The translations under genes and the position numbers were made by a program. Positions 1 through 58,784 of a stretch of 58,784 nt of DNA are shown one piece after another. The notes below the pieces were generated by a model. It made no database searches, was not told the origin of the DNA, and saw only the letters and a program-made list of their open reading frames with translations. Source of the stretch: an uncultured Gammaproteobacteria bacterium. Lineage in GTDB: Bacteria; Pseudomonadota; Gammaproteobacteria; Steroidobacterales; Woeseiaceae. The DNA is taken from contig CALBPI010000086.1 of assembly GCA_937899415.1 (NCBI GenBank), positions 1 to 58,784 of the forward strand, read 5' to 3'. Positions within the stretch are counted from its first letter, which is position 1, and every line of letters starts with the position of its first letter.

Positions 1-87
1 TCATTGCGAGGGGCCGAAGGCGTGCTCCGTCATTGCGAGGGGCCGAAGGCGTGCTCCGTCATTGCGAGGGGCCGAAGGCGTGCTACG
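1..87. repeat. Tandem 29-bp repeat (3 copies)
   Basis: Three head-to-tail 29-bp units begin at 1, 30 and 59. Each opens TCATTGCGAGGGGCCGAAGG and ends GCGTGCTCCG or GCGTGCTACG. The third differs from the others at one base. The array may continue to the left of the window. Each unit equals the left half of the REP-like element that follows at 86-123, so it looks like a local expansion of half a REP. Confidence 0.9.
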
Positions 88-123
88 TCATTGCGAGGGG
101 CCGAAGGCCCCGCGGCAATCTCG
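86..123 (+). repeat. REP-like palindromic element
   Basis: The element starts CGTCATTGCGAG and ends CGGCAATCTCG, with a perfect GGGGCC-GAA-GGCCCC hairpin in the middle. This is the widespread bacterial repeat type that begins CATTGCGAG and ends CAATC. It is the only complete forward copy seen and directly follows the tandem half-units. Confidence 0.75.
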
Positions 124-161
124 TGACGTGATCGTGCCGCCGGACGTTTCGACAGTCGGCG

Positions 162-197
162 CGAGATCGCCGCGCCGCTTCGCGGCGCGCGATGACG
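162..197 (-). repeat. REP-like element, inverted copy
   Basis: Read on the minus strand this is CGTCATCGCG, a GC-rich hairpin with a GAAGC-type loop, and GGCGATCTCG. It has the same layout as the element at 86-123 in the opposite orientation, so the pair forms a BIME-like unit. It lies just past the 3' end of the minus-strand catabolic operon and could help end or stabilise that transcript; this is inference. Confidence 0.65.
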
Positions 198-234
198 GTG
201 CTTGCGTGCGCGCCTAGCGACGATGCCTGCAGCC

Positions 235-801
235 TCAATCCGTCGCGAACTCGCAGTAGGCTTCTTTCTCAACCAGGTCGAGCACGAAGCTGAGCTTGGC
301 CATGCCGGCAATCACGGCCATGACCGTGCCCAGTTCGCAGATTTCGGCGCTTGAGAAGTGCTCGCGTAGCTGGTCCGTGAGCTCTGCCGTGAGACGACCT
401 TCAGGATTCGTAAGCGCCACCTTGTCCGCGTAGGCAACCACAGCCTTGTCGGCGGCCGTCAGCGCATCCGAGATGTCGTACTCGCCCATGATGGCGGAGA
501 TGGCATCCGCGCTGAGTCCGGCTTCGGCTGCGCCCACGGTGTTCTGCTTGTTGCAGGTCCGGCATCCGTGCAGCACGGACAGGCGAAGACGAGCGATTTG
601 CTTGTAGCGCTGATCGACCTGGCCCTCGAAGAACAGGCGCTGGTAGAAGTCGCCCATGACGAAGTTGAGCACGTGCGGCGCCGTGGCGAAGGCCTCAACA
701 AAGGCGGGTTCGCCTGTAAGCTTGTTGAGCATGTCCCAGGCGGGCGCGAACTGTTCGGGCAGTTCCTCGCGGGGAATGCGTTCGAGTGTTGTTGCCGTCA
801 T
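235..801 (-). CDS. Carboxymuconolactone decarboxylase/AhpD-like protein
   Basis: This 188-residue protein belongs to the CMD/AhpD-like alkylhydroperoxidase fold. The helical region reads LRLSVLHGCRTCNKQNT and keeps the CxxC pair (CRTC) that acts as redox centre in peroxidase-type members. Family members are cytosolic peroxidases or decarboxylases; which reaction applies here cannot be told. The ATG at 801 is preceded by GGGAGGACACGCA, a good ribosome site. It is the last gene of the minus-strand operon that begins with the Rieske oxygenase, 12 bases after the SDR, so it may protect against peroxide from the oxygenase or act on a pathway intermediate. Expected length for the family. Confidence 0.88.
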   Translation of the reverse strand: MTATTLERIPREELPEQFAPAWDMLNKLTGEPAFVEAFATAPHVLNFVMGDFYQRLFFEGQVDQRYKQIARLRLSVLHGCRTCNKQNTVGAAEAGLSADAISAIMGEYDISDALTAADKAVVAYADKVALTNPEGRLTAELTDQLREHFSSAEICELGTVMAVIAGMAKLSFVLDLVEKEAYCEFATD

Positions 802-813
802 TGCGTGTCCTCC

Positions 814-1701
814 CTAGCGTCCGTGCACTTTGAAGTAATCAGGAATACCTGCTGACCAATTCTCGCCGTGTTGCTGCGCGCCACCGTCGACCGACAACAC
901 TTCACCTGTGATGAATTTGCCCGACGGTGCGGCGAGATAAATGATGGCTTGGGCGATGTCGAGCGAATCCCCGAACTCGTGCATGGGGTTCGCGTACTTG
1001 AACATAGCGGCCGCCTCGGGCTCGTAGACATTGAGCCCCGTCGTGGCGATTGAACCGGGTGCGACGCAGTTGACCTGAATGTTGAGTGGCGCCCACTCCG
1101 TAGACACCGTCTTGGACAGGTAGATCACACCGGCGCGTGCCGCACAGGTGTGCGCCACCTGCGGCATGCCGCGGTGCACCACAGCCACCACATTGATGAT
1201 GTGACCGGGCTTGCCCGTATCGCGCCACCGCTGTGCGGCCGACTGCATCATGTACCAGGTGCCGTTGAGATTCGTGTCGATCACGGCGTTCCAGCCCTTG
1301 ACCGAAAAATCGATGGCGTCCTGGGCGAACTGCCCGCCGCCATTGTTGACGAGCACGTCGAGCCCGCCGAGCTGATCCCAGGTGGCCTCCATGAGCGACT
1401 CGACCTGCTCAGGCCGACGAATCGACATCGCGTGCCAGGCCACGTCAGCACCGACGAGCTGCTTGATGCTCTCCGCGGTCGTTTGCAGTTTTTCTTCACG
1501 ACGGCCGCAGATCATGACCTTGGCGCCCAGACGTGCGAGCGTGAAGGCCGTCGCCTTACCGATACCGCTGCCGCCGCCGGAAACGACAAACACCTTGTCG
1601 GCAAGCAGATCAGGCGCGAACACGAGCGGGTGCTCCGCGAGCTGGGCGTCGCTGAAGCCGTAGCGCTGCCCCGGGAGGTTGGGTTTGGGATCCGATGCCA
1701 T
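814..1701 (-). CDS. SDR, PECR-type trans-2-enoyl-CoA reductase-like
   Basis: This 295-residue short-chain dehydrogenase has the Rossmann motif SGGGSGIG at about 41-48 and NNGGG at about 119-123. At the usual YxxxK site it reads T185-C-A-A-R189 followed by AGVIYLSKT. That pattern, HxxAARAGVxxLxK, is typical of peroxisomal trans-2-enoyl-CoA reductase/2,4-dienoyl-CoA reductase and AtuB-like SDRs, so it is a subfamily feature rather than decay. The likely job is reduction or oxidation of a CoA-linked intermediate with NADP(H). The ATG at 1701 shares one base with the thiolase stop (TAATG), so translation is probably coupled. An upstream in-frame extension runs antisense through the thiolase region and was left out. 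Confidence 0.9.
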   Translation of the reverse strand: MASDPKPNLPGQRYGFSDAQLAEHPLVFAPDLLADKVFVVSGGGSGIGKATAFTLARLGAKVMICGRREEKLQTTAESIKQLVGADVAWHAMSIRRPEQVESLMEATWDQLGGLDVLVNNGGGQFAQDAIDFSVKGWNAVIDTNLNGTWYMMQSAAQRWRDTGKPGHIINVVAVVHRGMPQVAHTCAARAGVIYLSKTVSTEWAPLNIQVNCVAPGSIATTGLNVYEPEAAAMFKYANPMHEFGDSLDIAQAIIYLAAPSGKFITGEVLSVDGGAQQHGENWSAGIPDYFKVHGR

Positions 1702-2900
1702 TAGTTCATGCCCCCGAGAATGGAGATGCTCGCTACATTCCGGTTGGGGATGCCGCCGAGGTTGTGGGTGAGGCCAAAGTCGACACGGTCGAGCTGGCGG
1801 TCGCCTGCGCGGCCCAGCAGTTGCTGGTAGACCTCGTAGAGCATGCGCAGACCACTGGCGCCGATGGGGTGGCCGAAACACTTGAGGCCCCCATCGATCT
1901 GGCAGGGGATATCGCCGCTCGCGTCGTAGCGGCCTTCCAGAATATCGGCGGGCGCCTTGCCGGGCTCGGAAAGCCCCAGGTCTTCCATGACGACGAGCTC
2001 CGTGATCGAAAAGCAGTCGTGCACTTCGATCATGCCGAGGTCCGCTTTGGGGTCCGTGATGCCGGCTTCGACGTAGGCCTTGGCCGACGCGCGCCGGGTG
2101 GTCATGGTGTGCGCGCCGTCCCAGGAGGTGTGGCTCGCTTCGACGCCGTTGCTGATCGAGAGCTGCACGCTCTTCACGCCGACGATCTGGTCCTTGCCGA
2201 GCTGCGCCGCGATTTCGGGGCGCGCGACAATCGCGCAGGCGCTGCCGTCACTCACGCCGCAACAGTCCAGCACGCCCAGCGGGTAAGCCACGGGCGGTGC
2301 GTTGAGTACGTCGTCCTCGGTGATCGCGCGCTGCAGGTGCGCCTTGGGGTTTTTTAAGCCGTTGTCGTGACTCTTCACGGACACGTGTGCCATGGCGCGC
2401 TTGAGATCGGCCATGTCGATGCCGTGCTTGTGGCTGTAGGCACTCGCGAGTTGTGCGAAGGCACCGGGCGCCGTCGAGTTGGGCAACCAGAGGTCTTCAA
2501 ACGTGCCGTGGGTGCGCTCGGGTAAGCCTGAGAAGCCCGTGTCCTTGAGCTTCTCGACACCCAGCGCGAGCGCGATGTCGGCCGCACCCGAAGCGACAGC
2601 GTAAACCGCGCCACGAAAGGCCTCAGTGCCCGTCGCGCAGAGGTTTTCGACGCGCGTCACGGGCACGTTGTTAAGCCGCAGTGCATTCGACATGGGGATC
2701 GCGGACTTGCCGATGTTCTGTTCGTCAAAGAACACGCCGAGCCAGGCCGCCTCGATGTCGTCGCGGTCGATGCCGGCGTCGCCGAGCGCCTCGGTGAACG
2801 ACTCCACCATGAGGTCGGCCGCACTCATGTTCCAGCGCTCGCCGAACGACGAACAACCCATGCCAATGACGGCGACCTTGTCGCGAATGCCTTCGGCCAT
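1701..2900 (-). CDS. Thiolase family protein (acetyl-CoA acetyltransferase/SCP-x type)
   Basis: This 399-residue thiolase starts MAEGIRDKVAVIGMG. It keeps the nucleophilic cysteine in VENLCATGTEAF (C88), the HDCFS histidine and the C-terminal GHPIGASG loop. SCP-x/non-specific lipid-transfer thiolases have this form and cleave 3-ketoacyl-CoA in beta-oxidation of branched or sterol-like side chains. The substrate is unknown. The start ATG lies one base after the stop of the upstream thiolase-fold/DUF35 gene, and the SDR starts within its stop codon. In this subfamily a DUF35 partner is often needed; here one is fused to the upstream protein. Confidence 0.92.
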   Translation of the reverse strand: MAEGIRDKVAVIGMGCSSFGERWNMSAADLMVESFTEALGDAGIDRDDIEAAWLGVFFDEQNIGKSAIPMSNALRLNNVPVTRVENLCATGTEAFRGAVYAVASGAADIALALGVEKLKDTGFSGLPERTHGTFEDLWLPNSTAPGAFAQLASAYSHKHGIDMADLKRAMAHVSVKSHDNGLKNPKAHLQRAITEDDVLNAPPVAYPLGVLDCCGVSDGSACAIVARPEIAAQLGKDQIVGVKSVQLSISNGVEASHTSWDGAHTMTTRRASAKAYVEAGITDPKADLGMIEVHDCFSITELVVMEDLGLSEPGKAPADILEGRYDASGDIPCQIDGGLKCFGHPIGASGLRMLYEVYQQLLGRAGDRQLDRVDFGLTHNLGGIPNRNVASISILGGMN

Positions 2901-2901
2901 G

Positions 2902-4311
2902 TCAGTGCTCCCGGACCGGCACGGCTTTCCAGAAATAGCGCTGGAAGCCGCGGTTGCGGTCGATGTCCTTAATACGGAATTGCATGCTCACGCTGTCGCC
3001 AACGCCAAGCTCGCCGGACGCCGTGTCCGTGAACTGCATGAAGATGTTGGCGCCACCCTCAAACGTGATGTTGCCGTAGAGCAATGGCGGCGCCGGTGAG
3101 TAGGCCTGCCAGTCTTCAGTGAATGACTTCACGGTGCCCGTCAGGTCGGCAAACGGGTGTGGCACCTGCGTATCAAATGTTCGGCAGTCGGGGTTCACAC
3201 AAGCGCGGGTGCGTGGGTACTGCACAGTCCCGCAGGCGGTGCAGCGTCCACCGACGAAGCCCGAGACCTGGTCGCGGGCGCGATAGTAGGCGCTTTGCGC
3301 GGTGCGCACGTCACGCTCGGCGCGCTTGCCCCAGTCCATTTGAAGCAATCCGCGGTGACTCAGATAGCGCAGGTAGTTGTCGTCGGAAGCGCCGGCGGCC
3401 AATGCGTCTGCAAAAGCGGTCGGGCGACGGGCCGTAGCACGCAGCAGCATGAGATCGACGCCTTGTCCGAAACCGCCAACGATCAACAGGTCACCGTCGG
3501 CAGCACGACCCAGCGCTTCTGCCAGCATCAGTAGCGGCGCCGCGCAGCCCGCGTCGCCGACCTGGCCGTCGACGGCCGAATCGGTGGCCGCATTACTGAG
3601 GCCCGCTTGTTTCGCGATGCGCGCCCGCACACGTGCCGGCGCATTGATCACGAACTGTGCGACGTCGCCGGCTTCCAGGTCGTTGCGCGAGAGCAGCTGC
3701 GGAATCATCGCCGGGAGGTCGGCGAGATAACCTTCGTCGCGTACCCATCGCGCTTCGAACGCGTAGTCGAAGTCGCTGTCTGCAGCGCGGTAGTGGTCCA
3801 CGAAGTCTGTCGCGAGTGTGTCGCCGTCGATGAACTCGGCAAGCGCGGGTTCACCGCAGTGCACGGCAACGCCGGCGTCGCCCTGCCCGATCTCCTGCTC
3901 ACTGGCGGGTTTAGCGAGTCGCTTCTCCGCGGCTACCACGACCGCGTTCTGCTGCCCCGAACGCAATGCGCAGAGCAACGCCGAAGTGCCCGCACGCGCG
4001 CTGGCGCCCGAGTCTTGCGTGGCCGTGGTCGGGTCAAGCTGCAGCGCTTCAACGAGCAAGCTCGCATGTGAACGGTCGGCAAATGGCATGCTCGTCGAAC
4101 AAAACTGCAGACCGGTGATGTCACCGGAAAGTCGGCGCGCGGCGGCGTGCGCGAGCGTCACGCTGTCCTCGTCCCAATTGGCTGCAGCGATCTGACCTTT
4201 GCCGCGACCCTTTAGTCCGGGCACGGCCCAGGCGTGCGCGGCCGCAATGGTGCTGCGCTCGAGGCGCGCGCGCGGCAGATACACAGCAATGTCGGCGATG
4301 CCGATACTCAT
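2902..4311 (-). CDS. HMG-CoA-synthase-like thiolase fold fused to a DUF35 zinc-ribbon/OB domain
   Basis: This 469-residue fusion has a KAS III/HMG-CoA synthase-like thiolase-fold part (about 1-340) and a C-terminal DUF35 part. The DUF35 part has a rubredoxin-like zinc ribbon (C357, C360, C371, C376) followed by an OB fold ending VPVREH. Where condensing enzymes have Cys-x-x-Gly, the sequence is A105-R-A-G within DSGASARAGTSAL, so the catalytic cysteine seems absent. That makes a classical Claisen condensation unlikely and fits a scaffold, or a retro-aldolase like the steroid side-chain enzymes (Ltp2 with a DUF35 partner); this is inference. The ATG at 4311 overlaps the Rieske stop by four bases (ATGA). 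A longer reading frame runs upstream inside the Rieske gene and was rejected. Confidence 0.88.
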   Translation of the reverse strand: MSIGIADIAVYLPRARLERSTIAAAHAWAVPGLKGRGKGQIAAANWDEDSVTLAHAAARRLSGDITGLQFCSTSMPFADRSHASLLVEALQLDPTTATQDSGASARAGTSALLCALRSGQQNAVVVAAEKRLAKPASEQEIGQGDAGVAVHCGEPALAEFIDGDTLATDFVDHYRAADSDFDYAFEARWVRDEGYLADLPAMIPQLLSRNDLEAGDVAQFVINAPARVRARIAKQAGLSNAATDSAVDGQVGDAGCAAPLLMLAEALGRAADGDLLIVGGFGQGVDLMLLRATARRPTAFADALAAGASDDNYLRYLSHRGLLQMDWGKRAERDVRTAQSAYYRARDQVSGFVGGRCTACGTVQYPRTRACVNPDCRTFDTQVPHPFADLTGTVKSFTEDWQAYSPAPPLLYGNITFEGGANIFMQFTDTASGELGVGDSVSMQFRIKDIDRNRGFQRYFWKAVPVREH

Positions 4312-5522
4312 TCGTCGATGACGTATTCGGCGAGCTTGGGCTCGACCGCGAGCCCGTTCGGCAAGTTCGCAATGCCAATGCGGCGATCGAGCTCTTCGTG
4401 CCAATGGTAGATGCGCCGCTCCTGGTAGTTGAGTGGGATGCCCTCAAACCCGGGTGACTCGACGGACGCCTGGATCTGCGGCGCGAACTGGGTGTCCTCT
4501 TCGAGGATGCGGTCGAAGTTCTCGATGCGCTGCTGCCACAGTGGGTCGCGCTCACCCTCACCCCAGTCAGGCGCGAACCAATGCACGTCAAGCTTCGTGT
4601 GGTTGTCCCCATCCGGCCAGAAGATGATGAATGGCATACCCGTTTTGGCCGTGGGCGTGACGATGTTCGGGTAGATGTTGTAGCTGAAGTTGTTGTCCGC
4701 CACGAGGTCGGGCATGGAGGCGATTTCTGCCATGCCGACGGTGCCTGGGTCGACCCAGTCAGGGCGGCGGTTGGGCGTCACCATCAGTGAATGGCCGCGC
4801 GGCCAAAGTGTGATCGTCGTGCCCGTGTGATCGAGAAATCGGTCTACGGTTTTCTGGTGGATCGAACGCAGGTGGTAGACCTCCAGGAACGCGTCCTGGA
4901 TCACTTTGACGTTGCACGCGACGTCGAACGACTCACTTTCCACCAGCCGGAGATCGTCTATTTCGTAGTCCGCGAAGTGTTTGGCGACAGGACCAAGATA
5001 GTCGTGCAGCGACTCGGCGTTGGCGTCTTCACTGACGAACAGCCAATTGCCAAAGCGTTCGCAACGCACCTGCTTGAGCTTGTGCGTGCTCTTATCGAAA
5101 TGGGGGAAGTCGCGTTCGTCTCGCAAGCCGATAAGTTGGCCTTCGAAATTATAGGCCCAGCCGTGGTAGCCACAGACGAGGCTGCGCACCTTGCCGCAGT
5201 CCTCTTTGACGAGCGGTCCGCCGCGGTGCTGACACGTGTTGTAGAAGGCACGCACCGTGTCGTCGCGACCGCGAACGAGAAAGATTGGCGAACCCGTACG
5301 CGTGAACATCTTGAAGCTGCCGGCGACAGGAAACTCGTCCATGTGGCCCGCGTACACCCAGGCCTTGCGCCAGAGGTGCTCGCGTTCAAGGGCCTGGAAT
5401 TCTGAGGCGACGTAACGGCCACCGGGGATCTTGGGCAGCTGCGGAAAACCGGGCGGCGGCTCTTTGCGCGCAGCCTCATAGGCCATGCCCTTTTCGATGC
5501 GCTGCAGAACGGCCTGGTCCAC
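4308..5522 (-). CDS. Rieske non-heme iron oxygenase, alpha subunit
   Basis: This 404-residue protein is an aromatic-ring-hydroxylating-dioxygenase-type oxygenase. The Rieske 2Fe-2S motif is C97-x-H99 with C117-x-x-H120 (CGYHGW). The mononuclear iron motif is E214-x-x-H217-x4-H222 in the segment DAFLEVYHLRSIH. Electrons must come from a separate reductase, and none is encoded beside it. The start is GTG at 5522, chosen because GGGGGAG lies five bases upstream; an internal ATG (MAYEA) is less likely. It is the first gene of the five-gene operon, so ring hydroxylation or demethylation probably starts the pathway. The substrate cannot be read from the sequence. Confidence 0.92.
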   Translation of the reverse strand: MDQAVLQRIEKGMAYEAARKEPPPGFPQLPKIPGGRYVASEFQALEREHLWRKAWVYAGHMDEFPVAGSFKMFTRTGSPIFLVRGRDDTVRAFYNTCQHRGGPLVKEDCGKVRSLVCGYHGWAYNFEGQLIGLRDERDFPHFDKSTHKLKQVRCERFGNWLFVSEDANAESLHDYLGPVAKHFADYEIDDLRLVESESFDVACNVKVIQDAFLEVYHLRSIHQKTVDRFLDHTGTTITLWPRGHSLMVTPNRRPDWVDPGTVGMAEIASMPDLVADNNFSYNIYPNIVTPTAKTGMPFIIFWPDGDNHTKLDVHWFAPDWGEGERDPLWQQRIENFDRILEEDTQFAPQIQASVESPGFEGIPLNYQERRIYHWHEELDRRIGIANLPNGLAVEPKLAEYVIDE

Positions 5523-5583
5523 GCCGGCTCCCCCAAGTGCGTAACTTCCCGAATTCCAGTATAGGTAAGCGGATCTCTAAAAG

Positions 5584-5601
5584 AAACAATCCTGACTGTT
5601 T
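5584..5601. promoter_or_regulatory. Inverted repeat in the oxygenase/dehydrogenase divergent promoter region
   Basis: AAACA and TGTTT lie eight bases apart between the Rieske gene (minus) and the acyl-CoA dehydrogenase (plus). The 141-bp gap must hold both promoters. A shared operator is plausible, but no regulator gene adjoins it and the arms are short. Confidence 0.25.
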
Positions 5602-5663
5602 TTTTCTTGAGGTTGCTGCGGTATGCTCGCAGGCGTTCTCAGAGCGGGCGGGTAACCAGGCCG

Positions 5664-6827
5664 ATGGACTTTCGACTGACCGAGGCGCAGCAGGAAATGC
5701 AAAGCGCCGCGCGGGCGTACGCACAGGACAAGCTGCCCGAGCTTGCCGACCACATCGAGCGCACGGCCGAGCCGCCGACACACGAGCTCATTAAGGAATA
5801 CGCTGAGATGGGCTTCCTGGGGATCAATATTCCCGAAGCACTGGGCGGCCTGGGTCAAACGAGCCTCGACGCGCTGATCGTGCTCGAGGAGTTCGGCAAG
5901 ATCTCATCGGCCATCGCCTTTCCCGTCTTCGAAAGCTGCACGGGCCCCGTCAAAGCCATCGAGCACTTCGGCACCGAAGCGCTGAAGCAACGCGTCGTGC
6001 CCGCCGTGTGCGCCGGCGAGATGGTCGTGGCCATCGCCATGAGCGAACCCAACGCAGGCAGCGCCCTCACCGACCTGACCACGCGCGCCGAGGTTGGCAG
6101 AGACAGCGTCCGCATCAATGGCATGAAGCGCTGGTGCTCGGGCGGCGGCCACGCCGACGGCTATCTCGTCTACTGCCGGATGAGCGACGACCCGGGCGCC
6201 AAGGGCATCGGCGCCGTGTTTATCGAAAAGGACACCAAAGGCGTGAGCTTCGGGGAGCAGGAGCACCTTATGGGCTTCCGCGGCGTGCCCTCCTCGGACA
6301 TCTTCCTCGATGACGTCGAAATACCAATCGACAACGTCGTCGTTGGCGCGGGCGGCTTCAAGAAGCTCATGCAGGCCTTCGACCTCGAACGCTGCGGCAA
6401 CGCGACCATGTCCATGGCGCAGGCTGCGGGCGCGCTCGATGAAGTCATCGGCTACGTGCAGGAGCGCAAACAGTTCGGCAAACCCATCATCGACTTCCAG
6501 GCTGTGCAGCTGCGGCTCGCCGAGATGCAGATGCAGGTCGACGCCGCGCGCCTGCTCATCCACCGTGCGATCTCCAATGCCGAGGCGGGCATGCCCAGCA
6601 TCCAGGAAAGCTCGATCGCCAAGTGCTTCGCCAACGAGATTTCACGCACAGTCACAGGCAACGCCGTCCAGCTCATGGGCGGCTATGGCTACTCCAAGGA
6701 GTACCGCATCGAACGCCGCATGCGCGACGCCTGGGGCTGGGGCATCGCAGGCGGTGCCATCGATATCCAGAAGACCAACATCGCGAGCGCGATGGTGGGG
6801 AGGCGGTTTAATCAGCGGGCGAAGTAG
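5664..6827 (+). CDS. Acyl-CoA dehydrogenase family protein
   Basis: This 387-residue flavoenzyme would oxidise an acyl-CoA at the alpha-beta bond and pass electrons to ETF. It keeps the MSEPNAGSAL flavin/substrate signature and the C-terminal QLMGGYGYSKEYRIERRMRD helix. The usual YEGTS segment with the catalytic glutamate reads GIAGGAIDIQKT, so glutamate is not at the short/medium-chain position; members with the base elsewhere are known. The start MDFRLTEAQ at 5664 fits family alignment; an in-frame extension to 5607 lacks similarity. It is divergent from the Rieske operon and probably in the same pathway. Its last 20 bases overlap the convergent gene ending at 6808. Confidence 0.9.
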   Translation: MDFRLTEAQQEMQSAARAYAQDKLPELADHIERTAEPPTHELIKEYAEMGFLGINIPEALGGLGQTSLDALIVLEEFGKISSAIAFPVFESCTGPVKAIEHFGTEALKQRVVPAVCAGEMVVAIAMSEPNAGSALTDLTTRAEVGRDSVRINGMKRWCSGGGHADGYLVYCRMSDDPGAKGIGAVFIEKDTKGVSFGEQEHLMGFRGVPSSDIFLDDVEIPIDNVVVGAGGFKKLMQAFDLERCGNATMSMAQAAGALDEVIGYVQERKQFGKPIIDFQAVQLRLAEMQMQVDAARLLIHRAISNAEAGMPSIQESSIAKCFANEISRTVTGNAVQLMGGYGYSKEYRIERRMRDAWGWGIAGGAIDIQKTNIASAMVGRRFNQRAK

Positions 6828-7812
6828 CGCCAGCTTCGGGCGTATTGCACGCGCGATAATCGCTCAGTGCGTCGCCCATGTTGGTCGTCTTGGTCTCGAA
6901 ACTCACGGCCCACCGGGGATCGGGATTCGCAGTCAGCAAACCCGACACAACCACGTCAGTTCGCGCTTCAAGCGCATCAAGCACCTCGAGCACTGCATCG
7001 CCAGATAACGAGTACGTGAACTCCGAGATCGTCTTTGAATGGGGGCCTCGGTAAACGGCTTCTCGATCTAACGCCCAGCTCTGGTCTCCGACTCGTAGCG
7101 TCATGTCGCGAGCGACGCCCGTTTGTCGGGCGCGGAAGCTGACGCGTAGCGTGTGGTCGCGATCCGTTGGCGGTTCCGGCATTGCTGTGAGTCGCCTACG
7201 AAAGTCTGCGATCTGCTCTGGCGACAACGATCCTGCCAGGTCTTTCTCAAGGCGATCCCAGTCAAGCTCTGCAAGTCGGACCGCGTGCGGTGGTCGGCGC
7301 GTAAACTCGAGACGGTTACCGTGTTTGGGTTGCTGCACGAGCGTGCATACCTGCGTCACCGAGCGGCTGAACACCCAGGGCTCCGCAAGGTCCGTAGCAC
7401 CGCCGTCGCGATAGCGCCGAAGTAATGACAGCCACGCTTCGATCCGCTCGTTGAATCTCGATCGGCGCGGCAGGGGCGTACTCAGCGGATGAGGGCGGTT
7501 CTCGCTGTCCAGAAACAGCAAGTGTTTTTCGCCCTCAAGCAGCGTTATGCCGCAATCCCCGCTCGATATCGGACCACTGTAGTCGAGCGAACTCGATTCG
7601 TCCTTGAGCAACTCGAGCATGGCAAACCGACACCGCCTGAACGCACCGCTCCAGGATTGCGGGTCTTCAACCCACTCACAGTGGTCCACGATCGCGACCA
7701 TGACGCGATCCGAATAGGTGAAGGCGTCTTCGAGCGCATCCAGCGGCATTGGGCAGCTCAAGGCGTGCGCCTTGGCAGCAATGCCCAAGATGACTAGCGC
7801 GGCGCGTTGCAC
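6808..7812 (-). CDS. Secreted protein with NTR/TIMP-like N-terminal domain
   Basis: This 334-residue protein has a short signal peptide (MQRAALVILGIAAKAHALSC). Residues of about 19-105 resemble bacterial NTR/TIMP-like domains: Cys after the signal, SDRVMVAIVDH, then GDCGITLLEGEKHLLFL. The remaining two-thirds is unrecognised. The start is GTG with only a weak ribosome site (CAGCAGG), 35 bases after the small membrane gene at 7848-8060, so the two are probably co-transcribed. It lies between the acyl-CoA dehydrogenase gene and a fragment matching that gene's 3' end. Its final codons overlap the dehydrogenase end by 20 bases. Confidence 0.75.
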   Translation of the reverse strand: MQRAALVILGIAAKAHALSCPMPLDALEDAFTYSDRVMVAIVDHCEWVEDPQSWSGAFRRCRFAMLELLKDESSSLDYSGPISSGDCGITLLEGEKHLLFLDSENRPHPLSTPLPRRSRFNERIEAWLSLLRRYRDGGATDLAEPWVFSRSVTQVCTLVQQPKHGNRLEFTRRPPHAVRLAELDWDRLEKDLAGSLSPEQIADFRRRLTAMPEPPTDRDHTLRVSFRARQTGVARDMTLRVGDQSWALDREAVYRGPHSKTISEFTYSLSGDAVLEVLDALEARTDVVVSGLLTANPDPRWAVSFETKTTNMGDALSDYRACNTPEAGATSPAD

Positions 7813-7847
7813 GCCTGCTGTTGCTCGAGTGCGTCCACCATATCTGG

Positions 7848-8060
7848 CTATGCGGCCTCGCTGTCATCGACTGACCTGGGTTGCCGCTGTCGGCGAACAA
7901 CCAGATACCCAAAAAAGATGGCGACACAAACAGCGAGGGAAGACCCAAACAGCCAACCACTGCCAAACGTAAGGACACAAATTACGATGGCGGGGCCCCA
8001 CAGCAGGCTGACCAGCCAGTCGAGCGTGTTTTCACCCCTGATTTCTCGTCTGGCTTTCAT
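7848..8060 (-). CDS. Small two-helix membrane protein
   Basis: This 70-residue protein begins MKARREIRGENTLDWLVSL and has two hydrophobic helices, about residues 14-33 and 37-56, split by a short GSGWLFGSS turn. The tail is basic then acidic. No family was recognised. Support comes from a strong ribosome site, AGGAGG ten bases before the ATG, and from a clean stop 35 bases before the next gene on the same strand. It may assist the secreted protein encoded downstream. Confidence 0.6.
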   Translation of the reverse strand: MKARREIRGENTLDWLVSLLWGPAIVICVLTFGSGWLFGSSLAVCVAIFFGYLVVRRQRQPRSVDDSEAA

Positions 8061-8146
8061 CTGTGCTGGCCTCCTGCTTCAATGTAGACGCGAACCGATC
8101 GGGCGGGTTCCGTACGACCCATCGTGGCAGACAGACTCTCCAAGTA

Positions 8147-8244
8147 CGCGACGCCTCGGCTGGGGCATCGCCGGCGGTGCTATCGACATCCAGCAAACCA
8201 ACCTCGCGAGCGCGATGGTGGGGCGGCGGTTTAATTAGCGGGCG
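8147..8244 (+). pseudogene. 3' fragment of an acyl-CoA dehydrogenase gene
   Basis: About 98 bases match the end of the acyl-CoA dehydrogenase gene (about 6724-6822). Over the last 82 bases I count eight differences, five of them silent or conservative codon changes; a one-base deletion lies near the start of the match. In the matching frame it encodes GWGIAGGAIDIQQTNLASAM and then VGRRFN plus a stop. No dehydrogenase sequence was seen upstream of 8147. It looks like a remnant of a second, diverged copy rather than a fresh repeat. Confidence 0.7.
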
Positions 8245-8260
8245 ACCTGAGGCAGTTCCA

Positions 8261-9124
8261 CTAAGGCAAGTCACCCACCGGCCCGAGCGTCAACCTCGAC
8301 AGCGTGGCTACTGCATTGCCGCCCGATTGATCGGTGTTGACCATGAATCCCACACCCGTGATTTCGGCAAGCGTTCTATTCGGCCAGAATTGAGCAAACA
8401 CCGACCGTAGATCCACCTGGTATGTGACCCAAGTTCCAAGCGGCGTCTCAGGGCCCGCAACGACAAAGTGCGGGAACCCATGGACGAACGACAATTCACC
8501 CGGCGCGAGATGGTTGGCCCAGACGAGCTCGAACCACTCTGTGCGCCCGCGCAGATCGCGCGTGGTAACGAACAAACGAGCTGACTTGTCATCGCCGCCG
8601 GGAAGATGGTCGCAAACCACATTTTCGACCGCTTGGTCTACGCGCCAGGTCCATCGCAGGAAGGGATGCGTGGTGGCATCGATCAGCGTGTGCCGGAACA
8701 GGATGGAACTGGAGCCATCGGCGACCCCTTGGATCGCTCGCACGCCGCCTGGGTCAATGAGCGAGTAGCGCGTTGCACCACCAAAAACCTTGTGGGACCA
8801 GCCGCTCGGCAACGGCGACAGGCTCTCGAGTCCGTCGAGTTGCAGTAAGTCGACAGCGCCTGCCGCAGCGCTCGATATTGCGGGCGCGCTGACAGGCCCA
8901 AAGGGCTCTGCGCCCAACGCCCACTTTGTGCGCCGGTATCGCGAGAGCGGATTGCTGAGGCTCCTACGTGTGCGGACCTTGGACCGGATGTCCGGCGCGT
9001 CACACGGCGTTTGAATCGTGTCGCGGCCCTGAACGTCCTCACGGGAACGGTCGCCGGCGCAGCTTGAGAGCACAGCGCCAAACGCCACGGCTATCAACAT
9101 GCTCGCGGAGGAAATACGGCTCAC
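8261..9124 (-). CDS. DUF3047 family lipoprotein
   Basis: This 287-residue protein has a hydrophobic signal and a lipobox (VLSSC), so it should be lipid-anchored in the envelope. The C-terminal 200 residues match DUF3047: HPFLRWTWRVD, then GDDKSARLFV, and a final GVGFMVNTDQSGGNAVATLS strand. No activity is established for the family. The start is GTG at 9124 overlapping the hydrolase stop by four bases (GTGA); an ATG eight codons in (9100) would give a more standard signal peptide. It is the third gene of the operon led by the membrane protein at 10796. Confidence 0.85.
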   Translation of the reverse strand: MSRISSASMLIAVAFGAVLSSCAGDRSREDVQGRDTIQTPCDAPDIRSKVRTRRSLSNPLSRYRRTKWALGAEPFGPVSAPAISSAAAGAVDLLQLDGLESLSPLPSGWSHKVFGGATRYSLIDPGGVRAIQGVADGSSSILFRHTLIDATTHPFLRWTWRVDQAVENVVCDHLPGGDDKSARLFVTTRDLRGRTEWFELVWANHLAPGELSFVHGFPHFVVAGPETPLGTWVTYQVDLRSVFAQFWPNRTLAEITGVGFMVNTDQSGGNAVATLSRLTLGPVGDLP

Positions 9125-10065
9125 TGACTGTCCGCAATCAACTGGCGGATGGCAGCCTCTACCGCGGCGGGCCGTTCCGCGTGCGGGGCATGGCCGACAT
9201 CACTCAATATTGTTAGCGACGCATTGGGCACCCGACGCGCCGCTTCTCGCGAAGACTCGACCTGGAGCAGCACATCCTTGTCGCCGTGGATGATCCGAAC
9301 CGGGACCGACAAGGACGGGAGTGTGTCGCGAAAGTGATCGACAGTCCGGCTGACGAAGCCCGCGCGAACATGGCTCGGCACCACCATGTTGGTCGCCACA
9401 ATGAACGCAAACAGTGTTGGCTCAACGGGCTGTGCGGTAATGGCACGACCTGCAGCAAGCGTAGCCTGGACGTTGGTCGCGAGATCGTCGGACATCATGC
9501 CCGGGCCAAACTCTGCAAACGCGCGGCCGAAGTACTGGCCGTCCGGCGAGAGCTTGTGCGCAGCACTCAGGAACAGGATGCCGCCAAGGGCATCGTCGCC
9601 ATGGTATTGCAGATAGTCCCCAGTCAGGACACCACCGATCGACCAGGCTACGACGATGGGATTTTTGGCATTGCTGCCCCCGATGACAGCATCCAGGTCG
9701 GCGGCAAAGAGTGTGCCGTCGCTATAGGGCGCGAGACCAGCTGGCTTGTCTGAGTTGCCGTGCCCGCGATTGTCGAATGTGATGAGCCGGAAGTCCTGCG
9801 CGAGTTGTCCGGTGACTTGTGGGATCCAGGCGAGGTGACTTTGAGAGAAGGCGTGCACAAAGATGATGGCGCGTTCTTCCGTATTCCCCCACTCCTGGAC
9901 GGCGATTCTGGCGTTATCACCGCCTTCGACGAAGTAGGCGCGTGTGGGCGCGGGAACTCTAAACGGTTCAGCAGAAGCGTCTGTCTCTGCGGCAACAGCG
10001 CCCGAAGGACGCACAGCAAGTAGCACGGTGATGGCAACGACGAGCATGGTAAGTCGGGGATTCAT
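9121..10065 (-). CDS. Secreted alpha/beta hydrolase
   Basis: This 314-residue hydrolase starts MNPRLTMLVVAITVLLAV, a signal peptide. The fold motifs are HAFSQSHLAW (oxyanion region), FDNRGHGNSD, the nucleophile elbow AWSIGG with serine, the acid in HGDKD and the histidine in VGHAPHAE. It is probably a periplasmic or exported esterase or lactonase; the substrate is unknown. GAAGGAGA sits just upstream of the ATG at 10065. That ATG overlaps the stop of the membrane protein (ATGA). Longer in-frame sequence upstream is antisense-like and was rejected. Confidence 0.9.
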   Translation of the reverse strand: MNPRLTMLVVAITVLLAVRPSGAVAAETDASAEPFRVPAPTRAYFVEGGDNARIAVQEWGNTEERAIIFVHAFSQSHLAWIPQVTGQLAQDFRLITFDNRGHGNSDKPAGLAPYSDGTLFAADLDAVIGGSNAKNPIVVAWSIGGVLTGDYLQYHGDDALGGILFLSAAHKLSPDGQYFGRAFAEFGPGMMSDDLATNVQATLAAGRAITAQPVEPTLFAFIVATNMVVPSHVRAGFVSRTVDHFRDTLPSLSVPVRIIHGDKDVLLQVESSREAARRVPNASLTILSDVGHAPHAERPAAVEAAIRQLIADSQ

Positions 10066-10796
10066 GTTGGTGTCTCCTTCGAATCGGGTGGGAATGCTGC
10101 GCGTCGCCTCTTGTAGGCAGACCACGCGCCGAGCACGTTGAACAGCAGGAAGATCGGCACGACCAGCGATGGGGCAAGCACCATGGGAAAGCGCAGGATG
10201 GGTGCCGAAGAATGCGGGCCGAGGTAGTCGTAAACGGCGAGAGGACCCGGCAGACCCGACTGGATCGCGATGCCACCTGGAACAAGGATGATCAGGAGCC
10301 CCGTGAGGTGCCAGATCACCAGAGCGTCTGATGAGATCGTGCCCCGCTTCGCCGGACCAAAGAGGATCAGCGCGCTCAGGCCGAAAACGAGGTCTGTCAG
10401 CCCGACGGCATACTCCATGTGGTGGGGGAACTGGCCCTGCAGCGTCCGGATCAGCGTGCCTGCGGCAGTGACACGCAGCGCCTGTATGGCAACTAACCAG
10501 TGATCGGGTGTCGCTGCCGCAACATCGATGACGGCAGACCGCAACGCGGATAGGAGCAATAAGACGGCCACGACGACAAAGACCACGGCCGGCAACCAGA
10601 GGCCCGGCAGGCTCGCGAGGAACCCAGGATGTTCGTAAGCCCCGGTGAGTGCGAGCCACGTGCTGGCGCCGCCGATCGCGGACAGTGAGAGCGTGAAGAC
10701 CACGGCACTACCTCGGCGATGAGCAGCAGCGAAGATTCGCCAGAGAAATGCAGCTTGAAGCGCAAACAGGACGTAGATGGTGGAGAAATATTGCAC
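10062..10796 (-). CDS. Polytopic membrane protein of unknown function
   Basis: This 244-residue protein has about six or seven hydrophobic helices and a basic C-terminus (YKRRRAAFPPDSK). I do not recognise the family. The start is GTG at 10796, with GAGGGG eight bases upstream. It heads a three-gene operon with a secreted hydrolase and a DUF3047 lipoprotein, all overlapping by four bases. Together they suggest an envelope or lipid function. An operator-like palindrome matching the one in front of the tetR-type gene lies 83 bases upstream. Confidence 0.82.
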   Translation of the reverse strand: MQYFSTIYVLFALQAAFLWRIFAAAHRRGSAVVFTLSLSAIGGASTWLALTGAYEHPGFLASLPGLWLPAVVFVVVAVLLLLSALRSAVIDVAAATPDHWLVAIQALRVTAAGTLIRTLQGQFPHHMEYAVGLTDLVFGLSALILFGPAKRGTISSDALVIWHLTGLLIILVPGGIAIQSGLPGPLAVYDYLGPHSSAPILRFPMVLAPSLVVPIFLLFNVLGAWSAYKRRRAAFPPDSKETPT

Positions 10797-10878
10797 CAGT
10801 TGCCCCTCAGAAAGCGGTCTGCCATGCGCGCATACGCGAGGTCGTGCACACCGCCGGTTCGCCCACCTGAGCGAATAA

Positions 10879-10894
10879 AAGAACGTTCGTTTTT
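10879..10894. promoter_or_regulatory. TetR-type operator, copy B
   Basis: AAGAACGTTCGTTTTT matches 14 of 16 bases of the perfect palindrome at 11525-11540, with the same spacing. It lies between the end of the TetR gene and the start of the membrane-protein operon. It probably lets the adjacent TetR repressor control that operon. Confidence 0.6.
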
Positions 10895-10915
10895 TTATGA
10901 GCCAAAATTTTTTCT

Positions 10916-11497
10916 CTACCCAAGTTGCTTCAATGTGGCGTCGACGACATCAGCGATCATCGCGACCGGCGCACGCGATCGGACCATGGCAGACAGCCCA
11001 TAGAAACTCGCCGCCAATGACGCACCCAGCGTCTTTGGATCAACATCCTCGGCGATCTCCCCGTGTGACTGCGCATTCCGCAGCGCGTTCCGAAATGCCT
11101 TGCCGTGGCGACGCATGTTCTGGCCGACCATTTCCGTGATCACCCCACCATCCTCACCGAATTCGACGGCCGTGTTTGCGATGAAGCACCCGTTGCAAAA
11201 GCTGCCGTCCCGGGCAGCACCCAGGATCGACTTAAAGAAAGCCTCAAGTTCGGCGCGCCCGGCGTGCCTGGACTCCAAGGGTCCGAAAAAAGCGTGGTTC
11301 TGGGTTCGGGCGTACTGGCGCAAAGCGGCTTCGTACAGCTGCGCCTTGTCGCCAAACGCCTGGTAAAGGCCGGCATTCGCAACGCCCGTGTGCTTGGCGA
11401 GGTCACGCATGGACGTGTCGGCGAACCCCTTTTCCCAAAACAAAGTCAGTGCGCGGCCCAGGGCTTCTTCCTCATCGAACTCTCGTGTACGCGGCAT
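10916..11497 (-). CDS. TetR/AcrR family transcriptional regulator
   Basis: This 193-residue regulator starts MPRTREFDEEEALGRAL. The DNA-binding helix-turn-helix is TSMRDLAKHTGVANAGLYQA, followed by FGDKAQLYEAAL. The C-terminal half is helical, with a CNGC motif, and should bind a ligand. GGAGAG six bases before the ATG at 11497 supports this start over an upstream in-frame one. Two matching palindromes, 28 bases upstream of it and upstream of the next operon, suggest it represses itself and the membrane protein/hydrolase/DUF3047 operon. The inducer is unknown. Confidence 0.93.
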   Translation of the reverse strand: MPRTREFDEEEALGRALTLFWEKGFADTSMRDLAKHTGVANAGLYQAFGDKAQLYEAALRQYARTQNHAFFGPLESRHAGRAELEAFFKSILGAARDGSFCNGCFIANTAVEFGEDGGVITEMVGQNMRRHGKAFRNALRNAQSHGEIAEDVDPKTLGASLAASFYGLSAMVRSRAPVAMIADVVDATLKQLG

Positions 11498-11524
11498 GCC
11501 ATTCTCTCCGTTCAGGAACATATT

Positions 11525-11540
11525 AAGAACGATCGTTCTT
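11525..11540. promoter_or_regulatory. TetR-type operator, copy A
   Basis: AAGAACGATCGTTCTT is a perfect 16-bp palindrome 28 bases upstream of the TetR start codon. That is a usual place for autoregulation. Its near-copy at 10879-10894 strengthens the reading as the binding site of this regulator. Confidence 0.7.
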
Positions 11541-11577
11541 TATTTCAAGTAGAGACTGTCACCCTATTAGGTAGCCT

Positions 11578-12726
11578 CTATCGGGACAGATAAGACTTCA
11601 CAAGCGGATCAATAACTTCATACACATCCGCCTCGTCGCGCCTCAGGAAATCCTTGGCCAGCAGCACATCGACAGCCTGGTTCATCGACGATGCGGCCAT
11701 ACCCGCAGCGGCCAGAAACTCCTTCGATGTCGGCCTTGAGGTCGGGCGCCGGGCCAGCGCGGCGAGCACCGCACGCTGATTCGTCGACAGCGTGCTCAAC
11801 GCCAGGTGGATCTCGTGGCGTTCTTTTTCGAGCAGGCTGTCCCAGAGCGCGGTGACGTCGGCAGGCTTCGGCGGATTGCGATGCCGCCAAAGCTCCAGGC
11901 AAAGCAAATTGACGTAGAAGGGATGCCGATCGGTGACCTCGAGAATGCGTTCTGCGGCATCGTCACGCAGCTGCTTCTGCCAGCGCGCCTTGGCCGCGTC
12001 CGCGAAATAGGCGTGGTAGTGCTCGGCAGCAATACGCCCCACATTGAGCCGCCTGCAGAGCTTGTAGAGCGGTCGCTTCCGGTTCTCGAACATCTGCTGC
12101 AACAGCGTGCGCTCGCTGCCCAGGAACACGAAGCTCGTGGCCTTAGTGCGCTGCGCCACATTACGAATGGCGCCCTCGATCGCGTGCTGCCGGTCGATGA
12201 GTGCAATCTGCTGAAACTCATCGAGGATGAGCACAGCACGGCGACCGTAGGCTTCAGCGGCGCGATCCAATGCAAGTAGCACTTCGTTGATGCTGGCGGC
12301 GGAAGGCTCGGCCGTGAACAGCTCGATAGAGATGCCCTTGCTGCCCAGCGTCACTTTGGGCTTGAAGGCATCGAAGATCTCGAGCAGCGCTTCCATGGCC
12401 TTGCGCCGCTTCGGCACGAACTGCGCCGTGAGCCGGCCCACAGCATCGCGAATCGCCTTGTCGAGCGTCGTGATGTTGTGCACCACGAACAAATCGACGC
12501 TCTCCGTATGCACTTTGACGTTTCGCTTGCGCCCAAGCTCAAGCGCAACCTGGCTCACGAGGCTCGTCTTACCGAACCGCCTGATGCCCATGATCCAGGT
12601 GTGCGAGCCGGCGAGGATGTTTTGCGCCAGTTCCGTGCGCTCCGTATGTCGATTGCAAAACGCCGCCCCCGTCGCAATGCCAATGGGGAACAGTGTGTCG
12701 CCGATACGTGATGTTACGGTTGGCAT
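11578..12726 (-). CDS. AAA/STAND-type ATPase with C-terminal winged helix
   Basis: This 382-residue protein has Walker A in GIRRFGKTSLV and Walker B in AVLILDEFQQI, and FLGSERTLLQQMF may be sensor 1. The C-terminal part (about 300-382) looks like a winged helix (TNQRAVLAALAR ... VDVLLAKDFLRRDE). This layout is that of the archaeal-type ATPase/AAA_14 group. Their roles vary (defence, regulation, mobile elements) and none is proven here. GGGAG lies eight bases before the ATG. The upstream gap shared with the metallo-hydrolase gene holds a 17-bp palindrome. No partner gene is adjacent on the same strand. Confidence 0.85.
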   Translation of the reverse strand: MPTVTSRIGDTLFPIGIATGAAFCNRHTERTELAQNILAGSHTWIMGIRRFGKTSLVSQVALELGRKRNVKVHTESVDLFVVHNITTLDKAIRDAVGRLTAQFVPKRRKAMEALLEIFDAFKPKVTLGSKGISIELFTAEPSAASINEVLLALDRAAEAYGRRAVLILDEFQQIALIDRQHAIEGAIRNVAQRTKATSFVFLGSERTLLQQMFENRKRPLYKLCRRLNVGRIAAEHYHAYFADAAKARWQKQLRDDAAERILEVTDRHPFYVNLLCLELWRHRNPPKPADVTALWDSLLEKERHEIHLALSTLSTNQRAVLAALARRPTSRPTSKEFLAAAGMAASSMNQAVDVLLAKDFLRRDEADVYEVIDPLVKSYLSR

Positions 12727-12783
12727 CGTGGGTACTCCCTACGTCCAAATTGCCATTTCGTTACCTACGATTCATAACTAATG

Positions 12784-12800
12784 TTTCATATTATATGAAA
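12784..12800. promoter_or_regulatory. AT-rich palindrome between divergent genes
   Basis: TTTCATATTATATGAAA has perfect eight-base arms around one central T. On the minus strand it contains TATAAT, an ideal -10 box for the ATPase gene. A protein bound here would block that promoter, so it may be an operator for the ATPase gene and possibly the divergent hydrolase gene. The 148-bp gap is unusually AT-rich for this window. Confidence 0.5.
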
Positions 12801-12874
12801 TATTTTCGCGACGCGCTTGGCAGACGATCGGCCAGCGCTTTGACACGCGCATCGACGCGTCTCACCATGCGGCC

Positions 12875-13825
12875 ATGATCCTGCGCTGCCTATTCGCGCT
12901 CTGGTGCTTCTTGCTCGTCGATGGGGCGACAGCAAACGAATGCGAGGTGTCGCTCGTCGTGCTCGGGGCGGGGCAGGACGCCGGCGCACCGCAAATCGGC
13001 AATCCTGCCGACCCTGGTTGGCAAGACCCGGAGCTGCGGCTCACCGCCACGGCGCTGGCGCTGGTCGACCACGAAAACGACAAGCGCTACCTGTTCGAGG
13101 CAACACCGCACCTTACCGCGCAGCTGCAGCGACTCGACAGCATGGCACCGTCGGCAGCGCCCGGGCTGGGCATCGACGGCATTTTCATCACCCACGCCCA
13201 TATCGGCCACTACGCGGGGCTCATGTTCCTGGGCCGCGAAGCGGCCGGCGCTCGAGAGGTTCCCGTTTGGGTGATGCCACGCCTCGCCAACTACCTGCGC
13301 CGCAATGGCCCCTGGTCGCAGCTCGTCGCGCTCGAGAACATCCAGATTACCGAGTTGGCCCAGGGCACAACGAAGACACTTGCGGGCGGCATCACGGTAA
13401 CGCCGCAGCTCGTGCCGCACCGCGACGAGTTCTCAGAAACGGTGGCCTTCGTCGTCCGAACGAACGGTCAGTCATTCCTGTTTGTCCCCGACATCGACAG
13501 CTGGGACACGTGGGAGGAGGACTACGACACGGCGCTCGAAGACGTCATCGCAAGCGTCGACTATGCGTTCCTGGATGCGACCTTCTTTGACGACAACGAA
13601 CTGCCGGGTCGCGACATGAGCAAGATCCCTCACCCGCGCGTGGCCGCCACGATGCAACGTCTGCAACACCTGCCTGACGCGGCTCGTTCACGCGTCCACT
13701 TCATTCACTACAACCACAGCAACCCGATCCGCGATCCCGCCTCGGCCGCGACGCAACACGTTCTCGACCGCGGTTTCAGCATCGCGCGCGAAGGCGACCA
13801 GCTCTGCCTCGCGGTACAAAATTGA
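12875..13825 (+). CDS. Secreted metallo-beta-lactamase-fold protein, PqqB-like
   Basis: This 316-residue protein has a signal peptide (MILRCLFALWCFLLVDG). It resembles PqqB: LVVLGAGQDAGAPQIGNP at the start, ITHAHIGHYAGLMFLGRE carrying the HxHxxH-like metal motif, then VPHRDEFSET, FVPDID and HYNHSNP. PqqB is cytosolic and part of PQQ synthesis; no pqqA, C, D or E is seen here and this protein is exported. So a separate periplasmic hydrolase function is more likely. It precedes the patatin gene by 55 bases on the same strand. Confidence 0.85.
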   Translation: MILRCLFALWCFLLVDGATANECEVSLVVLGAGQDAGAPQIGNPADPGWQDPELRLTATALALVDHENDKRYLFEATPHLTAQLQRLDSMAPSAAPGLGIDGIFITHAHIGHYAGLMFLGREAAGAREVPVWVMPRLANYLRRNGPWSQLVALENIQITELAQGTTKTLAGGITVTPQLVPHRDEFSETVAFVVRTNGQSFLFVPDIDSWDTWEEDYDTALEDVIASVDYAFLDATFFDDNELPGRDMSKIPHPRVAATMQRLQHLPDAARSRVHFIHYNHSNPIRDPASAATQHVLDRGFSIAREGDQLCLAVQN

Positions 13826-13880
13826 TCCCATTCGCTCATATGTGACACACTGAGAGCGCGTGTGCAGGGGGAGAGTGGGG

Positions 13881-16800
13881 ATGCCTGTCCTGCAAACAAT
13901 ACGCAGTCTCTGGAAACGACCCTGGATTCGGGTGGGACTGTTTGGCGCGCTGTTCGCCTTCTTCGTGCGACTGTTCGACGGACGTAACTGCTCTGTCACG
14001 CTCAGCACACCCGATCTTGCGAATTTCTTCGTGCCGCCCGACGCGTCGACAGGGTTCTACGGCGCAGAGCAACTGCGCACGTTGTTCGAACCCATCGCGC
14101 AGTCCGGACGCTCGTATTACGCGTTTACCCAGGTCACGCTCGACCTGGTATTCCCAGTGTTCTATGTGCTCGCACTCGTTCTCGCGTTGCGATGGATATT
14201 CCCGGCGGGACACCGTTGGCGCATGGTCGCGCACGTGGTGCCGATTGCGGCCGGTGTCGCGGACCTGCTCGAGAACGTCACCACGGCCTGGATCGCCTGG
14301 CAGGGTGACTACGGCAGCGCGATTGGCGCAGCAGCGGGCGTCTTCACAGGCATCAAGTGGATCGCGCTAGTCCTCTCGCTCGCGTTGCTCGTGCTCGGCT
14401 ACCTCATCGTGCACACGAGCCGTTCGCGCAGGCTTCTGCAGCACCTGTTCTTCATTCGCATCCCGTTTCTGCTGGGCCTGCTTGTGGTCGCGCTGTCGGT
14501 GCTGGGCCAGAGCCAGCAGTGCGAGGCGCCCTCGGCGAAACCCACGGGCCTTGCCACGGTGCAAAACCTGCTCTCGGTCGACAACACGATCCAGTATGGC
14601 TTCGCAGTCTTCTGCGCGTTCATCGCCTGCGCCGTTATCATCTTTTCGGGGACACACCTTTGGCGCCTGGCGCAAAAGCGCATCGGCATCGAGCCCATGG
14701 GTCTCGACCCGCAGGCACCCGACACCCTGGAGACACGGCTGCTGTTCGGGCTGTCCGCATTTGTACTCGCCCTACCCTTGTTGCTGCAGCTTGGCATCGA
14801 CGGTGAGGGCTCGATATTGCTGGGCGCCGTCTCGGGCATCTTTGGTGCGATCGCGACGCTGTTGATCGTCTACGTCCTGCGCAATGTACTGCTGGGACGC
14901 CTGACGTCACGCTACACCGATACGGCCTTCAAGCAGTTGCGCGAGACCGCCGCAACACAGCTCGAAGCACCTGTAAGCCGAACGCTGCATCGTATCGTCG
15001 GGCCCGGCTTTGATATCTGCGACGAGAACGGCAACCCAACAGGCCGGCTCTTCCGCGGCCACGCACTCGCCGCCGCCGTGGCTCTGGCGCTCGCGGTTGG
15101 TTACGCCATCGGCGGCAACGTGCTAAACCCGATCCGCGCGCTGCCGTCGTTGCTCGACGTGCCGCCCATCGCCTACGTCATGCTGCTGATCGCGTTCATC
15201 TGCATGCTGTTTTCGAACCTGACGTTCCTGCTCGACCGCATCCGCGTGCCCGTCGTGCTCGCGTTCGCGGCCTGGCTCGTGTTCTGGGGCAACTTGCCTG
15301 GCACCTGGTACGACACGCAGCACTACTTCGATGTCACCTTCGTACCAGAGGGCGACGCAGCGCCACCGAGCATCGCGCGTGCCTTCGACCAGCGCACCAC
15401 GCACGCGGGCAACGGCCCCATCGTGGTCGTGGCGGCGGCAGGCGGCGGCATCCAGGCCGCAGGTTGGTCGGCCGTCGTACTCGAAGGTCTGCACAAGGAA
15501 CTGACGAGTACGTTTACGGACTCGATCTACCTCGTCAGCGCGACATCAGGCGGCAGCGTTGGCGCCTACTTTTTCATCGAGGCACTTCGTGCCGATGCAC
15601 TCGCGCGCGAAGACTCAGACCGGCCCGCCCCCGTCAGCACGCAGCGCGACAAGTACGTGGGCTTCAGCATCACCCAAAGCCAGCTCAGCCAGGCGCGCGT
15701 TGATCGTGGCATCCAATACCTGGACCAGGTGCCCAAAGCCGCCATGGCGTCAAGTCTCGAGGCGACGGCCTGGGGGCTCGTGTTCCCGGACCTGCGACGG
15801 CTCGCCACGCCGTTCCTCGCCAGCGACAACCCGCGAAGCAGCGCGCAGGACCGCGCCTGGGCCATCGAGCAGGCCTGGCACCGGTGGCGCAGCTGCATGG
15901 TGACGGACACCACCGTCTACTTCGACGACATGGAGCAAAACCCCGACTGTCGTCGCGCCCTGTCCGAAAGCCCGCCGCCAGCGCGCCTGTCCGACTGGTG
16001 GCAGCTCGCCGCCGAGGGCGTGCTGCCCGGCGTGATCCTCAACGGCACCGTGATCGAGAATGGCGAGCAGTTTCTGGCGAGCAGCCTGGACCTGCGCGCG
16101 CTCGACCTGTCGCGCGAGAACCGCGCCAGCTTCGCCGCGCCCGAGCGCTGGACGCTGGGTGAATTCGACCCGGCGCTCTGCGAGCACTACCCACCGCCCG
16201 TTGATGCCGAGCGAGTCGCATTGCGGACCACGAACCGCCGCGCCAAAGCGGGTACCGATATGAGTGCACCTGATCCCTGCGCCAGCCCGATGCGGTTCGT
16301 CGACATGCGCGCGGTGACCGCAGCACGGCTATCGGCCACCTTCCCCTACGTGACGCCCGTGGCGCGCGCACGCATTCGTCGCGATGACAGCGACTACGAA
16401 GGCGGCATGGCGGACCCCGACAACGGCCCGCGCGTTGACACGCCGCCCTGGCACGTCGGTGACGGCGGCTATTTCGACAACCCGGGCTCGGTCGCCGTGT
16501 TCCGCTGGATTGAAGCGGTGCGCGAGATCGAATCGCGCCGTGGCGGCAACGCGCAGCGCCCAATCCTGTTTATCCAGATCAACCCGTTCCCGGCCAATCC
16601 CGCACGCAGCGTGCCCGAGGAGGGTCAGGGCTGGCAGGCCGCGCTGCTTGGGCCACTGCAGGGCATGCTCAGCGTGCGAACCTCGTCACAGCTCGCGCGC
16701 AGCGACCTCGAGCTTTCGATGCTGGAAGCCATTCGCGGACCCTGCTTCGAGGCCGTGGAGTTTCGACCGCCTTACGAGGCCAACCGCGCCGACCCGCCAT

Positions 16801-16931
16801 TGTCCTGGGAGCTGTCGCGCGCTGACCGAGCCCGTCTCGCCGAGGACTGGCAGGACGCGCGCAACCAGGACACGGTGGCTTACCTCAAGCGCACCTACTT
16901 CAACGGTCGGCCGGTGCGCTGCGGCCCCTAG
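13881..16931 (+). CDS. Polytopic membrane protein with C-terminal patatin-like phospholipase domain
   Basis: This 1016-residue protein has roughly ten hydrophobic helices in the first 480 residues and then a patatin domain. The oxyanion loop is AAAGGGIQAAGWSA, the nucleophile S559 sits in SGGSVG, and the catalytic aspartate D861 in DGGYFDN. All parts needed for a lipid acyl hydrolase are present. The active domain is fixed to the inner membrane, so membrane lipid turnover is likely. GGGGGAGAG lies just before the ATG at 13881; the earlier in-frame ATG at 13860 lacks this. Its stop is interlocked with that of the convergent XRE gene (CTAG). Confidence 0.9.
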   Translation: MPVLQTIRSLWKRPWIRVGLFGALFAFFVRLFDGRNCSVTLSTPDLANFFVPPDASTGFYGAEQLRTLFEPIAQSGRSYYAFTQVTLDLVFPVFYVLALVLALRWIFPAGHRWRMVAHVVPIAAGVADLLENVTTAWIAWQGDYGSAIGAAAGVFTGIKWIALVLSLALLVLGYLIVHTSRSRRLLQHLFFIRIPFLLGLLVVALSVLGQSQQCEAPSAKPTGLATVQNLLSVDNTIQYGFAVFCAFIACAVIIFSGTHLWRLAQKRIGIEPMGLDPQAPDTLETRLLFGLSAFVLALPLLLQLGIDGEGSILLGAVSGIFGAIATLLIVYVLRNVLLGRLTSRYTDTAFKQLRETAATQLEAPVSRTLHRIVGPGFDICDENGNPTGRLFRGHALAAAVALALAVGYAIGGNVLNPIRALPSLLDVPPIAYVMLLIAFICMLFSNLTFLLDRIRVPVVLAFAAWLVFWGNLPGTWYDTQHYFDVTFVPEGDAAPPSIARAFDQRTTHAGNGPIVVVAAAGGGIQAAGWSAVVLEGLHKELTSTFTDSIYLVSATSGGSVGAYFFIEALRADALAREDSDRPAPVSTQRDKYVGFSITQSQLSQARVDRGIQYLDQVPKAAMASSLEATAWGLVFPDLRRLATPFLASDNPRSSAQDRAWAIEQAWHRWRSCMVTDTTVYFDDMEQNPDCRRALSESPPPARLSDWWQLAAEGVLPGVILNGTVIENGEQFLASSLDLRALDLSRENRASFAAPERWTLGEFDPALCEHYPPPVDAERVALRTTNRRAKAGTDMSAPDPCASPMRFVDMRAVTAARLSATFPYVTPVARARIRRDDSDYEGGMADPDNGPRVDTPPWHVGDGGYFDNPGSVAVFRWIEAVREIESRRGGNAQRPILFIQINPFPANPARSVPEEGQGWQAALLGPLQGMLSVRTSSQLARSDLELSMLEAIRGPCFEAVEFRPPYEANRADPPLSWELSRADRARLAEDWQDARNQDTVAYLKRTYFNGRPVRCGP

Positions 16932-17674
16932 CCGTCTGAAGGCTCCCGCTCGAGCTCGCGAAACGCGTCGAACACCCAGCGCCGCATCGCGAGCACCAGC
17001 GTCGTGCCGCGCCGTTCGCCGGCGGGCAGGCGGCGTTCTTCCCAGGTCGCGTCGTCAAACAGCTCGCCGACCGACTCGAGCTTTTCGCGCAACAAAGCTT
17101 GCCCCTTTGCAGAAAGCATGCCGTTTTTGGCAACGCGAATCGCACCTTCCTCATTGAAGTCGTGCGCGAAGAAGTCCGTCTGCACGTGCTCGGTGAAGTA
17201 GCGCTCCATGTCGCCACCGGGCCGCCACTGGAAGTTGTTGGCGACCAGCAGGCGTACCCGGTCACCGGGTAGCAGCTCGATCAGATTCATACGGTCCAGT
17301 CGCCGCAGGTAGCGAAGCCCGTCGGCACGGCTGACGTCGTAACGCACGAGGATGTCCTCGAAGTTCCAGAAGTTGAGCAGGCAGTAGGTTACGAGCAAAA
17401 AGCGCGTGTCCGAGATGATCTCCTGCTCATGCTCGGGCGGTAGCTGCTCCAGGCGCGGGCGCTGCGACTCTGCGCGGCTTGAGAGCTCGCCCAGATCGAG
17501 CTCAAGCACGTTGCACACGGCATCGAGACGCTTCAGCGAGAAGTTGCCCGTGGAGAACATGTGCTTGACCGCGGACTCCGACAGCGAGAGCCGCAGCGCC
17601 AGCTCGCGGTAGGTCAGCCCCTGGGCTTTGAGCTCGCGCTTCAGCGTGGCGACGATACGGGTGGAAACACTCAT
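16928..17674 (-). CDS. XRE-family helix-turn-helix regulator
   Basis: This 248-residue protein starts MSVSTRIVATLKRELKAQGL. The HTH is TYRELALRLSLSESAVKHMF. The remaining 180 residues are a long domain without a recognised family (RFLLVTYCLLNFWNFEDI ...), probably for signal sensing or oligomerisation. A TTG start six codons upstream would fall inside an inverted repeat, so the ATG at 17674 is preferred. It is divergent from the pspA operon and its upstream repeat faces both, so it may regulate that operon and itself. Confidence 0.85.
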   Translation of the reverse strand: MSVSTRIVATLKRELKAQGLTYRELALRLSLSESAVKHMFSTGNFSLKRLDAVCNVLELDLGELSSRAESQRPRLEQLPPEHEQEIISDTRFLLVTYCLLNFWNFEDILVRYDVSRADGLRYLRRLDRMNLIELLPGDRVRLLVANNFQWRPGGDMERYFTEHVQTDFFAHDFNEEGAIRVAKNGMLSAKGQALLREKLESVGELFDDATWEERRLPAGERRGTTLVLAMRRWVFDAFRELEREPSDG

Positions 17675-17685
17675 GCTCACAGAAT

Positions 17686-17704
17686 AGTACAAAAATATTG
17701 TACT
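17686..17704. promoter_or_regulatory. Operator-like inverted repeat between the XRE gene and pspA
   Basis: AGTACAA and TTGTACT are perfect seven-base arms separated by AAATA. The site lies 12 bases upstream of the XRE ATG and 96 bases upstream of the pspA ATG. It is the best candidate for the XRE regulator's own binding site. Confidence 0.6.
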
Positions 17705-17799
17705 TATAGTCGGTTTTGACTGACTTTTCAGAAAATGGTTGCAGCTAACGCCACCGATTCCTAGCGTGGTTCCCGACCCAACCGAGAGGAGTCGAAACC

Positions 17800-18456
17800 A
17801 TGAACTTGATCCGACGAATCACCGCTACGGTGTCATCCAGCGTGGACCGCGCCGTAAGCCGCGTAGAAAACCACGACGCCATTGTTGAGGCCGCACTGCG
17901 CGATACGCGCCAGGCCGCATCCCGAGCGCGGGTTCGCCTGCGCCGCCTGCAACGCGACGGCGAACGCCTGCAGCAGCGCCATGATGCGCTGGGCGTGGCC
18001 ATAGAACGCTGGGGCGAGCGCGCCCGGGTTGTCGCAGCCGAGGACGAGGCGAAAGCCCTGGCCTGTGTGCGCCGTCGGCGCGACTGCGAACAGCAACGCA
18101 CGGCACTCGCGTCCGCCATTGAAAACCACGCCGTAATCGAAAAGCGCATGGCCGAACAGGTCCGCCAGATCGATGGGCGTATCGAAGACGTCATGCGCCA
18201 GCGCAACGAAATGCGTTCGCGCCAGTCTGTGGTCGAGGCCATTCGCGCCGTCGAGCACATGGACGACGGCGCGCGTGTCGACCTCGAGGAGACCTTCGAC
18301 CGCTGGGAGATCCAGCTTGGCGAAACTGAAATCCTGTCCGAGGCCGCAACACCCGTTGACGTGCTCGAGTCCGAGTTCCTCGCCGAGGAAGATGACGCCG
18401 CGCTGCGCGCCGAGCTCGATCTGATCCTGTCTGACGACACGGAGGACCAGTCATGA
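17800..18456 (+). CDS. pspA: PspA/IM30 family membrane-stress protein
   Basis: This 218-residue, strongly charged coiled-coil protein begins MNLIRRITATVSSSVDRAV, the amphipathic helix typical of PspA/IM30/Vipp1. Long Arg/Glu-rich helices follow to about residue 155 and an acidic tail closes it (AELDLILSDDTEDQS). PspA-type proteins form ESCRT-III-like rods that bind stressed inner membrane. GAGAGGAG lies before the ATG. No pspB, pspC or pspF is adjacent; the partners here are a membrane protein, a rhombosortase-tail lipoprotein and a DUF2167 protein. The stop overlaps the next start (ATGA). Confidence 0.85.
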   Translation: MNLIRRITATVSSSVDRAVSRVENHDAIVEAALRDTRQAASRARVRLRRLQRDGERLQQRHDALGVAIERWGERARVVAAEDEAKALACVRRRRDCEQQRTALASAIENHAVIEKRMAEQVRQIDGRIEDVMRQRNEMRSRQSVVEAIRAVEHMDDGARVDLEETFDRWEIQLGETEILSEAATPVDVLESEFLAEEDDAALRAELDLILSDDTEDQS

Positions 18457-19796
18457 CCACACACGTATATACGGCCCCGCAACGGCCGCCTACCGAGGCG
18501 CCCCCGGCACGAAGCCCGGGTGTGCTCGAAAACGCCATGCGCTCGATCCGCGACCTGGCCTCGCTCAGCGAGATCCTGCGTCTTGCGGGCGCTGCGGCGC
18601 TCATCGTGTCGATGGCCGTCTACCTGCTGCAGGGCTGGCACAACGGCAACGACATCGACCGTTACCTGAAACTGCTGACGCAAACGGGGCTGCTTGCCGG
18701 CGCTGGTCTGCTCGTGGGGCAGCTCTTGCGCGAGGCGCGAGGCGCCCGCGTGTTGTTTGGCCTCGCGTTGGCGTCGGTACCCGTCAACATGACCGTGCTC
18801 GCCGCACTCATCTATTCGCAGGTGCAGTGGGACGGTGCACTCGGGCAGTACCCGGGGTTCGCCACCTGGCAGGTCGTCGATCCTGTCGCGTTCTCGATTG
18901 TGGCGCCTATTGCCTTCGTGACCCTGATTGCGGTTACCGCGTTCAGCTTCGCCGTGCTTGCACGCGCCCAGTGGCGCCAGCTGACCTGGCCATTCCTGGC
19001 CATGAACGCAGCGCTGCTGCTGCCCGTGCGTGACTCGATTGTGGCGGGCGTTCTGGCACTGGCAACCGCGGGCTGGGCTGTCTGGCACCTGCGTCGCCTG
19101 TACCAGGCGAACACCGTGCTGCACACGACCGAAGGCACGTTCGCCATGGTCTGCTTCGCGATTGCGCCGGCCATCCTGCTCATGCGCAGCGGCTACTTCT
19201 ACGAGATCGACAGCCTTATGTCGGCCGTACTGGCTTTCGCCGCCTTCGTCGCACTGCGTCAGACGCGCCGTGTTCCCGAGCGCGGTGAGACTGTGGCGCT
19301 GCTGCTCGAGGTCTGCATGATCGGCGTGGCTGCCGCTGCCGCATTGGCTGTCGGCAACCTTGTCGACATCGTGTTGCCGGACGGTTTGCCTGCCATCGCA
19401 TTCGCCGTCGTCTTCGCGGGCCTGTCGTTCGATCTCTACCGAGGCACCAACAGCCCCCGCCTCGCTGCGGCGCTGTCATTCGGCGCCACAGCGATCCTGG
19501 GCCTCTGCGCGATGATCGCGCTCCTGATGGATACGAGTGTCGTCATGGTCCTGCTCTGCATGGCCATCGCAGGCGCCATGGTCGCCTGGGGCATCGTCGC
19601 CAAGCGTCCGACGGCCACCACGCTGGGGGTTCTCACGCTTGTGGGCTCGCTGCTCGCCGGTATCGAACCCATCGTTGGCCTGTTCGTCAGCGGCGGCTGG
19701 ATCACACTCGCCATTGTCGGTGGCACGGCCATCGTCGGCGCCTCATGCGTGGACCGTTTCGGTCCCGCGTTGATGAACAAGAGGAAAGCGTCATGA
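18453..19796 (+). CDS. Polytopic membrane protein in the pspA operon
   Basis: This 447-residue protein has a proline-rich cytosolic start (TAPQRPPTEAPPARSPG) and about twelve hydrophobic helices. No family was recognised. It overlaps pspA and the lipoprotein gene by four bases on each side, so the three are almost certainly translated together. It may be the inner-membrane anchor or sensor for the PspA protein; this is inference. Confidence 0.85.
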   Translation: MTTHVYTAPQRPPTEAPPARSPGVLENAMRSIRDLASLSEILRLAGAAALIVSMAVYLLQGWHNGNDIDRYLKLLTQTGLLAGAGLLVGQLLREARGARVLFGLALASVPVNMTVLAALIYSQVQWDGALGQYPGFATWQVVDPVAFSIVAPIAFVTLIAVTAFSFAVLARAQWRQLTWPFLAMNAALLLPVRDSIVAGVLALATAGWAVWHLRRLYQANTVLHTTEGTFAMVCFAIAPAILLMRSGYFYEIDSLMSAVLAFAAFVALRQTRRVPERGETVALLLEVCMIGVAAAAALAVGNLVDIVLPDGLPAIAFAVVFAGLSFDLYRGTNSPRLAAALSFGATAILGLCAMIALLMDTSVVMVLLCMAIAGAMVAWGIVAKRPTATTLGVLTLVGSLLAGIEPIVGLFVSGGWITLAIVGGTAIVGASCVDRFGPALMNKRKAS

Positions 19797-20629
19797 ATCG
19801 TGTCACCACGTTCCTTGCTGCAATTGCGGTCATTACGACCACGGGATGCAGCACCTGGTTTGGCGACAACCTGTACGGCCAACGCCGCGCGGGCAGCTCG
19901 ACGAGCCTCGTGGGCTACCTCTACCCCGAGGGCGAAATTCCGCCTGACGTGACCGAGAGCGTGCCGCACCTGCAGCTGCCGCTCAAAGTCGGACTGGCAT
20001 TCGTACCCGCACGCAATCAGAGCTACCTCGGGCCGAGCGCTTCGGACCGCCTGCAGATCCTCGAAGGCGTGCGCGCGCAGTTTGAGGGTCTCGACTACGT
20101 CGATGCGATCACGGTCATTCCCGAGACGTATCTGCGTGGGGCTCAGGGCGTCTCGGGCATGCAGCAGGTCGCACGGGTGTTCGACGTCGACGCCATGGCA
20201 CTGATCTCTTACGACCAGGTCACGACAACGAGCGAGAACGCGCAGTCAATCCTGTACTGGACCATCGTGGGCGCCTACGTGATCGAAGGTACCGACCACG
20301 ACACGCGCACCTTCGTCGACCTCGCTGTTATCGATGTGGCGACCAGCAAGCTGTTGCTGCGTGCGCCGGGCTTTGATGAACGTCGCGGTGACGTCACGCT
20401 GATTCGTCAAGACGCGTCGCTGCGACGCAATAGCGGCAGCGCGCTCAAGCTTGCCAGTGAGCGCATGCAGTCCAACCTGGCCGTCGAGCTCGTCGCGTTC
20501 GAGGAGCGTCTCAAGTCAGAGCCCGAAGACGTCAAAGTCTCCTGGCGCAGCGGCGGCGGGGCGATCGGGTGGCTGAGCCTCGCGCTGGTCTCGGCATTAC
20601 TCATGCGGCGCAGGCGCAGCCTGGCCTGA
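19793..20629 (+). CDS. Rhombotarget-type lipoprotein with GlyGly-CTERM tail
   Basis: This 278-residue protein carries two sorting signals. The N-terminus is a lipoprotein signal (AVITTTGCS). The C-terminus is a GlyGly-CTERM segment: SGGGAIGWLSLALVSALL followed by MRRRRSLA. Such tails are cut by rhombosortase, an intramembrane rhomboid protease; no rhombosortase gene is in the window. The double signal and overall size fit the rhombotail lipoprotein family. The middle part (VGLAFVPARNQ ... VFDVDAMALISYDQ) has no assigned function. The ATG at 19793 overlaps the previous stop. The partner protease must be encoded elsewhere. Confidence 0.85.
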   Translation: MNRVTTFLAAIAVITTTGCSTWFGDNLYGQRRAGSSTSLVGYLYPEGEIPPDVTESVPHLQLPLKVGLAFVPARNQSYLGPSASDRLQILEGVRAQFEGLDYVDAITVIPETYLRGAQGVSGMQQVARVFDVDAMALISYDQVTTTSENAQSILYWTIVGAYVIEGTDHDTRTFVDLAVIDVATSKLLLRAPGFDERRGDVTLIRQDASLRRNSGSALKLASERMQSNLAVELVAFEERLKSEPEDVKVSWRSGGGAIGWLSLALVSALLMRRRRSLA

Positions 20630-20640
20630 CCCCGCCGGGC

Positions 20641-20670
20641 CCCGGCATCGCGTTCACGCGGTGTCGGGGT
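20641..20670 (+). terminator. Hairpin after the lipoprotein gene
   Basis: CCCCGGCATCGCG and CGCGGTGTCGGGG pair over 13 positions, two of them G-U, around a TTCA loop, 11 bases after the stop of the lipoprotein gene. No T-run follows, so it may attenuate or stabilise the transcript rather than end it. It divides the pspA half of the island from the DUF2167 half. Confidence 0.45.
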
Positions 20671-20831
20671 CACCGGCTCGCAGACCGCCGAAGTTGCGAC
20701 CTGCGTCGTGTTGCGGTGACGCAAGCCTGTTAGTCTCTTTCCTTACCGGTCGATGGGGATTGTCCGGTACACCAAAACGATTGATAGAGCGGGGCATGCT
20801 TGCACCCGCACAGGAATATTGGGGAGAGACT

Positions 20832-21683
20832 ATGTTTCGCTTTGCATCGGTATTGTCACTGGTGGCGTTCACACTGATCGTCGCACCCAGCGCTCTCGCG
20901 CAGGAAGGCGAAGAACTCACCGAAGCGCAGCAGATTTACGCGAGCCTCGAATTTTCGGAAGGCCCCGGCACGTTCGACGTGACGTCGCGTGCGGAGATCG
21001 ATCTTCCCGAAGGCTACGACCGGCTTAGTGCCGAAGACACGGCCAAGCTCATGGCGCTCTACGAGAACCCAACGTCGACCAAGGAGTTCTACGTCGCCCC
21101 GACCGACGAGCGCTGGTTCTCGGTGTTCAGCTATGACGACACGGGCCATATCAAGGACGACGAAGAGATCGACGCCGGTGATCTGCTCAGCTCCATCCGC
21201 GAAGGAACCGAGTACAGCACCCGCGAGCGTCGCGAGCGTGGCTGGCCCGAGATGACGATTGTCGGCTGGCAGTCTCAGCCCAGCTACAGCAACGCGACCA
21301 ATCGCTTGTCGTGGGCCATCATTGGTGAGTCGGCTGGACAGCAGATCGTAAACTACAACACGCGCCTGCTGGGCCGCACGGGCGTGATGTCGGCAACACT
21401 GGTTGCCGCACCCGATGATCTCGATACGGCCATTGCAGAGTTCGAGACGATGCTGGAAGGCTTCCGCTACAAGCCGGGCAACCTCTACGCCGAGTACAAG
21501 GAAGGCGACAAGCTCGCGACCTATGGTTTGGCCGCACTCGTCACGGGCGGTGCCGCCGCTGCTGTGGCCAAGGGTGCCGGCAAGGGTCTGTTCAAGGCGA
21601 TCGGCCTCGGCATCCTTGCGTTCTTCGCTTTCTTCGGTCGCATCTTCAAGAAGCTGTTCTCACGCAACACCGAGAGTGCCTGA
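20832..21683 (+). CDS. DUF2167 family membrane-anchored protein
   Basis: This 283-residue protein has a cleavable-type signal (LIVAPSALAQ) and a C-terminal anchor. It matches DUF2167: FYVAPTDERWFSVFSYDDTG, then a motif YAEYKEGDKLATYGLAAL and TGGAAAAVAKGAGKGLFKAI before the final helix. The soluble part should be periplasmic. The family has no defined activity. GGGGAGAG is just upstream of the ATG. The stop overlaps the next gene's GTG by eight bases. Confidence 0.88.
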   Translation: MFRFASVLSLVAFTLIVAPSALAQEGEELTEAQQIYASLEFSEGPGTFDVTSRAEIDLPEGYDRLSAEDTAKLMALYENPTSTKEFYVAPTDERWFSVFSYDDTGHIKDDEEIDAGDLLSSIREGTEYSTRERRERGWPEMTIVGWQSQPSYSNATNRLSWAIIGESAGQQIVNYNTRLLGRTGVMSATLVAAPDDLDTAIAEFETMLEGFRYKPGNLYAEYKEGDKLATYGLAALVTGGAAAAVAKGAGKGLFKAIGLGILAFFAFFGRIFKKLFSRNTESA

Positions 21684-22395
21684 CTATCTGCTGCTCCGAA
21701 CGGACCTGCTGGTCCTCGGGCTGGCGGTCACGCTGTACGTCGTTGACTGTGGCCGCCTGATCTCAACGCGCGAGCTACTGCTGGCCGGCACGGCCGGCGG
21801 TGGCTGGCGCGCGATCACGCCCGACCGCGGCTTCCTTTTCAATCGTCGCCACGCCGTGTTTCCAGGTCTCTTCGACCCGGGCACGGCGTTGTTGCGACTG
21901 GCCTGGCCCGCGACCGCCGGCGACAACGATCAAACGCGCACGGCCGTGCAAGATCTCGTGGCACGCCTCGCGTTGCCCCGCCGCCTGTGCCGCGTCCTGT
22001 TCCTGCTACTATTCGTTGGGCTGCCCGTCGCCTTCTACGTACCCAAAGACCGGCTCGCGCTGGCCGTTCTGTTCCTGACCGTTTACGCCTCTGTGCTCGT
22101 GCTCGCGATCTGGTTGTTTGTCCGGCGGCGCGCACTGGGCCTCAAACTGGGCACCACCGCACTGTTGGCTTTTGAGATTCTCGTCTGCCTGCCCTACGCG
22201 CCCAATCTGCACCGCAAACTGTTCGAGAAGGCCTGGCAGGCGCGCGAACGCGACCCGCTCACCGCCGGCGCCGCGCTGCTGTCGGCGCCCGCACAGGACA
22301 CACTGACGCAGTACCTAAAGACTGCGAGTGATCGACTCACGACGGACGCGCCCGGCCTCGAGGCCTGGCAGCAAAGACTGGAGCAACGCTCATGA
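21676..22395 (+). CDS. Membrane protein in the DUF2167 operon
   Basis: This 239-residue protein has a GTG start at 21676, eight bases inside the DUF2167 stop region. It has a helix at about residues 10-28, two more at about 110-155, and possibly a fourth weaker one. Between them lies a charged domain with FNRRHAVFPGLFDPGTALLR. No family was recognised. The long upstream in-frame reading lies inside the DUF2167 gene and is not real. The end overlaps the next ATG. Confidence 0.8.
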   Translation: MPDYLLLRTDLLVLGLAVTLYVVDCGRLISTRELLLAGTAGGGWRAITPDRGFLFNRRHAVFPGLFDPGTALLRLAWPATAGDNDQTRTAVQDLVARLALPRRLCRVLFLLLFVGLPVAFYVPKDRLALAVLFLTVYASVLVLAIWLFVRRRALGLKLGTTALLAFEILVCLPYAPNLHRKLFEKAWQARERDPLTAGAALLSAPAQDTLTQYLKTASDRLTTDAPGLEAWQQRLEQRS

Positions 22396-22694
22396 GCACG
22401 GCAGAACTCATCGTCATCGGCTTGGGCGGTGTCGTCGGCTACCTGGTTGTGTCCTTCGTCATGAACCAGCAAAAGCCCGACGCACCTGTGTTCGAGGGCA
22501 AGGCCTGGCATCAGATTCTGGACGTATCGCCGGTCGCAACACCCGAGCAGATCGAAGCTGCGTTTGCCGAGCGACAGCGCGAGCTCGATGCTGCCGCACC
22601 CAGCATCATGACGGACGTTGAAGAGGCCGCTGATGCGCGACTGCGCGCACAGCTCGAAGGGGCCAAAGAAGAAGGTCTGGCGTCAGTTCGCTGA
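22392..22694 (+). CDS. Small membrane protein with degenerate J-domain-like segment
   Basis: This 100-residue protein has one N-terminal helix (LIVIGLGGVVGYLVVSFVM) followed by a cytosolic part, KAWHQILDVSPVATPEQIEA, that reads like helices I-II of a DnaJ domain (W-x-x-IL-x-V-x-x-x-A-x-x-x-x-I). The HPD motif needed to stimulate DnaK is missing (AAAPS stands in its place). It may therefore be a J-like protein used only for protein contact. Its ATG overlaps the preceding stop and it ends the island. Confidence 0.7.
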   Translation: MSTAELIVIGLGGVVGYLVVSFVMNQQKPDAPVFEGKAWHQILDVSPVATPEQIEAAFAERQRELDAAAPSIMTDVEEAADARLRAQLEGAKEEGLASVR

Positions 22695-22704
22695 CGCGCC
22701 TGCG

Positions 22705-23469
22705 TCAGTCATTCCACCAGGGCGAGTCTGACCAGGGCCGCAGGTCCAGCTCATGCGTCCACGCGGAGCGGTGCTGGTGCGCGAGTTGGTAATACGTCTC
22801 GGCGACTTCTGCGGGCAACAGCAGACCATCCTTATCGAGACCGCGGTGTTCTCGAAGCTGCTGATAGCGTTCGGGGCCTAGCATCTTGCCGAGCGTATCG
22901 GGCGCGTCGACGGGGCCGTCGATAATGATGTGCGCGACATGAATGCCCTGCGGTGCAAACTCCGCGTTCAGGGTCTGGCAGAGCATGCGCCGCCCACCCA
23001 TCGCCGCGGCATGGGAATGCTGGCCCGCATTGCCACGCACAGCCGCCGTTGCCGAAGTAACGAGCAAGCTGCCTTCGCCCCGTGCGGCCATGAGCGGCAA
23101 CGCCGCAGACGCGACGCGAAACAAAGCGAACGTCGCCATGCGCCAACCGAGCTCGAACTGCTTGTAGCTCGTCTCCACAAGCGCCCGGTTACCGATCTGC
23201 GCCCCGAGGTTGAAGACGATGACGGCGATGGGCCCGATGTCACGTTCAACGTCTTCGATGAGCGTTTCGATGGCACCGTCCTGCGTCGCATCGAGCAGGC
23301 GGCCAGAAGCCGCGCCGCCCTCGGCCTCAATGTCAGCGACGAGCCTGGCAAGACCGGCCTCGTCGCTGCGCCGGCAAAGCACCGCATGGTAGCCCTCGCG
23401 CGAAAAACGCGAGCCAACCGTGCCGCCAATACCGGCGCCAGCGCCAACGACGAGACAGACGCGTGTCAT
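22705..23469 (-). CDS. Atypical short-chain dehydrogenase
   Basis: This 254-residue SDR has the cofactor motif VVGAGAGIGG and FNLGAQIG in place of NNAG. The serine region reads LLVTSATAAVRGN. The usual YxxxK site reads HAAAM within GQHSHAAAMGGRRMLCQTL, so both the tyrosine and lysine appear absent. It may still bind NADP(H) but the normal SDR proton relay is missing. The stop lies ten bases from that of the convergent J-like gene. The oligopeptidase gene ends nine bases before its start region on the same transcript direction. Confidence 0.85.
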   Translation of the reverse strand: MTRVCLVVGAGAGIGGTVGSRFSREGYHAVLCRRSDEAGLARLVADIEAEGGAASGRLLDATQDGAIETLIEDVERDIGPIAVIVFNLGAQIGNRALVETSYKQFELGWRMATFALFRVASAALPLMAARGEGSLLVTSATAAVRGNAGQHSHAAAMGGRRMLCQTLNAEFAPQGIHVAHIIIDGPVDAPDTLGKMLGPERYQQLREHRGLDKDGLLLPAEVAETYYQLAHQHRSAWTHELDLRPWSDSPWWND

Positions 23470-23478
23470 GAGCGCCGG

Positions 23479-25746
23479 TTAGTCGCTGGACGCGACGTCC
23501 TGTGCGCTCTCGGCCATGCCGAAGATCTTGAGCGCGAACGCGTAGTTGTGGGCGCGCTCCTTGAGACGCTCAAAACGCGCCGCAGAACCCGAATGACCGG
23601 CACCCATGTTCATCTTCATGATGAACGGGCCGCCCTGGGCTTCGTCACGCAAGCGCGCAACCCACTTGGCCGGCTCCCAGTAGGTGACGCGGTAGTCGGT
23701 CAGGCCACCCGTCGCCATGATGGGCGGGTACTCGACGTCGCTCCGGATGTTGTCGTAAGGCGAGTAAGCGGCAATGTCGTCGTAAGCCTCGGCGCTGTTG
23801 ATTGGGTCACCCCACTCCACCCACTCGGGCGGCGTGAGCGGCAGTTCGGCGTCGGAGATCGTGTTGATCACGTCGACAAACGGCACTGCAGCAATGACAC
23901 CACCGAACAGGTCCGGGCGCAGGTTCACGGCCGCACCCACGAGCAGACCGCCCGCCGAACCACCGTAGATGACAGTCTCGCCTTCGCGGCCATAGCCGCG
24001 CGCCTGCAGCGCTTCGGCCGCAGCCGTGAAGTCCGTGAAGGTGTTCATCTTTTTGCCGAGCTTGCCGTCGAGGTACCACTGGCGACCCTTGGCCGCCCCG
24101 CCGCGGATGTGTGCGGTGGCATAAACAACGCCGCGATCCACAAGCGACAAAATGCTCGTGCTGAAGCCCGCGTCGATCGTCGCGCCGTAGCTGCCGTAGC
24201 CGTAAAGCAGCAGCGGCGACGTGCCATCGACAGGCGTGTCTTTGAGTCGCAGCACGGTGACGGGCACCTGCGCGCCGTCATCGGCCTCGATGTCGAAGCG
24301 CTCGACGACGTAGAGCGACGGATTATGACCGCTGGGCACTTCCTGCGTCTTGCGCAGCGTGCGTTCACGCGTCTTCAGGTCGTAGTCAAAGGTTTGCTCG
24401 GGCGTCGAGGGCGACTCGTACACAAAACGAATCGTATCTGTGGCGTACTCGTAACCGCTGCGCAAACCGAGGTCGTAGGCGGCCTCAGGGAAGTCGATCT
24501 CGAAACCGTTGTCACCGTTGTAGTCCGTGACAACGATGCGCGGCAGCGCGTTCGCGCGCTCGATGCGCACCATCCAGTCCTCAAGCGGTACGAAACCGAG
24601 GACATAGGTGCCGAGCTCATGCGGCAGCCAATCTTCCCAGTTGTGGCGGCCGGGGCTCTTGATCGGCGCCCGTACGATCTTGAAGTCGATTGCGCCACCG
24701 GCATTGGTCTGGATGTAGAAGTGCTCGCCGTTGTGGCCTGCGTAGTAGAGCTCGTCTTCGGCGCGCGGCGCGATGATCGTGGGCGCGGTACCCACGGGCG
24801 CATCGGCCTTCAGGAAGTGGACCTCTGACGATGTGCTCTTTCCGGACGAGATGAAGACGTACTCGCCGCTCTGCGACAAGCCGACGCCGAGGAAAAACGT
24901 GTCGTCCTGCTCTTCGTAAATCAGCTCGTCATCGGCCGAGTCAGTACCCAGTACGTGACGCCGCACGCGCTTGGGCCGCTGGTTTTCGTCTCGCTGGGTG
25001 TAGAAGAACGACTTCGAGTCGGGCGCCCAGACGGCCTCGCCATCGGTCGAACCAACGGTCTCGGCGAACTCCTCGCCCGTATCGATGTTGCGCACGCGAA
25101 TGTCGTAGTACTCGGAGCCCAACGTGTCGACGCCGTAGGCTATGAGGGTGTGGTCGGGGCTGTGCGCAACCTCTTCGATGCTGAAGAACTCGTTGTCTCC
25201 GGCTTCGCTGTCACCGTCGAAGAGGATGGTCTCGTCGCCACCGTCACGCGGCGTCCGCGCAAAAATGGGGTAGTTGCCACCTTCGCGGTAACGTACGTAG
25301 TACGCGTACTCGCCATCGACCTGCGGTACTGAGCTGTCGTCTTCCTTGATGCGCGCGCGCATTTCCTCGAATAGCTGGTCCCGCAGACCGGCCAGCTCAT
25401 CGGTGGCGGCCTCGTAGTAGCCGTTCTCCGCCTCGAGATGCTGCAGGATCTCGGGCTTCAGCGTCTCGGGTTCGCGCAGAACCGTCTGCCAGTTGTCGTC
25501 GCGCATCCAGGCGAAGTTGTCGACACGGGTCTTGTCGTGCTGCGTGAGCTCAACGGGTCGCTTCTCGGCGACGGGAGCCTTGGCGTCAAAATCGGCAAAC
25601 GGTGCCTTGCGGCTCGGCAGGGTGCTGGCGGTGGCGCTGTCCATCGCATCCTCTTCGGTATCTGTCGCACGGTCTCCGCAGGCGGCGAGCGCGACACACG
25701 AGGCTGCAATGAGAAGGGTCGTGAGCAGGCGGTTCGGCTGGATCAT
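23479..25746 (-). CDS. Lipoprotein prolyl oligopeptidase, oligopeptidase B type
   Basis: This 755-residue S9A peptidase starts MIQPNRLLTTLLIAAS with a lipobox (ALAAC), so it is envelope-anchored. The N-terminal half is the beta-propeller (DNFAWMRDDNW, IAYGVDTLGSEYYDIRVR). The catalytic half has the nucleophile in YGGSAGGLLVG, the aspartate in GGLTDYRVTYWEP and the histidine in GAGHSGSAAR. Oligopeptidase B cuts peptides under about 30 residues after Arg or Lys. The ATG at 25746 was chosen because it starts the signal peptide and has GGAG upstream. It probably degrades periplasmic peptides. Confidence 0.92.
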   Translation of the reverse strand: MIQPNRLLTTLLIAASCVALAACGDRATDTEEDAMDSATASTLPSRKAPFADFDAKAPVAEKRPVELTQHDKTRVDNFAWMRDDNWQTVLREPETLKPEILQHLEAENGYYEAATDELAGLRDQLFEEMRARIKEDDSSVPQVDGEYAYYVRYREGGNYPIFARTPRDGGDETILFDGDSEAGDNEFFSIEEVAHSPDHTLIAYGVDTLGSEYYDIRVRNIDTGEEFAETVGSTDGEAVWAPDSKSFFYTQRDENQRPKRVRRHVLGTDSADDELIYEEQDDTFFLGVGLSQSGEYVFISSGKSTSSEVHFLKADAPVGTAPTIIAPRAEDELYYAGHNGEHFYIQTNAGGAIDFKIVRAPIKSPGRHNWEDWLPHELGTYVLGFVPLEDWMVRIERANALPRIVVTDYNGDNGFEIDFPEAAYDLGLRSGYEYATDTIRFVYESPSTPEQTFDYDLKTRERTLRKTQEVPSGHNPSLYVVERFDIEADDGAQVPVTVLRLKDTPVDGTSPLLLYGYGSYGATIDAGFSTSILSLVDRGVVYATAHIRGGAAKGRQWYLDGKLGKKMNTFTDFTAAAEALQARGYGREGETVIYGGSAGGLLVGAAVNLRPDLFGGVIAAVPFVDVINTISDAELPLTPPEWVEWGDPINSAEAYDDIAAYSPYDNIRSDVEYPPIMATGGLTDYRVTYWEPAKWVARLRDEAQGGPFIMKMNMGAGHSGSAARFERLKERAHNYAFALKIFGMAESAQDVASSD

Positions 25747-25836
25747 GGGAGCTCCGTACACGGGGTATGGCAGCTCGTGATTTTGGCAGCTGGCCGCACA
25801 ATTGCAAACGGAGCCGGCGATCCGCCGGTGGACAGG

Positions 25837-26286
25837 CTAGTTGGGTCGTCGCATTTGCGCCACAAGGCGCTGAAGTCGCTTCTGACGGTAACGGTAGAGT
25901 GCCTTGGTATAGAGCCAGACGACCTTGGTCAGCGACCCGGCTTCAATGTCGACCTCGTCGACGTAGTGGGTACCCTCGGGCGACTCCGAGATTTCAATGC
26001 GGTGATTCCACCGCTCGACGAAACCGCCGCCCTCGAAGGTCTGCAGCACCCGCGCCTCATCGTCACAGCGGTGCACATGCAAGTGGTGCTTCCAGGCGGG
26101 CAGCACACCGAAGAACCGCAACCGCGTGTCGACGGCCTGCCCCTCGGACCAACGCGCCGGGAAATGCTCTGAACCGTCAAAGCCCAGCATGCCGCGATTG
26201 ACGTAGACGAGCGTGCTGCTCCGTCGCGTCACCTCCCAGATCACGTCCGGTGGTGCGGCCAGCACGGTTTCGATTCGAGCTCTCAT
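25837..26286 (-). CDS. SRPBCC family protein
   Basis: This 149-residue protein begins MRARIETVLAAPPDVIWEVT, the usual first strand and helix of the START/SRPBCC ligand-binding fold, and ends in a long basic helix. The fold holds a hydrophobic ligand such as a lipid or polyketide; the ligand here is unknown. GGGAG sits seven bases before the ATG. It is 90 bases upstream of the peptidase gene on the same strand and divergent from the two-component genes. Confidence 0.8.
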   Translation of the reverse strand: MRARIETVLAAPPDVIWEVTRRSSTLVYVNRGMLGFDGSEHFPARWSEGQAVDTRLRFFGVLPAWKHHLHVHRCDDEARVLQTFEGGGFVERWNHRIEISESPEGTHYVDEVDIEAGSLTKVVWLYTKALYRYRQKRLQRLVAQMRRPN

Positions 26287-26491
26287 GCGCGACTCCCTGC
26301 GGTTTTTGTTGTTGCCCGACCCCTGGGCCGGGTGTCAGCACGATCCACCCCTTTCAGCATGTCCGAGAGTACGCAAAAGGGTGTGGGACTTCGTTCGGAC
26401 AGGTCTCAGCGCCGAATGTGACGCAGGGCTCACAAATCCGGCGGATTTCCGGGTTCTGTCAAATCGGCCTGCGCAGCGCTCCGCAAGAACT

Positions 26492-26506
26492 GGGGGGTTG
26501 CCCCCC
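26492..26506 (+). promoter_or_regulatory. G/C hairpin in the leader of the response-regulator gene
   Basis: GGGGGG-TTG-CCCCCC forms a perfect six-pair stem 40 bases before the response-regulator ATG. The 259-bp gap 26287-26545 otherwise shows no gene. The hairpin could affect leader folding or translation. It has no T-run, so it is not a normal terminator. Confidence 0.3.
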
Positions 26507-26545
26507 GCACACCCCCAAGTCACAGTAGCTCGACGGAGAAACCCA

Positions 26546-27190
26546 ATGACGATTCGAGTGGCGGTCATCGAGGACGATGCGGCGACGCTTGCCGCGGTGC
26601 GCGAAGCGGTGGCGGCAGCTGAGGACCTGCACGTGGTGGGGGTGGCCTCGACGTTTACCGAGGGTGACTCGCTGATCGCCGCGGGCGGGCTGGATGTCGC
26701 GCTCATTGACCTCAGGCTCGGCGACGATGATGCGACGCCGCTGATCGGCCACTGCCGCGACACCGGCGTCCGCGCATTGGTCCTCAGTGCCCTGGGCGAC
26801 GAACGCAGTGTGGTCACGGCGATCGCCGCAGGCGCACACGGCTACGTGGCCAAGGACGCACCGTTGAGTCAGCTTGCGGACGCGATCCACCAGGTGGATA
26901 CGGGCGGTGCACCCATTAGTCCTTCCGTGGCACGTCACCTGCTGCGCAGCTTGCGCGACCAACAGGCACCAACCCCAGCCGGAAACGACACGCTGTCGCC
27001 GCGTGAGCGCGAAGTCCTGCGCGCACTGGCCAGCGGCTACACCTACAAAGAAGTCGCGCAGCGCTGCGGAATTTCCTATCACACCGTCGTCGACTACGTT
27101 CGCTCGCTGTACCGGAAGCTCGAGGTCCACTCTCGAACCGAGGCGGTCGTTGCGGGTGCACGCCAGGGCATCATTTCGATTGACGGCTGA
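26546..27190 (+). CDS. NarL/FixJ-type response regulator
   Basis: This 214-residue regulator has a receiver domain (MTIRVAVIEDDAATLAAVRE) with phospho-acceptor D55 in ALIDLRLG and K in YVAKDAPLS. The C-terminal LuxR-type HTH is LSPREREVLRALASGYTYKE followed by VAQRCGISYHTVVDYVRSLY. Phosphorylation by the kinase encoded next should let it dimerise and bind DNA. ACGGAG precedes the ATG. Target genes are unknown; the nearest are the secreted proteins downstream and the SRPBCC/peptidase genes upstream. Confidence 0.93.
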   Translation: MTIRVAVIEDDAATLAAVREAVAAAEDLHVVGVASTFTEGDSLIAAGGLDVALIDLRLGDDDATPLIGHCRDTGVRALVLSALGDERSVVTAIAAGAHGYVAKDAPLSQLADAIHQVDTGGAPISPSVARHLLRSLRDQQAPTPAGNDTLSPREREVLRALASGYTYKEVAQRCGISYHTVVDYVRSLYRKLEVHSRTEAVVAGARQGIISIDG

Positions 27191-29117
27191 GCGCGACAAG
27201 CCAAACGCCGCGGCCACCCTGTCTGCGGTTGGCATTCTGGCCCTGTCGCAGCTCGTGTTCTGGCTCATGCTGGGTGCTGCCGAGTCTCGCGTGAAGCCCT
27301 CGGGCGTCGACGCGCCAGCCAGCGTGTCGTTGCACCTGACCGAAGACTGGCAACAAATCGCCAACACCCCGGCGATTGCTGTTCCGAAAGTCGATGAACC
27401 CGCCTACTTCTTCGAACACGACCACGGGGGCATGCCGGCCGCGGTTTTCGCGCACCGGTTCAATCTTGCCAGTACCGATCGCGAACTGGGCCTGCTGCTC
27501 AACTGGCAACACGCCATCACCGAAATTCGCGTCAACGGCAATCTGCTGAAGCCACAGACGGCGCTGGACCGATGGGGTCTTCTGGGTGGCTTCGATCTTG
27601 GGCTCTACATCATGCCCCGCGAGGACCTGCGCGCCGGCGAGAACCTGTTGACGCTGACTGTCGTCGGCAACCGCAGCAAGATTCTGCCCGCGTTCTACTT
27701 GAGCGATGCCGACGCGGCCCTCGTGGCGCACGGCTGGGGGCAACTGCTGACATCCGGGCTTGTCATCGCGGCAACCGCGGTCATGCTGTTCGTCGCGCTG
27801 CTTTGGGCGCTCGTGTACTGGCCCGGTGGCGTGGCCATGCAAAAGGTCGGAATCGTTACGCTCCTGCTGGCCTGGAGCCTGCGCAACCTCGCTGCCTTGA
27901 ACCTCGATGCCGGACTGCCGCCGCTCGCGACCATCCTGGTTCATTACGGCATCGCCTTTGGTTTCCTGCTCGCGCTCGCGTTGTTTGCAGGCTTCTGGAC
28001 GGGCGCAGGCATTCAAAGTGTGCGGCGCGTGTTGCTGTTGCTGGTTGCTGTCGCCGGTGTCAGCTTCGTGGGCATTCAGGTCACCACAGACAATGGCCTC
28101 AGTCGCGACCTGTTTGGCGTCGAGACGGTTCTGACGCTGTCGGCCTGCGGCTATGCCTTCTGGCGCTTCGCGCGGTTCAACCTCGGGTCGCTGAGCTTGC
28201 CCGCGCGATTCGAGTCTGTGCTCTTTCTGATCTGCATCAGCGCCGTGTTCTACGACGCTATCGACGATCGGTTCGCGATCCACGTGCCAGGGCTGCCAGA
28301 GCTCGCCCTGACCTTCTACGCGGCACCGGCGTGCGGCTTGCTGCTCGCGCTGGGCTCGGCTGTCGTCCTGGCAGCGCAGAGCTCGCGCGCACGTCGAACG
28401 GTGACCGAGGCCAATGAAAAGCTCCAGCAGGCGCTCTCGGCGCAGTCGAAAGAACTTGAAGGTTTTTACCTGGCCAAGGAAGCCGATGAAAAAGCCCGCG
28501 CCCGCCTCGCGGAGCGGCAACGCATCATGCGTGATATGCACGATGGTGTCGGCGGGCAACTCGCTGGTCTGATTGCCCGGGTTCGTAACGAGGACGTGTC
28601 ACTCGATGACGTCGACGATGCCCTCAGTGATGGCCTCCGCGAGCTCCGGCTCATCGTTGATTCATTAGACACCGCAGGCGAGAGCTTGCCGCTGGCGCTG
28701 GGCGCATTCCGGTCGAGACTGCAGCCCTCACTGGATGCGGCTGGCGTGACGCTCGACTGGCAAGTCGACGACCGTATCGATGACGCCGACCTGTCACCTC
28801 GCGCGGTACTCAACGTGTACCGCATCCTGCAGGAAGCCTGCAGCAACGTGCTGCAGCACGCCCGGGCGAAGCGTGTCCGCATCGCGCTCCAACGCGCCAG
28901 CGATGGCATCCTGCTCAGCGTTGAGGACGACGGCATCGGCTTGTCGGAAGACCGACCGGCGGGGCGCGGCCTTGAGAACCTGTCAGCACGTGCCGCTGAA
29001 CTGGGCGCCGAACTCGACATCGGTAACGCAGACACGCGGGGTGTTCGCGTGGCGCTCAGGCTGGCCGACAAGACAGCGCCCGACACCAACCCGAGAGGAT
29101 CGATGCCGGGCGACTGA
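27156..29117 (+). CDS. Membrane histidine kinase, HisKA_3 type
   Basis: This sensor kinase has a first hydrophobic helix (SAVGILALSQLVFWLMLG), a periplasmic sensing part of about 190 residues, then six or seven helices (7TMR-like), a coiled coil and the kinase core. The phospho-acceptor histidine (about H462) is in MRDMHDGVGGQL. The ATPase part has NVLQHA, VEDDGIGL and GRGLENLSARAAELGAEL. The start is uncertain: GTG at 27156 (653 residues) or TTG at 27180, both overlapping the regulator gene. The sensing domain resembles 7TMR-DISM-type receptors, but weakly. Confidence 0.9.
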   Translation: MHARASFRLTAERDKPNAAATLSAVGILALSQLVFWLMLGAAESRVKPSGVDAPASVSLHLTEDWQQIANTPAIAVPKVDEPAYFFEHDHGGMPAAVFAHRFNLASTDRELGLLLNWQHAITEIRVNGNLLKPQTALDRWGLLGGFDLGLYIMPREDLRAGENLLTLTVVGNRSKILPAFYLSDADAALVAHGWGQLLTSGLVIAATAVMLFVALLWALVYWPGGVAMQKVGIVTLLLAWSLRNLAALNLDAGLPPLATILVHYGIAFGFLLALALFAGFWTGAGIQSVRRVLLLLVAVAGVSFVGIQVTTDNGLSRDLFGVETVLTLSACGYAFWRFARFNLGSLSLPARFESVLFLICISAVFYDAIDDRFAIHVPGLPELALTFYAAPACGLLLALGSAVVLAAQSSRARRTVTEANEKLQQALSAQSKELEGFYLAKEADEKARARLAERQRIMRDMHDGVGGQLAGLIARVRNEDVSLDDVDDALSDGLRELRLIVDSLDTAGESLPLALGAFRSRLQPSLDAAGVTLDWQVDDRIDDADLSPRAVLNVYRILQEACSNVLQHARAKRVRIALQRASDGILLSVEDDGIGLSEDRPAGRGLENLSARAAELGAELDIGNADTRGVRVALRLADKTAPDTNPRGSMPGD

Positions 29118-29126
29118 CCACCAGGC

Positions 29127-31508
29127 TCAGTACAGGAACACCGCGCCGGCGTCCTCGCCGTCCTCGTTCTGGGCGCCGTTGACACCTGTTGCCGTGCCGG
29201 CCTCACCGCGCACGCCGGCCGCGATCATCGTGCCGTCGTCCGTCATGGCAATGGCGCTGCCGAGCTGCTCGGGCTGCGCCGCGTCGGTCGGTGCCGACAG
29301 GTTGCGGTCGTAGTCCCAACCGCTCGCGGATTCTCGGAATACCGCCAGCGCGCCTTTGAAGATAGCGACGTTACCTGTGGCCTCCAGTGAGCCCTCGTTG
29401 ACCTTCGTGGCATCGATGACGGTTGGCTTCGAGGACGCCGATGCCCGGCGGCGCGGCGCACCCATGGCGAACACCTGGCCATCAGCGCTTAACGCGATCG
29501 AGGAGCCGTAGTACTCGTTCGACTTTTGCAGGGGCTCCTTGAACATCGCAATCGACTGCCAGCCCGAACCCGGATTTTCGAAGAGATAGCCTGCGCCGGT
29601 TCGGAACATCGAGTCATCGGCGGGACCCAGGGTCGGGTTGCTGCCCTCCCAGACAGCACTTGTGGCCAGACGTGTGCCGTCTTCGGAGAAGGTCACGTCG
29701 TAGCCAAACAGGTCATTGTTCCCCGCGTTGGGTGCCTTCACGTAGGCTTGCTGTTGCCAGCTGCCGGCACCTGCGTCTTCGAACAGGTAGACGGCGCCCA
29801 CGTTGAAGCTGTCGTTGCCGTCCGCGCCATTGATGACGTTTGACGCACTGTCTTCCTGTGGTGCCCCAACGGCAATGCGCGTGCCGTCGTCAGTGATCGC
29901 AACACTGAATCCGAAAATATCCCCGGCATCGCCATTCGACGGCGACAGCGTGTCTTCGAGCAGCCAGTTGCCCGTCTGCTGTGAGAACACATAGGCGTTG
30001 CCGGAACTCGGCGATGCCGATGAGGCACCGATTACGACGTGCGAGCCGTCACCCGAGATGGCTACGGACTTACCGAAGACATCATTGGGATTGCCGGCCG
30101 ACGACTTGAGGTAGGCCTGTTGCGTCCAGATCGCACCGGATCGTACGAAGACGTAGGCCGCGCCGGAGTCGGTCATACCGTTGTCGAGCGCGTTGCCGTT
30201 GACGCCGGTAGCGCCGCTGTCCTCTAGATCAGCGCCTACCACCAGTGTGTTGCCGTCGGTACTGAGTGCCACGGCATTGCCGAACCGGTCACCGCCATCG
30301 ATTGTCGTGGGCTTCAGGTAGGCCTGTTGCTGCCAGTCGAGACCGACGCGCTCGAAAATGTACACCGCGCCCGCGCTGGTCTGGCTGTTGTCGAGCGGAT
30401 CGCTCGAAAGCTGCGACGATTCCCCGATGGCACCAACAGCCATCGTCGAGCCGTCGGCACTTAGGGCGATACTCCAGCCGAACGCATCAAAGTCATCGGT
30501 GTTGCCGGCTTTGAAGTAGCCGATGATCGCGGCAGGGTCCAGGTTGCCGTCGAGCGGCAGGGGCGCTGATGTGGCCAGCGTATTGTCGCTGCCATCGCGA
30601 CCTTCGACGCGCAGCACACCGTTGCTGAGGTCTGCCGACACAAGCGACAGCGGGGCAGCCGCAGTATTGCTCGCGACGCCGGTCACGAGGTCGACGGCGG
30701 GCGATCCCGTATCGTCAGCATAGGTGACCGCGAAGCTATCAAACGTCGACGGCGCCTCGACGGCATTCCAGTTGATCACGACCGACACGGGATCGGCCCC
30801 CGGGCCGACGGCCAGACCGTCGATCGCGAACGCGATGTCATCGACCGTTACGGCGACCGCAACGGGCGCACTCGTGATGCTGCCGTCGTCGGCGACGATA
30901 TCGATGACGTAGACGTTGTCACCGTCCGCATCGTTCGGCGACTCAAAGTCGGGCGCACTCGAGAACGACAACGCGCCCGAGGGTGTGATCGCAAAAAACG
31001 CCGCGTCGGCACCGCCTGCGATGTCGAACGTCAGCGCATCGTTCTCGGGGTCCGTGCCCTGCGCCTGATACACGACCGCGGTCGCGTTTTCGTCCACACT
31101 CGCCTGCGTGGCCGAGGTGACCGAAGGCGCTTCGTTGACGTCGCTGACAGAGACGATGACCGTCTGCGTGTCGGTGGCGCCGGGCACGTCGCTGACTTCG
31201 ATGACAACCTCATAGCTGTTATCGAGACCGGCATCGGCGGGCACCTCGAAGTCGGGCGACGTGACGAATTGCAGGTTGCCCGAGTCCGCCAGCGTGAATG
31301 CGCCGGCGTCAGCGCCGCCCGAAATCCGGTACGACAACGGGCCGCCGTTCGGGTCCTGCGCGCGGGCGACGAACACGTCGCCGGTCGTGTTTTCGTCGAC
31401 AGGCACGCTCACCATGGCCGACGCGAATGCAGGCGGTTGGTTGCCGCTGCCGCTATCACAGCCCGCGAGCGCGACAACGCCCAGGGCTACTACGAATTGA
31501 ATCCTCAT
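29127..31508 (-). CDS. Lipoprotein with cadherin-like and FG-GAP/integrin-like repeats
   Basis: This 793-residue protein has a lipobox at C17 (VVALAGC). Residues of about 25-225 hold two cadherin-like repeats (VPVDENTTG ... DPNGGPLSYRISGG, and SVDENATAVVYQAQGTDPEN). A Fn3-like stretch follows to about 330. The rest is roughly seven repeats of the type FGWSIALSADGSTMAVGA, an integrin-alpha-like FG-GAP propeller. Calcium binding and adhesion are likely. GGGAGC is upstream of the ATG at 31508. It follows the diheme protein gene on the same strand. Confidence 0.87.
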   Translation of the reverse strand: MRIQFVVALGVVALAGCDSGSGNQPPAFASAMVSVPVDENTTGDVFVARAQDPNGGPLSYRISGGADAGAFTLADSGNLQFVTSPDFEVPADAGLDNSYEVVIEVSDVPGATDTQTVIVSVSDVNEAPSVTSATQASVDENATAVVYQAQGTDPENDALTFDIAGGADAAFFAITPSGALSFSSAPDFESPNDADGDNVYVIDIVADDGSITSAPVAVAVTVDDIAFAIDGLAVGPGADPVSVVINWNAVEAPSTFDSFAVTYADDTGSPAVDLVTGVASNTAAAPLSLVSADLSNGVLRVEGRDGSDNTLATSAPLPLDGNLDPAAIIGYFKAGNTDDFDAFGWSIALSADGSTMAVGAIGESSQLSSDPLDNSQTSAGAVYIFERVGLDWQQQAYLKPTTIDGGDRFGNAVALSTDGNTLVVGADLEDSGATGVNGNALDNGMTDSGAAYVFVRSGAIWTQQAYLKSSAGNPNDVFGKSVAISGDGSHVVIGASSASPSSGNAYVFSQQTGNWLLEDTLSPSNGDAGDIFGFSVAITDDGTRIAVGAPQEDSASNVINGADGNDSFNVGAVYLFEDAGAGSWQQQAYVKAPNAGNNDLFGYDVTFSEDGTRLATSAVWEGSNPTLGPADDSMFRTGAGYLFENPGSGWQSIAMFKEPLQKSNEYYGSSIALSADGQVFAMGAPRRRASASSKPTVIDATKVNEGSLEATGNVAIFKGALAVFRESASGWDYDRNLSAPTDAAQPEQLGSAIAMTDDGTMIAAGVRGEAGTATGVNGAQNEDGEDAGAVFLY

Positions 31509-31600
31509 TGTTCTGCTCCCATGCGAGATTAACTGCGGCGCGAATTGCATCGCAGCGACTCGGGGGACAGGCACCACCAATTCTTGCGGGATTCAAAGAA

Positions 31601-31620
31601 ACTGTGATGGGACGCACAGT
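31601..31620. promoter_or_regulatory. Possible CRP/Vfr-like site
   Basis: The motif ACTGTG-N8-CACAGT includes TGTGA-N6-GCACA, one base off the CRP core TGTGA-N6-TCACA. It lies 93 bases upstream of the FG-GAP lipoprotein start. The gap 31509-31714 holds nothing else recognisable. No CRP gene is seen, so this rests on motif match alone. Confidence 0.25.
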
Positions 31621-31714
31621 CGACCTACGATCGCGCTGTGACGCAGCGCGCGTTTCAAAGGTCTCGGAGCGCTGGCTACAGCCGCCGACGCAGGATGCGC
31701 CGGGCACAGTTGCG

Positions 31715-33316
31715 CTAATGCATGGCGTGCGTGTGCGCTTCGGGTTCTGCAGTGAGTGCTTTCAGGAATGCGACGAGCTGCGCCGCTTCGTCATCGGTGA
31801 TGTCGAGCCGGAATAGGTCGTCGCTGCCGTCTTCGGCCGGTGCCGCGGCTCGGTAATGTGCAACCACTGCCTCCAGCGACGCAAATCGCCCGTCGTGCAT
31901 ATAGGGCGCAGTGACCCCGAGCCCGCGGAGGCTCGGCACCTTGAACGCACCGACGGGCGGATGACCCGAATCGGCGAAGCGGTGGTGACTGCAGGCGTCG
32001 CGATCTGCATCGCTATACTCGCCCAGGCAATTGAAGGGATCGTGCTGCGCGGCACGGATGCCAATGGCGCGACCAAAATCGAGCTGCCCCTCTGTGTCGG
32101 TCGCCGTGCCGATGTTGTGGAAGCCATAGCTTGTGAGCGTGCTGCCGTTGTGGCATCGCAGACACTTGCTGCGGGGCTCGTCGAGAAACAGCTTGAGACC
32201 AGCGCGTGCGTCGTCGTCGAGCAAACTGGCGGCATGCGCGTCGTGTCCAGCTGCAAGTGCCGTTGTGAACGCGTCAAAACGTGTTGGCTGGTGCTCAAGT
32301 GTGGCGACGAATGCAGCCAGCGACTTGCCGACATCGCTGAACACGTTGTCGATGTCGCGTCGTTGCACGGGCGACAGACGTTGCCAGTCAGCACGCGCGG
32401 CACCGTCACCGAAAGGCCCGCCGTGGTCTGGCCAACGCCCCGCATTGGGCAATGAGTCCTCGGCGATGCGGTCATAGCGTTGCCGGTAGTCCGGGTCGGT
32501 CAGCACGAGCTTCGCCACAGCGCTGCGTGTATTGTCCATCTCGCCACGCGTCTCGATGGGGGTCAGCGTCTGCGCCCAGAGGCTGTCGCGCCGACCATCC
32601 CAGTAAAACCAGTCGGCATGCACAGCACCCAGTAGTGACGGTGAGTTGCGTTTGAGCGGTTGCGAGCCATGGCTGAGCTTGCGACCGTCGGTGAAGCCCA
32701 GGGCGGCGACATGGCAGGTGGCGCAGGCAATTTCACCCGTGGCGCTCAGGCGCGGATCGAAAAACAGCGCGCGACCCAGCATGATGGCATCGGTGTTACC
32801 GATGAGCCGGTTGCCCGTATCTCTTGGCTGACGCGGCTTGATCGCCAGCGTCTGCATGCGGGCGATCTCATCGGCACTGAAGCCAAGCCGATCGGTGCCC
32901 GTTGGTGCGCCGGCGCCGACCGCGATTTCAAAACGCGCCTTGTCGGGACCAGCCGGCCCTGTCACGCCAACAAACAGCTCCCACTTTCCGGCCATGTTGA
33001 AGCGCATGCCGGACACACGGTAACGGCCGGGCTCAAGACGCTCTGTGATCTCGGGCGAAGATGGCAGCCCGTGGCCGTGGCCGGGCATCCCCCCAAACAC
33101 GGCAAGCTGGCGCGGCTCCAACGGCTTGCCGTCCGCCGTCTCAACGCGCAGCTCCCAGTCGTGAAATGCGTTGATCGGCACGGGCGCCTCGAGCGGCGTG
33201 AGCTGCACGCGATAGAACCCGTCCGCAGACGTGGCGGACAGGGGCTCCGCCGCCGGCGCCGCCGCATACGCGAGCAACGCCAGCGTCGTAACCAGACGAC
33301 GCGCCCGACGATGCAC
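31715..33316 (-). CDS. Secreted diheme peroxidase-like protein with N-terminal FixH/YtkA-like domain
   Basis: This 533-residue protein joins two parts. Residues of about 32-132 resemble FixH/YtkA (DWELRVETADGKPL, a histidine-rich GGMPGHGHGLP, GKWELFVGVTGP). The rest is a MauG/CcpA-type diheme protein with heme motifs CATCH (198-202) and CLRCH, ALFFDPRLS, and an APYMHDGRFASLE loop. MauG-type enzymes oxidise protein residues or reduce peroxide. The start is uncertain: GTG at 33316 gives a standard signal peptide (VHRRARRLVTTLALLAYAAA), while an ATG at 33385 would overlap the giant gene by 65 bases. It lies directly downstream of the copper oxidase/cytochrome protein and could be its maturation or electron partner. 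Confidence 0.88.
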   Translation of the reverse strand: MHRRARRLVTTLALLAYAAAPAAEPLSATSADGFYRVQLTPLEAPVPINAFHDWELRVETADGKPLEPRQLAVFGGMPGHGHGLPSSPEITERLEPGRYRVSGMRFNMAGKWELFVGVTGPAGPDKARFEIAVGAGAPTGTDRLGFSADEIARMQTLAIKPRQPRDTGNRLIGNTDAIMLGRALFFDPRLSATGEIACATCHVAALGFTDGRKLSHGSQPLKRNSPSLLGAVHADWFYWDGRRDSLWAQTLTPIETRGEMDNTRSAVAKLVLTDPDYRQRYDRIAEDSLPNAGRWPDHGGPFGDGAARADWQRLSPVQRRDIDNVFSDVGKSLAAFVATLEHQPTRFDAFTTALAAGHDAHAASLLDDDARAGLKLFLDEPRSKCLRCHNGSTLTSYGFHNIGTATDTEGQLDFGRAIGIRAAQHDPFNCLGEYSDADRDACSHHRFADSGHPPVGAFKVPSLRGLGVTAPYMHDGRFASLEAVVAHYRAAAPAEDGSDDLFRLDITDDEAAQLVAFLKALTAEPEAHTHAMH

Positions 33317-33320
33317 CGCG

Positions 33321-36300
33321 CTATTGCTCGAACAGCCGGATTCGACCGAAGGTGGAGTTGTTGCCTGAGCCTGAGTCATGGTCATTGATCAGCACCAGGT
33401 ACATGCTGTTTCCGGTGTAGTACTGGCCGATGGGGATCTGGTAGACCACCGTGCCACTGCCCGGGTAGTTGTCGTAGGTGCCATTGCCATAGTTCTGCGT
33501 CCCGTACACACGCATGAGCGAGCCCGATGCGTGCGTGTTGTCGGCATCGAACCCAATCGCGTGGATCTCGCCCTGGTTCGTCGACGAGAACTCGAACTCG
33601 ATCACCGTGTTCGGCGTAATCGTGTAGGTCGTCGTCGAGCGCTTCCAGGTGTTGTTCTCGAGCCGTACAGCCAGGCCACCGTCGAGCAGGGTCTGCGTGC
33701 CAACAATGTCCTGGTTGGAGTAAGACACGAGACCAATGGCTGACAAATCGATGCAATCCGAACAGTCATCGGCCTCGCGGATCGTCCAGACGAAATTGGC
33801 CGTGTCGCTGCCTCCGGCGCCGTCACTCACGCTGACGCTGGCGTTGAAGTCACCCAGTTGCGTCGGCGTGCCCGTCACCAGACCGGTGGTGCTGATCGAC
33901 AAGCCCGGCGGCAGCCCCGTGGCTGCGAAAGTCAGCGGATCATTGTTGAGGTCGCTGGCCGCGATCTGCAGTGACAGCGGCGCACCGATATCGCTGAGTT
34001 GCGTACCCGGTGAGGTGATCATGGGCGCGAGGTTGCCGCCTTCGACGATACGCACGTTGCGGAACGCTGAGGTGTTGCCGCTACCCGCATCGTTGTCGTT
34101 GACCACGACCAGCGTCATGCCCGTACCCGTGTAGTACTGACCCACGGGGATCTGCATGCTCACGTAGTCGCTGCCCGAGTACGAGTTGAACCCGGCGATA
34201 CCCCAGTTCTGCGTGCCATGGACGCGGAAGATACGGTTGCTCGAGAGGTTGTTGTCCTCGTCGAAGCCAATGCCGTGGATCTCGCCTTGCTGCGTGCTCT
34301 TGAACTCGAACTCGATCACCGTGCTTGGCGTGACATCGAAGGTCTCAAGCGTGCGCTTCCAGGTGTTGTCGGTCATCTCGATGGCGCTGCCGCCTTCGGT
34401 AATGGCGTAGGTGCCGACAATGTCCTGGTTCGAGTACGACGCAATCGTCAGCGCCGAAAAGTCGAGGCAGTCCGTGCAACCGTCAGGGTCATCGGGCGTG
34501 AGCTGCGCCGTGACACCGTCGAGCTCGAGCAGATAGCTCGAGAGCTGGAAGACCTCGCCGGCGGTCAGCGAAATTCCCTGGTGCGCCTCAATGGCCTCAC
34601 TGACATCGACGGCCGCACCGTCATGCAGGTAAGGCGCCGTATTCCAGAGACTGATGAGCGTCGGCGTGTCGATGCCCGTCAAGGGCCCGCCAAGACGCTG
34701 GCCGCTCGAAGGCTTGAGCGTCCCAACGTCGTTGAGGTTGCCGTTGTTGCTATCCGTGAACGTCGGCGGCGCATGGCAGCTCGCACAGCCTTTGTCCGTG
34801 AACAGCACCATGCCGGCCTCGCCGTCGCTCGTGAGTGAGCCATCGGCGTTGCGGTAGGGGCTGTCTGCAAAACTGTCGAGCGAAGCCAGGTAGGCGGCCA
34901 TGTCGTCAAGATCGACGCTGAGCCCCGCCTTGGGATCACCCAGCGGCTGTGAACGCGTACCAGTGAAGTAGTCAGCGTCGCTCATGAGGCCCGTGCCGCC
35001 CGCGAAGTCGCGGATCTGCGCTTCGAAATCCTGTACCTCGTCGAAGTTGGCACTCCAGTGCAGGAAGCCGTGCACGACCGCCGCGCGGCCCTCGAGCGTG
35101 ATCGTGTTACGCAGGCCTTCGCCAAGACCGGTGAAGTCCCAAACGCGGCCGTCCTGGCCGCCGTCGTTGTGGCACGACGCACAACTCATGTAGGAGTCGA
35201 GCGCAAGACGCGGGTCACGGGAGTCGTAGAACAGCTGCTTGCCGTTCAGGATGTTCGGCGCCAACGTCTCCGACTGCACGGTCGAGACATCGCCCAGTGG
35301 CGTGATCTCAAGCTCGTTGGCGCCCGTGAGCGCCGCGATGTCGTAAACACTGACACTTCTGTCCATGAAGTTGTCGACGTAAAGCCGCGTGCCGTCGGCC
35401 GACAGCGCGACGCCCTGCGGTGCGCGACCGGCGTCAAAGCGCAGGAGCTCCGTCGCCGTGTAGGCATCACTGACAACCACTTCGCGGTTGCCCTCGAGTG
35501 TTGTGAACAGGTAGATGCCGTAAGGCCCGAAAGCGGCGCTGCTGGCCACGCTCGCGTTGTCGTGGTCGATGCGTGCCCAGAACGCCTCTGCGCCCGTCAC
35601 GAGATCGATCTTCGAGGTCACCGCGCGAACGGTCTGGTCGAAGGTCATGCCCTGGCCGCCACGCAGCGCGCCCGCGAGGATGTTGTCCTGCTTGGACGGC
35701 ACCCAGGCACCCGTGCCATCGGGCGACACCACGGCGGGCCCGAGGTAGTTGGGCACACCGGGACCCGAGTGCTCGGAGACGTTGCGGTCGCTGTGCTGCA
35801 GCACGGCCACGTTGGTCTGCTGCATCGACACGGCGTCCAGGGCGAGCACCTGGCCACCGTACTGCACGCCGCCTGACTCGACGACGGGCGCAGCCGTCGC
35901 CTCGTTGGGCAGCAGCGGTGTCACGAACATCGATACAAGTAGCTGATCGCTTGCGGGGTCGACGGACAGGTGCCGCGGCGTCCCACCGACGAAAGTCGTG
36001 TCGGTCACGCTGCCTGACGCGAGGTCAAGTCGTACGATCTGGCTTGTGCCTTCAAGCGCCACGAAGGCGGTGCCCAGCATCTCGTGAATGACGATGCCGT
36101 AAGGTTGCGAGGCGTGCGGCAGCGTGTAGGTGCCGGTGACGCTCTGCGCAGCCGGATCGATACGACTCACGCTGGCATCCCGACGGTTCACGACCCAGAC
36201 GAAGTTGTCGGGTGCGACCGCAAGCGCGACAGGCTGGTCACCCACTGCGACCTCGCCCGTAAGCGTGTTGGTCACCGTGTCGATGACGGCCACAGTGTCG

Positions 36301-39300
36301 TTGTCAGGATTCACGACCCAGGCCTGGTTAAGTGAATCGATGACCGCGATGCTGCCCGAGGCCTGCGCCATGGTGCTCGTCAGGGGTGCGTGGATGAGCT
36401 GCACGAAGGTCTGCGTGAGTTCTTCGTTGGACACGGGGTCTAGCACGGTCACCGTGACGACGTAGCGGCCGGGCGTCGTGTAGTTGTGCTGGACCTGCGA
36501 CTGACTTACGAAGCCTGTCTCGGGCGAGCCGTCGCCAAAGTTCCAGTTGTAGAACAGGGGGCCGTTGCCGTTGGCCGTCACTTCGAAAACGGCATCGCCG
36601 CTAACAACGACGGGGCTCGGGTTGATCGCATCAACCGTCAGCGGCACCTGACCGGCGACGCCCAACGCGAGGTAGGCCACCTGCTCAGTGATGTGCACGC
36701 GCTCGGCGTCATTGATCTGGTCTTCTTCGTAGACGATGCCAATCGTGCCCGAGGCAACGGGGTTCGCGCCGTAGAGCACAGGCCAGCCGCCGTTGCCACC
36801 ATCCATGGCCGCCGCGCTCAGCACAGCCACCGTAGCGTCGATGGGTGTTGAGTAGTTGTAAGGCGGCGCGTTGTCGACGCCCTCGACGATGTCGGCGCCC
36901 AGCGCGGCCGCGTACTCGAGGCCCCCGATGTCGCCACTGCCAGCCTCCATGATGAGGTAGCCGATTTGCTCAGCGCTGCGGGTGTTTTGCGGGTCTTCGG
37001 CGACATGCAAGCCGACCGCAACGCTGCTCGCGTTCGGCGGGTTCTGCTGGCTGCCATCCGATGCCCAGAACACGCTGAAGCGATCGTCATTCGCTGTCAT
37101 GACCTGACCCAGCACGACGGGATTCGTGTAGGTCTGCACGTAGCCGTGAGGCTCGGGAGTCCAGGAAGCGTCATGGTCGGCCGTCGCGATTGTGCGGACA
37201 CCGGCCTCGAACTGCACGCCGTTGCCCGAATAGGTGCCGGCCTCCAGGGCCACGTAATGCACGTCGACGGGGCCCGTTGCGGCGAGATCACCGGGGTTCT
37301 GGACGCGCAGCTCGAAGCTGTCGGGTCCTACATTGCGCACGCGCGTGACAACAGGCACGCCGCCGGGCGCGAGGCGCGGTGTCGCGATGATCACAGCGTC
37401 GCTGTACGTCGTCGGCAGGGTGACCGTCTGCCAGGTCTCCGTGACCCCCGCGACGATGGCGCCGTTGAGTTGGGCGTCCTCGGGCGCCATCGCGGTCGTG
37501 ATCGGCGAGGTCGAGAGATAAGCGCCCGGAATCACGGCGGGGCCGGGTATGCCCGGCCCCTGCCAGGCAACAGCCAGGTTGTCACCACCGCCGCCCTCTT
37601 TCATGAGCGCTTCCACGTAGTAACTCTGCCCGGCCTCGAGCGGGATCACCACGGATTGTTGTTCGGGGAACTTGTTCCACTGCCGCGGCGAGGCCCAGCC
37701 CGGCACGCTCGCAACGAGCTGCCTGTTGGCAGGATTCTCGTCGGTACTGAGCCAGAGTTCGCCGCCGTCATCGGTGGCGATCCAGAAGGTGTAGTCACCG
37801 CTCGTGTTGGGCACGAGGTAGCCGTGCACGCGCGTGCCGTAGTTATCCAGGATGTTCGTCGGTGTTTCGAACTGCGCGATGATGTCTGTGCCTGTGGGGC
37901 TGTTGGGGTAGTTCGCGTTGCCCGTCAGGTTGGCCACCGCCGTGCCGTTGATACCCGTCCACCAGTCGCGGCGAATGCCGCCCAAACCTTCGCCGAAGAC
38001 GAGCCACTCGAAGCTCTTGCTGCGCGAGCCCTCGTCGTTGTCGGTCACAGTCACCGTGACGTTGTAAGTGCCATTGTTCGTGGCGGCACCGCTAATGAGA
38101 CCGGTCGCCGAGTCGATTGAGATGCCCTCCGGCAGGTTGACGGCGCTGTAGCTCAGCGGGTCGTCATCGGCATCACCGGCGACCACCTGCACCGAAACAG
38201 GCTCGCCCTGCTGCGAGGACTGCTGCGGCAGCGCATTCATCCAGGGCATACCGCTCGTATTGGCTTGCACGATGTGCGCTTCAGACGGCACACCGTTCGC
38301 ATCGAGTGCGAACAACATCCAGTAGCCGGACGTGAGTACGTTGGGGTTGATGTGCGCCGTCAGGTCGTAGATTCCCGGCGACGCCGTGGCGAAGTCGACC
38401 TCGATGAAGCGCACGTCGGTGTTCATGCCGTGCGTGGTCGAGCTCATTTTGACCATCGTGAAACGGTCGACGTCCGTGCTGGCCGTGACCTGGAAGGTCT
38501 CGCCCGAAGACACCCGCGGTGGTGCGGCATCGATGTTCGGGCGCGCAGCCAGACTGCCGCTGCCATCGAACAGATACGACGGCGAGTAGACTTCACCGTC
38601 CTTGTGGCTCGAGCCGTTGCAAAAGGCGTTTCCCGAGCAGTAACCGCCACCGGCTGCCAGTACACGGCCGTCTTTGAGCAGCAGCGCAATGGAGTGGTAG
38701 TTGCGCGCGGTCGCCATTGACGCACCCAGACGCCACTCGCCGGTCTCCGGGTTCCAGATTTCGGTCGCGAGGATGGCGCCGTTGTCGCTGAATTTCTGAC
38801 CCGAGGTGTTGCCACCAATAACAAGGACTTCGCCCGTGGGCAGCACGACGCCGTTGTGGAACTTGCGCGCGTGCGTCATCGACTGCGTCGCCGCGACGAC
38901 AGGCGTCGGCTGGTTCAGGTCGATCGTGAATGCCTGGTTGGTGCTCGTCGTGTTGTTGCCCGCGATCCAGCCGCCCGCCGTCAGGATCTTGCCCTCGGCA
39001 TACATGATCGAGGTGCCGTGCTTGTGGTACCAGGCCGTGAACTCGGCGCCCACCTGCTCAAAGCTGCCGTTACCCGTCGGGTCGATGTAATGCATCTTGG
39101 GCGTGGGGCCCGAGTGAAAGATCTGACCGTTGGGCGCCACGTGCAGGATGGGCCACCAGCGGCTCTCGCCGTGGGTGCCCGAAGAGAAGTAGTCGTCGAG
39201 CACCATCGGGTTGAAGTCGATGCCGTTCTTGATCTGCCAGCCGTCATCGACGTTCCAGACCTCGGGGTAGCGCTGCAGCGAGGCCGTACCGATGGCCGTG

Positions 39301-39773
39301 AAAATGTCGCCCTCGGCCGTTGCAATCGTGGTCGGGTACCAGCGGCCGCCCGACGGCATGTTCTCGATCTGAACCCATGCGTCGTCACGGAAGTCGAAGA
39401 TCGAGGTCCAGGGGCTGTTGGTCTGGTTGCGCCCGCCGTTGACGAAAACGCGGCCGTCTTCAAGCATCGCGAGATGCGCACAAAACATATTGTGCGTCGG
39501 GTGGAAGATCTCCTCGAAGATGTTGTTCGTGGGGTCCCAGGTTGCACTGTAAGTCTGTTCCGTGGTCGGCCACGTCTCACGCTCCGAGCCGGACCAGGTC
39601 AGGATGCGACCGTCGGGCAGGTTCGCTGCGGAAACGGCAATGTGCGGCCACTCGATCACCGCACCCCACTGGCCACCCTCCCAGGGGTCGTCGGGCGCGC
39701 CTGCGGCGGACACACTCAGGAAGAGCGCTGAAGCAAAAAGGATCCCGGACCGGACTCGATCACTCGCACGCAT
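33321..39773 (-). CDS. Giant secreted galactose-oxidase-like copper radical oxidase fused to a diheme cytochrome and binding domains
   Basis: This 2150-residue protein has a signal peptide (1-25). Domains in order: galactose/glyoxal oxidase kelch propeller plus DUF1929 cap (26-505); He_PIG/cadherin-like (515-590); PA14 (600-752); a lectin-like stretch (765-1040); PKD (1050-1128); YVTN beta-propeller (1140-1490); two-heme c module (CASCH at 1531 and 1663); then a C-terminal domain present twice (1766-1912 and 2005-2150) around another He_PIG. All copper radical ligand positions of galactose oxidase are kept: C98, Y146, Y359-H360 and H448. It should oxidise an alcohol or aldehyde outside the cell; the hemes may take electrons onward. 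The ATG at 39773 begins the signal peptide; an in-frame reading further upstream lacks one. Confidence 0.93.
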   Translation of the reverse strand: MRASDRVRSGILFASALFLSVSAAGAPDDPWEGGQWGAVIEWPHIAVSAANLPDGRILTWSGSERETWPTTEQTYSATWDPTNNIFEEIFHPTHNMFCAHLAMLEDGRVFVNGGRNQTNSPWTSIFDFRDDAWVQIENMPSGGRWYPTTIATAEGDIFTAIGTASLQRYPEVWNVDDGWQIKNGIDFNPMVLDDYFSSGTHGESRWWPILHVAPNGQIFHSGPTPKMHYIDPTGNGSFEQVGAEFTAWYHKHGTSIMYAEGKILTAGGWIAGNNTTSTNQAFTIDLNQPTPVVAATQSMTHARKFHNGVVLPTGEVLVIGGNTSGQKFSDNGAILATEIWNPETGEWRLGASMATARNYHSIALLLKDGRVLAAGGGYCSGNAFCNGSSHKDGEVYSPSYLFDGSGSLAARPNIDAAPPRVSSGETFQVTASTDVDRFTMVKMSSTTHGMNTDVRFIEVDFATASPGIYDLTAHINPNVLTSGYWMLFALDANGVPSEAHIVQANTSGMPWMNALPQQSSQQGEPVSVQVVAGDADDDPLSYSAVNLPEGISIDSATGLISGAATNNGTYNVTVTVTDNDEGSRSKSFEWLVFGEGLGGIRRDWWTGINGTAVANLTGNANYPNSPTGTDIIAQFETPTNILDNYGTRVHGYLVPNTSGDYTFWIATDDGGELWLSTDENPANRQLVASVPGWASPRQWNKFPEQQSVVIPLEAGQSYYVEALMKEGGGGDNLAVAWQGPGIPGPAVIPGAYLSTSPITTAMAPEDAQLNGAIVAGVTETWQTVTLPTTYSDAVIIATPRLAPGGVPVVTRVRNVGPDSFELRVQNPGDLAATGPVDVHYVALEAGTYSGNGVQFEAGVRTIATADHDASWTPEPHGYVQTYTNPVVLGQVMTANDDRFSVFWASDGSQQNPPNASSVAVGLHVAEDPQNTRSAEQIGYLIMEAGSGDIGGLEYAAALGADIVEGVDNAPPYNYSTPIDATVAVLSAAAMDGGNGGWPVLYGANPVASGTIGIVYEEDQINDAERVHITEQVAYLALGVAGQVPLTVDAINPSPVVVSGDAVFEVTANGNGPLFYNWNFGDGSPETGFVSQSQVQHNYTTPGRYVVTVTVLDPVSNEELTQTFVQLIHAPLTSTMAQASGSIAVIDSLNQAWVVNPDNDTVAVIDTVTNTLTGEVAVGDQPVALAVAPDNFVWVVNRRDASVSRIDPAAQSVTGTYTLPHASQPYGIVIHEMLGTAFVALEGTSQIVRLDLASGSVTDTTFVGGTPRHLSVDPASDQLLVSMFVTPLLPNEATAAPVVESGGVQYGGQVLALDAVSMQQTNVAVLQHSDRNVSEHSGPGVPNYLGPAVVSPDGTGAWVPSKQDNILAGALRGGQGMTFDQTVRAVTSKIDLVTGAEAFWARIDHDNASVASSAAFGPYGIYLFTTLEGNREVVVSDAYTATELLRFDAGRAPQGVALSADGTRLYVDNFMDRSVSVYDIAALTGANELEITPLGDVSTVQSETLAPNILNGKQLFYDSRDPRLALDSYMSCASCHNDGGQDGRVWDFTGLGEGLRNTITLEGRAAVVHGFLHWSANFDEVQDFEAQIRDFAGGTGLMSDADYFTGTRSQPLGDPKAGLSVDLDDMAAYLASLDSFADSPYRNADGSLTSDGEAGMVLFTDKGCASCHAPPTFTDSNNGNLNDVGTLKPSSGQRLGGPLTGIDTPTLISLWNTAPYLHDGAAVDVSEAIEAHQGISLTAGEVFQLSSYLLELDGVTAQLTPDDPDGCTDCLDFSALTIASYSNQDIVGTYAITEGGSAIEMTDNTWKRTLETFDVTPSTVIEFEFKSTQQGEIHGIGFDEDNNLSSNRIFRVHGTQNWGIAGFNSYSGSDYVSMQIPVGQYYTGTGMTLVVVNDNDAGSGNTSAFRNVRIVEGGNLAPMITSPGTQLSDIGAPLSLQIAASDLNNDPLTFAATGLPPGLSISTTGLVTGTPTQLGDFNASVSVSDGAGGSDTANFVWTIREADDCSDCIDLSAIGLVSYSNQDIVGTQTLLDGGLAVRLENNTWKRSTTTYTITPNTVIEFEFSSTNQGEIHAIGFDADNTHASGSLMRVYGTQNYGNGTYDNYPGSGTVVYQIPIGQYYTGNSMYLVLINDHDSGSGNNSTFGRIRLFEQ

Positions 39774-40069
39774 CTCTGACACCTCGCAATTCCGAGGGCC
39801 GGCGGATGCCATGCGTTTCGACGGCGACAGCAACACTATCGACGTCACGCCAGGCTTCCCCTTCCCCGGCGTATGAGACGACTTCTCGTCTGTTTTTCTT
39901 AGTTTTTCGGCGTAGTCGCCACGCTGCCGTGGCGGTCGTTCACGAGAGGTAATGCAAGCCGCGTACCGGTTCGACAAGCCGTCGACATTTCAGCGGCTTG
40001 AGCGCGATACGAGTTTACCGAGGGGCGCAATGTGTCAAGGATGCCGACAGTCGTGCCGGCGCGCCGGGC
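39774..40069. other. Intergenic region upstream of the giant oxidase gene
   Basis: These 296 bases lie between two minus-strand genes. They must hold the promoter for the giant oxidase gene. A 12-bp GC palindrome, CCGGCGCGCCGG at 40056-40067, comes directly after the stop of the upstream gene and may form a hairpin without a T-run. No small gene or RNA is supported. Confidence 0.5.
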
Positions 40070-41536
40070 TCACCGCACGACGGCGTTGAAGGTCAGCGTG
40101 AACGAGGGCGAACCGGAGCCGCCGTTGGCATTCATGGCGCCTGTGAGTTCGATCCGGACGCCTGTCACGCTGGCATCAACACCGGTGCCATCCGGTGTTG
40201 GTGTGTAGTCGAAAGGCGCGCCACCACCAGGCTGGTTGCTGAACCTGGCATTGGCCGGGTTCAGACTCACACCGCTGGCCACGGCACCATCGGCAAACAC
40301 GACGGTGGGCGCGGGCGTGATGCGCAATGCCACATCGTCGGGCACCACGTCGGTGATGATCAGCGAACCGGCGTCGACGATGCCGGCGCCCTCATTCGCG
40401 ACGGTGATTGTATAGGCGACTTCGGCGCCTGGAATATCGTAGGGGTCCGTGGCGCCGTTGACGGGATCGGTCAGCGTCGTGACGACCTTGCTGACGCGCA
40501 GATCAGGCAGCGACTGCGTATCGAGACACACATCGTCGGCGTGCCAGAAGTCGAATGTCGGACCCGAGCCGTCAAGCTGGCGCAGACGAATCCGGAATCC
40601 CGTGTGGCGGGCATTGGCAGGCATCGGGTAGCTGCGCAGGAACACCTCACCGGGCGTACCGCTGCCCGCGAATTGCTCGAGCAGGACCCAGCTGCCGCCG
40701 TCGTCGAGGTACTCCACCAGAAAGTCCTCAACGCCGTCGGGGTTCTCGCTGAACGCATCCGCGCCGCGACGAATCCAGAGCGAGAGCGCCGAGAACGCAG
40801 GGTTCGTCGTGTCGATGAGATTGGAGATCACATCGACGGGGTCGCCGTTCGTAAACAGGCTCGCAGACGGAGACTGGAAGGTCGCCGCACTCGTGCCCGC
40901 GCTGCCACCGCCTGAGTTGATGGTCCAGTTGGTGGACAAGCCGCTCGAGAAGTCGTCACAAGTGCCAACAGCCAGTGTGCTGCCGGCGGCGCGCTCCACC
41001 ACGCGGACATCGTCAATGTGAAAGTAGTCAAAATCGACGCCCGACCCACCAACCTGGCGTAGCCGCAGCGCGACGGAGCCGTGCAATGCGTCAGGTGGCA
41101 GAAGCAGGCTGTCATTGAAGACCTGGCCTGGGGTGCCGGCACCCGAGTAGGTTCGCAACGCGCCCCAGGTGCCGTCGGTGCGGCGAAACTCGAGCAGCAG
41201 GTCTTCGCCGCCGTCGGGGTCTTCACTGAAGGCATCGCTGCCGCGGCGCACCCAGATCGCGAGTTCCGCCGCAGGAACAGCTGCGTTGAATGCGGGGCTC
41301 TGCGCCTCGACGGGCCCGTGACGCGTGAACAGTCCGGTATTGCCCGAGTTCGAAACGGCGCCGCCCGTCGCGAGGCCGGCGCGGGTCGCGTTGTTCGTGG
41401 TCCAGGGGGCGAGCGTGGCGCGCTCGAAGTTATCCGTGAACAGCACATCGCCAGGCGCCGCCAATGCGGCGCCCGGGAACAGGGCGGCCAACGCGATCAG
41501 TGCGCGCCGCCGGGTCTGGCGCTTCAGTCCGGCCAT
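40070..41536 (-). CDS. Secreted protein with two MAM/reelin-like repeats and a DUF11-like domain
   Basis: This 488-residue protein has a signal peptide (ALIALAALFPGAALA). Two homologous domains follow, about 28-180 and 185-340, sharing WVRRGSDAFSEDPDGGEDLL versus WIRRGADAFSENPDGVEDFL, and GVDFDYFHIDDV versus GPTFDFWHADDV. The last part (LRVSKVVTTLTDPVNGATDP ... VAYTITVANEG) is DUF11-like. Such domains bind surfaces or sugars and have no catalytic motif. It precedes the giant oxidase gene on the same strand after 296 bases and may be a companion surface protein. Confidence 0.82.
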   Translation of the reverse strand: MAGLKRQTRRRALIALAALFPGAALAAPGDVLFTDNFERATLAPWTTNNATRAGLATGGAVSNSGNTGLFTRHGPVEAQSPAFNAAVPAAELAIWVRRGSDAFSEDPDGGEDLLLEFRRTDGTWGALRTYSGAGTPGQVFNDSLLLPPDALHGSVALRLRQVGGSGVDFDYFHIDDVRVVERAAGSTLAVGTCDDFSSGLSTNWTINSGGGSAGTSAATFQSPSASLFTNGDPVDVISNLIDTTNPAFSALSLWIRRGADAFSENPDGVEDFLVEYLDDGGSWVLLEQFAGSGTPGEVFLRSYPMPANARHTGFRIRLRQLDGSGPTFDFWHADDVCLDTQSLPDLRVSKVVTTLTDPVNGATDPYDIPGAEVAYTITVANEGAGIVDAGSLIITDVVPDDVALRITPAPTVVFADGAVASGVSLNPANARFSNQPGGGAPFDYTPTPDGTGVDASVTGVRIELTGAMNANGGSGSPSFTLTFNAVVR

Positions 41537-41631
41537 GCTTCATTGCGTTACCAGGATGACGCCATGTTATGTCGCGCGGACAACTAAGGTGTTGAACGGG
41601 CTCACACTTTCGGGCACTGCCCGGGCGGGCT

Positions 41632-42090
41632 TCAGGCCCCGGGTGTGGCGGCGGCAGCGCGCCGAAACAGCCAGCCGGAGACCAGCCAAAGCAGCGCGAA
41701 AAATGCTGTCAGCACGATCACATCGCGCGGCCAGGAATTGCCCTCAGTGCCCAGCTTGCCCGCCAGCGCAATGACGCCAACGGCGATCTGCGCGGCGGCG
41801 GCCGCGAATACGACACGCGACATGCCCGCGGGCTGCAGGCGAACCACGGCGGCGCCAATGACTAGGCAGGCAATTACCCCCGCGTACATCAGATTCGCGT
41901 CATTGTTCTCGCTGCCGATGATGCCCACGGCGCCGTTGATCCAGGCGAGCAAAAACGCCGCCAGAACAGCGATGGCGGCCGCGAACCGGTAGCTCGCGTT
42001 GGGTGAGCGGCGAAAGGCTAGCGTGATGCCGCCCGCGACAGCGGTCAGCAGTCCTGCTGCGACGCCGTAGTCGGCTGAATCCCAGGTCAT
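41632..42090 (-). CDS. Small polytopic membrane protein
   Basis: This 152-residue protein has four or five hydrophobic helices, among them VIACLVIGAAVVRLQ and VFAAAAAQIAVGVIALAG. No family was recognised. GGGAGGGG seven bases before the ATG at 42090 supports translation. It sits 48 bases after the Lrp regulator gene on the same strand, so it may be co-transcribed with it. Confidence 0.7.
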   Translation of the reverse strand: MTWDSADYGVAAGLLTAVAGGITLAFRRSPNASYRFAAAIAVLAAFLLAWINGAVGIIGSENNDANLMYAGVIACLVIGAAVVRLQPAGMSRVVFAAAAAQIAVGVIALAGKLGTEGNSWPRDVIVLTAFFALLWLVSGWLFRRAAAATPGA

Positions 42091-42138
42091 AGGTCCCCTC
42101 CCGCAGTCCTGTCGCAGACCAGTGTAGCGCAGCCCGGT

Positions 42139-42666
42139 TTACTCGCGCGGCAGCGGCGGCGCGGGCCAGTCCGCCGTGACTTCGGCCTGTACGGGGCGCT
42201 CCAGATAGGTCGAGAGCGTGACAAAGGTGTGCGTCGCGACCACGCTTTCGAACGCGTTGATGCGTCGCAGTAGCGCTTCGAGCGCGTCGGTGTTGGCCAG
42301 CCGCACCTTGAGAATCATCGAGGCGTCGCCCGTGACCGAGTGCATCTCCTCGAGCTCGGGCAGCTCCGAGAGCCGATCAATGGCCTCGCTGTGCCCCCAG
42401 TTGTTCGTGGCCACGTGAATAAAGACCAGCAACGGGCGCCCGACGGCAGCACCCTCAATGGCCGCACTAATGCGCCGGATCACGCCGGCCGCCTTGAGCT
42501 TCTTCACGCGCTCATGCACGGCCGGTGCGGACAGCCCGACCTCGCGGCCCAGATCGGCATAGCCGCGCGTCGCGTCAACCACGAGCGCGCCTAATATTTT
42601 TCGGTCCATACGGTCGAGCGAGACGCCGTCCGCGTGCTTGCTCCGAATCCCATCTGTTTTTGCCAT
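42139..42666 (-). CDS. Lrp/AsnC family regulator
   Basis: This 175-residue regulator has the usual LDRMDRKILGALVVDATRGY start, an HTH (LGREVGLSAPAVHERVKKLK) and a RAM ligand-binding domain (VTGDASMILKVRLANTDALE). The family senses amino acids. ATG 42666 was chosen because GGGAAAG lies upstream; the GTG at 42711 adds 15 residues and lies against a TATAAG -10-like box. It is divergent from an indoleamine 2,3-dioxygenase gene, so tryptophan or kynurenine is a sensible guess for its ligand. Confidence 0.9.
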   Translation of the reverse strand: MAKTDGIRSKHADGVSLDRMDRKILGALVVDATRGYADLGREVGLSAPAVHERVKKLKAAGVIRRISAAIEGAAVGRPLLVFIHVATNNWGHSEAIDRLSELPELEEMHSVTGDASMILKVRLANTDALEALLRRINAFESVVATHTFVTLSTYLERPVQAEVTADWPAPPLPRE

Positions 42667-42768
42667 CTGCGGCTTTCCCGGCTTCCAATCTGGGGAATAC
42701 CATTCTGCCACTTATACACTTGACCGAACATTTTCTGGTCCAAGCGCGTTTCAACGGAAGGGGACACC

Positions 42769-43947
42769 ATGAAACTTGCCGACTACGACATCTCGGCCGA
42801 ACGCGGCTTTCTGTCTGATTTCGAGCCCGATCGCGTCGTGCTGCCGCACGCGTTGCAGCCGATTCGCGACGCCGCCCTGAACCTGCCGCACTGGCTCCCG
42901 TCCGGGTGTATCCGCGCACTGCTCGACGCACTGCCCGAACCGGATATCGAGGCCTTCCTGGTCGACGCCACCGACGCAGAGGCGCGACTGGCGATGGTGC
43001 ACTACAGCTTTCTGGTCCAGAGCTATGTCTGGGGCGAGCCCGAAGCACCGCGTGCGCTGCCGGCGACGCTGGCGCGGCCGATCTGGCAGATCGCCAAACG
43101 CATCGGCCAGCAGCCGCTGTTGCCCTACTCGGGCTATGTGCTCGACAACTGGGGCCGCATTGACGACACGGCGGGCTTCGATCTCGACAACGTGACGATG
43201 CTGCAGCAATTCCTGGGCGGACAGGACGAAGCCTGGTTCGTGCTCATTCACGTCGCCATCGAGGCGCGCGCGGGCGCGTTGCTTGCCGAGTTTCCGACGC
43301 TGCTTGAGGCGGCTGAACACGACGATGCCTCGACGCTGCATGCCGCACTCTCGACGATGTGCACGGTCTGGGACGACATCAACGCGATCTTTGACCGCAT
43401 GCCCGAGCGCTGTGACCCCTACATCTACTTCCACCGCGTCCGGCCCTGGATCCACGGCTGGAAGGACAACCCGGCCTTGGGCGCGGGGCTCATCTACGAC
43501 GGCGTTGCGGAGACGAACGGCGAACCGCAGAGCTTCCGCGGACAAACGGGCTCGCAGTCTTCGATCGTGCCTGCTGTCGATGCCGTGCTCGGCCTTGGTC
43601 ACGCCGACGACCCGCTGCGCCGCTACCTCGACGAGCTGCACATCTACCGCCCACCGCAACACCGGCGCTTCATCGACGACGTGCGTGCACGCTCAACCGT
43701 TCGTGCGGCCGTCAGCAAACTCAGCGACGCGGCCGTCGTCGAGCGCTACAACGACAACGTCGAGAAGCTCGCACGCTTCCGCACGCGCCACCTCGAGTAC
43801 GCGGCGACCTACATCAACAAGCAGCAGCGCGACCACGAGGGCAACGCCGTCGACATCGGCACGGGCGGCACGCCATTCATGAAATACCTGAAGAAGCACC
43901 GCAACGAAACGCAGGCGCAGTTATTGCGGGATCGGTTGGCGGTGTAG
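42769..43947 (+). CDS. Indoleamine 2,3-dioxygenase family heme protein
   Basis: This 392-residue protein matches the IDO fold: LPYSGYVLDNWGRID, RGQTGSQSSIVPAVDAVLGL and the C-terminal FRTRHLEYAATYI with proximal heme ligand H341, then GTGGTPFMKYL. IDO-type enzymes insert O2 into the indole ring of tryptophan to give N-formylkynurenine. GGAAGGGG lies before the ATG. No kynurenine formamidase or kynureninase is adjacent. The neighbouring amidohydrolase is of the ACMSD-containing superfamily but is exported, so a shared pathway is uncertain. Confidence 0.9.
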   Translation: MKLADYDISAERGFLSDFEPDRVVLPHALQPIRDAALNLPHWLPSGCIRALLDALPEPDIEAFLVDATDAEARLAMVHYSFLVQSYVWGEPEAPRALPATLARPIWQIAKRIGQQPLLPYSGYVLDNWGRIDDTAGFDLDNVTMLQQFLGGQDEAWFVLIHVAIEARAGALLAEFPTLLEAAEHDDASTLHAALSTMCTVWDDINAIFDRMPERCDPYIYFHRVRPWIHGWKDNPALGAGLIYDGVAETNGEPQSFRGQTGSQSSIVPAVDAVLGLGHADDPLRRYLDELHIYRPPQHRRFIDDVRARSTVRAAVSKLSDAAVVERYNDNVEKLARFRTRHLEYAATYINKQQRDHEGNAVDIGTGGTPFMKYLKKHRNETQAQLLRDRLAV

Positions 43948-45360
43948 CTACGCCTCGAGACTCAAAAACTCGCGCCGCGTCTTCGGCCCAAACGTCAGGT
44001 GATGCGGATCGCGACGATCGGCGTAGTCGTCGCGGCGTCTGGCGACCATATCGTTGGCCATCGCCGCCGTGACTTCCTCGAGCGGCACGGGGTAAGGCTT
44101 GAGCGCATTCAGCCCGAAGATCTTCTTGCGCAGACCGGGTGTCATCTCGGCGTAACCGTTCTGCTCGCGCACATCCTTGTCGATCTGGAAACTGCGAAAC
44201 GCCTGGATCTGATCTTGCGGTGAGCCGTACCAGATCGAGTCCGTGCCCCAGAGCACGTTGTTCTCGCCCAGGTGCTTCACGAGTTTGCCCATGGTGTGCG
44301 CCGCACTGTCGAGATCGCGCGTAAGCCCACGCCAGGTGCTGCCGAGCTCGGCAAACACGTTGGCGTTGTGACCGAGCCCGGCCTTTTCGACGCTGGCGAT
44401 CAGACCGTCGATGCCCTCATTACGGTTGGGGTCGTAAGGCCCCTCCGCCTGATTCGGGACCCAGCCCGAGTGGTAGATGAGGAAATTCACATCCGGGTAC
44501 ATTTTCGCGACAGGACCAATATCCGTACAAAGCGAATGCTCGTAGCTTCGCCGCCCAAACGGGATGCCCTTGTGGATGCAGATATTCTTCACGCCGAGCT
44601 TGCGCGCCTTCTCGATGAAGGCGAGCCCGACGTCGTCTGTCAGGTAGAAGCCTTTGCCGTCCGGTCCCCACTGCGTGTAGGTCTTCCAGGCCGAGACACC
44701 GTACGTCTCGGCGAGCTCGTCCATCGCGTCGAGGTCACCTTCCTGGTTCGGGTTCACGCGGCCGTGAACGAGCAGACGGTGCGTGCCCTCGAGCTCGTCG
44801 ACAATCTGTTGCGTGGCGCGTGCCTCTTCGGCCGTCAGCGGTTCGTTGTCCCGGCGTGACGGCACGAACGACAAGACCATCATGTCTGTGTCGGCATCGA
44901 GGAAGACGTCTTTGACGAAGTCATCGGCACCCAGACAGCGCATGTAGTCGCGACTCACGTAGTCGTGCGTGCTGCACTCGGCCTTGCGGGCCGCGGCGAC
45001 GCTCGGCGGCACATAGTGCCCCTGCACGTCGAAGATGAACTCCTGCTTGCCCAATGCGTCATCGGCGGCAGCATTGTCGAGGCCGCTCTCGCGGGCCAGC
45101 TCGAAGTAGCCCGCGCGTTTGCCCGCCTCGGCGTTCGCGTCGTTGATGGCGAGCAACGTCGTAGCTGCACCCGCCGCGCTGATCAGAAACTCCCGACGGT
45201 GTAGCCCCGTTCGTTTCGCGTTCGCCGTCGCAGCTTCCTGCGCCAGGTCGTTAGCATGCGCATTGCGCGGCTCGAGCGGGATTGGCGCGTACTCAGCGTT
45301 GCTCGTCGAGTCGAGCTTGATGGGAAGGCGACGGCCCTCCGGGTCAAAGCGGTAGGTCAT
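43948..45360 (-). CDS. Tat-exported amidohydrolase (Amidohydrolase_2 family)
   Basis: This 470-residue protein has a twin-arginine signal after an unusually long start (HRREFLISAAGAATTLLAI at about residue 54), so it is probably folded in the cytosol and exported. The metal-dependent hydrolase part has FDVQGHYVPPS (first histidine replaced by Gln), ICIHKGIPFG, FLIYHSGWVP and LWGTDSIWYG. These fit the ACMSD/Amidohydrolase_2 group. The substrate is unknown. GGGGGA precedes the ATG. Its stop codon touches that of the IDO gene. Confidence 0.88.
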   Translation of the reverse strand: MTYRFDPEGRRLPIKLDSTSNAEYAPIPLEPRNAHANDLAQEAATANAKRTGLHRREFLISAAGAATTLLAINDANAEAGKRAGYFELARESGLDNAAADDALGKQEFIFDVQGHYVPPSVAAARKAECSTHDYVSRDYMRCLGADDFVKDVFLDADTDMMVLSFVPSRRDNEPLTAEEARATQQIVDELEGTHRLLVHGRVNPNQEGDLDAMDELAETYGVSAWKTYTQWGPDGKGFYLTDDVGLAFIEKARKLGVKNICIHKGIPFGRRSYEHSLCTDIGPVAKMYPDVNFLIYHSGWVPNQAEGPYDPNRNEGIDGLIASVEKAGLGHNANVFAELGSTWRGLTRDLDSAAHTMGKLVKHLGENNVLWGTDSIWYGSPQDQIQAFRSFQIDKDVREQNGYAEMTPGLRKKIFGLNALKPYPVPLEEVTAAMANDMVARRRDDYADRRDPHHLTFGPKTRREFLSLEA

Positions 45361-45527
45361 GCGGTCCCCCTTCGCACATCACTCCTTGGCAAGATCAGTG
45401 TGGACCGCGAAGTCGGAGCTGTCACCTGCGCGCGCAAGTCATTGAAAGCTCGATGCCCGTGACATCCCGCTGCCGGAGTTTGCCATCAAGCGATGACGCG
45501 CTACGGAGCGGTCTTGCAGGACGCGCG

Positions 45528-45989
45528 CTACTGGGAGAGCTCCAGCTCGGGAATCTCAATGTCGCCGATGTTGACCTCGAGGGGGTCTGGCTGCCAGCGA
45601 TAACAGGTGGCCGTGACCCAAAGACGCCAGGTGTTGAAGGGGCCATCGAGATGCCCGGTTGTACGCCACTGGTTGTAGGTCCCGCTGCCGATGCGAAAGG
45701 GAATGCTGCGCCAAAGCGAGAAGTCGAGCGACGTCACCGCCCCGTCCAAACCCTGCACGGTGAATCCGTGCCCGCCTGATATCGCGACGTAGCCGACCGG
45801 GCACTCGGCCGTCGCGGTCGCCCGACCATTGGGCGAAACGCTGATCGACTCGGCCGTAACGCGCGTGATCAGGTCCGGCCGCACGAGGGTCAGCAATTCG
45901 CGGTCGGCCACGACATCAGGTGCGTTGGTATTGACCGTGCAACCGGGAGCCGCTGTCACAAGGGCCAGCGTCAAAATCGTCTTCTTCAT
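45528..45989 (-). CDS. Small lipoprotein of unknown function
   Basis: This 153-residue protein has a lipobox-like signal (ALVTAAPGC) and a beta-rich body with paired cysteines (AECPVGYVAISGGHGF ... TATCYRW). The CPxGYxAISGG motif is seen in secreted proteins of no assigned role. GAGGAGGG lies before the ATG. It follows the gene ending at 46015 by 25 bases and the two may form a pair. Confidence 0.75.
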   Translation of the reverse strand: MKKTILTLALVTAAPGCTVNTNAPDVVADRELLTLVRPDLITRVTAESISVSPNGRATATAECPVGYVAISGGHGFTVQGLDGAVTSLDFSLWRSIPFRIGSGTYNQWRTTGHLDGPFNTWRLWVTATCYRWQPDPLEVNIGDIEIPELELSQ

Positions 45990-46014
45990 GTGAGATCCCT
46001 CCTCTCTTTGGGAA

Positions 46015-46470
46015 CTAGATATCGAGATGCGCCGCGCCCACGGCGACGACGTCGTTGTTGTCTGATGCAGGGCGCAGCGCGTGCTGGATAACCGGGGCCA
46101 TCGACATCTGCGTGATCTCCCAGATACCGGCTTCGATCATGCTGGTGACGGCGCTGTGGAACTGGGCGCGCCAGTCGCACCCCACGCGCAGCCGTCCGGA
46201 ACGGGTATCGAAACGATTGATGACCGTGTCGAAACCCGTGACGCGAAATTCCGCAGCCATAAAGTCGCGCGCATCGTCTGCGTGCCACTCGAAGGGGATC
46301 AGGAAGCGGTCGTCAGGGTCCGCATGCGCGAGGCCCAGGTTGTTGACGAGCCCGTTGCTGGGGTTGACCACGTTCAGCCGATTGGCGATGTGCCCGGACC
46401 AGACACAGTCCAGACGAACGATGGTGTCGTTGACCGGGTTGACCGTGCCGAAGATGACGCCCTGATTCAC
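46015..46470 (-). CDS. Hypothetical protein
   Basis: This 151-residue protein starts with GTG at 46470 (VNQGVIFGTVNPVNDTIVRL), supported by AGGGG seven bases upstream. No family or signal peptide was recognised; the composition is that of a soluble beta-rich protein. The open frame continues upstream but there it is antisense to the regulator gene. It is divergent from that regulator across 112 bases and may be its target. Confidence 0.65.
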   Translation of the reverse strand: MNQGVIFGTVNPVNDTIVRLDCVWSGHIANRLNVVNPSNGLVNNLGLAHADPDDRFLIPFEWHADDARDFMAAEFRVTGFDTVINRFDTRSGRLRVGCDWRAQFHSAVTSMIEAGIWEITQMSMAPVIQHALRPASDNNDVVAVGAAHLDI

Positions 46471-46582
46471 CGTTAAGCCCCTGCTGCTGCGATAAATTGC
46501 GGGTACGGCACAGAAGCTAGGAAAGGCACGTGTGTGCTGGCGTTGTAAAACCCGTGGTATTTTGAACCGCAGACGTGGGGGG

Positions 46583-48499
46583 ATGCTGATGCGCCGTATC
46601 GACCCGCAGTACCAGTTACTGGGGACATTCCAGGTGTCGGTGGACGGGCAACCTGTGGCCCTGCCAAAGTCCCGGAAGACCCGCGCACTACTGGCCTTCC
46701 TCGCCTTCACCTCTCGCCTCCAGGAACGCGACCGCCTCATCGACCTGTTCTTCAGAGACGTCAGCGACCCGCGCGGTGCCCTGCGCTGGAGCCTGAGCCG
46801 ATTGCGTTCAGCGCTCGGCAAAGAGGCTATTGAAAGCACGGACAACGCGCTCGCGCTCGCCCCATTCCCGGCCGCCAGCGATATCCGCACTCTCGAAGAA
46901 GCCGTTGAAGCACAAGCGCGCCCCGAACAGCTCGCCGCCATCACGAATTACGCCACGCCGGAGTTTCTTGAGGACCTAAGCCTGCCGCGGCTCAACGAAT
47001 TCGAATCCTGGCGCGCGACGCAGCGCGTGCGCTGCAACCATTTGCTGACGCAGGCGCTCACGCGGCTTGTTCGCCAGCAACACGGTGACATCGTGGCCGT
47101 GGAGCACGCCCGTCGGCTGGTTCGCATCAATCCCGCATCGGAGTCCGCGTGGGCACTGCATGTTGAGGCATTGATTGCTGTGAACGAGCGGCGCGAAGCG
47201 CGGCGCGTGTTGCGTCTGGCCATCGACGAGCTCGACCGCTACGGCGTGCCCTTCAGCGGCGAGCTGGCCGCGCTGTCCGACACGCTGCGCAGCGGCGTGG
47301 GCACGCAAGCCACGCTCGTGGTCCCGGCAAGCCAGCCGCGCGTAGCCGTGAACCCCTGCCAGTGCGACAACGACGAGCTCGCTGTCGGTCGGCAGGTTTC
47401 GGAAGTCCTGTACCGCGCTGCGAGCGTCAACAAGACGTTGACCGTGGTAGCCCCGGCAACGGTGCGCCACATCGAAACGCTGCCCGGCTTGCCCGACCCG
47501 GCAGACAGCGCGGAACTCTCCCTGCACTCGGCCGCGTATAGAAATCCCGATGACGGCACGGTTGTGATCACGGTGCAGCTCGTCGATACGCGTACGGGCG
47601 ACGCCTTGTTCTCCTGGCGCCTGCCCGTTACGGACACCACGGGCGACGGCCTTACACTGGCCATCGAGCGCTTCTTTAGCGCCCGGTTCGAAATCGACCT
47701 GCCGATCGCGATGATCCAGCGCTGCCAGCAAGCGATGCCCGAGGAAACGAGCGCCCTTGAAGACTACTTGCTCGCCCTGCCGCGCATGTTCACGCCCGAC
47801 GGCTTCGACCCGGCCAGCGCGTGCGCGCTGCTCGAGCGGGCGCTCGTTAAGAACCCTTACTTCGGGCAGGCGTCTATAGCACTGGCTCTGGTACGCACCT
47901 TCATCCCCGGGCTCAACGACGACGACGAGGCGATCAAGGCCACGTTGTCTTACGCACGAAAGGCTGCAGAGACCAGCCAGGACGACGCGTTCACACTGGG
48001 CATCGCCGCCATCGTCATTGCGCAGTACTCAAGAGACTTCGAGACTGGTATGCACATCGCGCGTCGCGCGTTGTCAATCAATCCCTTTTCGATCATGGCG
48101 GGCTTGTCGGCGGCCTACGTCGCTCACTTTGCAGGCGATGATGAGGCGGCGGCGCGTTATCTCGATGGTGTGGAGGCCTGCGCCCCGACGGACCCGATCA
48201 CCTTTTTTGCCCAGACCTGCCGCGCGATGATCGCCTACCAGGAGGGGCGCTTCGGCGAGGCACTGGCCTGGGCCACACGCGCACTGGGACAAAACCCCGA
48301 GTTCGTGATCGCGCAACGCTACCTGGTGGCGAGCCTCGGGCAGCTTGGCGACACCGAAGAAGCGGCCCGACAAGCCGAGAAACTCGTTCAGATCGACCCT
48401 TCGGAAACGCTCGACTTCTTCGAGCGGCGCAGCACCTATATCGAGTCTGCGCAGCGGCAACGCCTCTGCGACGGGCTGGCCAAAGCCGGGCTGACCTAG
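46583..48499 (+). CDS. AfsR/SARP-like regulator with BTAD and TPR domains
   Basis: This 638-residue regulator begins with a winged-helix DNA-binding part (YQLLGTFQVSVDGQPVALPK, then RKTRALLAFLAF) and a bacterial transcriptional activation domain (about 95-240). The C-terminal half is TPR helices (ASIALALVRTFIPG ... EEAARQAEKLVQIDPSE). No membrane helix is seen, unlike CadC. Starts at 46583 and 46589 are both possible after GGGGGG; the first is given. The stop is interlocked with that of the convergent epimerase-like gene. Confidence 0.87.
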   Translation: MLMRRIDPQYQLLGTFQVSVDGQPVALPKSRKTRALLAFLAFTSRLQERDRLIDLFFRDVSDPRGALRWSLSRLRSALGKEAIESTDNALALAPFPAASDIRTLEEAVEAQARPEQLAAITNYATPEFLEDLSLPRLNEFESWRATQRVRCNHLLTQALTRLVRQQHGDIVAVEHARRLVRINPASESAWALHVEALIAVNERREARRVLRLAIDELDRYGVPFSGELAALSDTLRSGVGTQATLVVPASQPRVAVNPCQCDNDELAVGRQVSEVLYRAASVNKTLTVVAPATVRHIETLPGLPDPADSAELSLHSAAYRNPDDGTVVITVQLVDTRTGDALFSWRLPVTDTTGDGLTLAIERFFSARFEIDLPIAMIQRCQQAMPEETSALEDYLLALPRMFTPDGFDPASACALLERALVKNPYFGQASIALALVRTFIPGLNDDDEAIKATLSYARKAAETSQDDAFTLGIAAIVIAQYSRDFETGMHIARRALSINPFSIMAGLSAAYVAHFAGDDEAAARYLDGVEACAPTDPITFFAQTCRAMIAYQEGRFGEALAWATRALGQNPEFVIAQRYLVASLGQLGDTEEAARQAEKLVQIDPSETLDFFERRSTYIESAQRQRLCDGLAKAGLT

Positions 48500-49389
48500 A
48501 TCACACGCCGCGGCGCGCGCGCGAGCAACTCCGGCAATCGATTCGGGGTCGGCACGTTGTCCTTGCGCAGCAACTCCCAATGCCCGAAGGAAAACGGCGA
48601 GAAGTGGAGCAGGTCGCAGAGGTGGGCACCCAGGCGGGCCAGGATGCCCGGGATCGGGATCGCGAGCGCACGCCCCGTGCGCTGCAACGCGCGCAGGCCG
48701 CGGATGTAGTCCTTGAAGCGGTGCGCTTCCGTACCGCCAAGCTCGAAGATTCTCGACTGCGACAGATCCAGCGCGCCCGCCTCGGCCGTTGATAGCCGCA
48801 TGAGCGCCTCACCGACGTCGCGCGCGCAGCACGCCGCGATAAGGCCCTGTGCATCGGCGGGCACGGCAAAGACGGGCAATCGCGCGACGCCCCGCAGCCA
48901 GGCCGCACCGAAACCACCTTCGCCATCCAGCAGCGACGGCCGCACCAGCATCCAGTCACCACCCGCGTCTTGAAGCGCCTGCTCGCCGCGGCGCTTGCTG
49001 GTCAGGAAGCGGCTGCGATGCGGGTGCGCAAGCCCGAGCGCCGACACGTGCACGAACCGCGTGCCCGCGTCGGCGCAGGCGCGCGCTATGGCTGCGGGCG
49101 CTTCGTGGTGCACACGTTCGTAGGTCTCATGCCCGCGTTGGCGCAGGATGCCGACGCAATTCAGGATGGTGTCGAAACTGGCTGCCATCGACTGCCAGTC
49201 GTCGGCCGCCGTCATGCGATCGAGCTGCACGGCGCGCTCCGAAACACCATCGTCGCGCCCGCGCGGATGTCGCGTGCCGATGGTGACATCAACGCCTGCA
49301 CCCACGAGCGCCGCCACGGCATGCCGCCCGATAAATCCGTTTCCGCCGAGAACGAGGACGCGACTATTCACTGCCCTCGATTTTGTCAC
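48496..49389 (-). CDS. NAD(P)-binding epimerase/NmrA-like protein
   Basis: This 297-residue extended SDR has VLVLGGNGFIGRHAV at the start and RFVHVSALGLAHPHRSRFLT in place of the usual Tyr-x3-Lys region. It resembles the NDUFA9/complex I-type and sugar epimerase-like group, used in redox sensing or sugar change. The start is GTG at 49389 or, six codons in, at 49371. The first lies inside a Pho-box unit, which makes the second more likely for regulated expression. It is divergent from phoX. Confidence 0.82.
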   Translation of the reverse strand: MTKSRAVNSRVLVLGGNGFIGRHAVAALVGAGVDVTIGTRHPRGRDDGVSERAVQLDRMTAADDWQSMAASFDTILNCVGILRQRGHETYERVHHEAPAAIARACADAGTRFVHVSALGLAHPHRSRFLTSKRRGEQALQDAGGDWMLVRPSLLDGEGGFGAAWLRGVARLPVFAVPADAQGLIAACCARDVGEALMRLSTAEAGALDLSQSRIFELGGTEAHRFKDYIRGLRALQRTGRALAIPIPGILARLGAHLCDLLHFSPFSFGHWELLRKDNVPTPNRLPELLARAPRRVI

Positions 49390-49433
49390 AAAGCAGTAAC
49401 TCCCTCGTCACCTTTGGGTCACGCCGGGTTCAC
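49383..49433 (+). promoter_or_regulatory. Pho-box array upstream of phoX
   Basis: Five seven-base units sit at an exact 11-base period: TTGTCAC (49383), CAGTAAC (49394), TCGTCAC (49405), GGGTCAC (49416) and GGTTCAC (49427). The 11-base period and GTCAC core match the PhoB recognition repeats. A TATCGT -10 box follows at 49444-49449, the expected place for a PhoB-activated promoter. phoX should therefore be switched on by phosphate shortage. Confidence 0.75.
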
Positions 49434-49595
49434 ATAAGCCACCTATCGTTTACCACTCGCGCAAGAGCGCGTGGAACGCCCCATCGACCGATCCGTATAC
49501 GGGCAGCGAAACATCGCCTTCGCCGCCCGCGGCCTCGTTCGGCCTGGGGAAATGGGAAATCACTAGTGAGTTTTGAATCAGGGGAGCCTCTATCC

Positions 49596-51656
49596 ATGGC
49601 AGACGGAAACATCCCGGTCGACCTGCAGGACGACTCGTCCGAGGACCTGTCGACCAACCCGACCAGCAACATCACCTTCCAGGACGTCGTCAAGAAACAG
49701 CTGTCACGCCGCAGCGTCGTCAAAGGGTCGCTCGCAGCGGCCGGCGCGACGTTCCTCGCGCCCGCAGCCGGCTACGCGCGCGGCAGAGACGCCTTCCGCC
49801 GCGCACCGGCCGCCGAGCCCGAAGCACTGCTCGGCTTCACGCCGCTGTCGATCGAAGCCGCCACAGCCGAACAGGGCCGCACGGTCACGATCTCACCCGA
49901 CTACGAGTACCAGGCGCTGATCCCCTGGGGCACGCCCATCGATCCCAACTCGAACATCGCCGAATACACGGGCGACCCGAACACGCGCCCGACCGCCGCC
50001 GAGCAGGAGCAGATGATCGGCATCGGCCACGATGGCATGTGGTTCTACCCGATGAACCTGCCGAGCATCCTCATGCTCGAGCAGCGCAAGGGCCTGGAAC
50101 TGCCGGGCAGCCTGCGCAGCCGCATTCTCAATAGCCGCGAAGGCATGATCTGCATCAACCACGAGTTCGGTCGCAACTCGCACGTGCTGGGCAAGTCGTT
50201 CCCCGAAACGCTCGAAGACGTGCGCCTGTCACAGGCGGCGCACGGTGTGTCGGTCGTCGCCGTTGCCGAGTCGGGCCGCTTTGGTCCCGGCGAATGGAAC
50301 GTGGTGTCGAACCCGAACAGCCGCCGCATCACGGTCAACACAGAAGTCGACGTCTCGGGTCCTGTCGCGGGCAGCCCGCTGCTGGGCAACAGCGCAGGCA
50401 ACGTACCTGCCGGTACCGTGAACAACTGTGGTTCAGGCGCCACGCTCTGGGGCACCTACCTGACCTGCGAAGAAAACTTCAACGGCTACTTCGGTTCAAC
50501 CACGGGCGACACGACGGGCTTCAACGAGCTGCAGGCCGCCGCGTATGCACGTTATGGCTTCAGCGAGAACGGCTTCGGCTACGGCTGGCACCTGTTCGAC
50601 GCGCGCTTTGACATCGCCAATCCCGGGTTCGCCAACGAGTCGAACCGCTTTGGCTGGTGTGTCGAGATCGACCCGTTCGATGCCACGAAGAAGCCCGTCA
50701 AGCGCTCCGCACTGGGCCGCTTCAAGCACGAAGCCTGCGCATTCACGGAACTCGCCGACGGCCGCGTCGCCGTGTTCATGGGTGACGACCAGCGTGGCGA
50801 CTACTGCTACAAGTACGAGTCCAACCAGCCCTGGCGTGACGTCATCGCCGCCGGCCTGAGCCCGCTCGACGACGGGAAGCTCTACGTCGCCAAGTTTGGC
50901 GCGGGCCCCGAAGGCGAAGGCACGGGCGAGTGGATAGAGCTGACGGCTTCGAACCCGGACATCGCTGCCGCAGGTCTCGACACGCAGGACAAGGTGCTCG
51001 TGTACGCCCGTATGGCGGCAGACGTAGTCGGCGCCACGAAGATGGACCGTCCCGAGTGGTCGACCATCGGCAAGGACGGCGAAGTCTACTGGACGCTAAC
51101 CAACAACGACCGCAAGGACGATGGCCAGGGCGCAATTTCGGACGTCAACCCGATCTTCGAAAACTCCGACGGTTACATCATCAAGACGACCGACACGAGT
51201 GCGACGACGTTCGAGTGGAACATGTTCCTGATCTCGCGCAACACGCGTCCCGAAGATCCGGGCGCCGACGCCAGCGACGTGCCCTACGCCGAGTACACGG
51301 CTCCTGCTGATGGCGGCGAGAACGTGTTCACGGATCCGGATGCCGCCTGGGCCGATCCGTTTGGTCGCCTGTTCATCGGTACGGACGGCGGTCAGCCTTC
51401 GGGTCTGCAGGACCAGATGGTCGTCATCGATACGGCCACGGGTGAGTACAAGCGCCTGCTCATGGGTGTAGCCAGCGACGAGATCACGGGCGCCGCACCG
51501 ACGCCCAATTACAAGACGCTGTTCACCAACACGCAGCACCCGGGTAACGGTTCGCCGTCATCGACGAACTTCCCAGCGCCGTTCGACGGTGTGACGATTC
51601 CGCGCGACTGCACGATCGTCATCCGTCACAAGGGCGGCGGTGTCGTCGGTTCCTGA
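49596..51656 (+). CDS. phoX: PhoX family alkaline phosphatase
   Basis: This 686-residue PhoX/DUF839 phosphatase has a Tat signal (LSRRSVVKGSLAAAGATFLA) after an acidic start. It keeps TCEENFNGYF, FGWCVEIDPFD and GRFKHEAC, which hold the iron/calcium ligands of PhoX. It removes phosphate from organic monoesters in the periplasm or outside. The start MADGNIPVDLQ at 49596 has GGGGAG upstream; a long in-frame reading to 49383 runs through the Pho-box array and is not coding. A strong terminator follows. Confidence 0.93.
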   Translation: MADGNIPVDLQDDSSEDLSTNPTSNITFQDVVKKQLSRRSVVKGSLAAAGATFLAPAAGYARGRDAFRRAPAAEPEALLGFTPLSIEAATAEQGRTVTISPDYEYQALIPWGTPIDPNSNIAEYTGDPNTRPTAAEQEQMIGIGHDGMWFYPMNLPSILMLEQRKGLELPGSLRSRILNSREGMICINHEFGRNSHVLGKSFPETLEDVRLSQAAHGVSVVAVAESGRFGPGEWNVVSNPNSRRITVNTEVDVSGPVAGSPLLGNSAGNVPAGTVNNCGSGATLWGTYLTCEENFNGYFGSTTGDTTGFNELQAAAYARYGFSENGFGYGWHLFDARFDIANPGFANESNRFGWCVEIDPFDATKKPVKRSALGRFKHEACAFTELADGRVAVFMGDDQRGDYCYKYESNQPWRDVIAAGLSPLDDGKLYVAKFGAGPEGEGTGEWIELTASNPDIAAAGLDTQDKVLVYARMAADVVGATKMDRPEWSTIGKDGEVYWTLTNNDRKDDGQGAISDVNPIFENSDGYIIKTTDTSATTFEWNMFLISRNTRPEDPGADASDVPYAEYTAPADGGENVFTDPDAAWADPFGRLFIGTDGGQPSGLQDQMVVIDTATGEYKRLLMGVASDEITGAAPTPNYKTLFTNTQHPGNGSPSSTNFPAPFDGVTIPRDCTIVIRHKGGGVVGS

Positions 51657-51679
51657 GCCAGCAACACCTCGCGAACGAG

Positions 51680-51709
51680 AAAGGGCCCCACCCGGGGCCC
51701 TTTTTCTTT
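51680..51709 (+). terminator. Rho-independent terminator of phoX
   Basis: AAAGGGCCCC and GGGGCCCTTT form a perfect ten-pair stem around an ACCC loop, followed by TTTTTCTTT-type sequence. It lies 24 bases past the phoX stop and is the clearest terminator in the window. Confidence 0.92.
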
Positions 51710-51755
51710 GGGCAATGCGGACGCGCCTGCCGACTCGATCGGCTACGATGCGTGT

Positions 51756-52424
51756 ATGAGAATTCTGGCCACACTGCTGGCCGTCGCGATGACGGTTGGC
51801 TCAACGGCGCATGCCGAAGCACCCAGGGCGCTGACCGCCAATGACACGGTCGGCGATGTCGATATGCCGGGCTGGACCGTCCGATGGTGGCAATGGGCGT
51901 TTTCGATGGACCAGCGCCAGAGCCCCGTGCGTGATCGTACGGGCGCGCAATGCACCCTGAATCAGTCGGGCCCCGTCTGGTTCCTGACGGGTGGCTTCGG
52001 CGTTGATCAGGTCATTCGATACTGCACGGTGCCCGCAGACCGTTACCTGTTCTTCCCGCTCATCAATCTTCTCCAGGCACCGGGCGATCAGGAGGGCGTC
52101 ACCTGTGAACAGGTGCAGCAAGCCGTGACGTTTCGCAATACCGCGATCATCAATGTCTGGCTGCGCGTCAATAGCCACAACCTGCGCGATTCGGTCGTGT
52201 TGCTGTCGTCACCCGACTGCTTCGATCTGACGGCGCGCATGCCGGAATCCACAAACGCGCCGTCGCAATACCCGGCCGCAACCAGCGGCATGTGGGTGAT
52301 GCTGGAACCGTTGCCGCCCGGCAAACACATCCTCCAGTTCGGCGCGCAAGACACGCGCGATGGTCGGCCCAATGACGGCATCGTCCAGGCCGTCGAGTAC
52401 GTGTTGACGGTTGAGGCCAAATAG
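51756..52424 (+). CDS. Secreted protein of unknown function
   Basis: This 222-residue protein has a signal peptide (MRILATLLAVAMTVGSTAHA). The mature part has several cysteines (AQCTLNQSGPVWFLTGG, IRYCTVP, VTCEQVQ, SPDCFDL) and reads as a beta-rich domain. No family was recognised. It begins 47 bases after the phoX terminator and so has its own promoter. Confidence 0.8.
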   Translation: MRILATLLAVAMTVGSTAHAEAPRALTANDTVGDVDMPGWTVRWWQWAFSMDQRQSPVRDRTGAQCTLNQSGPVWFLTGGFGVDQVIRYCTVPADRYLFFPLINLLQAPGDQEGVTCEQVQQAVTFRNTAIINVWLRVNSHNLRDSVVLLSSPDCFDLTARMPESTNAPSQYPAATSGMWVMLEPLPPGKHILQFGAQDTRDGRPNDGIVQAVEYVLTVEAK

Positions 52425-52494
52425 CATGGCCCGACTTCTGATCCATTTCTGACGCAGGCCAATCTAGTCGCGGCCCAATGACCCGGCGGCGCTG

Positions 52495-52511
52495 CGCCGC
52501 CTCGGCGCGCT
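52495..52511. repeat. GC palindrome
   Basis: GGCGGCGC-T-GCGCCGCC has perfect eight-base arms around one base. It lies between the secreted protein and the EVE gene. It may form a hairpin that marks the end of the upstream transcript; no T-run is present. Confidence 0.4.
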
Positions 52512-52553
52512 GTGCTAGTGTGCGCGCTCCCCTTTTTGCAGAGCGCCCAAACC

Positions 52554-53006
52554 ATGGCCTACTGGTTAATGAAATCCGAGCCCGATGTTTACAGCATCGA
52601 CGACCTCGAACGCGATGGCCGCGAACCCTGGGACGGTATCCGCAACTACCAGGCACGCAATTTCATGCGCGACGAGATGAAGGTCGGCGACAAGGCGTTC
52701 TTCTACCACTCGAATGCCGACACCGTGGGCATCGTCGGAACCATGACCATCGCCAGCACGCCCTACGACGATCCGACCCAGTTCGACAAAAAGTCGAAGT
52801 ACTTCGATGCGAAGAGCGGCAAGGACAAGCCACGCTGGCAACTTGTCGACGTGGCGTTTGAGTCAAAGTTTTCGCGTGTCGTGACGCTGGCCGAGCTCAA
52901 AGCCAACCCGAAGCTTGCCGATATGCGCCTTGTGCAAAAAGGCAACCGGCTCTCGATCATGCCGGTCGCCAAGAAAGAGTGGGACCTGATCCTGAAGATG
53001 GTCTGA
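52554..53006 (+). CDS. EVE domain protein
   Basis: This 150-residue protein is a stand-alone EVE domain (MAYWLMKSEPDVYSIDDLER, GIRNYQARNFMRDEMKVGD, FFYHSNADTVGIVG). EVE proteins are PUA-like readers of modified bases in DNA or RNA. No restriction or modification gene is adjacent, so it is probably the common housekeeping form. It ends 27 bases before the serine hydrolase gene. Confidence 0.92.
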   Translation: MAYWLMKSEPDVYSIDDLERDGREPWDGIRNYQARNFMRDEMKVGDKAFFYHSNADTVGIVGTMTIASTPYDDPTQFDKKSKYFDAKSGKDKPRWQLVDVAFESKFSRVVTLAELKANPKLADMRLVQKGNRLSIMPVAKKEWDLILKMV

Positions 53007-53032
53007 ACCCGACCGACAACCCGGAGAATGAT

Positions 53033-54379
53033 GTGACGACCGCTCGCCTGCTTCGCCCGCTCCTGATTGTTTTTTCGCTGATCTTTCCCGCAGTCGCGCC
53101 GCAGTTCGCGGCGGCCCAACTCGCACCGTTGACTGCCGAGGCGTCCGACCCGGGCAACATGGGGTGGATGGAAGGCTTTCCGCCACCGCCCGACAAACGC
53201 ATCGAACAACCTGACTCGAATTACTTCAGCTTCCCGAAGCTGCGCTGGACGGTCTGCCACCTGCGTGAGCTGTTGCCCACAGAGCAGGTCAGTCGAGGCT
53301 TGGGCGCGCCCGTGCGGCTCGAGTACGCGCTCGACGAAACCCATATCGATGGTCTCCGGTTTCGCCCCACGAACAGCCGGCGCAGCATGACCTTCGCCGA
53401 GTCCCTGACCGCCAACTACACGGACGGCATGCTGATCCTGCACCGCGGCAAGATCGTTTATGAACGCTACTCGGGTTGCCTCGATGAAGCCGGCAAGCAC
53501 GGTGCCATGTCGATGACCAAATCGATGACGGGTCTGCTCGCCGAGATCCTCGTGGTAGAAGGCCAGCTCGACGACACGGCGCTCGTGGTCGACATCATCC
53601 CCGAGCTTGCGGAAAGCGCGTTTGGCAACGCAACGGTTCGCCAGGTCATGAACATGACGACCGGGCTCGCCTACAGCGAGGACTACGCAGACCCCAACGC
53701 CGACATCTGGATCTACTCAGCGGCCGCAAGTCCGTTGCCGAAGCCCGCGGGCTACTCGGGCCCCAACGGCTACTTCGAGTATCTGCAGACCGTGAAGCCC
53801 GAGGGTGAGCACGGCGACGGCTTTCACTACAAAACAGTCAACTCGGACGCTCTGGGCTGGATCATCTCGCGCGTGACGGGCAAGTCCGTGACGGAGCTCC
53901 TGTCCGAACGCGTTTGGCAGCGCATGGGCGCGGAACAGGATGCCTACATGACCGTCGACGGTCTCGGCACGCCCTTCGCGGGCGGCGGCATGAGCGCGGG
54001 GTTGCGAGATCTCGGTCGAATCGGTCTGCTCATGCTCGGCGAAGGCGAGATCAACGGTGAACGCTTGTTCTCGGGCGAGGTGGTCAGGAACATTCGCGCG
54101 GGTGGCAGCAAAGAGGCTTTCGAAAAAAGCGGCTACACTACGCTTGCCGGCGGCAGCTACAAGAGCATGTGGTGGCTGTTCCACAACGACCACGGCGCAT
54201 TTGCTGCGCGTGGTGTCTACGGGCAGACCGTCTACGTGGACCCGACCGCGGAGATGGTGCTGGTTCGCTTCGCGTCCTATCCGACCGCGAAGAATGCGGA
54301 CATCGATCCGACGTCTTTGCCGGCCTACGAGGCCGTGGCAGACTATCTCGAAACGCTGGAACCTGAAGCCAGTCCCTAA
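53033..54379 (+). CDS. Secreted serine hydrolase, class C beta-lactamase fold
   Basis: This 448-residue protein has a signal peptide (LLIVFSLIFPAVAPQFAAA). The active-site motif is S160-M-T-K163, preceded by a beta-strand with a hydrophobic YTDGMLILHRGKIVYERY. The second motif is HYKTVNSDALG. Members act as esterases or D-amino-peptidases. The GTG start at 53033 follows GGAG by six bases. The stop is interlocked (CTAA) with that of fpr. Confidence 0.9.
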   Translation: MTTARLLRPLLIVFSLIFPAVAPQFAAAQLAPLTAEASDPGNMGWMEGFPPPPDKRIEQPDSNYFSFPKLRWTVCHLRELLPTEQVSRGLGAPVRLEYALDETHIDGLRFRPTNSRRSMTFAESLTANYTDGMLILHRGKIVYERYSGCLDEAGKHGAMSMTKSMTGLLAEILVVEGQLDDTALVVDIIPELAESAFGNATVRQVMNMTTGLAYSEDYADPNADIWIYSAAASPLPKPAGYSGPNGYFEYLQTVKPEGEHGDGFHYKTVNSDALGWIISRVTGKSVTELLSERVWQRMGAEQDAYMTVDGLGTPFAGGGMSAGLRDLGRIGLLMLGEGEINGERLFSGEVVRNIRAGGSKEAFEKSGYTTLAGGSYKSMWWLFHNDHGAFAARGVYGQTVYVDPTAEMVLVRFASYPTAKNADIDPTSLPAYEAVADYLETLEPEASP

Positions 54380-55167
54380 CCGGTCGGCGCGGGTGCGTCG
54401 ACGAAGGCGCGCTCGAAAACAAAGTCGCCCGGAACACCTTGCGACGGAGACGCTTCGAAGCCCAGTTGCTCAAGCGCAGCCTGCGTGTCCTTGAGCATCG
54501 CCATGCTGCCGCAGATCATCGCGCGGTCGTGCCGGCTGTCGAGCGGCGCCAGTCCGAGGTCATCGCAAAGCTTGCCCGACGTCAGCAGCTCCGGAATACG
54601 GCCCTGATTCCGAAACGCCTCGCGGGTCACGCTCGGGTAGTACTTAAGCTGGTGGGTCGCGAGATCGCCGAAGTACTCGTGCACCGGCATCTCGTCTTCG
54701 ATGAACTCGCGGTAGGCGAGGTCCTCGATACGTCGCACGCCATGCACCACCACAATGGTGTCGAAGCGGTCGTAGGTGTCCGGGTCCTGAATAATGCTCA
54801 AGAATGGCGCGAGACCCGTTCCGGTCGACAACAGGAACAAGCGCTTACCTGGTCGCAGGTCGTCGATGACCAGCGTTCCGACGGGCTTTGCACTTACCAG
54901 CACCTCGTCACCAGCTTCGACGTGCTGCAGCCGTGACGTCAACGCGCCATCAGAAATCTTGATGCTGAAAAACTCGAGGTGCGCATCGTGATTTGGGCTG
55001 GCGACACTGTAAGCGCGACTGAGCGGGCGCGCTTCTGTCTCAAGCCCGATCATGATGAACTGGCCGTTCTTGAATCGAAAACCGGGATCGCGCGTGGTCC
55101 GGAAACTGAACAGCTTGTCGTTCCAATGGTGAATTGAAAGCACTCGCTCGGTTCTGAACGCAGCCAT
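54376..55167 (-). CDS. fpr: Ferredoxin-NADP reductase
   Basis: This 263-residue FAD enzyme matches bacterial Fpr: RAYSVASPNHD (FAD), STGTGLAPFLSII (NADP), AMICGSMAMLKDTQAAL and the C-terminal VPGDFVFERAFVD. It passes electrons between NADPH and ferredoxin or flavodoxin. AGGACAAG precedes the ATG. It lies downstream of a Fur-box-flanked gene on the same strand, separated by 73 bases, and might share its iron control. Confidence 0.93.
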   Translation of the reverse strand: MAAFRTERVLSIHHWNDKLFSFRTTRDPGFRFKNGQFIMIGLETEARPLSRAYSVASPNHDAHLEFFSIKISDGALTSRLQHVEAGDEVLVSAKPVGTLVIDDLRPGKRLFLLSTGTGLAPFLSIIQDPDTYDRFDTIVVVHGVRRIEDLAYREFIEDEMPVHEYFGDLATHQLKYYPSVTREAFRNQGRIPELLTSGKLCDDLGLAPLDSRHDRAMICGSMAMLKDTQAALEQLGFEASPSQGVPGDFVFERAFVDAPAPTG

Positions 55168-55240
55168 TTCTTGTCCTTATTCGAAGCCTGGCCGAGGCGA
55201 GAGACCCCAGCACGATCAGTTAGTCTGTAATGCGGTGTAT

Positions 55241-55726
55241 CTAGTGCAGGCGGGCGGTGTAGTCAGAAAGCCGCACCACGTTGTCAGGCACTGACATCGT
55301 CTCGCGTGATGCCGGCCACATCTGCTGCATACCAGTGAGCGCGCTGGCGATGATCGACATGTCATAGAGCGCGAGACGAACCGCGATACCGTCCATGACC
55401 TCACCCAACGCGTCGTTGTAGAGGCTGGTATTGCCGCGCTGCAAGGCACGCACCGCAGCAAGCAAGGATTCTTCATAAGGCGCGGTACAAGGACATTGCG
55501 GGTCATGCACATCGAGTCTGATGTGACTGCGTGTGACCAGCTGGCGCACGAGTCGTTCTATGGCCGTATACAGGTGGACGAGACCTGCACCTTCGAATCG
55601 CGCGGGCAGATAGGCCGGCACGTCTTCGTCGCGCTCCGCGGCAATGAGGAGTGAACGCAGCGCCCAAAGAATGATATCTACAGGGTCATCGCCGTTGCGC
55701 CGCACGGCAGAAGGATCGTCTCGCAT
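55241..55726 (-). CDS. Unknown protein, likely Fur-regulated
   Basis: This 161-residue, mostly helical protein starts MRDDPSAVRRNGDDPVD and has one cysteine cluster (DPQCPCTAPYEE). No family or signal peptide was recognised. The ATG at 55726 was chosen since a longer in-frame start would put Fur-box-like sites inside the gene. Both sites lie upstream, at 55768 and 55816. It follows the heme-uptake operon on the same strand, so a role in heme or iron use is likely but unproven. Confidence 0.72.
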   Translation of the reverse strand: MRDDPSAVRRNGDDPVDIILWALRSLLIAAERDEDVPAYLPARFEGAGLVHLYTAIERLVRQLVTRSHIRLDVHDPQCPCTAPYEESLLAAVRALQRGNTSLYNDALGEVMDGIAVRLALYDMSIIASALTGMQQMWPASRETMSVPDNVVRLSDYTARLH

Positions 55727-55767
55727 GTTGGTATCCCAAGCATTCAGCCGGTACGAACCAGCTTCTT

Positions 55768-55786
55768 GCAAATGATTCTCATTTGC
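55768..55786. promoter_or_regulatory. Fur-box-like site 1
   Basis: GCAAATGATTCTCATTTGC has perfect eight-base arms. On the minus strand it matches 14 of 19 bases of the Fur consensus (GATAATGATAATCATTATC). It lies 42 bases upstream of the start of the 161-residue gene. Confidence 0.7.
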
Positions 55787-55815
55787 GTTGAGCGTACACG
55801 CGAGCCCTAGTTGAT

Positions 55816-55834
55816 GCAAATGAGAACTATTCGC
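55816..55834. promoter_or_regulatory. Fur-box-like site 2
   Basis: GCAAATGAGAACTATTCGC, within the larger inverted repeat GATGC...GCATC at 55813-55837, matches about 11 of 19 bases of the Fur consensus. It lies 29 bases from site 1 and 13 bases past the end of the monooxygenase gene. Two sites in a row often raise Fur repression. Confidence 0.5.
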
Positions 55835-55846
55835 ATCAACGCTGAA

Positions 55847-56152
55847 TTACATCACCACCGCATCAAATGTCTCGAGATCGGGGTGTCCCAGGTAGGTGCC
55901 CTTTGGCGCGCTCGCCTGAGCGTGGGCTTTGCGAAAGTGCTCAGACTGGGTCCAGTCTTCAAATGCCTGGCGAGACTCCCAGATGGAATGCGAGGCATAC
56001 AAGACGTGGTCTTCGTGCTCAGGCCCCTTGAGCAAGGCAAAGGTCTTAAAGCCCGGTACCTCCGAGAGGTACGAGTCGCGCTCGCGCCAGACTTTCTCAA
56101 AGCCTTCCTCAAAGCCCTTCGCGATTCGAAATCGATTCATCGCTAGAAACAT
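55847..56152 (-). CDS. ABM-family heme-degrading monooxygenase-like protein
   Basis: This 101-residue protein starts MFLAMNRFRIAKGFEEGFEK and has LKGPEHEDHVLYASHSIWES, the pattern of IsdG/HmoB-like ABM monooxygenases, which open the heme ring to free iron. GGGAG seven bases before the ATG at 56152 supports this start over one seven codons upstream. It is 24 bases after hmuV on the same strand, which makes intracellular heme breakdown the natural role. Confidence 0.87.
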   Translation of the reverse strand: MFLAMNRFRIAKGFEEGFEKVWRERDSYLSEVPGFKTFALLKGPEHEDHVLYASHSIWESRQAFEDWTQSEHFRKAHAQASAPKGTYLGHPDLETFDAVVM

Positions 56153-56176
56153 GGTGAAACTCCCATTCTCCAATTC

Positions 56177-56956
56177 TTAAGTCAGAACAACGAGCCGGTT
56201 GAGCTCGTTGTGATGTTCTACGTGCACGGGCGTCCGGTACACGTCACTGAGCCGATCAGCGGTCATCACGTCAGCGGGTCGACCACAGGCCGCCGCTTTG
56301 CCGTCCTGCAGCAGCAAGACGCGATCCGCGTACCGCGCGCCGAGGTTCAGATCATGCAGGATGGCAAGCACGCCTAAACCCTGCCGGCTCTTCTCACGCA
56401 AGCGCTCGAGCACACTGATTCCGTTCGCAATGTCCAGATTCGACGTGGGCTCATCGAGCAACAACCAGCGCGACGCGGTGTCATCCTCTGGCTGCCAGAC
56501 CTGAACCAGACCGCGGGCCAGTTGCACGCGCTGGCGCTCGCCGCTCGACAAGGTCATGTAGACGCGATTGGCCAGCGCACCGATGTCGCAATCGGCGATC
56601 GCACGCTCCACGGCAAGATCGTGCAGCGCCTGGTCTCTGCGCCCACGACGACGCCAGCCCATTTCCACAATGTCTCGCACCGTAAAGTCGAAAGCCAACG
56701 TAGCTGGCGGCCCGACAACAGCGCGTCGGTCTGCCAGCGACTCGATACCGATATGCTCGATGGCGACATCATTGAGCGTCACCTCCCCGGCATCGGCGGG
56801 GCGATCGCCGGCCAGCACACTGAGCAGCGTCGTTTTGCCGGCCCCGTTGGGACCGAGCACCACGAGCAGCTCGCCAGGCGCGACATCGATATCGATGTCC
56901 TCAATGAGCCATTGCTCGCCGACGCTGACGCCGATGCCACGTCCAGACAAGCTCAT
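56177..56956 (-). CDS. hmuV: Heme ABC transporter ATP-binding protein
   Basis: This 259-residue ABC ATPase has Walker A (LGPNGAGKTTLL), Q-loop region (VVGPPATLAFDF), signature (LSSGERQRVQLARGL), Walker B (WLLLDEPTSNLD) and switch histidine (LHDLNLGARYADR). It drives heme uptake with the HmuU permease. The ATG at 56956 overlaps the hmuU stop (ATGA); a start ten codons earlier would overlap more. HmuV is recognised by its length and operon. Confidence 0.92.
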   Translation of the reverse strand: MSLSGRGIGVSVGEQWLIEDIDIDVAPGELLVVLGPNGAGKTTLLSVLAGDRPADAGEVTLNDVAIEHIGIESLADRRAVVGPPATLAFDFTVRDIVEMGWRRRGRRDQALHDLAVERAIADCDIGALANRVYMTLSSGERQRVQLARGLVQVWQPEDDTASRWLLLDEPTSNLDIANGISVLERLREKSRQGLGVLAILHDLNLGARYADRVLLLQDGKAAACGRPADVMTADRLSDVYRTPVHVEHHNELNRLVVLT

Positions 56957-58008
56957 CGTGTGGTTCGAATTCGCAGGATGAGCCACAGAAAGAACGGCGC
57001 ACCGATTGCGCTGGTCAGGAGGCCGACTGGCATTTCAGCGGGCTGCACGATGACACGTGCGCCAAGGTCGGCGACCACCGTCAGCGCGGCGCCGCACAAG
57101 GCGGAAGCTGGCAGCAACACACGATGATGGACACCCCCGATCATGCGCACGACGTGCGGTACGACCAGACCGACAAAACCAATGATGCCCGACATCGCGA
57201 CACCGGCACCGACGGCGGTGGCGGCACCAAACACAATGCGACGGCGCAGCTTCGGCACGGAGACGCCCAGTCGTTGTGCCTCGACAGCACCGAGCTGCAG
57301 CAAATCCAATCGACGTGCGAGCGGCAGCAGCGAGAGAATCGCAGCAAGCATGAGTGCCATGGCCGGCAGCGTCGTATCCCAGCGCGCGCTGCCGAAGCTG
57401 CCCAGCGTCCAATAGGTCAGCGACCGAAGCTGTCCGTCGTTGGCGATCCAGGTGAAAAAGCCGATGCCGACAGCCGCGAGTGCGTTGATCGCGATACCGA
57501 CGAGTAGCATCGTCGCGACGCCGCGATCGCGCTTGCGTACAGCAAACAGGTACAAGGCCGTGGTCACAGCCAATGCACCGGCAATCGCAGCGAGTGGCAG
57601 CAGGTAGGGTCCAAGTACTTCGGGCACGGCCAGGTTTTCCGAAAGCACGATACAACCTATGGCACCCAATGCCGCACCCGACGACACACCGATCAGCTGC
57701 GGCTCGGCAAGCGGATTGCGAAACAGGCCCTGCAGCACGGCGCCCGAGACGGCGAGTGCTGCACCGACAAACGCTGCCAGCAAGACCCGCGGGATGCGGA
57801 CTTCCGTAAATACCATGGATTGCAGGGGCGTCAGCGTGGCGTCACCAAACAACGCCGCGAACAATGGTATGCGCACGGCACCGATGGCACTGGCAACGAT
57901 AAGCGCCAATACCAGTGCCACACCAAAGATCAGAACCGTCGAAAACTGACGGTTGGCTCGCCTCGCAACATGAGGCTCACGCTCTGTTGTGGGCGAGACG
58001 GCGTTCAC
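56953..58008 (-). CDS. hmuU: Heme ABC transporter permease
   Basis: This 351-residue FecCD-family permease has about nine or ten helices. Family motifs include TEVRIPRVLLAAFVGAALAV, GLFRNPLAEPQLIGVSSGAA, and GFVGLVVPHVVRMIGG, the coupling-helix region that meets the ATPase. The GTG start at 58008 overlaps the hmuT stop (GTGA). It should form a dimer with two HmuV units in the inner membrane and import heme handed over by HmuT. Confidence 0.93.
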   Translation of the reverse strand: MNAVSPTTEREPHVARRANRQFSTVLIFGVALVLALIVASAIGAVRIPLFAALFGDATLTPLQSMVFTEVRIPRVLLAAFVGAALAVSGAVLQGLFRNPLAEPQLIGVSSGAALGAIGCIVLSENLAVPEVLGPYLLPLAAIAGALAVTTALYLFAVRKRDRGVATMLLVGIAINALAAVGIGFFTWIANDGQLRSLTYWTLGSFGSARWDTTLPAMALMLAAILSLLPLARRLDLLQLGAVEAQRLGVSVPKLRRRIVFGAATAVGAGVAMSGIIGFVGLVVPHVVRMIGGVHHRVLLPASALCGAALTVVADLGARVIVQPAEMPVGLLTSAIGAPFFLWLILRIRTTR

Positions 58009-58784
58009 TGCGACTCGGCGATCTTCTGTCTGAGCTCACCCGCGGCTTCGATAGTACGTGGCCCGAAACCCAGCATGGCCATGCCATCCATCGTGACGCT
58101 GCGTTCGGATGCCGCCGCAGGTGTGAGCCGGATTGCGGGGTGGTCGAGCAACGCGTCCAGGCCGCCGGCATCGCGAACCCCACGTTCCGGGATGACAATG
58201 AACTCGGGCGCCGCTTCTGCGATCGCCTCAATCGACGCTGACTTCCAGCCCTCAAAATCGTCCATCACATTGGCTGCGCCCGCCATGGCCAGCAGCCCAT
58301 CGCCCGAGGTCTCCCGGCCAGCCGCGACGGGTGCTCCGCCGCGCAAACCCAGCAAGACGATACCGCGCGGCTTCGCGGCCGTGCTCGCCTGCGCCGCAGA
58401 TGGGTCATCCACCTGCGCCAGCATGCGTTTCACGAGGGCCTCGCCGGCCGCGTCCGCGCCGACGGCCGCCGCGACACAGCGAACCTTGGCGGATATGCCT
58501 GCCGCCGAAAACTCTTCGGGCACCCGGATCAAATCGATATCGAGCCGCTCCAGTTGTTCCACGACTTCCGGTGGCCCCATATCGTGCTCACCCATGACCA
58601 GCGTGGGCTCGAGCGAGAGGACACCTTCTGCCGACAGATTCCTCACGTAACCCACCTGCGGCAGCTCGCGCGCTTCAGCCGGATAGTTCGAAGTCCGATC
58701 GGCGCCAATGATGCGCTGCTGTTCCTGGAGGTCGTAGAGGATCTCGGTGATAGAACCACCAGCGACGACGATGCGAGAAGGATC
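58005..58784 (-). CDS. hmuT: Periplasmic heme-binding protein (5' end outside window)
   Basis: The reading frame stays open to the window edge, so this gene is cut at its 5' end (signal peptide and first strand missing). The visible 259 residues begin DPSRIVVAGGSITEILYDLQ and continue IIGADRTSNYPAEARELPQ then VGYVRNLSAEGVLSLEPTLV, the usual HmuT/FhuD-like periplasmic-binding fold. It carries heme to HmuU. The reading frame runs past an internal GTG at 58655 that should not be taken as the start. Confidence 0.93.
   Translation of the reverse strand, partial: DPSRIVVAGGSITEILYDLQEQQRIIGADRTSNYPAEARELPQVGYVRNLSAEGVLSLEPTLVMGEHDMGPPEVVEQLERLDIDLIRVPEEFSAAGISAKVRCVAAAVGADAAGEALVKRMLAQVDDPSAAQASTAAKPRGIVLLGLRGGAPVAAGRETSGDGLLAMAGAANVMDDFEGWKSASIEAIAEAAPEFIVIPERGVRDAGGLDALLDHPAIRLTPAAASERSVTMDGMAMLGFGPRTIEAAGELRQKIAESQ

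Follow-up and report, generated by a model that had tools for sequence, protein, structure and literature searches.

A copper radical oxidase, a beta-propeller and a diheme domain in one probably exported bacterial protein

Described systems and the fusion gene

Galactose-oxidase-type copper radical oxidases (CROs) normally produce hydrogen peroxide. A CRO requires an oxidant to enter its active radical state and stay in it, and few cases are known of what does this in nature. For the fungal CRO AlcOx, a separate peroxidase activates its partner by one-electron oxidation (PMC9770985). At low copper the Streptomyces CRO GlxA depends for its maturation on Sco and on DtpA, a heme peroxidase that uses the H2O2 made by GlxA (PMC4736821). 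Diheme domains of a related fold occur in hydrazine synthase (HZS), where the gamma part carries a third Cys bound to heme 1 (PMC12758564). The initial annotation of the locus described here knew of no characterised enzyme joining a CRO to a cytochrome, and a search of the open-licence PMC literature agreed with it, as no description of such a fusion was found among the matches listed.

The fusion gene lies in a stretch of 58,784 nucleotides, the whole of which is called the window, and its features are collected in Table 1. It runs without an internal stop from an ATG at 39773 to a TAG at 33323-33321; the coordinates and the length of 2150 residues given initially were right, and the strand, left unstated at the time, is minus. 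A hydrophobic, signal-like stretch was read from the sequence by eye at residues 1-26. The PA14 and PKD domains proposed earlier were located. Two C-terminal repeats are 56% identical across 144 residues, and a second He_PIG stretch was placed near residues 1915-2003 by similarity matches. Residues ~770-1037 gave no Pfam match and a PDB search returned chance-level matches only (E 0.25 and worse). A promoter scan of positions 31500-41700 found none, against 1.3 expected from shuffles, and carries no information.

Table 1. Features of the fusion gene and its downstream neighbour in the window
Feature	Position	Strand	Basis or remark
CRO-propeller-diheme fusion gene, probably exported	33321..39773	minus	one open frame, 2150 aa
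CRO domain, residues 26-506, ligands C98, Y146, Y359, H360, H448	38256..39698	minus	phmmer, PF09118, conserved ligands, L098 fold
He_PIG Ig-like domain, residues 515-592	37998..38231	minus	PF05345
PA14 domain, residues 638-746	37536..37862	minus	PF07691 28.3 bits, cut-off 24
Region without family match, residues ~770-1037	36663..37466	minus	tblastn: similar regions in G013, G023
PKD domain, residues 1052-1122, directly before propeller	36408..36620	minus	PF00801 54.1 bits
YVTN/YncE-like beta-propeller, residues ~1126-1491, hydrazine-synthase-beta-like	35301..36398	minus	TIGR02276, L098 model
Diheme domain, residues ~1492-1760	34494..35300	minus	PF03150; profile alignments to CCP, HZS gamma, MauG; model and fold search
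C-terminal repeat 1768-1911, He_PIG-like 1915-2003, repeat 2005-2150	33324..34472	minus	Pfam, similarity matches, self-comparison
Downstream gene: YtkA-like domain and MauG/MbnH-type diheme, 533 aa	31715..33316	minus	PF13115, PF03150 over cut-off

Copper and heme centres

Fold and ligands identify the domain at residues 26-506 as a copper radical oxidase of the galactose oxidase type. Residues 26-503 were aligned by phmmer to galactose oxidase 9g8h (E 8.9e-86), and the five copper-site positions named in the initial annotation, two Tyr, two His and the cross-linking Cys, are all present inside the aligned stretch. PF09118 (69.8 bits) and PF13964 exceeded their cut-offs (Kelch propeller and E-set), PF07250 (Glyoxal_oxid_N) reached 30.7 bits against a cut-off of 37.5, and the GlxA equivalog NF052501 gave 160.6 bits for the window protein, below the curated cut-off of 800. 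The CRO of L098, which is 51% identical to that of the window, was modelled; across 455 residues the model fits PsGalOx to within 1.7 A (Z 54.5), a match that removes the concern raised at the outset that the copper ligands might not be placed together. In an alignment of 76 rows the ligands are intact wherever they are covered (C98 in 72/72 and Y146 in 74/74; Y359, H360 and H448 each in 76/76). Trp290 of galactose oxidase is aligned by phmmer to Ala164 of the window CRO, and a Trp is found at this position in just 13 of the 74 covering rows; both observations were counted in favour of the oxidase-peroxidase reading set out below.

For the propeller, TIGR02276 was over its cut-off, with PF21783 and NF052340 below theirs, and in the L098 model the corresponding part resembles 1l0q_A (Z 36.4) and 5c2v_B (Z 35.5). 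A YVTN propeller carrying two CxxCH hemes had been proposed; the propeller stands, whereas a location of the hemes within it is ruled out by the PF03150 match and the fold of residues 1492-1760, a separate diheme domain behind the propeller. With 31.1 bits against the PF03150 cut-off of 25.6 and two CxxCH motifs (CASCH 1531-1535 for heme 1 and CASCH 1663-1667 for heme 2), this domain is a member of the CCP_MauG superfamily. Foldseek ranked hydrazine synthase gamma first for the diheme model, followed by CCP and MauG; the heme-1 half of the model has low pLDDT (mostly 45-72 for residues 31-100), which was counted against the oxidase-peroxidase reading. There is no further Cys in residues 1492-1760, so the third Cys of HZS gamma at heme 1 is absent, a ground on which a hydrazine-synthase function was rejected, and NF052342 (hydrazine synthase beta-gamma) gave 52.2 bits against a curated cut-off of 1250. 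One ORF with an HZS_alpha domain was observed on a different contig of the window genome.

The axial ligand of heme 2 is predicted from alignment and model to be H1731. An axial His is found there in 75 of the 76 rows (the exception is L094). Having two CxxCH together with a P[YFW][LMF]H[DEHS]G motif was a condition for inclusion among these rows, and counts of those motifs are therefore not independent; in a less selected row set the axial His is present in 74 of 75 covering rows. L099 has CGTNCH, a CxxxCH motif, at its second heme site and keeps the His after PYLHDG. In the profile alignment H1731 falls on a Met of 3o5c, presumably its second-heme axial ligand, and the window fusion thus has His in place of both the axial Met of bacterial CCP and the axial Tyr of MauG. 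This His speaks against bis-Fe(IV) chemistry of the MauG kind in the fused domain. A His-Trp pair (1572-1573), conserved in 76 of 76 rows, appears to stand where CCP and MauG have the peroxidase Gln; judged from the alignment, this Gln does not seem to be kept, which was likewise counted against the oxidase-peroxidase reading.

Recurrence and gene neighbourhood

Of the 80 relatives nearest to the propeller-diheme module, 75 have a CRO in the same ORF, and the remaining five ORFs start at a contig end. Other fusions of a CRO with cytochrome c, which had been proposed as something to look for, form a conserved family. Fused ORFs are present in isolates including Leucothrix pacifica, Steroidobacter agaridevorans and Parvibium lacunae, and the one-contig genome G102 has a fused frame of 2510 aa. 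As both ligand sets are conserved in scores of relatives the fusion is not due to chance, and since many bacteria show this pairing, the two centres are likely to cooperate. The pairing is found on two branches of the CRO tree.

Several results were counted against an oxidase-peroxidase. The module occurs without a CRO in L028 (which has FG-GAP repeats instead), G313 and G408, and in a class sample it is missing from 17 of the 21 places where PF09118 was matched, so neither part generally needs the other. Identities of CRO and module are weakly correlated (Spearman 0.29, 69 rows), so the two may have been swapped. Row set A3 omits seven of the 82 loci, namely L023 (the same record as L052) and L099, L108, L061, L030, L076 and L080, which have a different number of CxxCH or in which the motif was not found. 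The 76-row alignment omits L023 and another six loci, whose bounds were not clear (L030, L042, L056, L076, L077 and L080), and the CRO tree additionally omits L052, L064, L065, L049, L088, L094, L096, L108, L140, L118 and L145. Two rows labelled solo in the tree, L128 and L147, represent the same gene, and the label is uncertain for L141 because that frame fills its contig.

The likely GTG start of the downstream gene lies 4 nt past the fusion stop, its longest frame running from 33385. Its product, the sole other CCP_MauG match in the genome besides the fusion, matches TIGR03791 and TIGR04039 below cut-off and has a Tyr at the second-heme axial position that is invariant in 10 rows. Across the 82 loci, SCO1 adjoins the fusion in 16 and a MauG/MbnH-type diheme gene in 14, some of the latter with YtkA or MbnP, and in three the MbnP is in the same protein. 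One or the other neighbour is present in 30 loci, which was counted in favour of the oxidase-peroxidase reading, and both together in none; neither is present in 52, of which 29 have 1.2 kb or more on each side, and this was counted against it.

Readings of the fusion and comparison with known systems

Sequence, models and analogy suggest, with about an even chance of being correct, a self-contained extracytoplasmic oxidase-peroxidase, in which H2O2 made by the CRO would pass to the diheme domain. Copper loading of the CRO may be aided by neighbouring SCO1, YtkA or MbnP-type proteins, and the substrate of the CRO would be a primary alcohol or an aldehyde, perhaps part of a glycan to which the binding domains attach. 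Heme 1 would receive the resulting H2O2, and heme 2, for which bis-His ligation is predicted, would act as an electron relay; the diheme domain would remove the peroxide and/or carry out the one-electron oxidation by which the tyrosyl radical is formed or regained and kept active, and the single chain would hold both activities together outside the cytoplasm. In BthA, an axial Tyr-to-His change abolished the bis-Fe(IV) feature and H2O2 reduction was retained (PMC6405878), so a diheme with His can still be a peroxidase. Counted against this coupling, DtpA was no better than HRP for GlxA turnover in vitro, no strong contact was seen, and GlxA maturation without DtpA was rescued by copper alone (PMC4736821). 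Because CRO and diheme are one polypeptide, which is found in many bacteria and at some loci beside copper-handling genes, coupling can be tested with a single protein preparation, and the family offers biocatalysis some natural candidates for fusions of an oxidase with a peroxidase.

The initial annotation had offered a feed of peroxide to heme or an electron outlet other than O2; its two redox centres in one chain are borne out, the peroxide feed has precedents, and the outlet is rather unlikely. Substrate electrons would in that case leave the copper site via the hemes to a cytochrome chain or extracellular acceptor, as in a copper-radical dehydrogenase. The two centres do share one chain and are both conserved, but the CRO part retains the galactose oxidase fold and ligands, and the spacer between CRO and propeller varies about sixfold, from ~100 residues in L098, where CRO to diheme spans 1189 aa, to ~640 (633 in the window; apparent spacers below ~100, of 61 and 35-75, are boundary faults from stray profile hits and were not counted). 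Such variation would be odd for a fixed wire and fits a flexible or diffusible link better.

It is quite unlikely that the diheme is a maturation aid that assists in making the Tyr-Cys cofactor, or oxidises Cu(I) so that copper can be loaded, and is then idle in turnover. The cofactor of fungal galactose oxidase forms from copper and O2 alone, which counts against such a role, and the Tyr-bearing diheme next door would be a better candidate than the fused one. The copper-linked neighbours (SCO1 and MauG/MbnH-type diheme genes) and the dependence of the GlxA cross-link on Sco and DtpA at low copper (PMC4736821) argue for it, whereas the axial Tyr of MauG is a His in the fusion, and Y294H MauG and Y463H BthA lose the bis-Fe(IV) feature (PMC6405878).

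Two independent catalysts that share a secreted scaffold but exchange nothing are improbable: although CROs alone and a module without CRO exist, the chain has many accessory domains and the identities of the two parts correlate weakly, the pairing persists in nearly all nearest module relatives and on both CRO branches with the copper ligands unbroken. An assembly or frameshift artefact, named initially as what would overturn the proposal and favoured by the draft state of the window genome (102 contigs), is hardly credible, and assembly error is refuted by the recurrence in isolates and G102.

Compared with known systems, the fusion CRO shares fold and five copper ligands with PsGalOx (PDB 9g8h/9g43) and fungal galactose oxidase, which have no heme and carry a Trp where the fusion has Ala164. 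Bacterial CROs joined to other domains include the Burkholderia AA5-CE3 alcohol oxidase, whose partner is reportedly an inactive esterase domain rather than a cytochrome. A propeller followed by a diheme, as in the fusion, is also the arrangement of hydrazine synthase beta-gamma and homologous proteins (PDB 5c2v; PMC12758564), which provide the nearest solved fold for the diheme and one of the nearest for the propeller; the window fusion differs in having no third heme-binding Cys in its diheme domain, in scoring far below the NF052342 cut-off and in being joined to a CRO. MauG, MbnH and bacterial CCP have the diheme fold in common with the fusion and differ in the axial Tyr or Met at heme 2. 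The loci resemble Streptomyces GlxA, DtpA and Sco (PMC4736821) in combining a bacterial CRO, a heme peroxidase and SCO1, although those are separate genes, DtpA is a DyP peroxidase and the fusion stays below the GlxA equivalog cut-off. The fungal AlcOx-Perox pair (PMC9770985) likewise couples a CRO to a heme peroxidase partner, but as two proteins and with a peroxidase that is not a c-type diheme, whereas the fusion holds a CRO and a c-type diheme in one chain.

Domain layout and copper site of the fusion

Features of the fusion protein encoded in the window
Feature	Position	Strand	Remark
Fusion ORF	39773-33321	minus	2150 aa, no stop inside
Signal-like stretch	N-terminus of fusion	minus	
Copper radical oxidase (CRO) domain	residues 26-506	minus	
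He_PIG, then PA14	between CRO and residues 770-1037	minus	
Region without family match	residues 770-1037	minus	
PKD	residues 1052-1122	minus	followed by YVTN propeller
Diheme domain	residues 1492-1760	minus	
Two related repeats	C-terminal end	minus	flanking a second He_PIG

The CRO, propeller and diheme domain are each individually of known kind. Residues 26-503 were aligned to galactose oxidase (GalOx) by phmmer with an E-value of 8.9e-86. An alignment of 76 family rows revealed that Y359, H360 and H448 are each conserved in 76/76 rows, and that C98 (72/72) and Y146 (74/74) are conserved in all rows covering these positions; the four rows gapped at copper ligands (L049, L064, L065, L088; L-numbers denote loci of relatives) stem from ORFs that begin at a contig end. 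The phmmer alignment places Ala164 of the window opposite Trp290 of GalOx, and this position is variable across the 76 rows. A model of the short fusion relative L098, spanning CRO to diheme domain (1189 aa; pLDDT 87.9, pTM 0.75), was superposed with PsGalOx at 1.7 A over 455 residues.

The diheme domain and its predicted heme ligands

The fusion protein exceeds the PF03150 cut-off. The isolated diheme domain was modelled with a pLDDT of 77.5 (the heme-1 half mostly 45-72) and its best structural match was hydrazine synthase gamma. Foldseek gave an E-value of 3.7e-9 for this pair, yet an rmsd of 10.4 A over 337 columns, while VIA-align yielded Z 15.6 with 3.8 A over 224 residues, compared to Z 13.5-14.4 for CCP, MbnH and MauG. 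In profile alignments, H1731 pairs with a Met of CCP 3o5c, the axial ligand in that protein, and, by ungapped register, with MauG residue 294. As this axial position is occupied by His in 75/76 rows (exception L094), the second heme is predicted from sequence to be bis-His and the first heme to be open. The predicted bis-His heme would resemble heme gamma-II of hydrazine synthase (PMC12607021).

Several relatives depart from this arrangement. The second heme motif of L099:6535-11121 is CGTNCH (CxxxCH) in place of CxxCH, with the axial His retained; L094:3-7227 holds a tandem pair of module-bearing ORFs with two CxxCH apiece, the second lacking the axial His; and the Rivibacter fusion ORF L108:6731-14434 contains four CxxCH, perhaps two diheme modules. 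A 907-aa ORF with an HZS_alpha domain was located on a different contig of the window's genome (G000:C4:16121-16345).

Family distribution and gene neighbourhood

Scanning 84,980 species for the propeller-diheme module yielded at least 562 relatives. Among the best 80 of these, which were examined in detail, 75 carry a CRO within the same ORF and the remaining five (L045, L074, L093, L097, L113) have ORFs starting at a contig end; the frame of L076 is broken within the module. Hosts of the 75 fused relatives are mostly proteobacteria plus several Verrucomicrobiota, and the occurrences in Planctomycetota (L076) and Chloroflexi (L092) stem from a single MAG each. In an even class-level sample of 369 genomes, PF09118 was found at 21 places (13 genomes) and the module at 7 places (5 genomes, E 1e-20 or better). 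As only four places share both in one frame (the window, the one-contig genome G102 and two in genome G247), neither part is invariably fused to the other. Modules without a PF09118 match were also seen in genomes G313 and G408, and at L028:3937-7974 the module is joined to FG-GAP repeats (PF13517) without a CRO. In a tree built from 71 fused and 18 solo CRO rows, four changes of the fused/solo label are required, at least three of them forced by well-supported branches. CRO and module identities are weakly correlated (Spearman 0.29, 69 rows; 0/500 permutations as high). We read these sequence comparisons as suggesting an ancient pairing with some swapping.

Neighbouring genes were surveyed at 82 fusion loci (81 relatives and the window). 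SCO1 genes were detected at 16, always on the strand of the fusion and within about 1.1 kb, and all five of these SCO1 proteins that were scanned matched PF02630. MauG/MbnH-type diheme genes were present at 14 loci (convergent to the fusion at L050), and none of the 82 loci combined both neighbours. Neither was found at 52 loci, of which 29 have flanks of 1.2 kb or more on each side. The SCO1 locus L052 (same record as L023) also holds a divergent PF06537-family diheme gene about 2 kb away. In addition to the 16 SCO1 loci, the fusion ORF L024:3-7166 (genome G015) extends without a frame change to include a SCO1 protein (PF02630, 125.6 bits) that has a signal-like stretch itself. Immediately downstream of the fusion at L043:8023-8382 lies a small gene whose product looks lipoprotein-like on visual inspection, and such a gene recurs at L044, L048, L049, L051, L053 and L054.

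The diheme gene of the window, with a likely GTG start 4 nt past the fusion's stop, is the sole other CCP_MauG match in its genome, which encodes one SCO1 away from the fusion locus, plus CcmE. In the product of this diheme gene, Tyr occupies the axial position, which holds for 10/10 aligned rows. Seven loci were scanned for YtkA within the diheme gene or next to it; the PF13115 cut-off was exceeded at five (window, L026, L037, L059, L140), and L022 and L050 scored below it. L140, outside the 82, is a one-contig genome in which YtkA and diheme genes adjoin a 2510-aa frame. An MbnP domain over cut-off shares the diheme protein in three Verrucomicrobiota (L063, L078, L104), the frame of L063 stopping within the diheme part. 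SCO1 adjoins the solo CRO L009, which lies nearer the second CRO-tree branch, and at six flanked solo CRO loci (L142-L147) a single SCO1 query and a single diheme query both gave no match.

Possible coupling of oxidase and heme domains

The spacer between CRO and propeller varies from about 100 to 640 residues, which favours a diffusible or flexible link between CRO and diheme domain, and folding back would be compatible too. The literature searched describes two cases in which a CRO is linked with a heme peroxidase. In fungi, one-electron oxidation by CorPerox activates CorAlcOx (PMC9770985). In Streptomyces, Sco and DtpA are needed for GlxA maturation under limiting copper, and the H2O2 of GlxA is used by DtpA, with GlxA turnover not raised by DtpA over HRP; in some Burkholderia, Gox genes and sco are found together (PMC4736821). 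Hydrazine synthase beta-gamma homologues are reportedly very common among environmental bacteria (PMC12758564), and the union of such a module with a CRO was not found in the literature searched.

A direct electron outlet from the CRO is considered unlikely, a diheme domain serving purely as a maturation aid somewhat more so, and independent functions of CRO and diheme domain appear the least probable. Favoured over these is an internal oxidase-peroxidase cycle, to which we would give about an even chance by analogy, because the ingredients of the published cases, namely a CRO, a protein of heme peroxidase type and a copper chaperone, reappear here, the first two now in a single chain.
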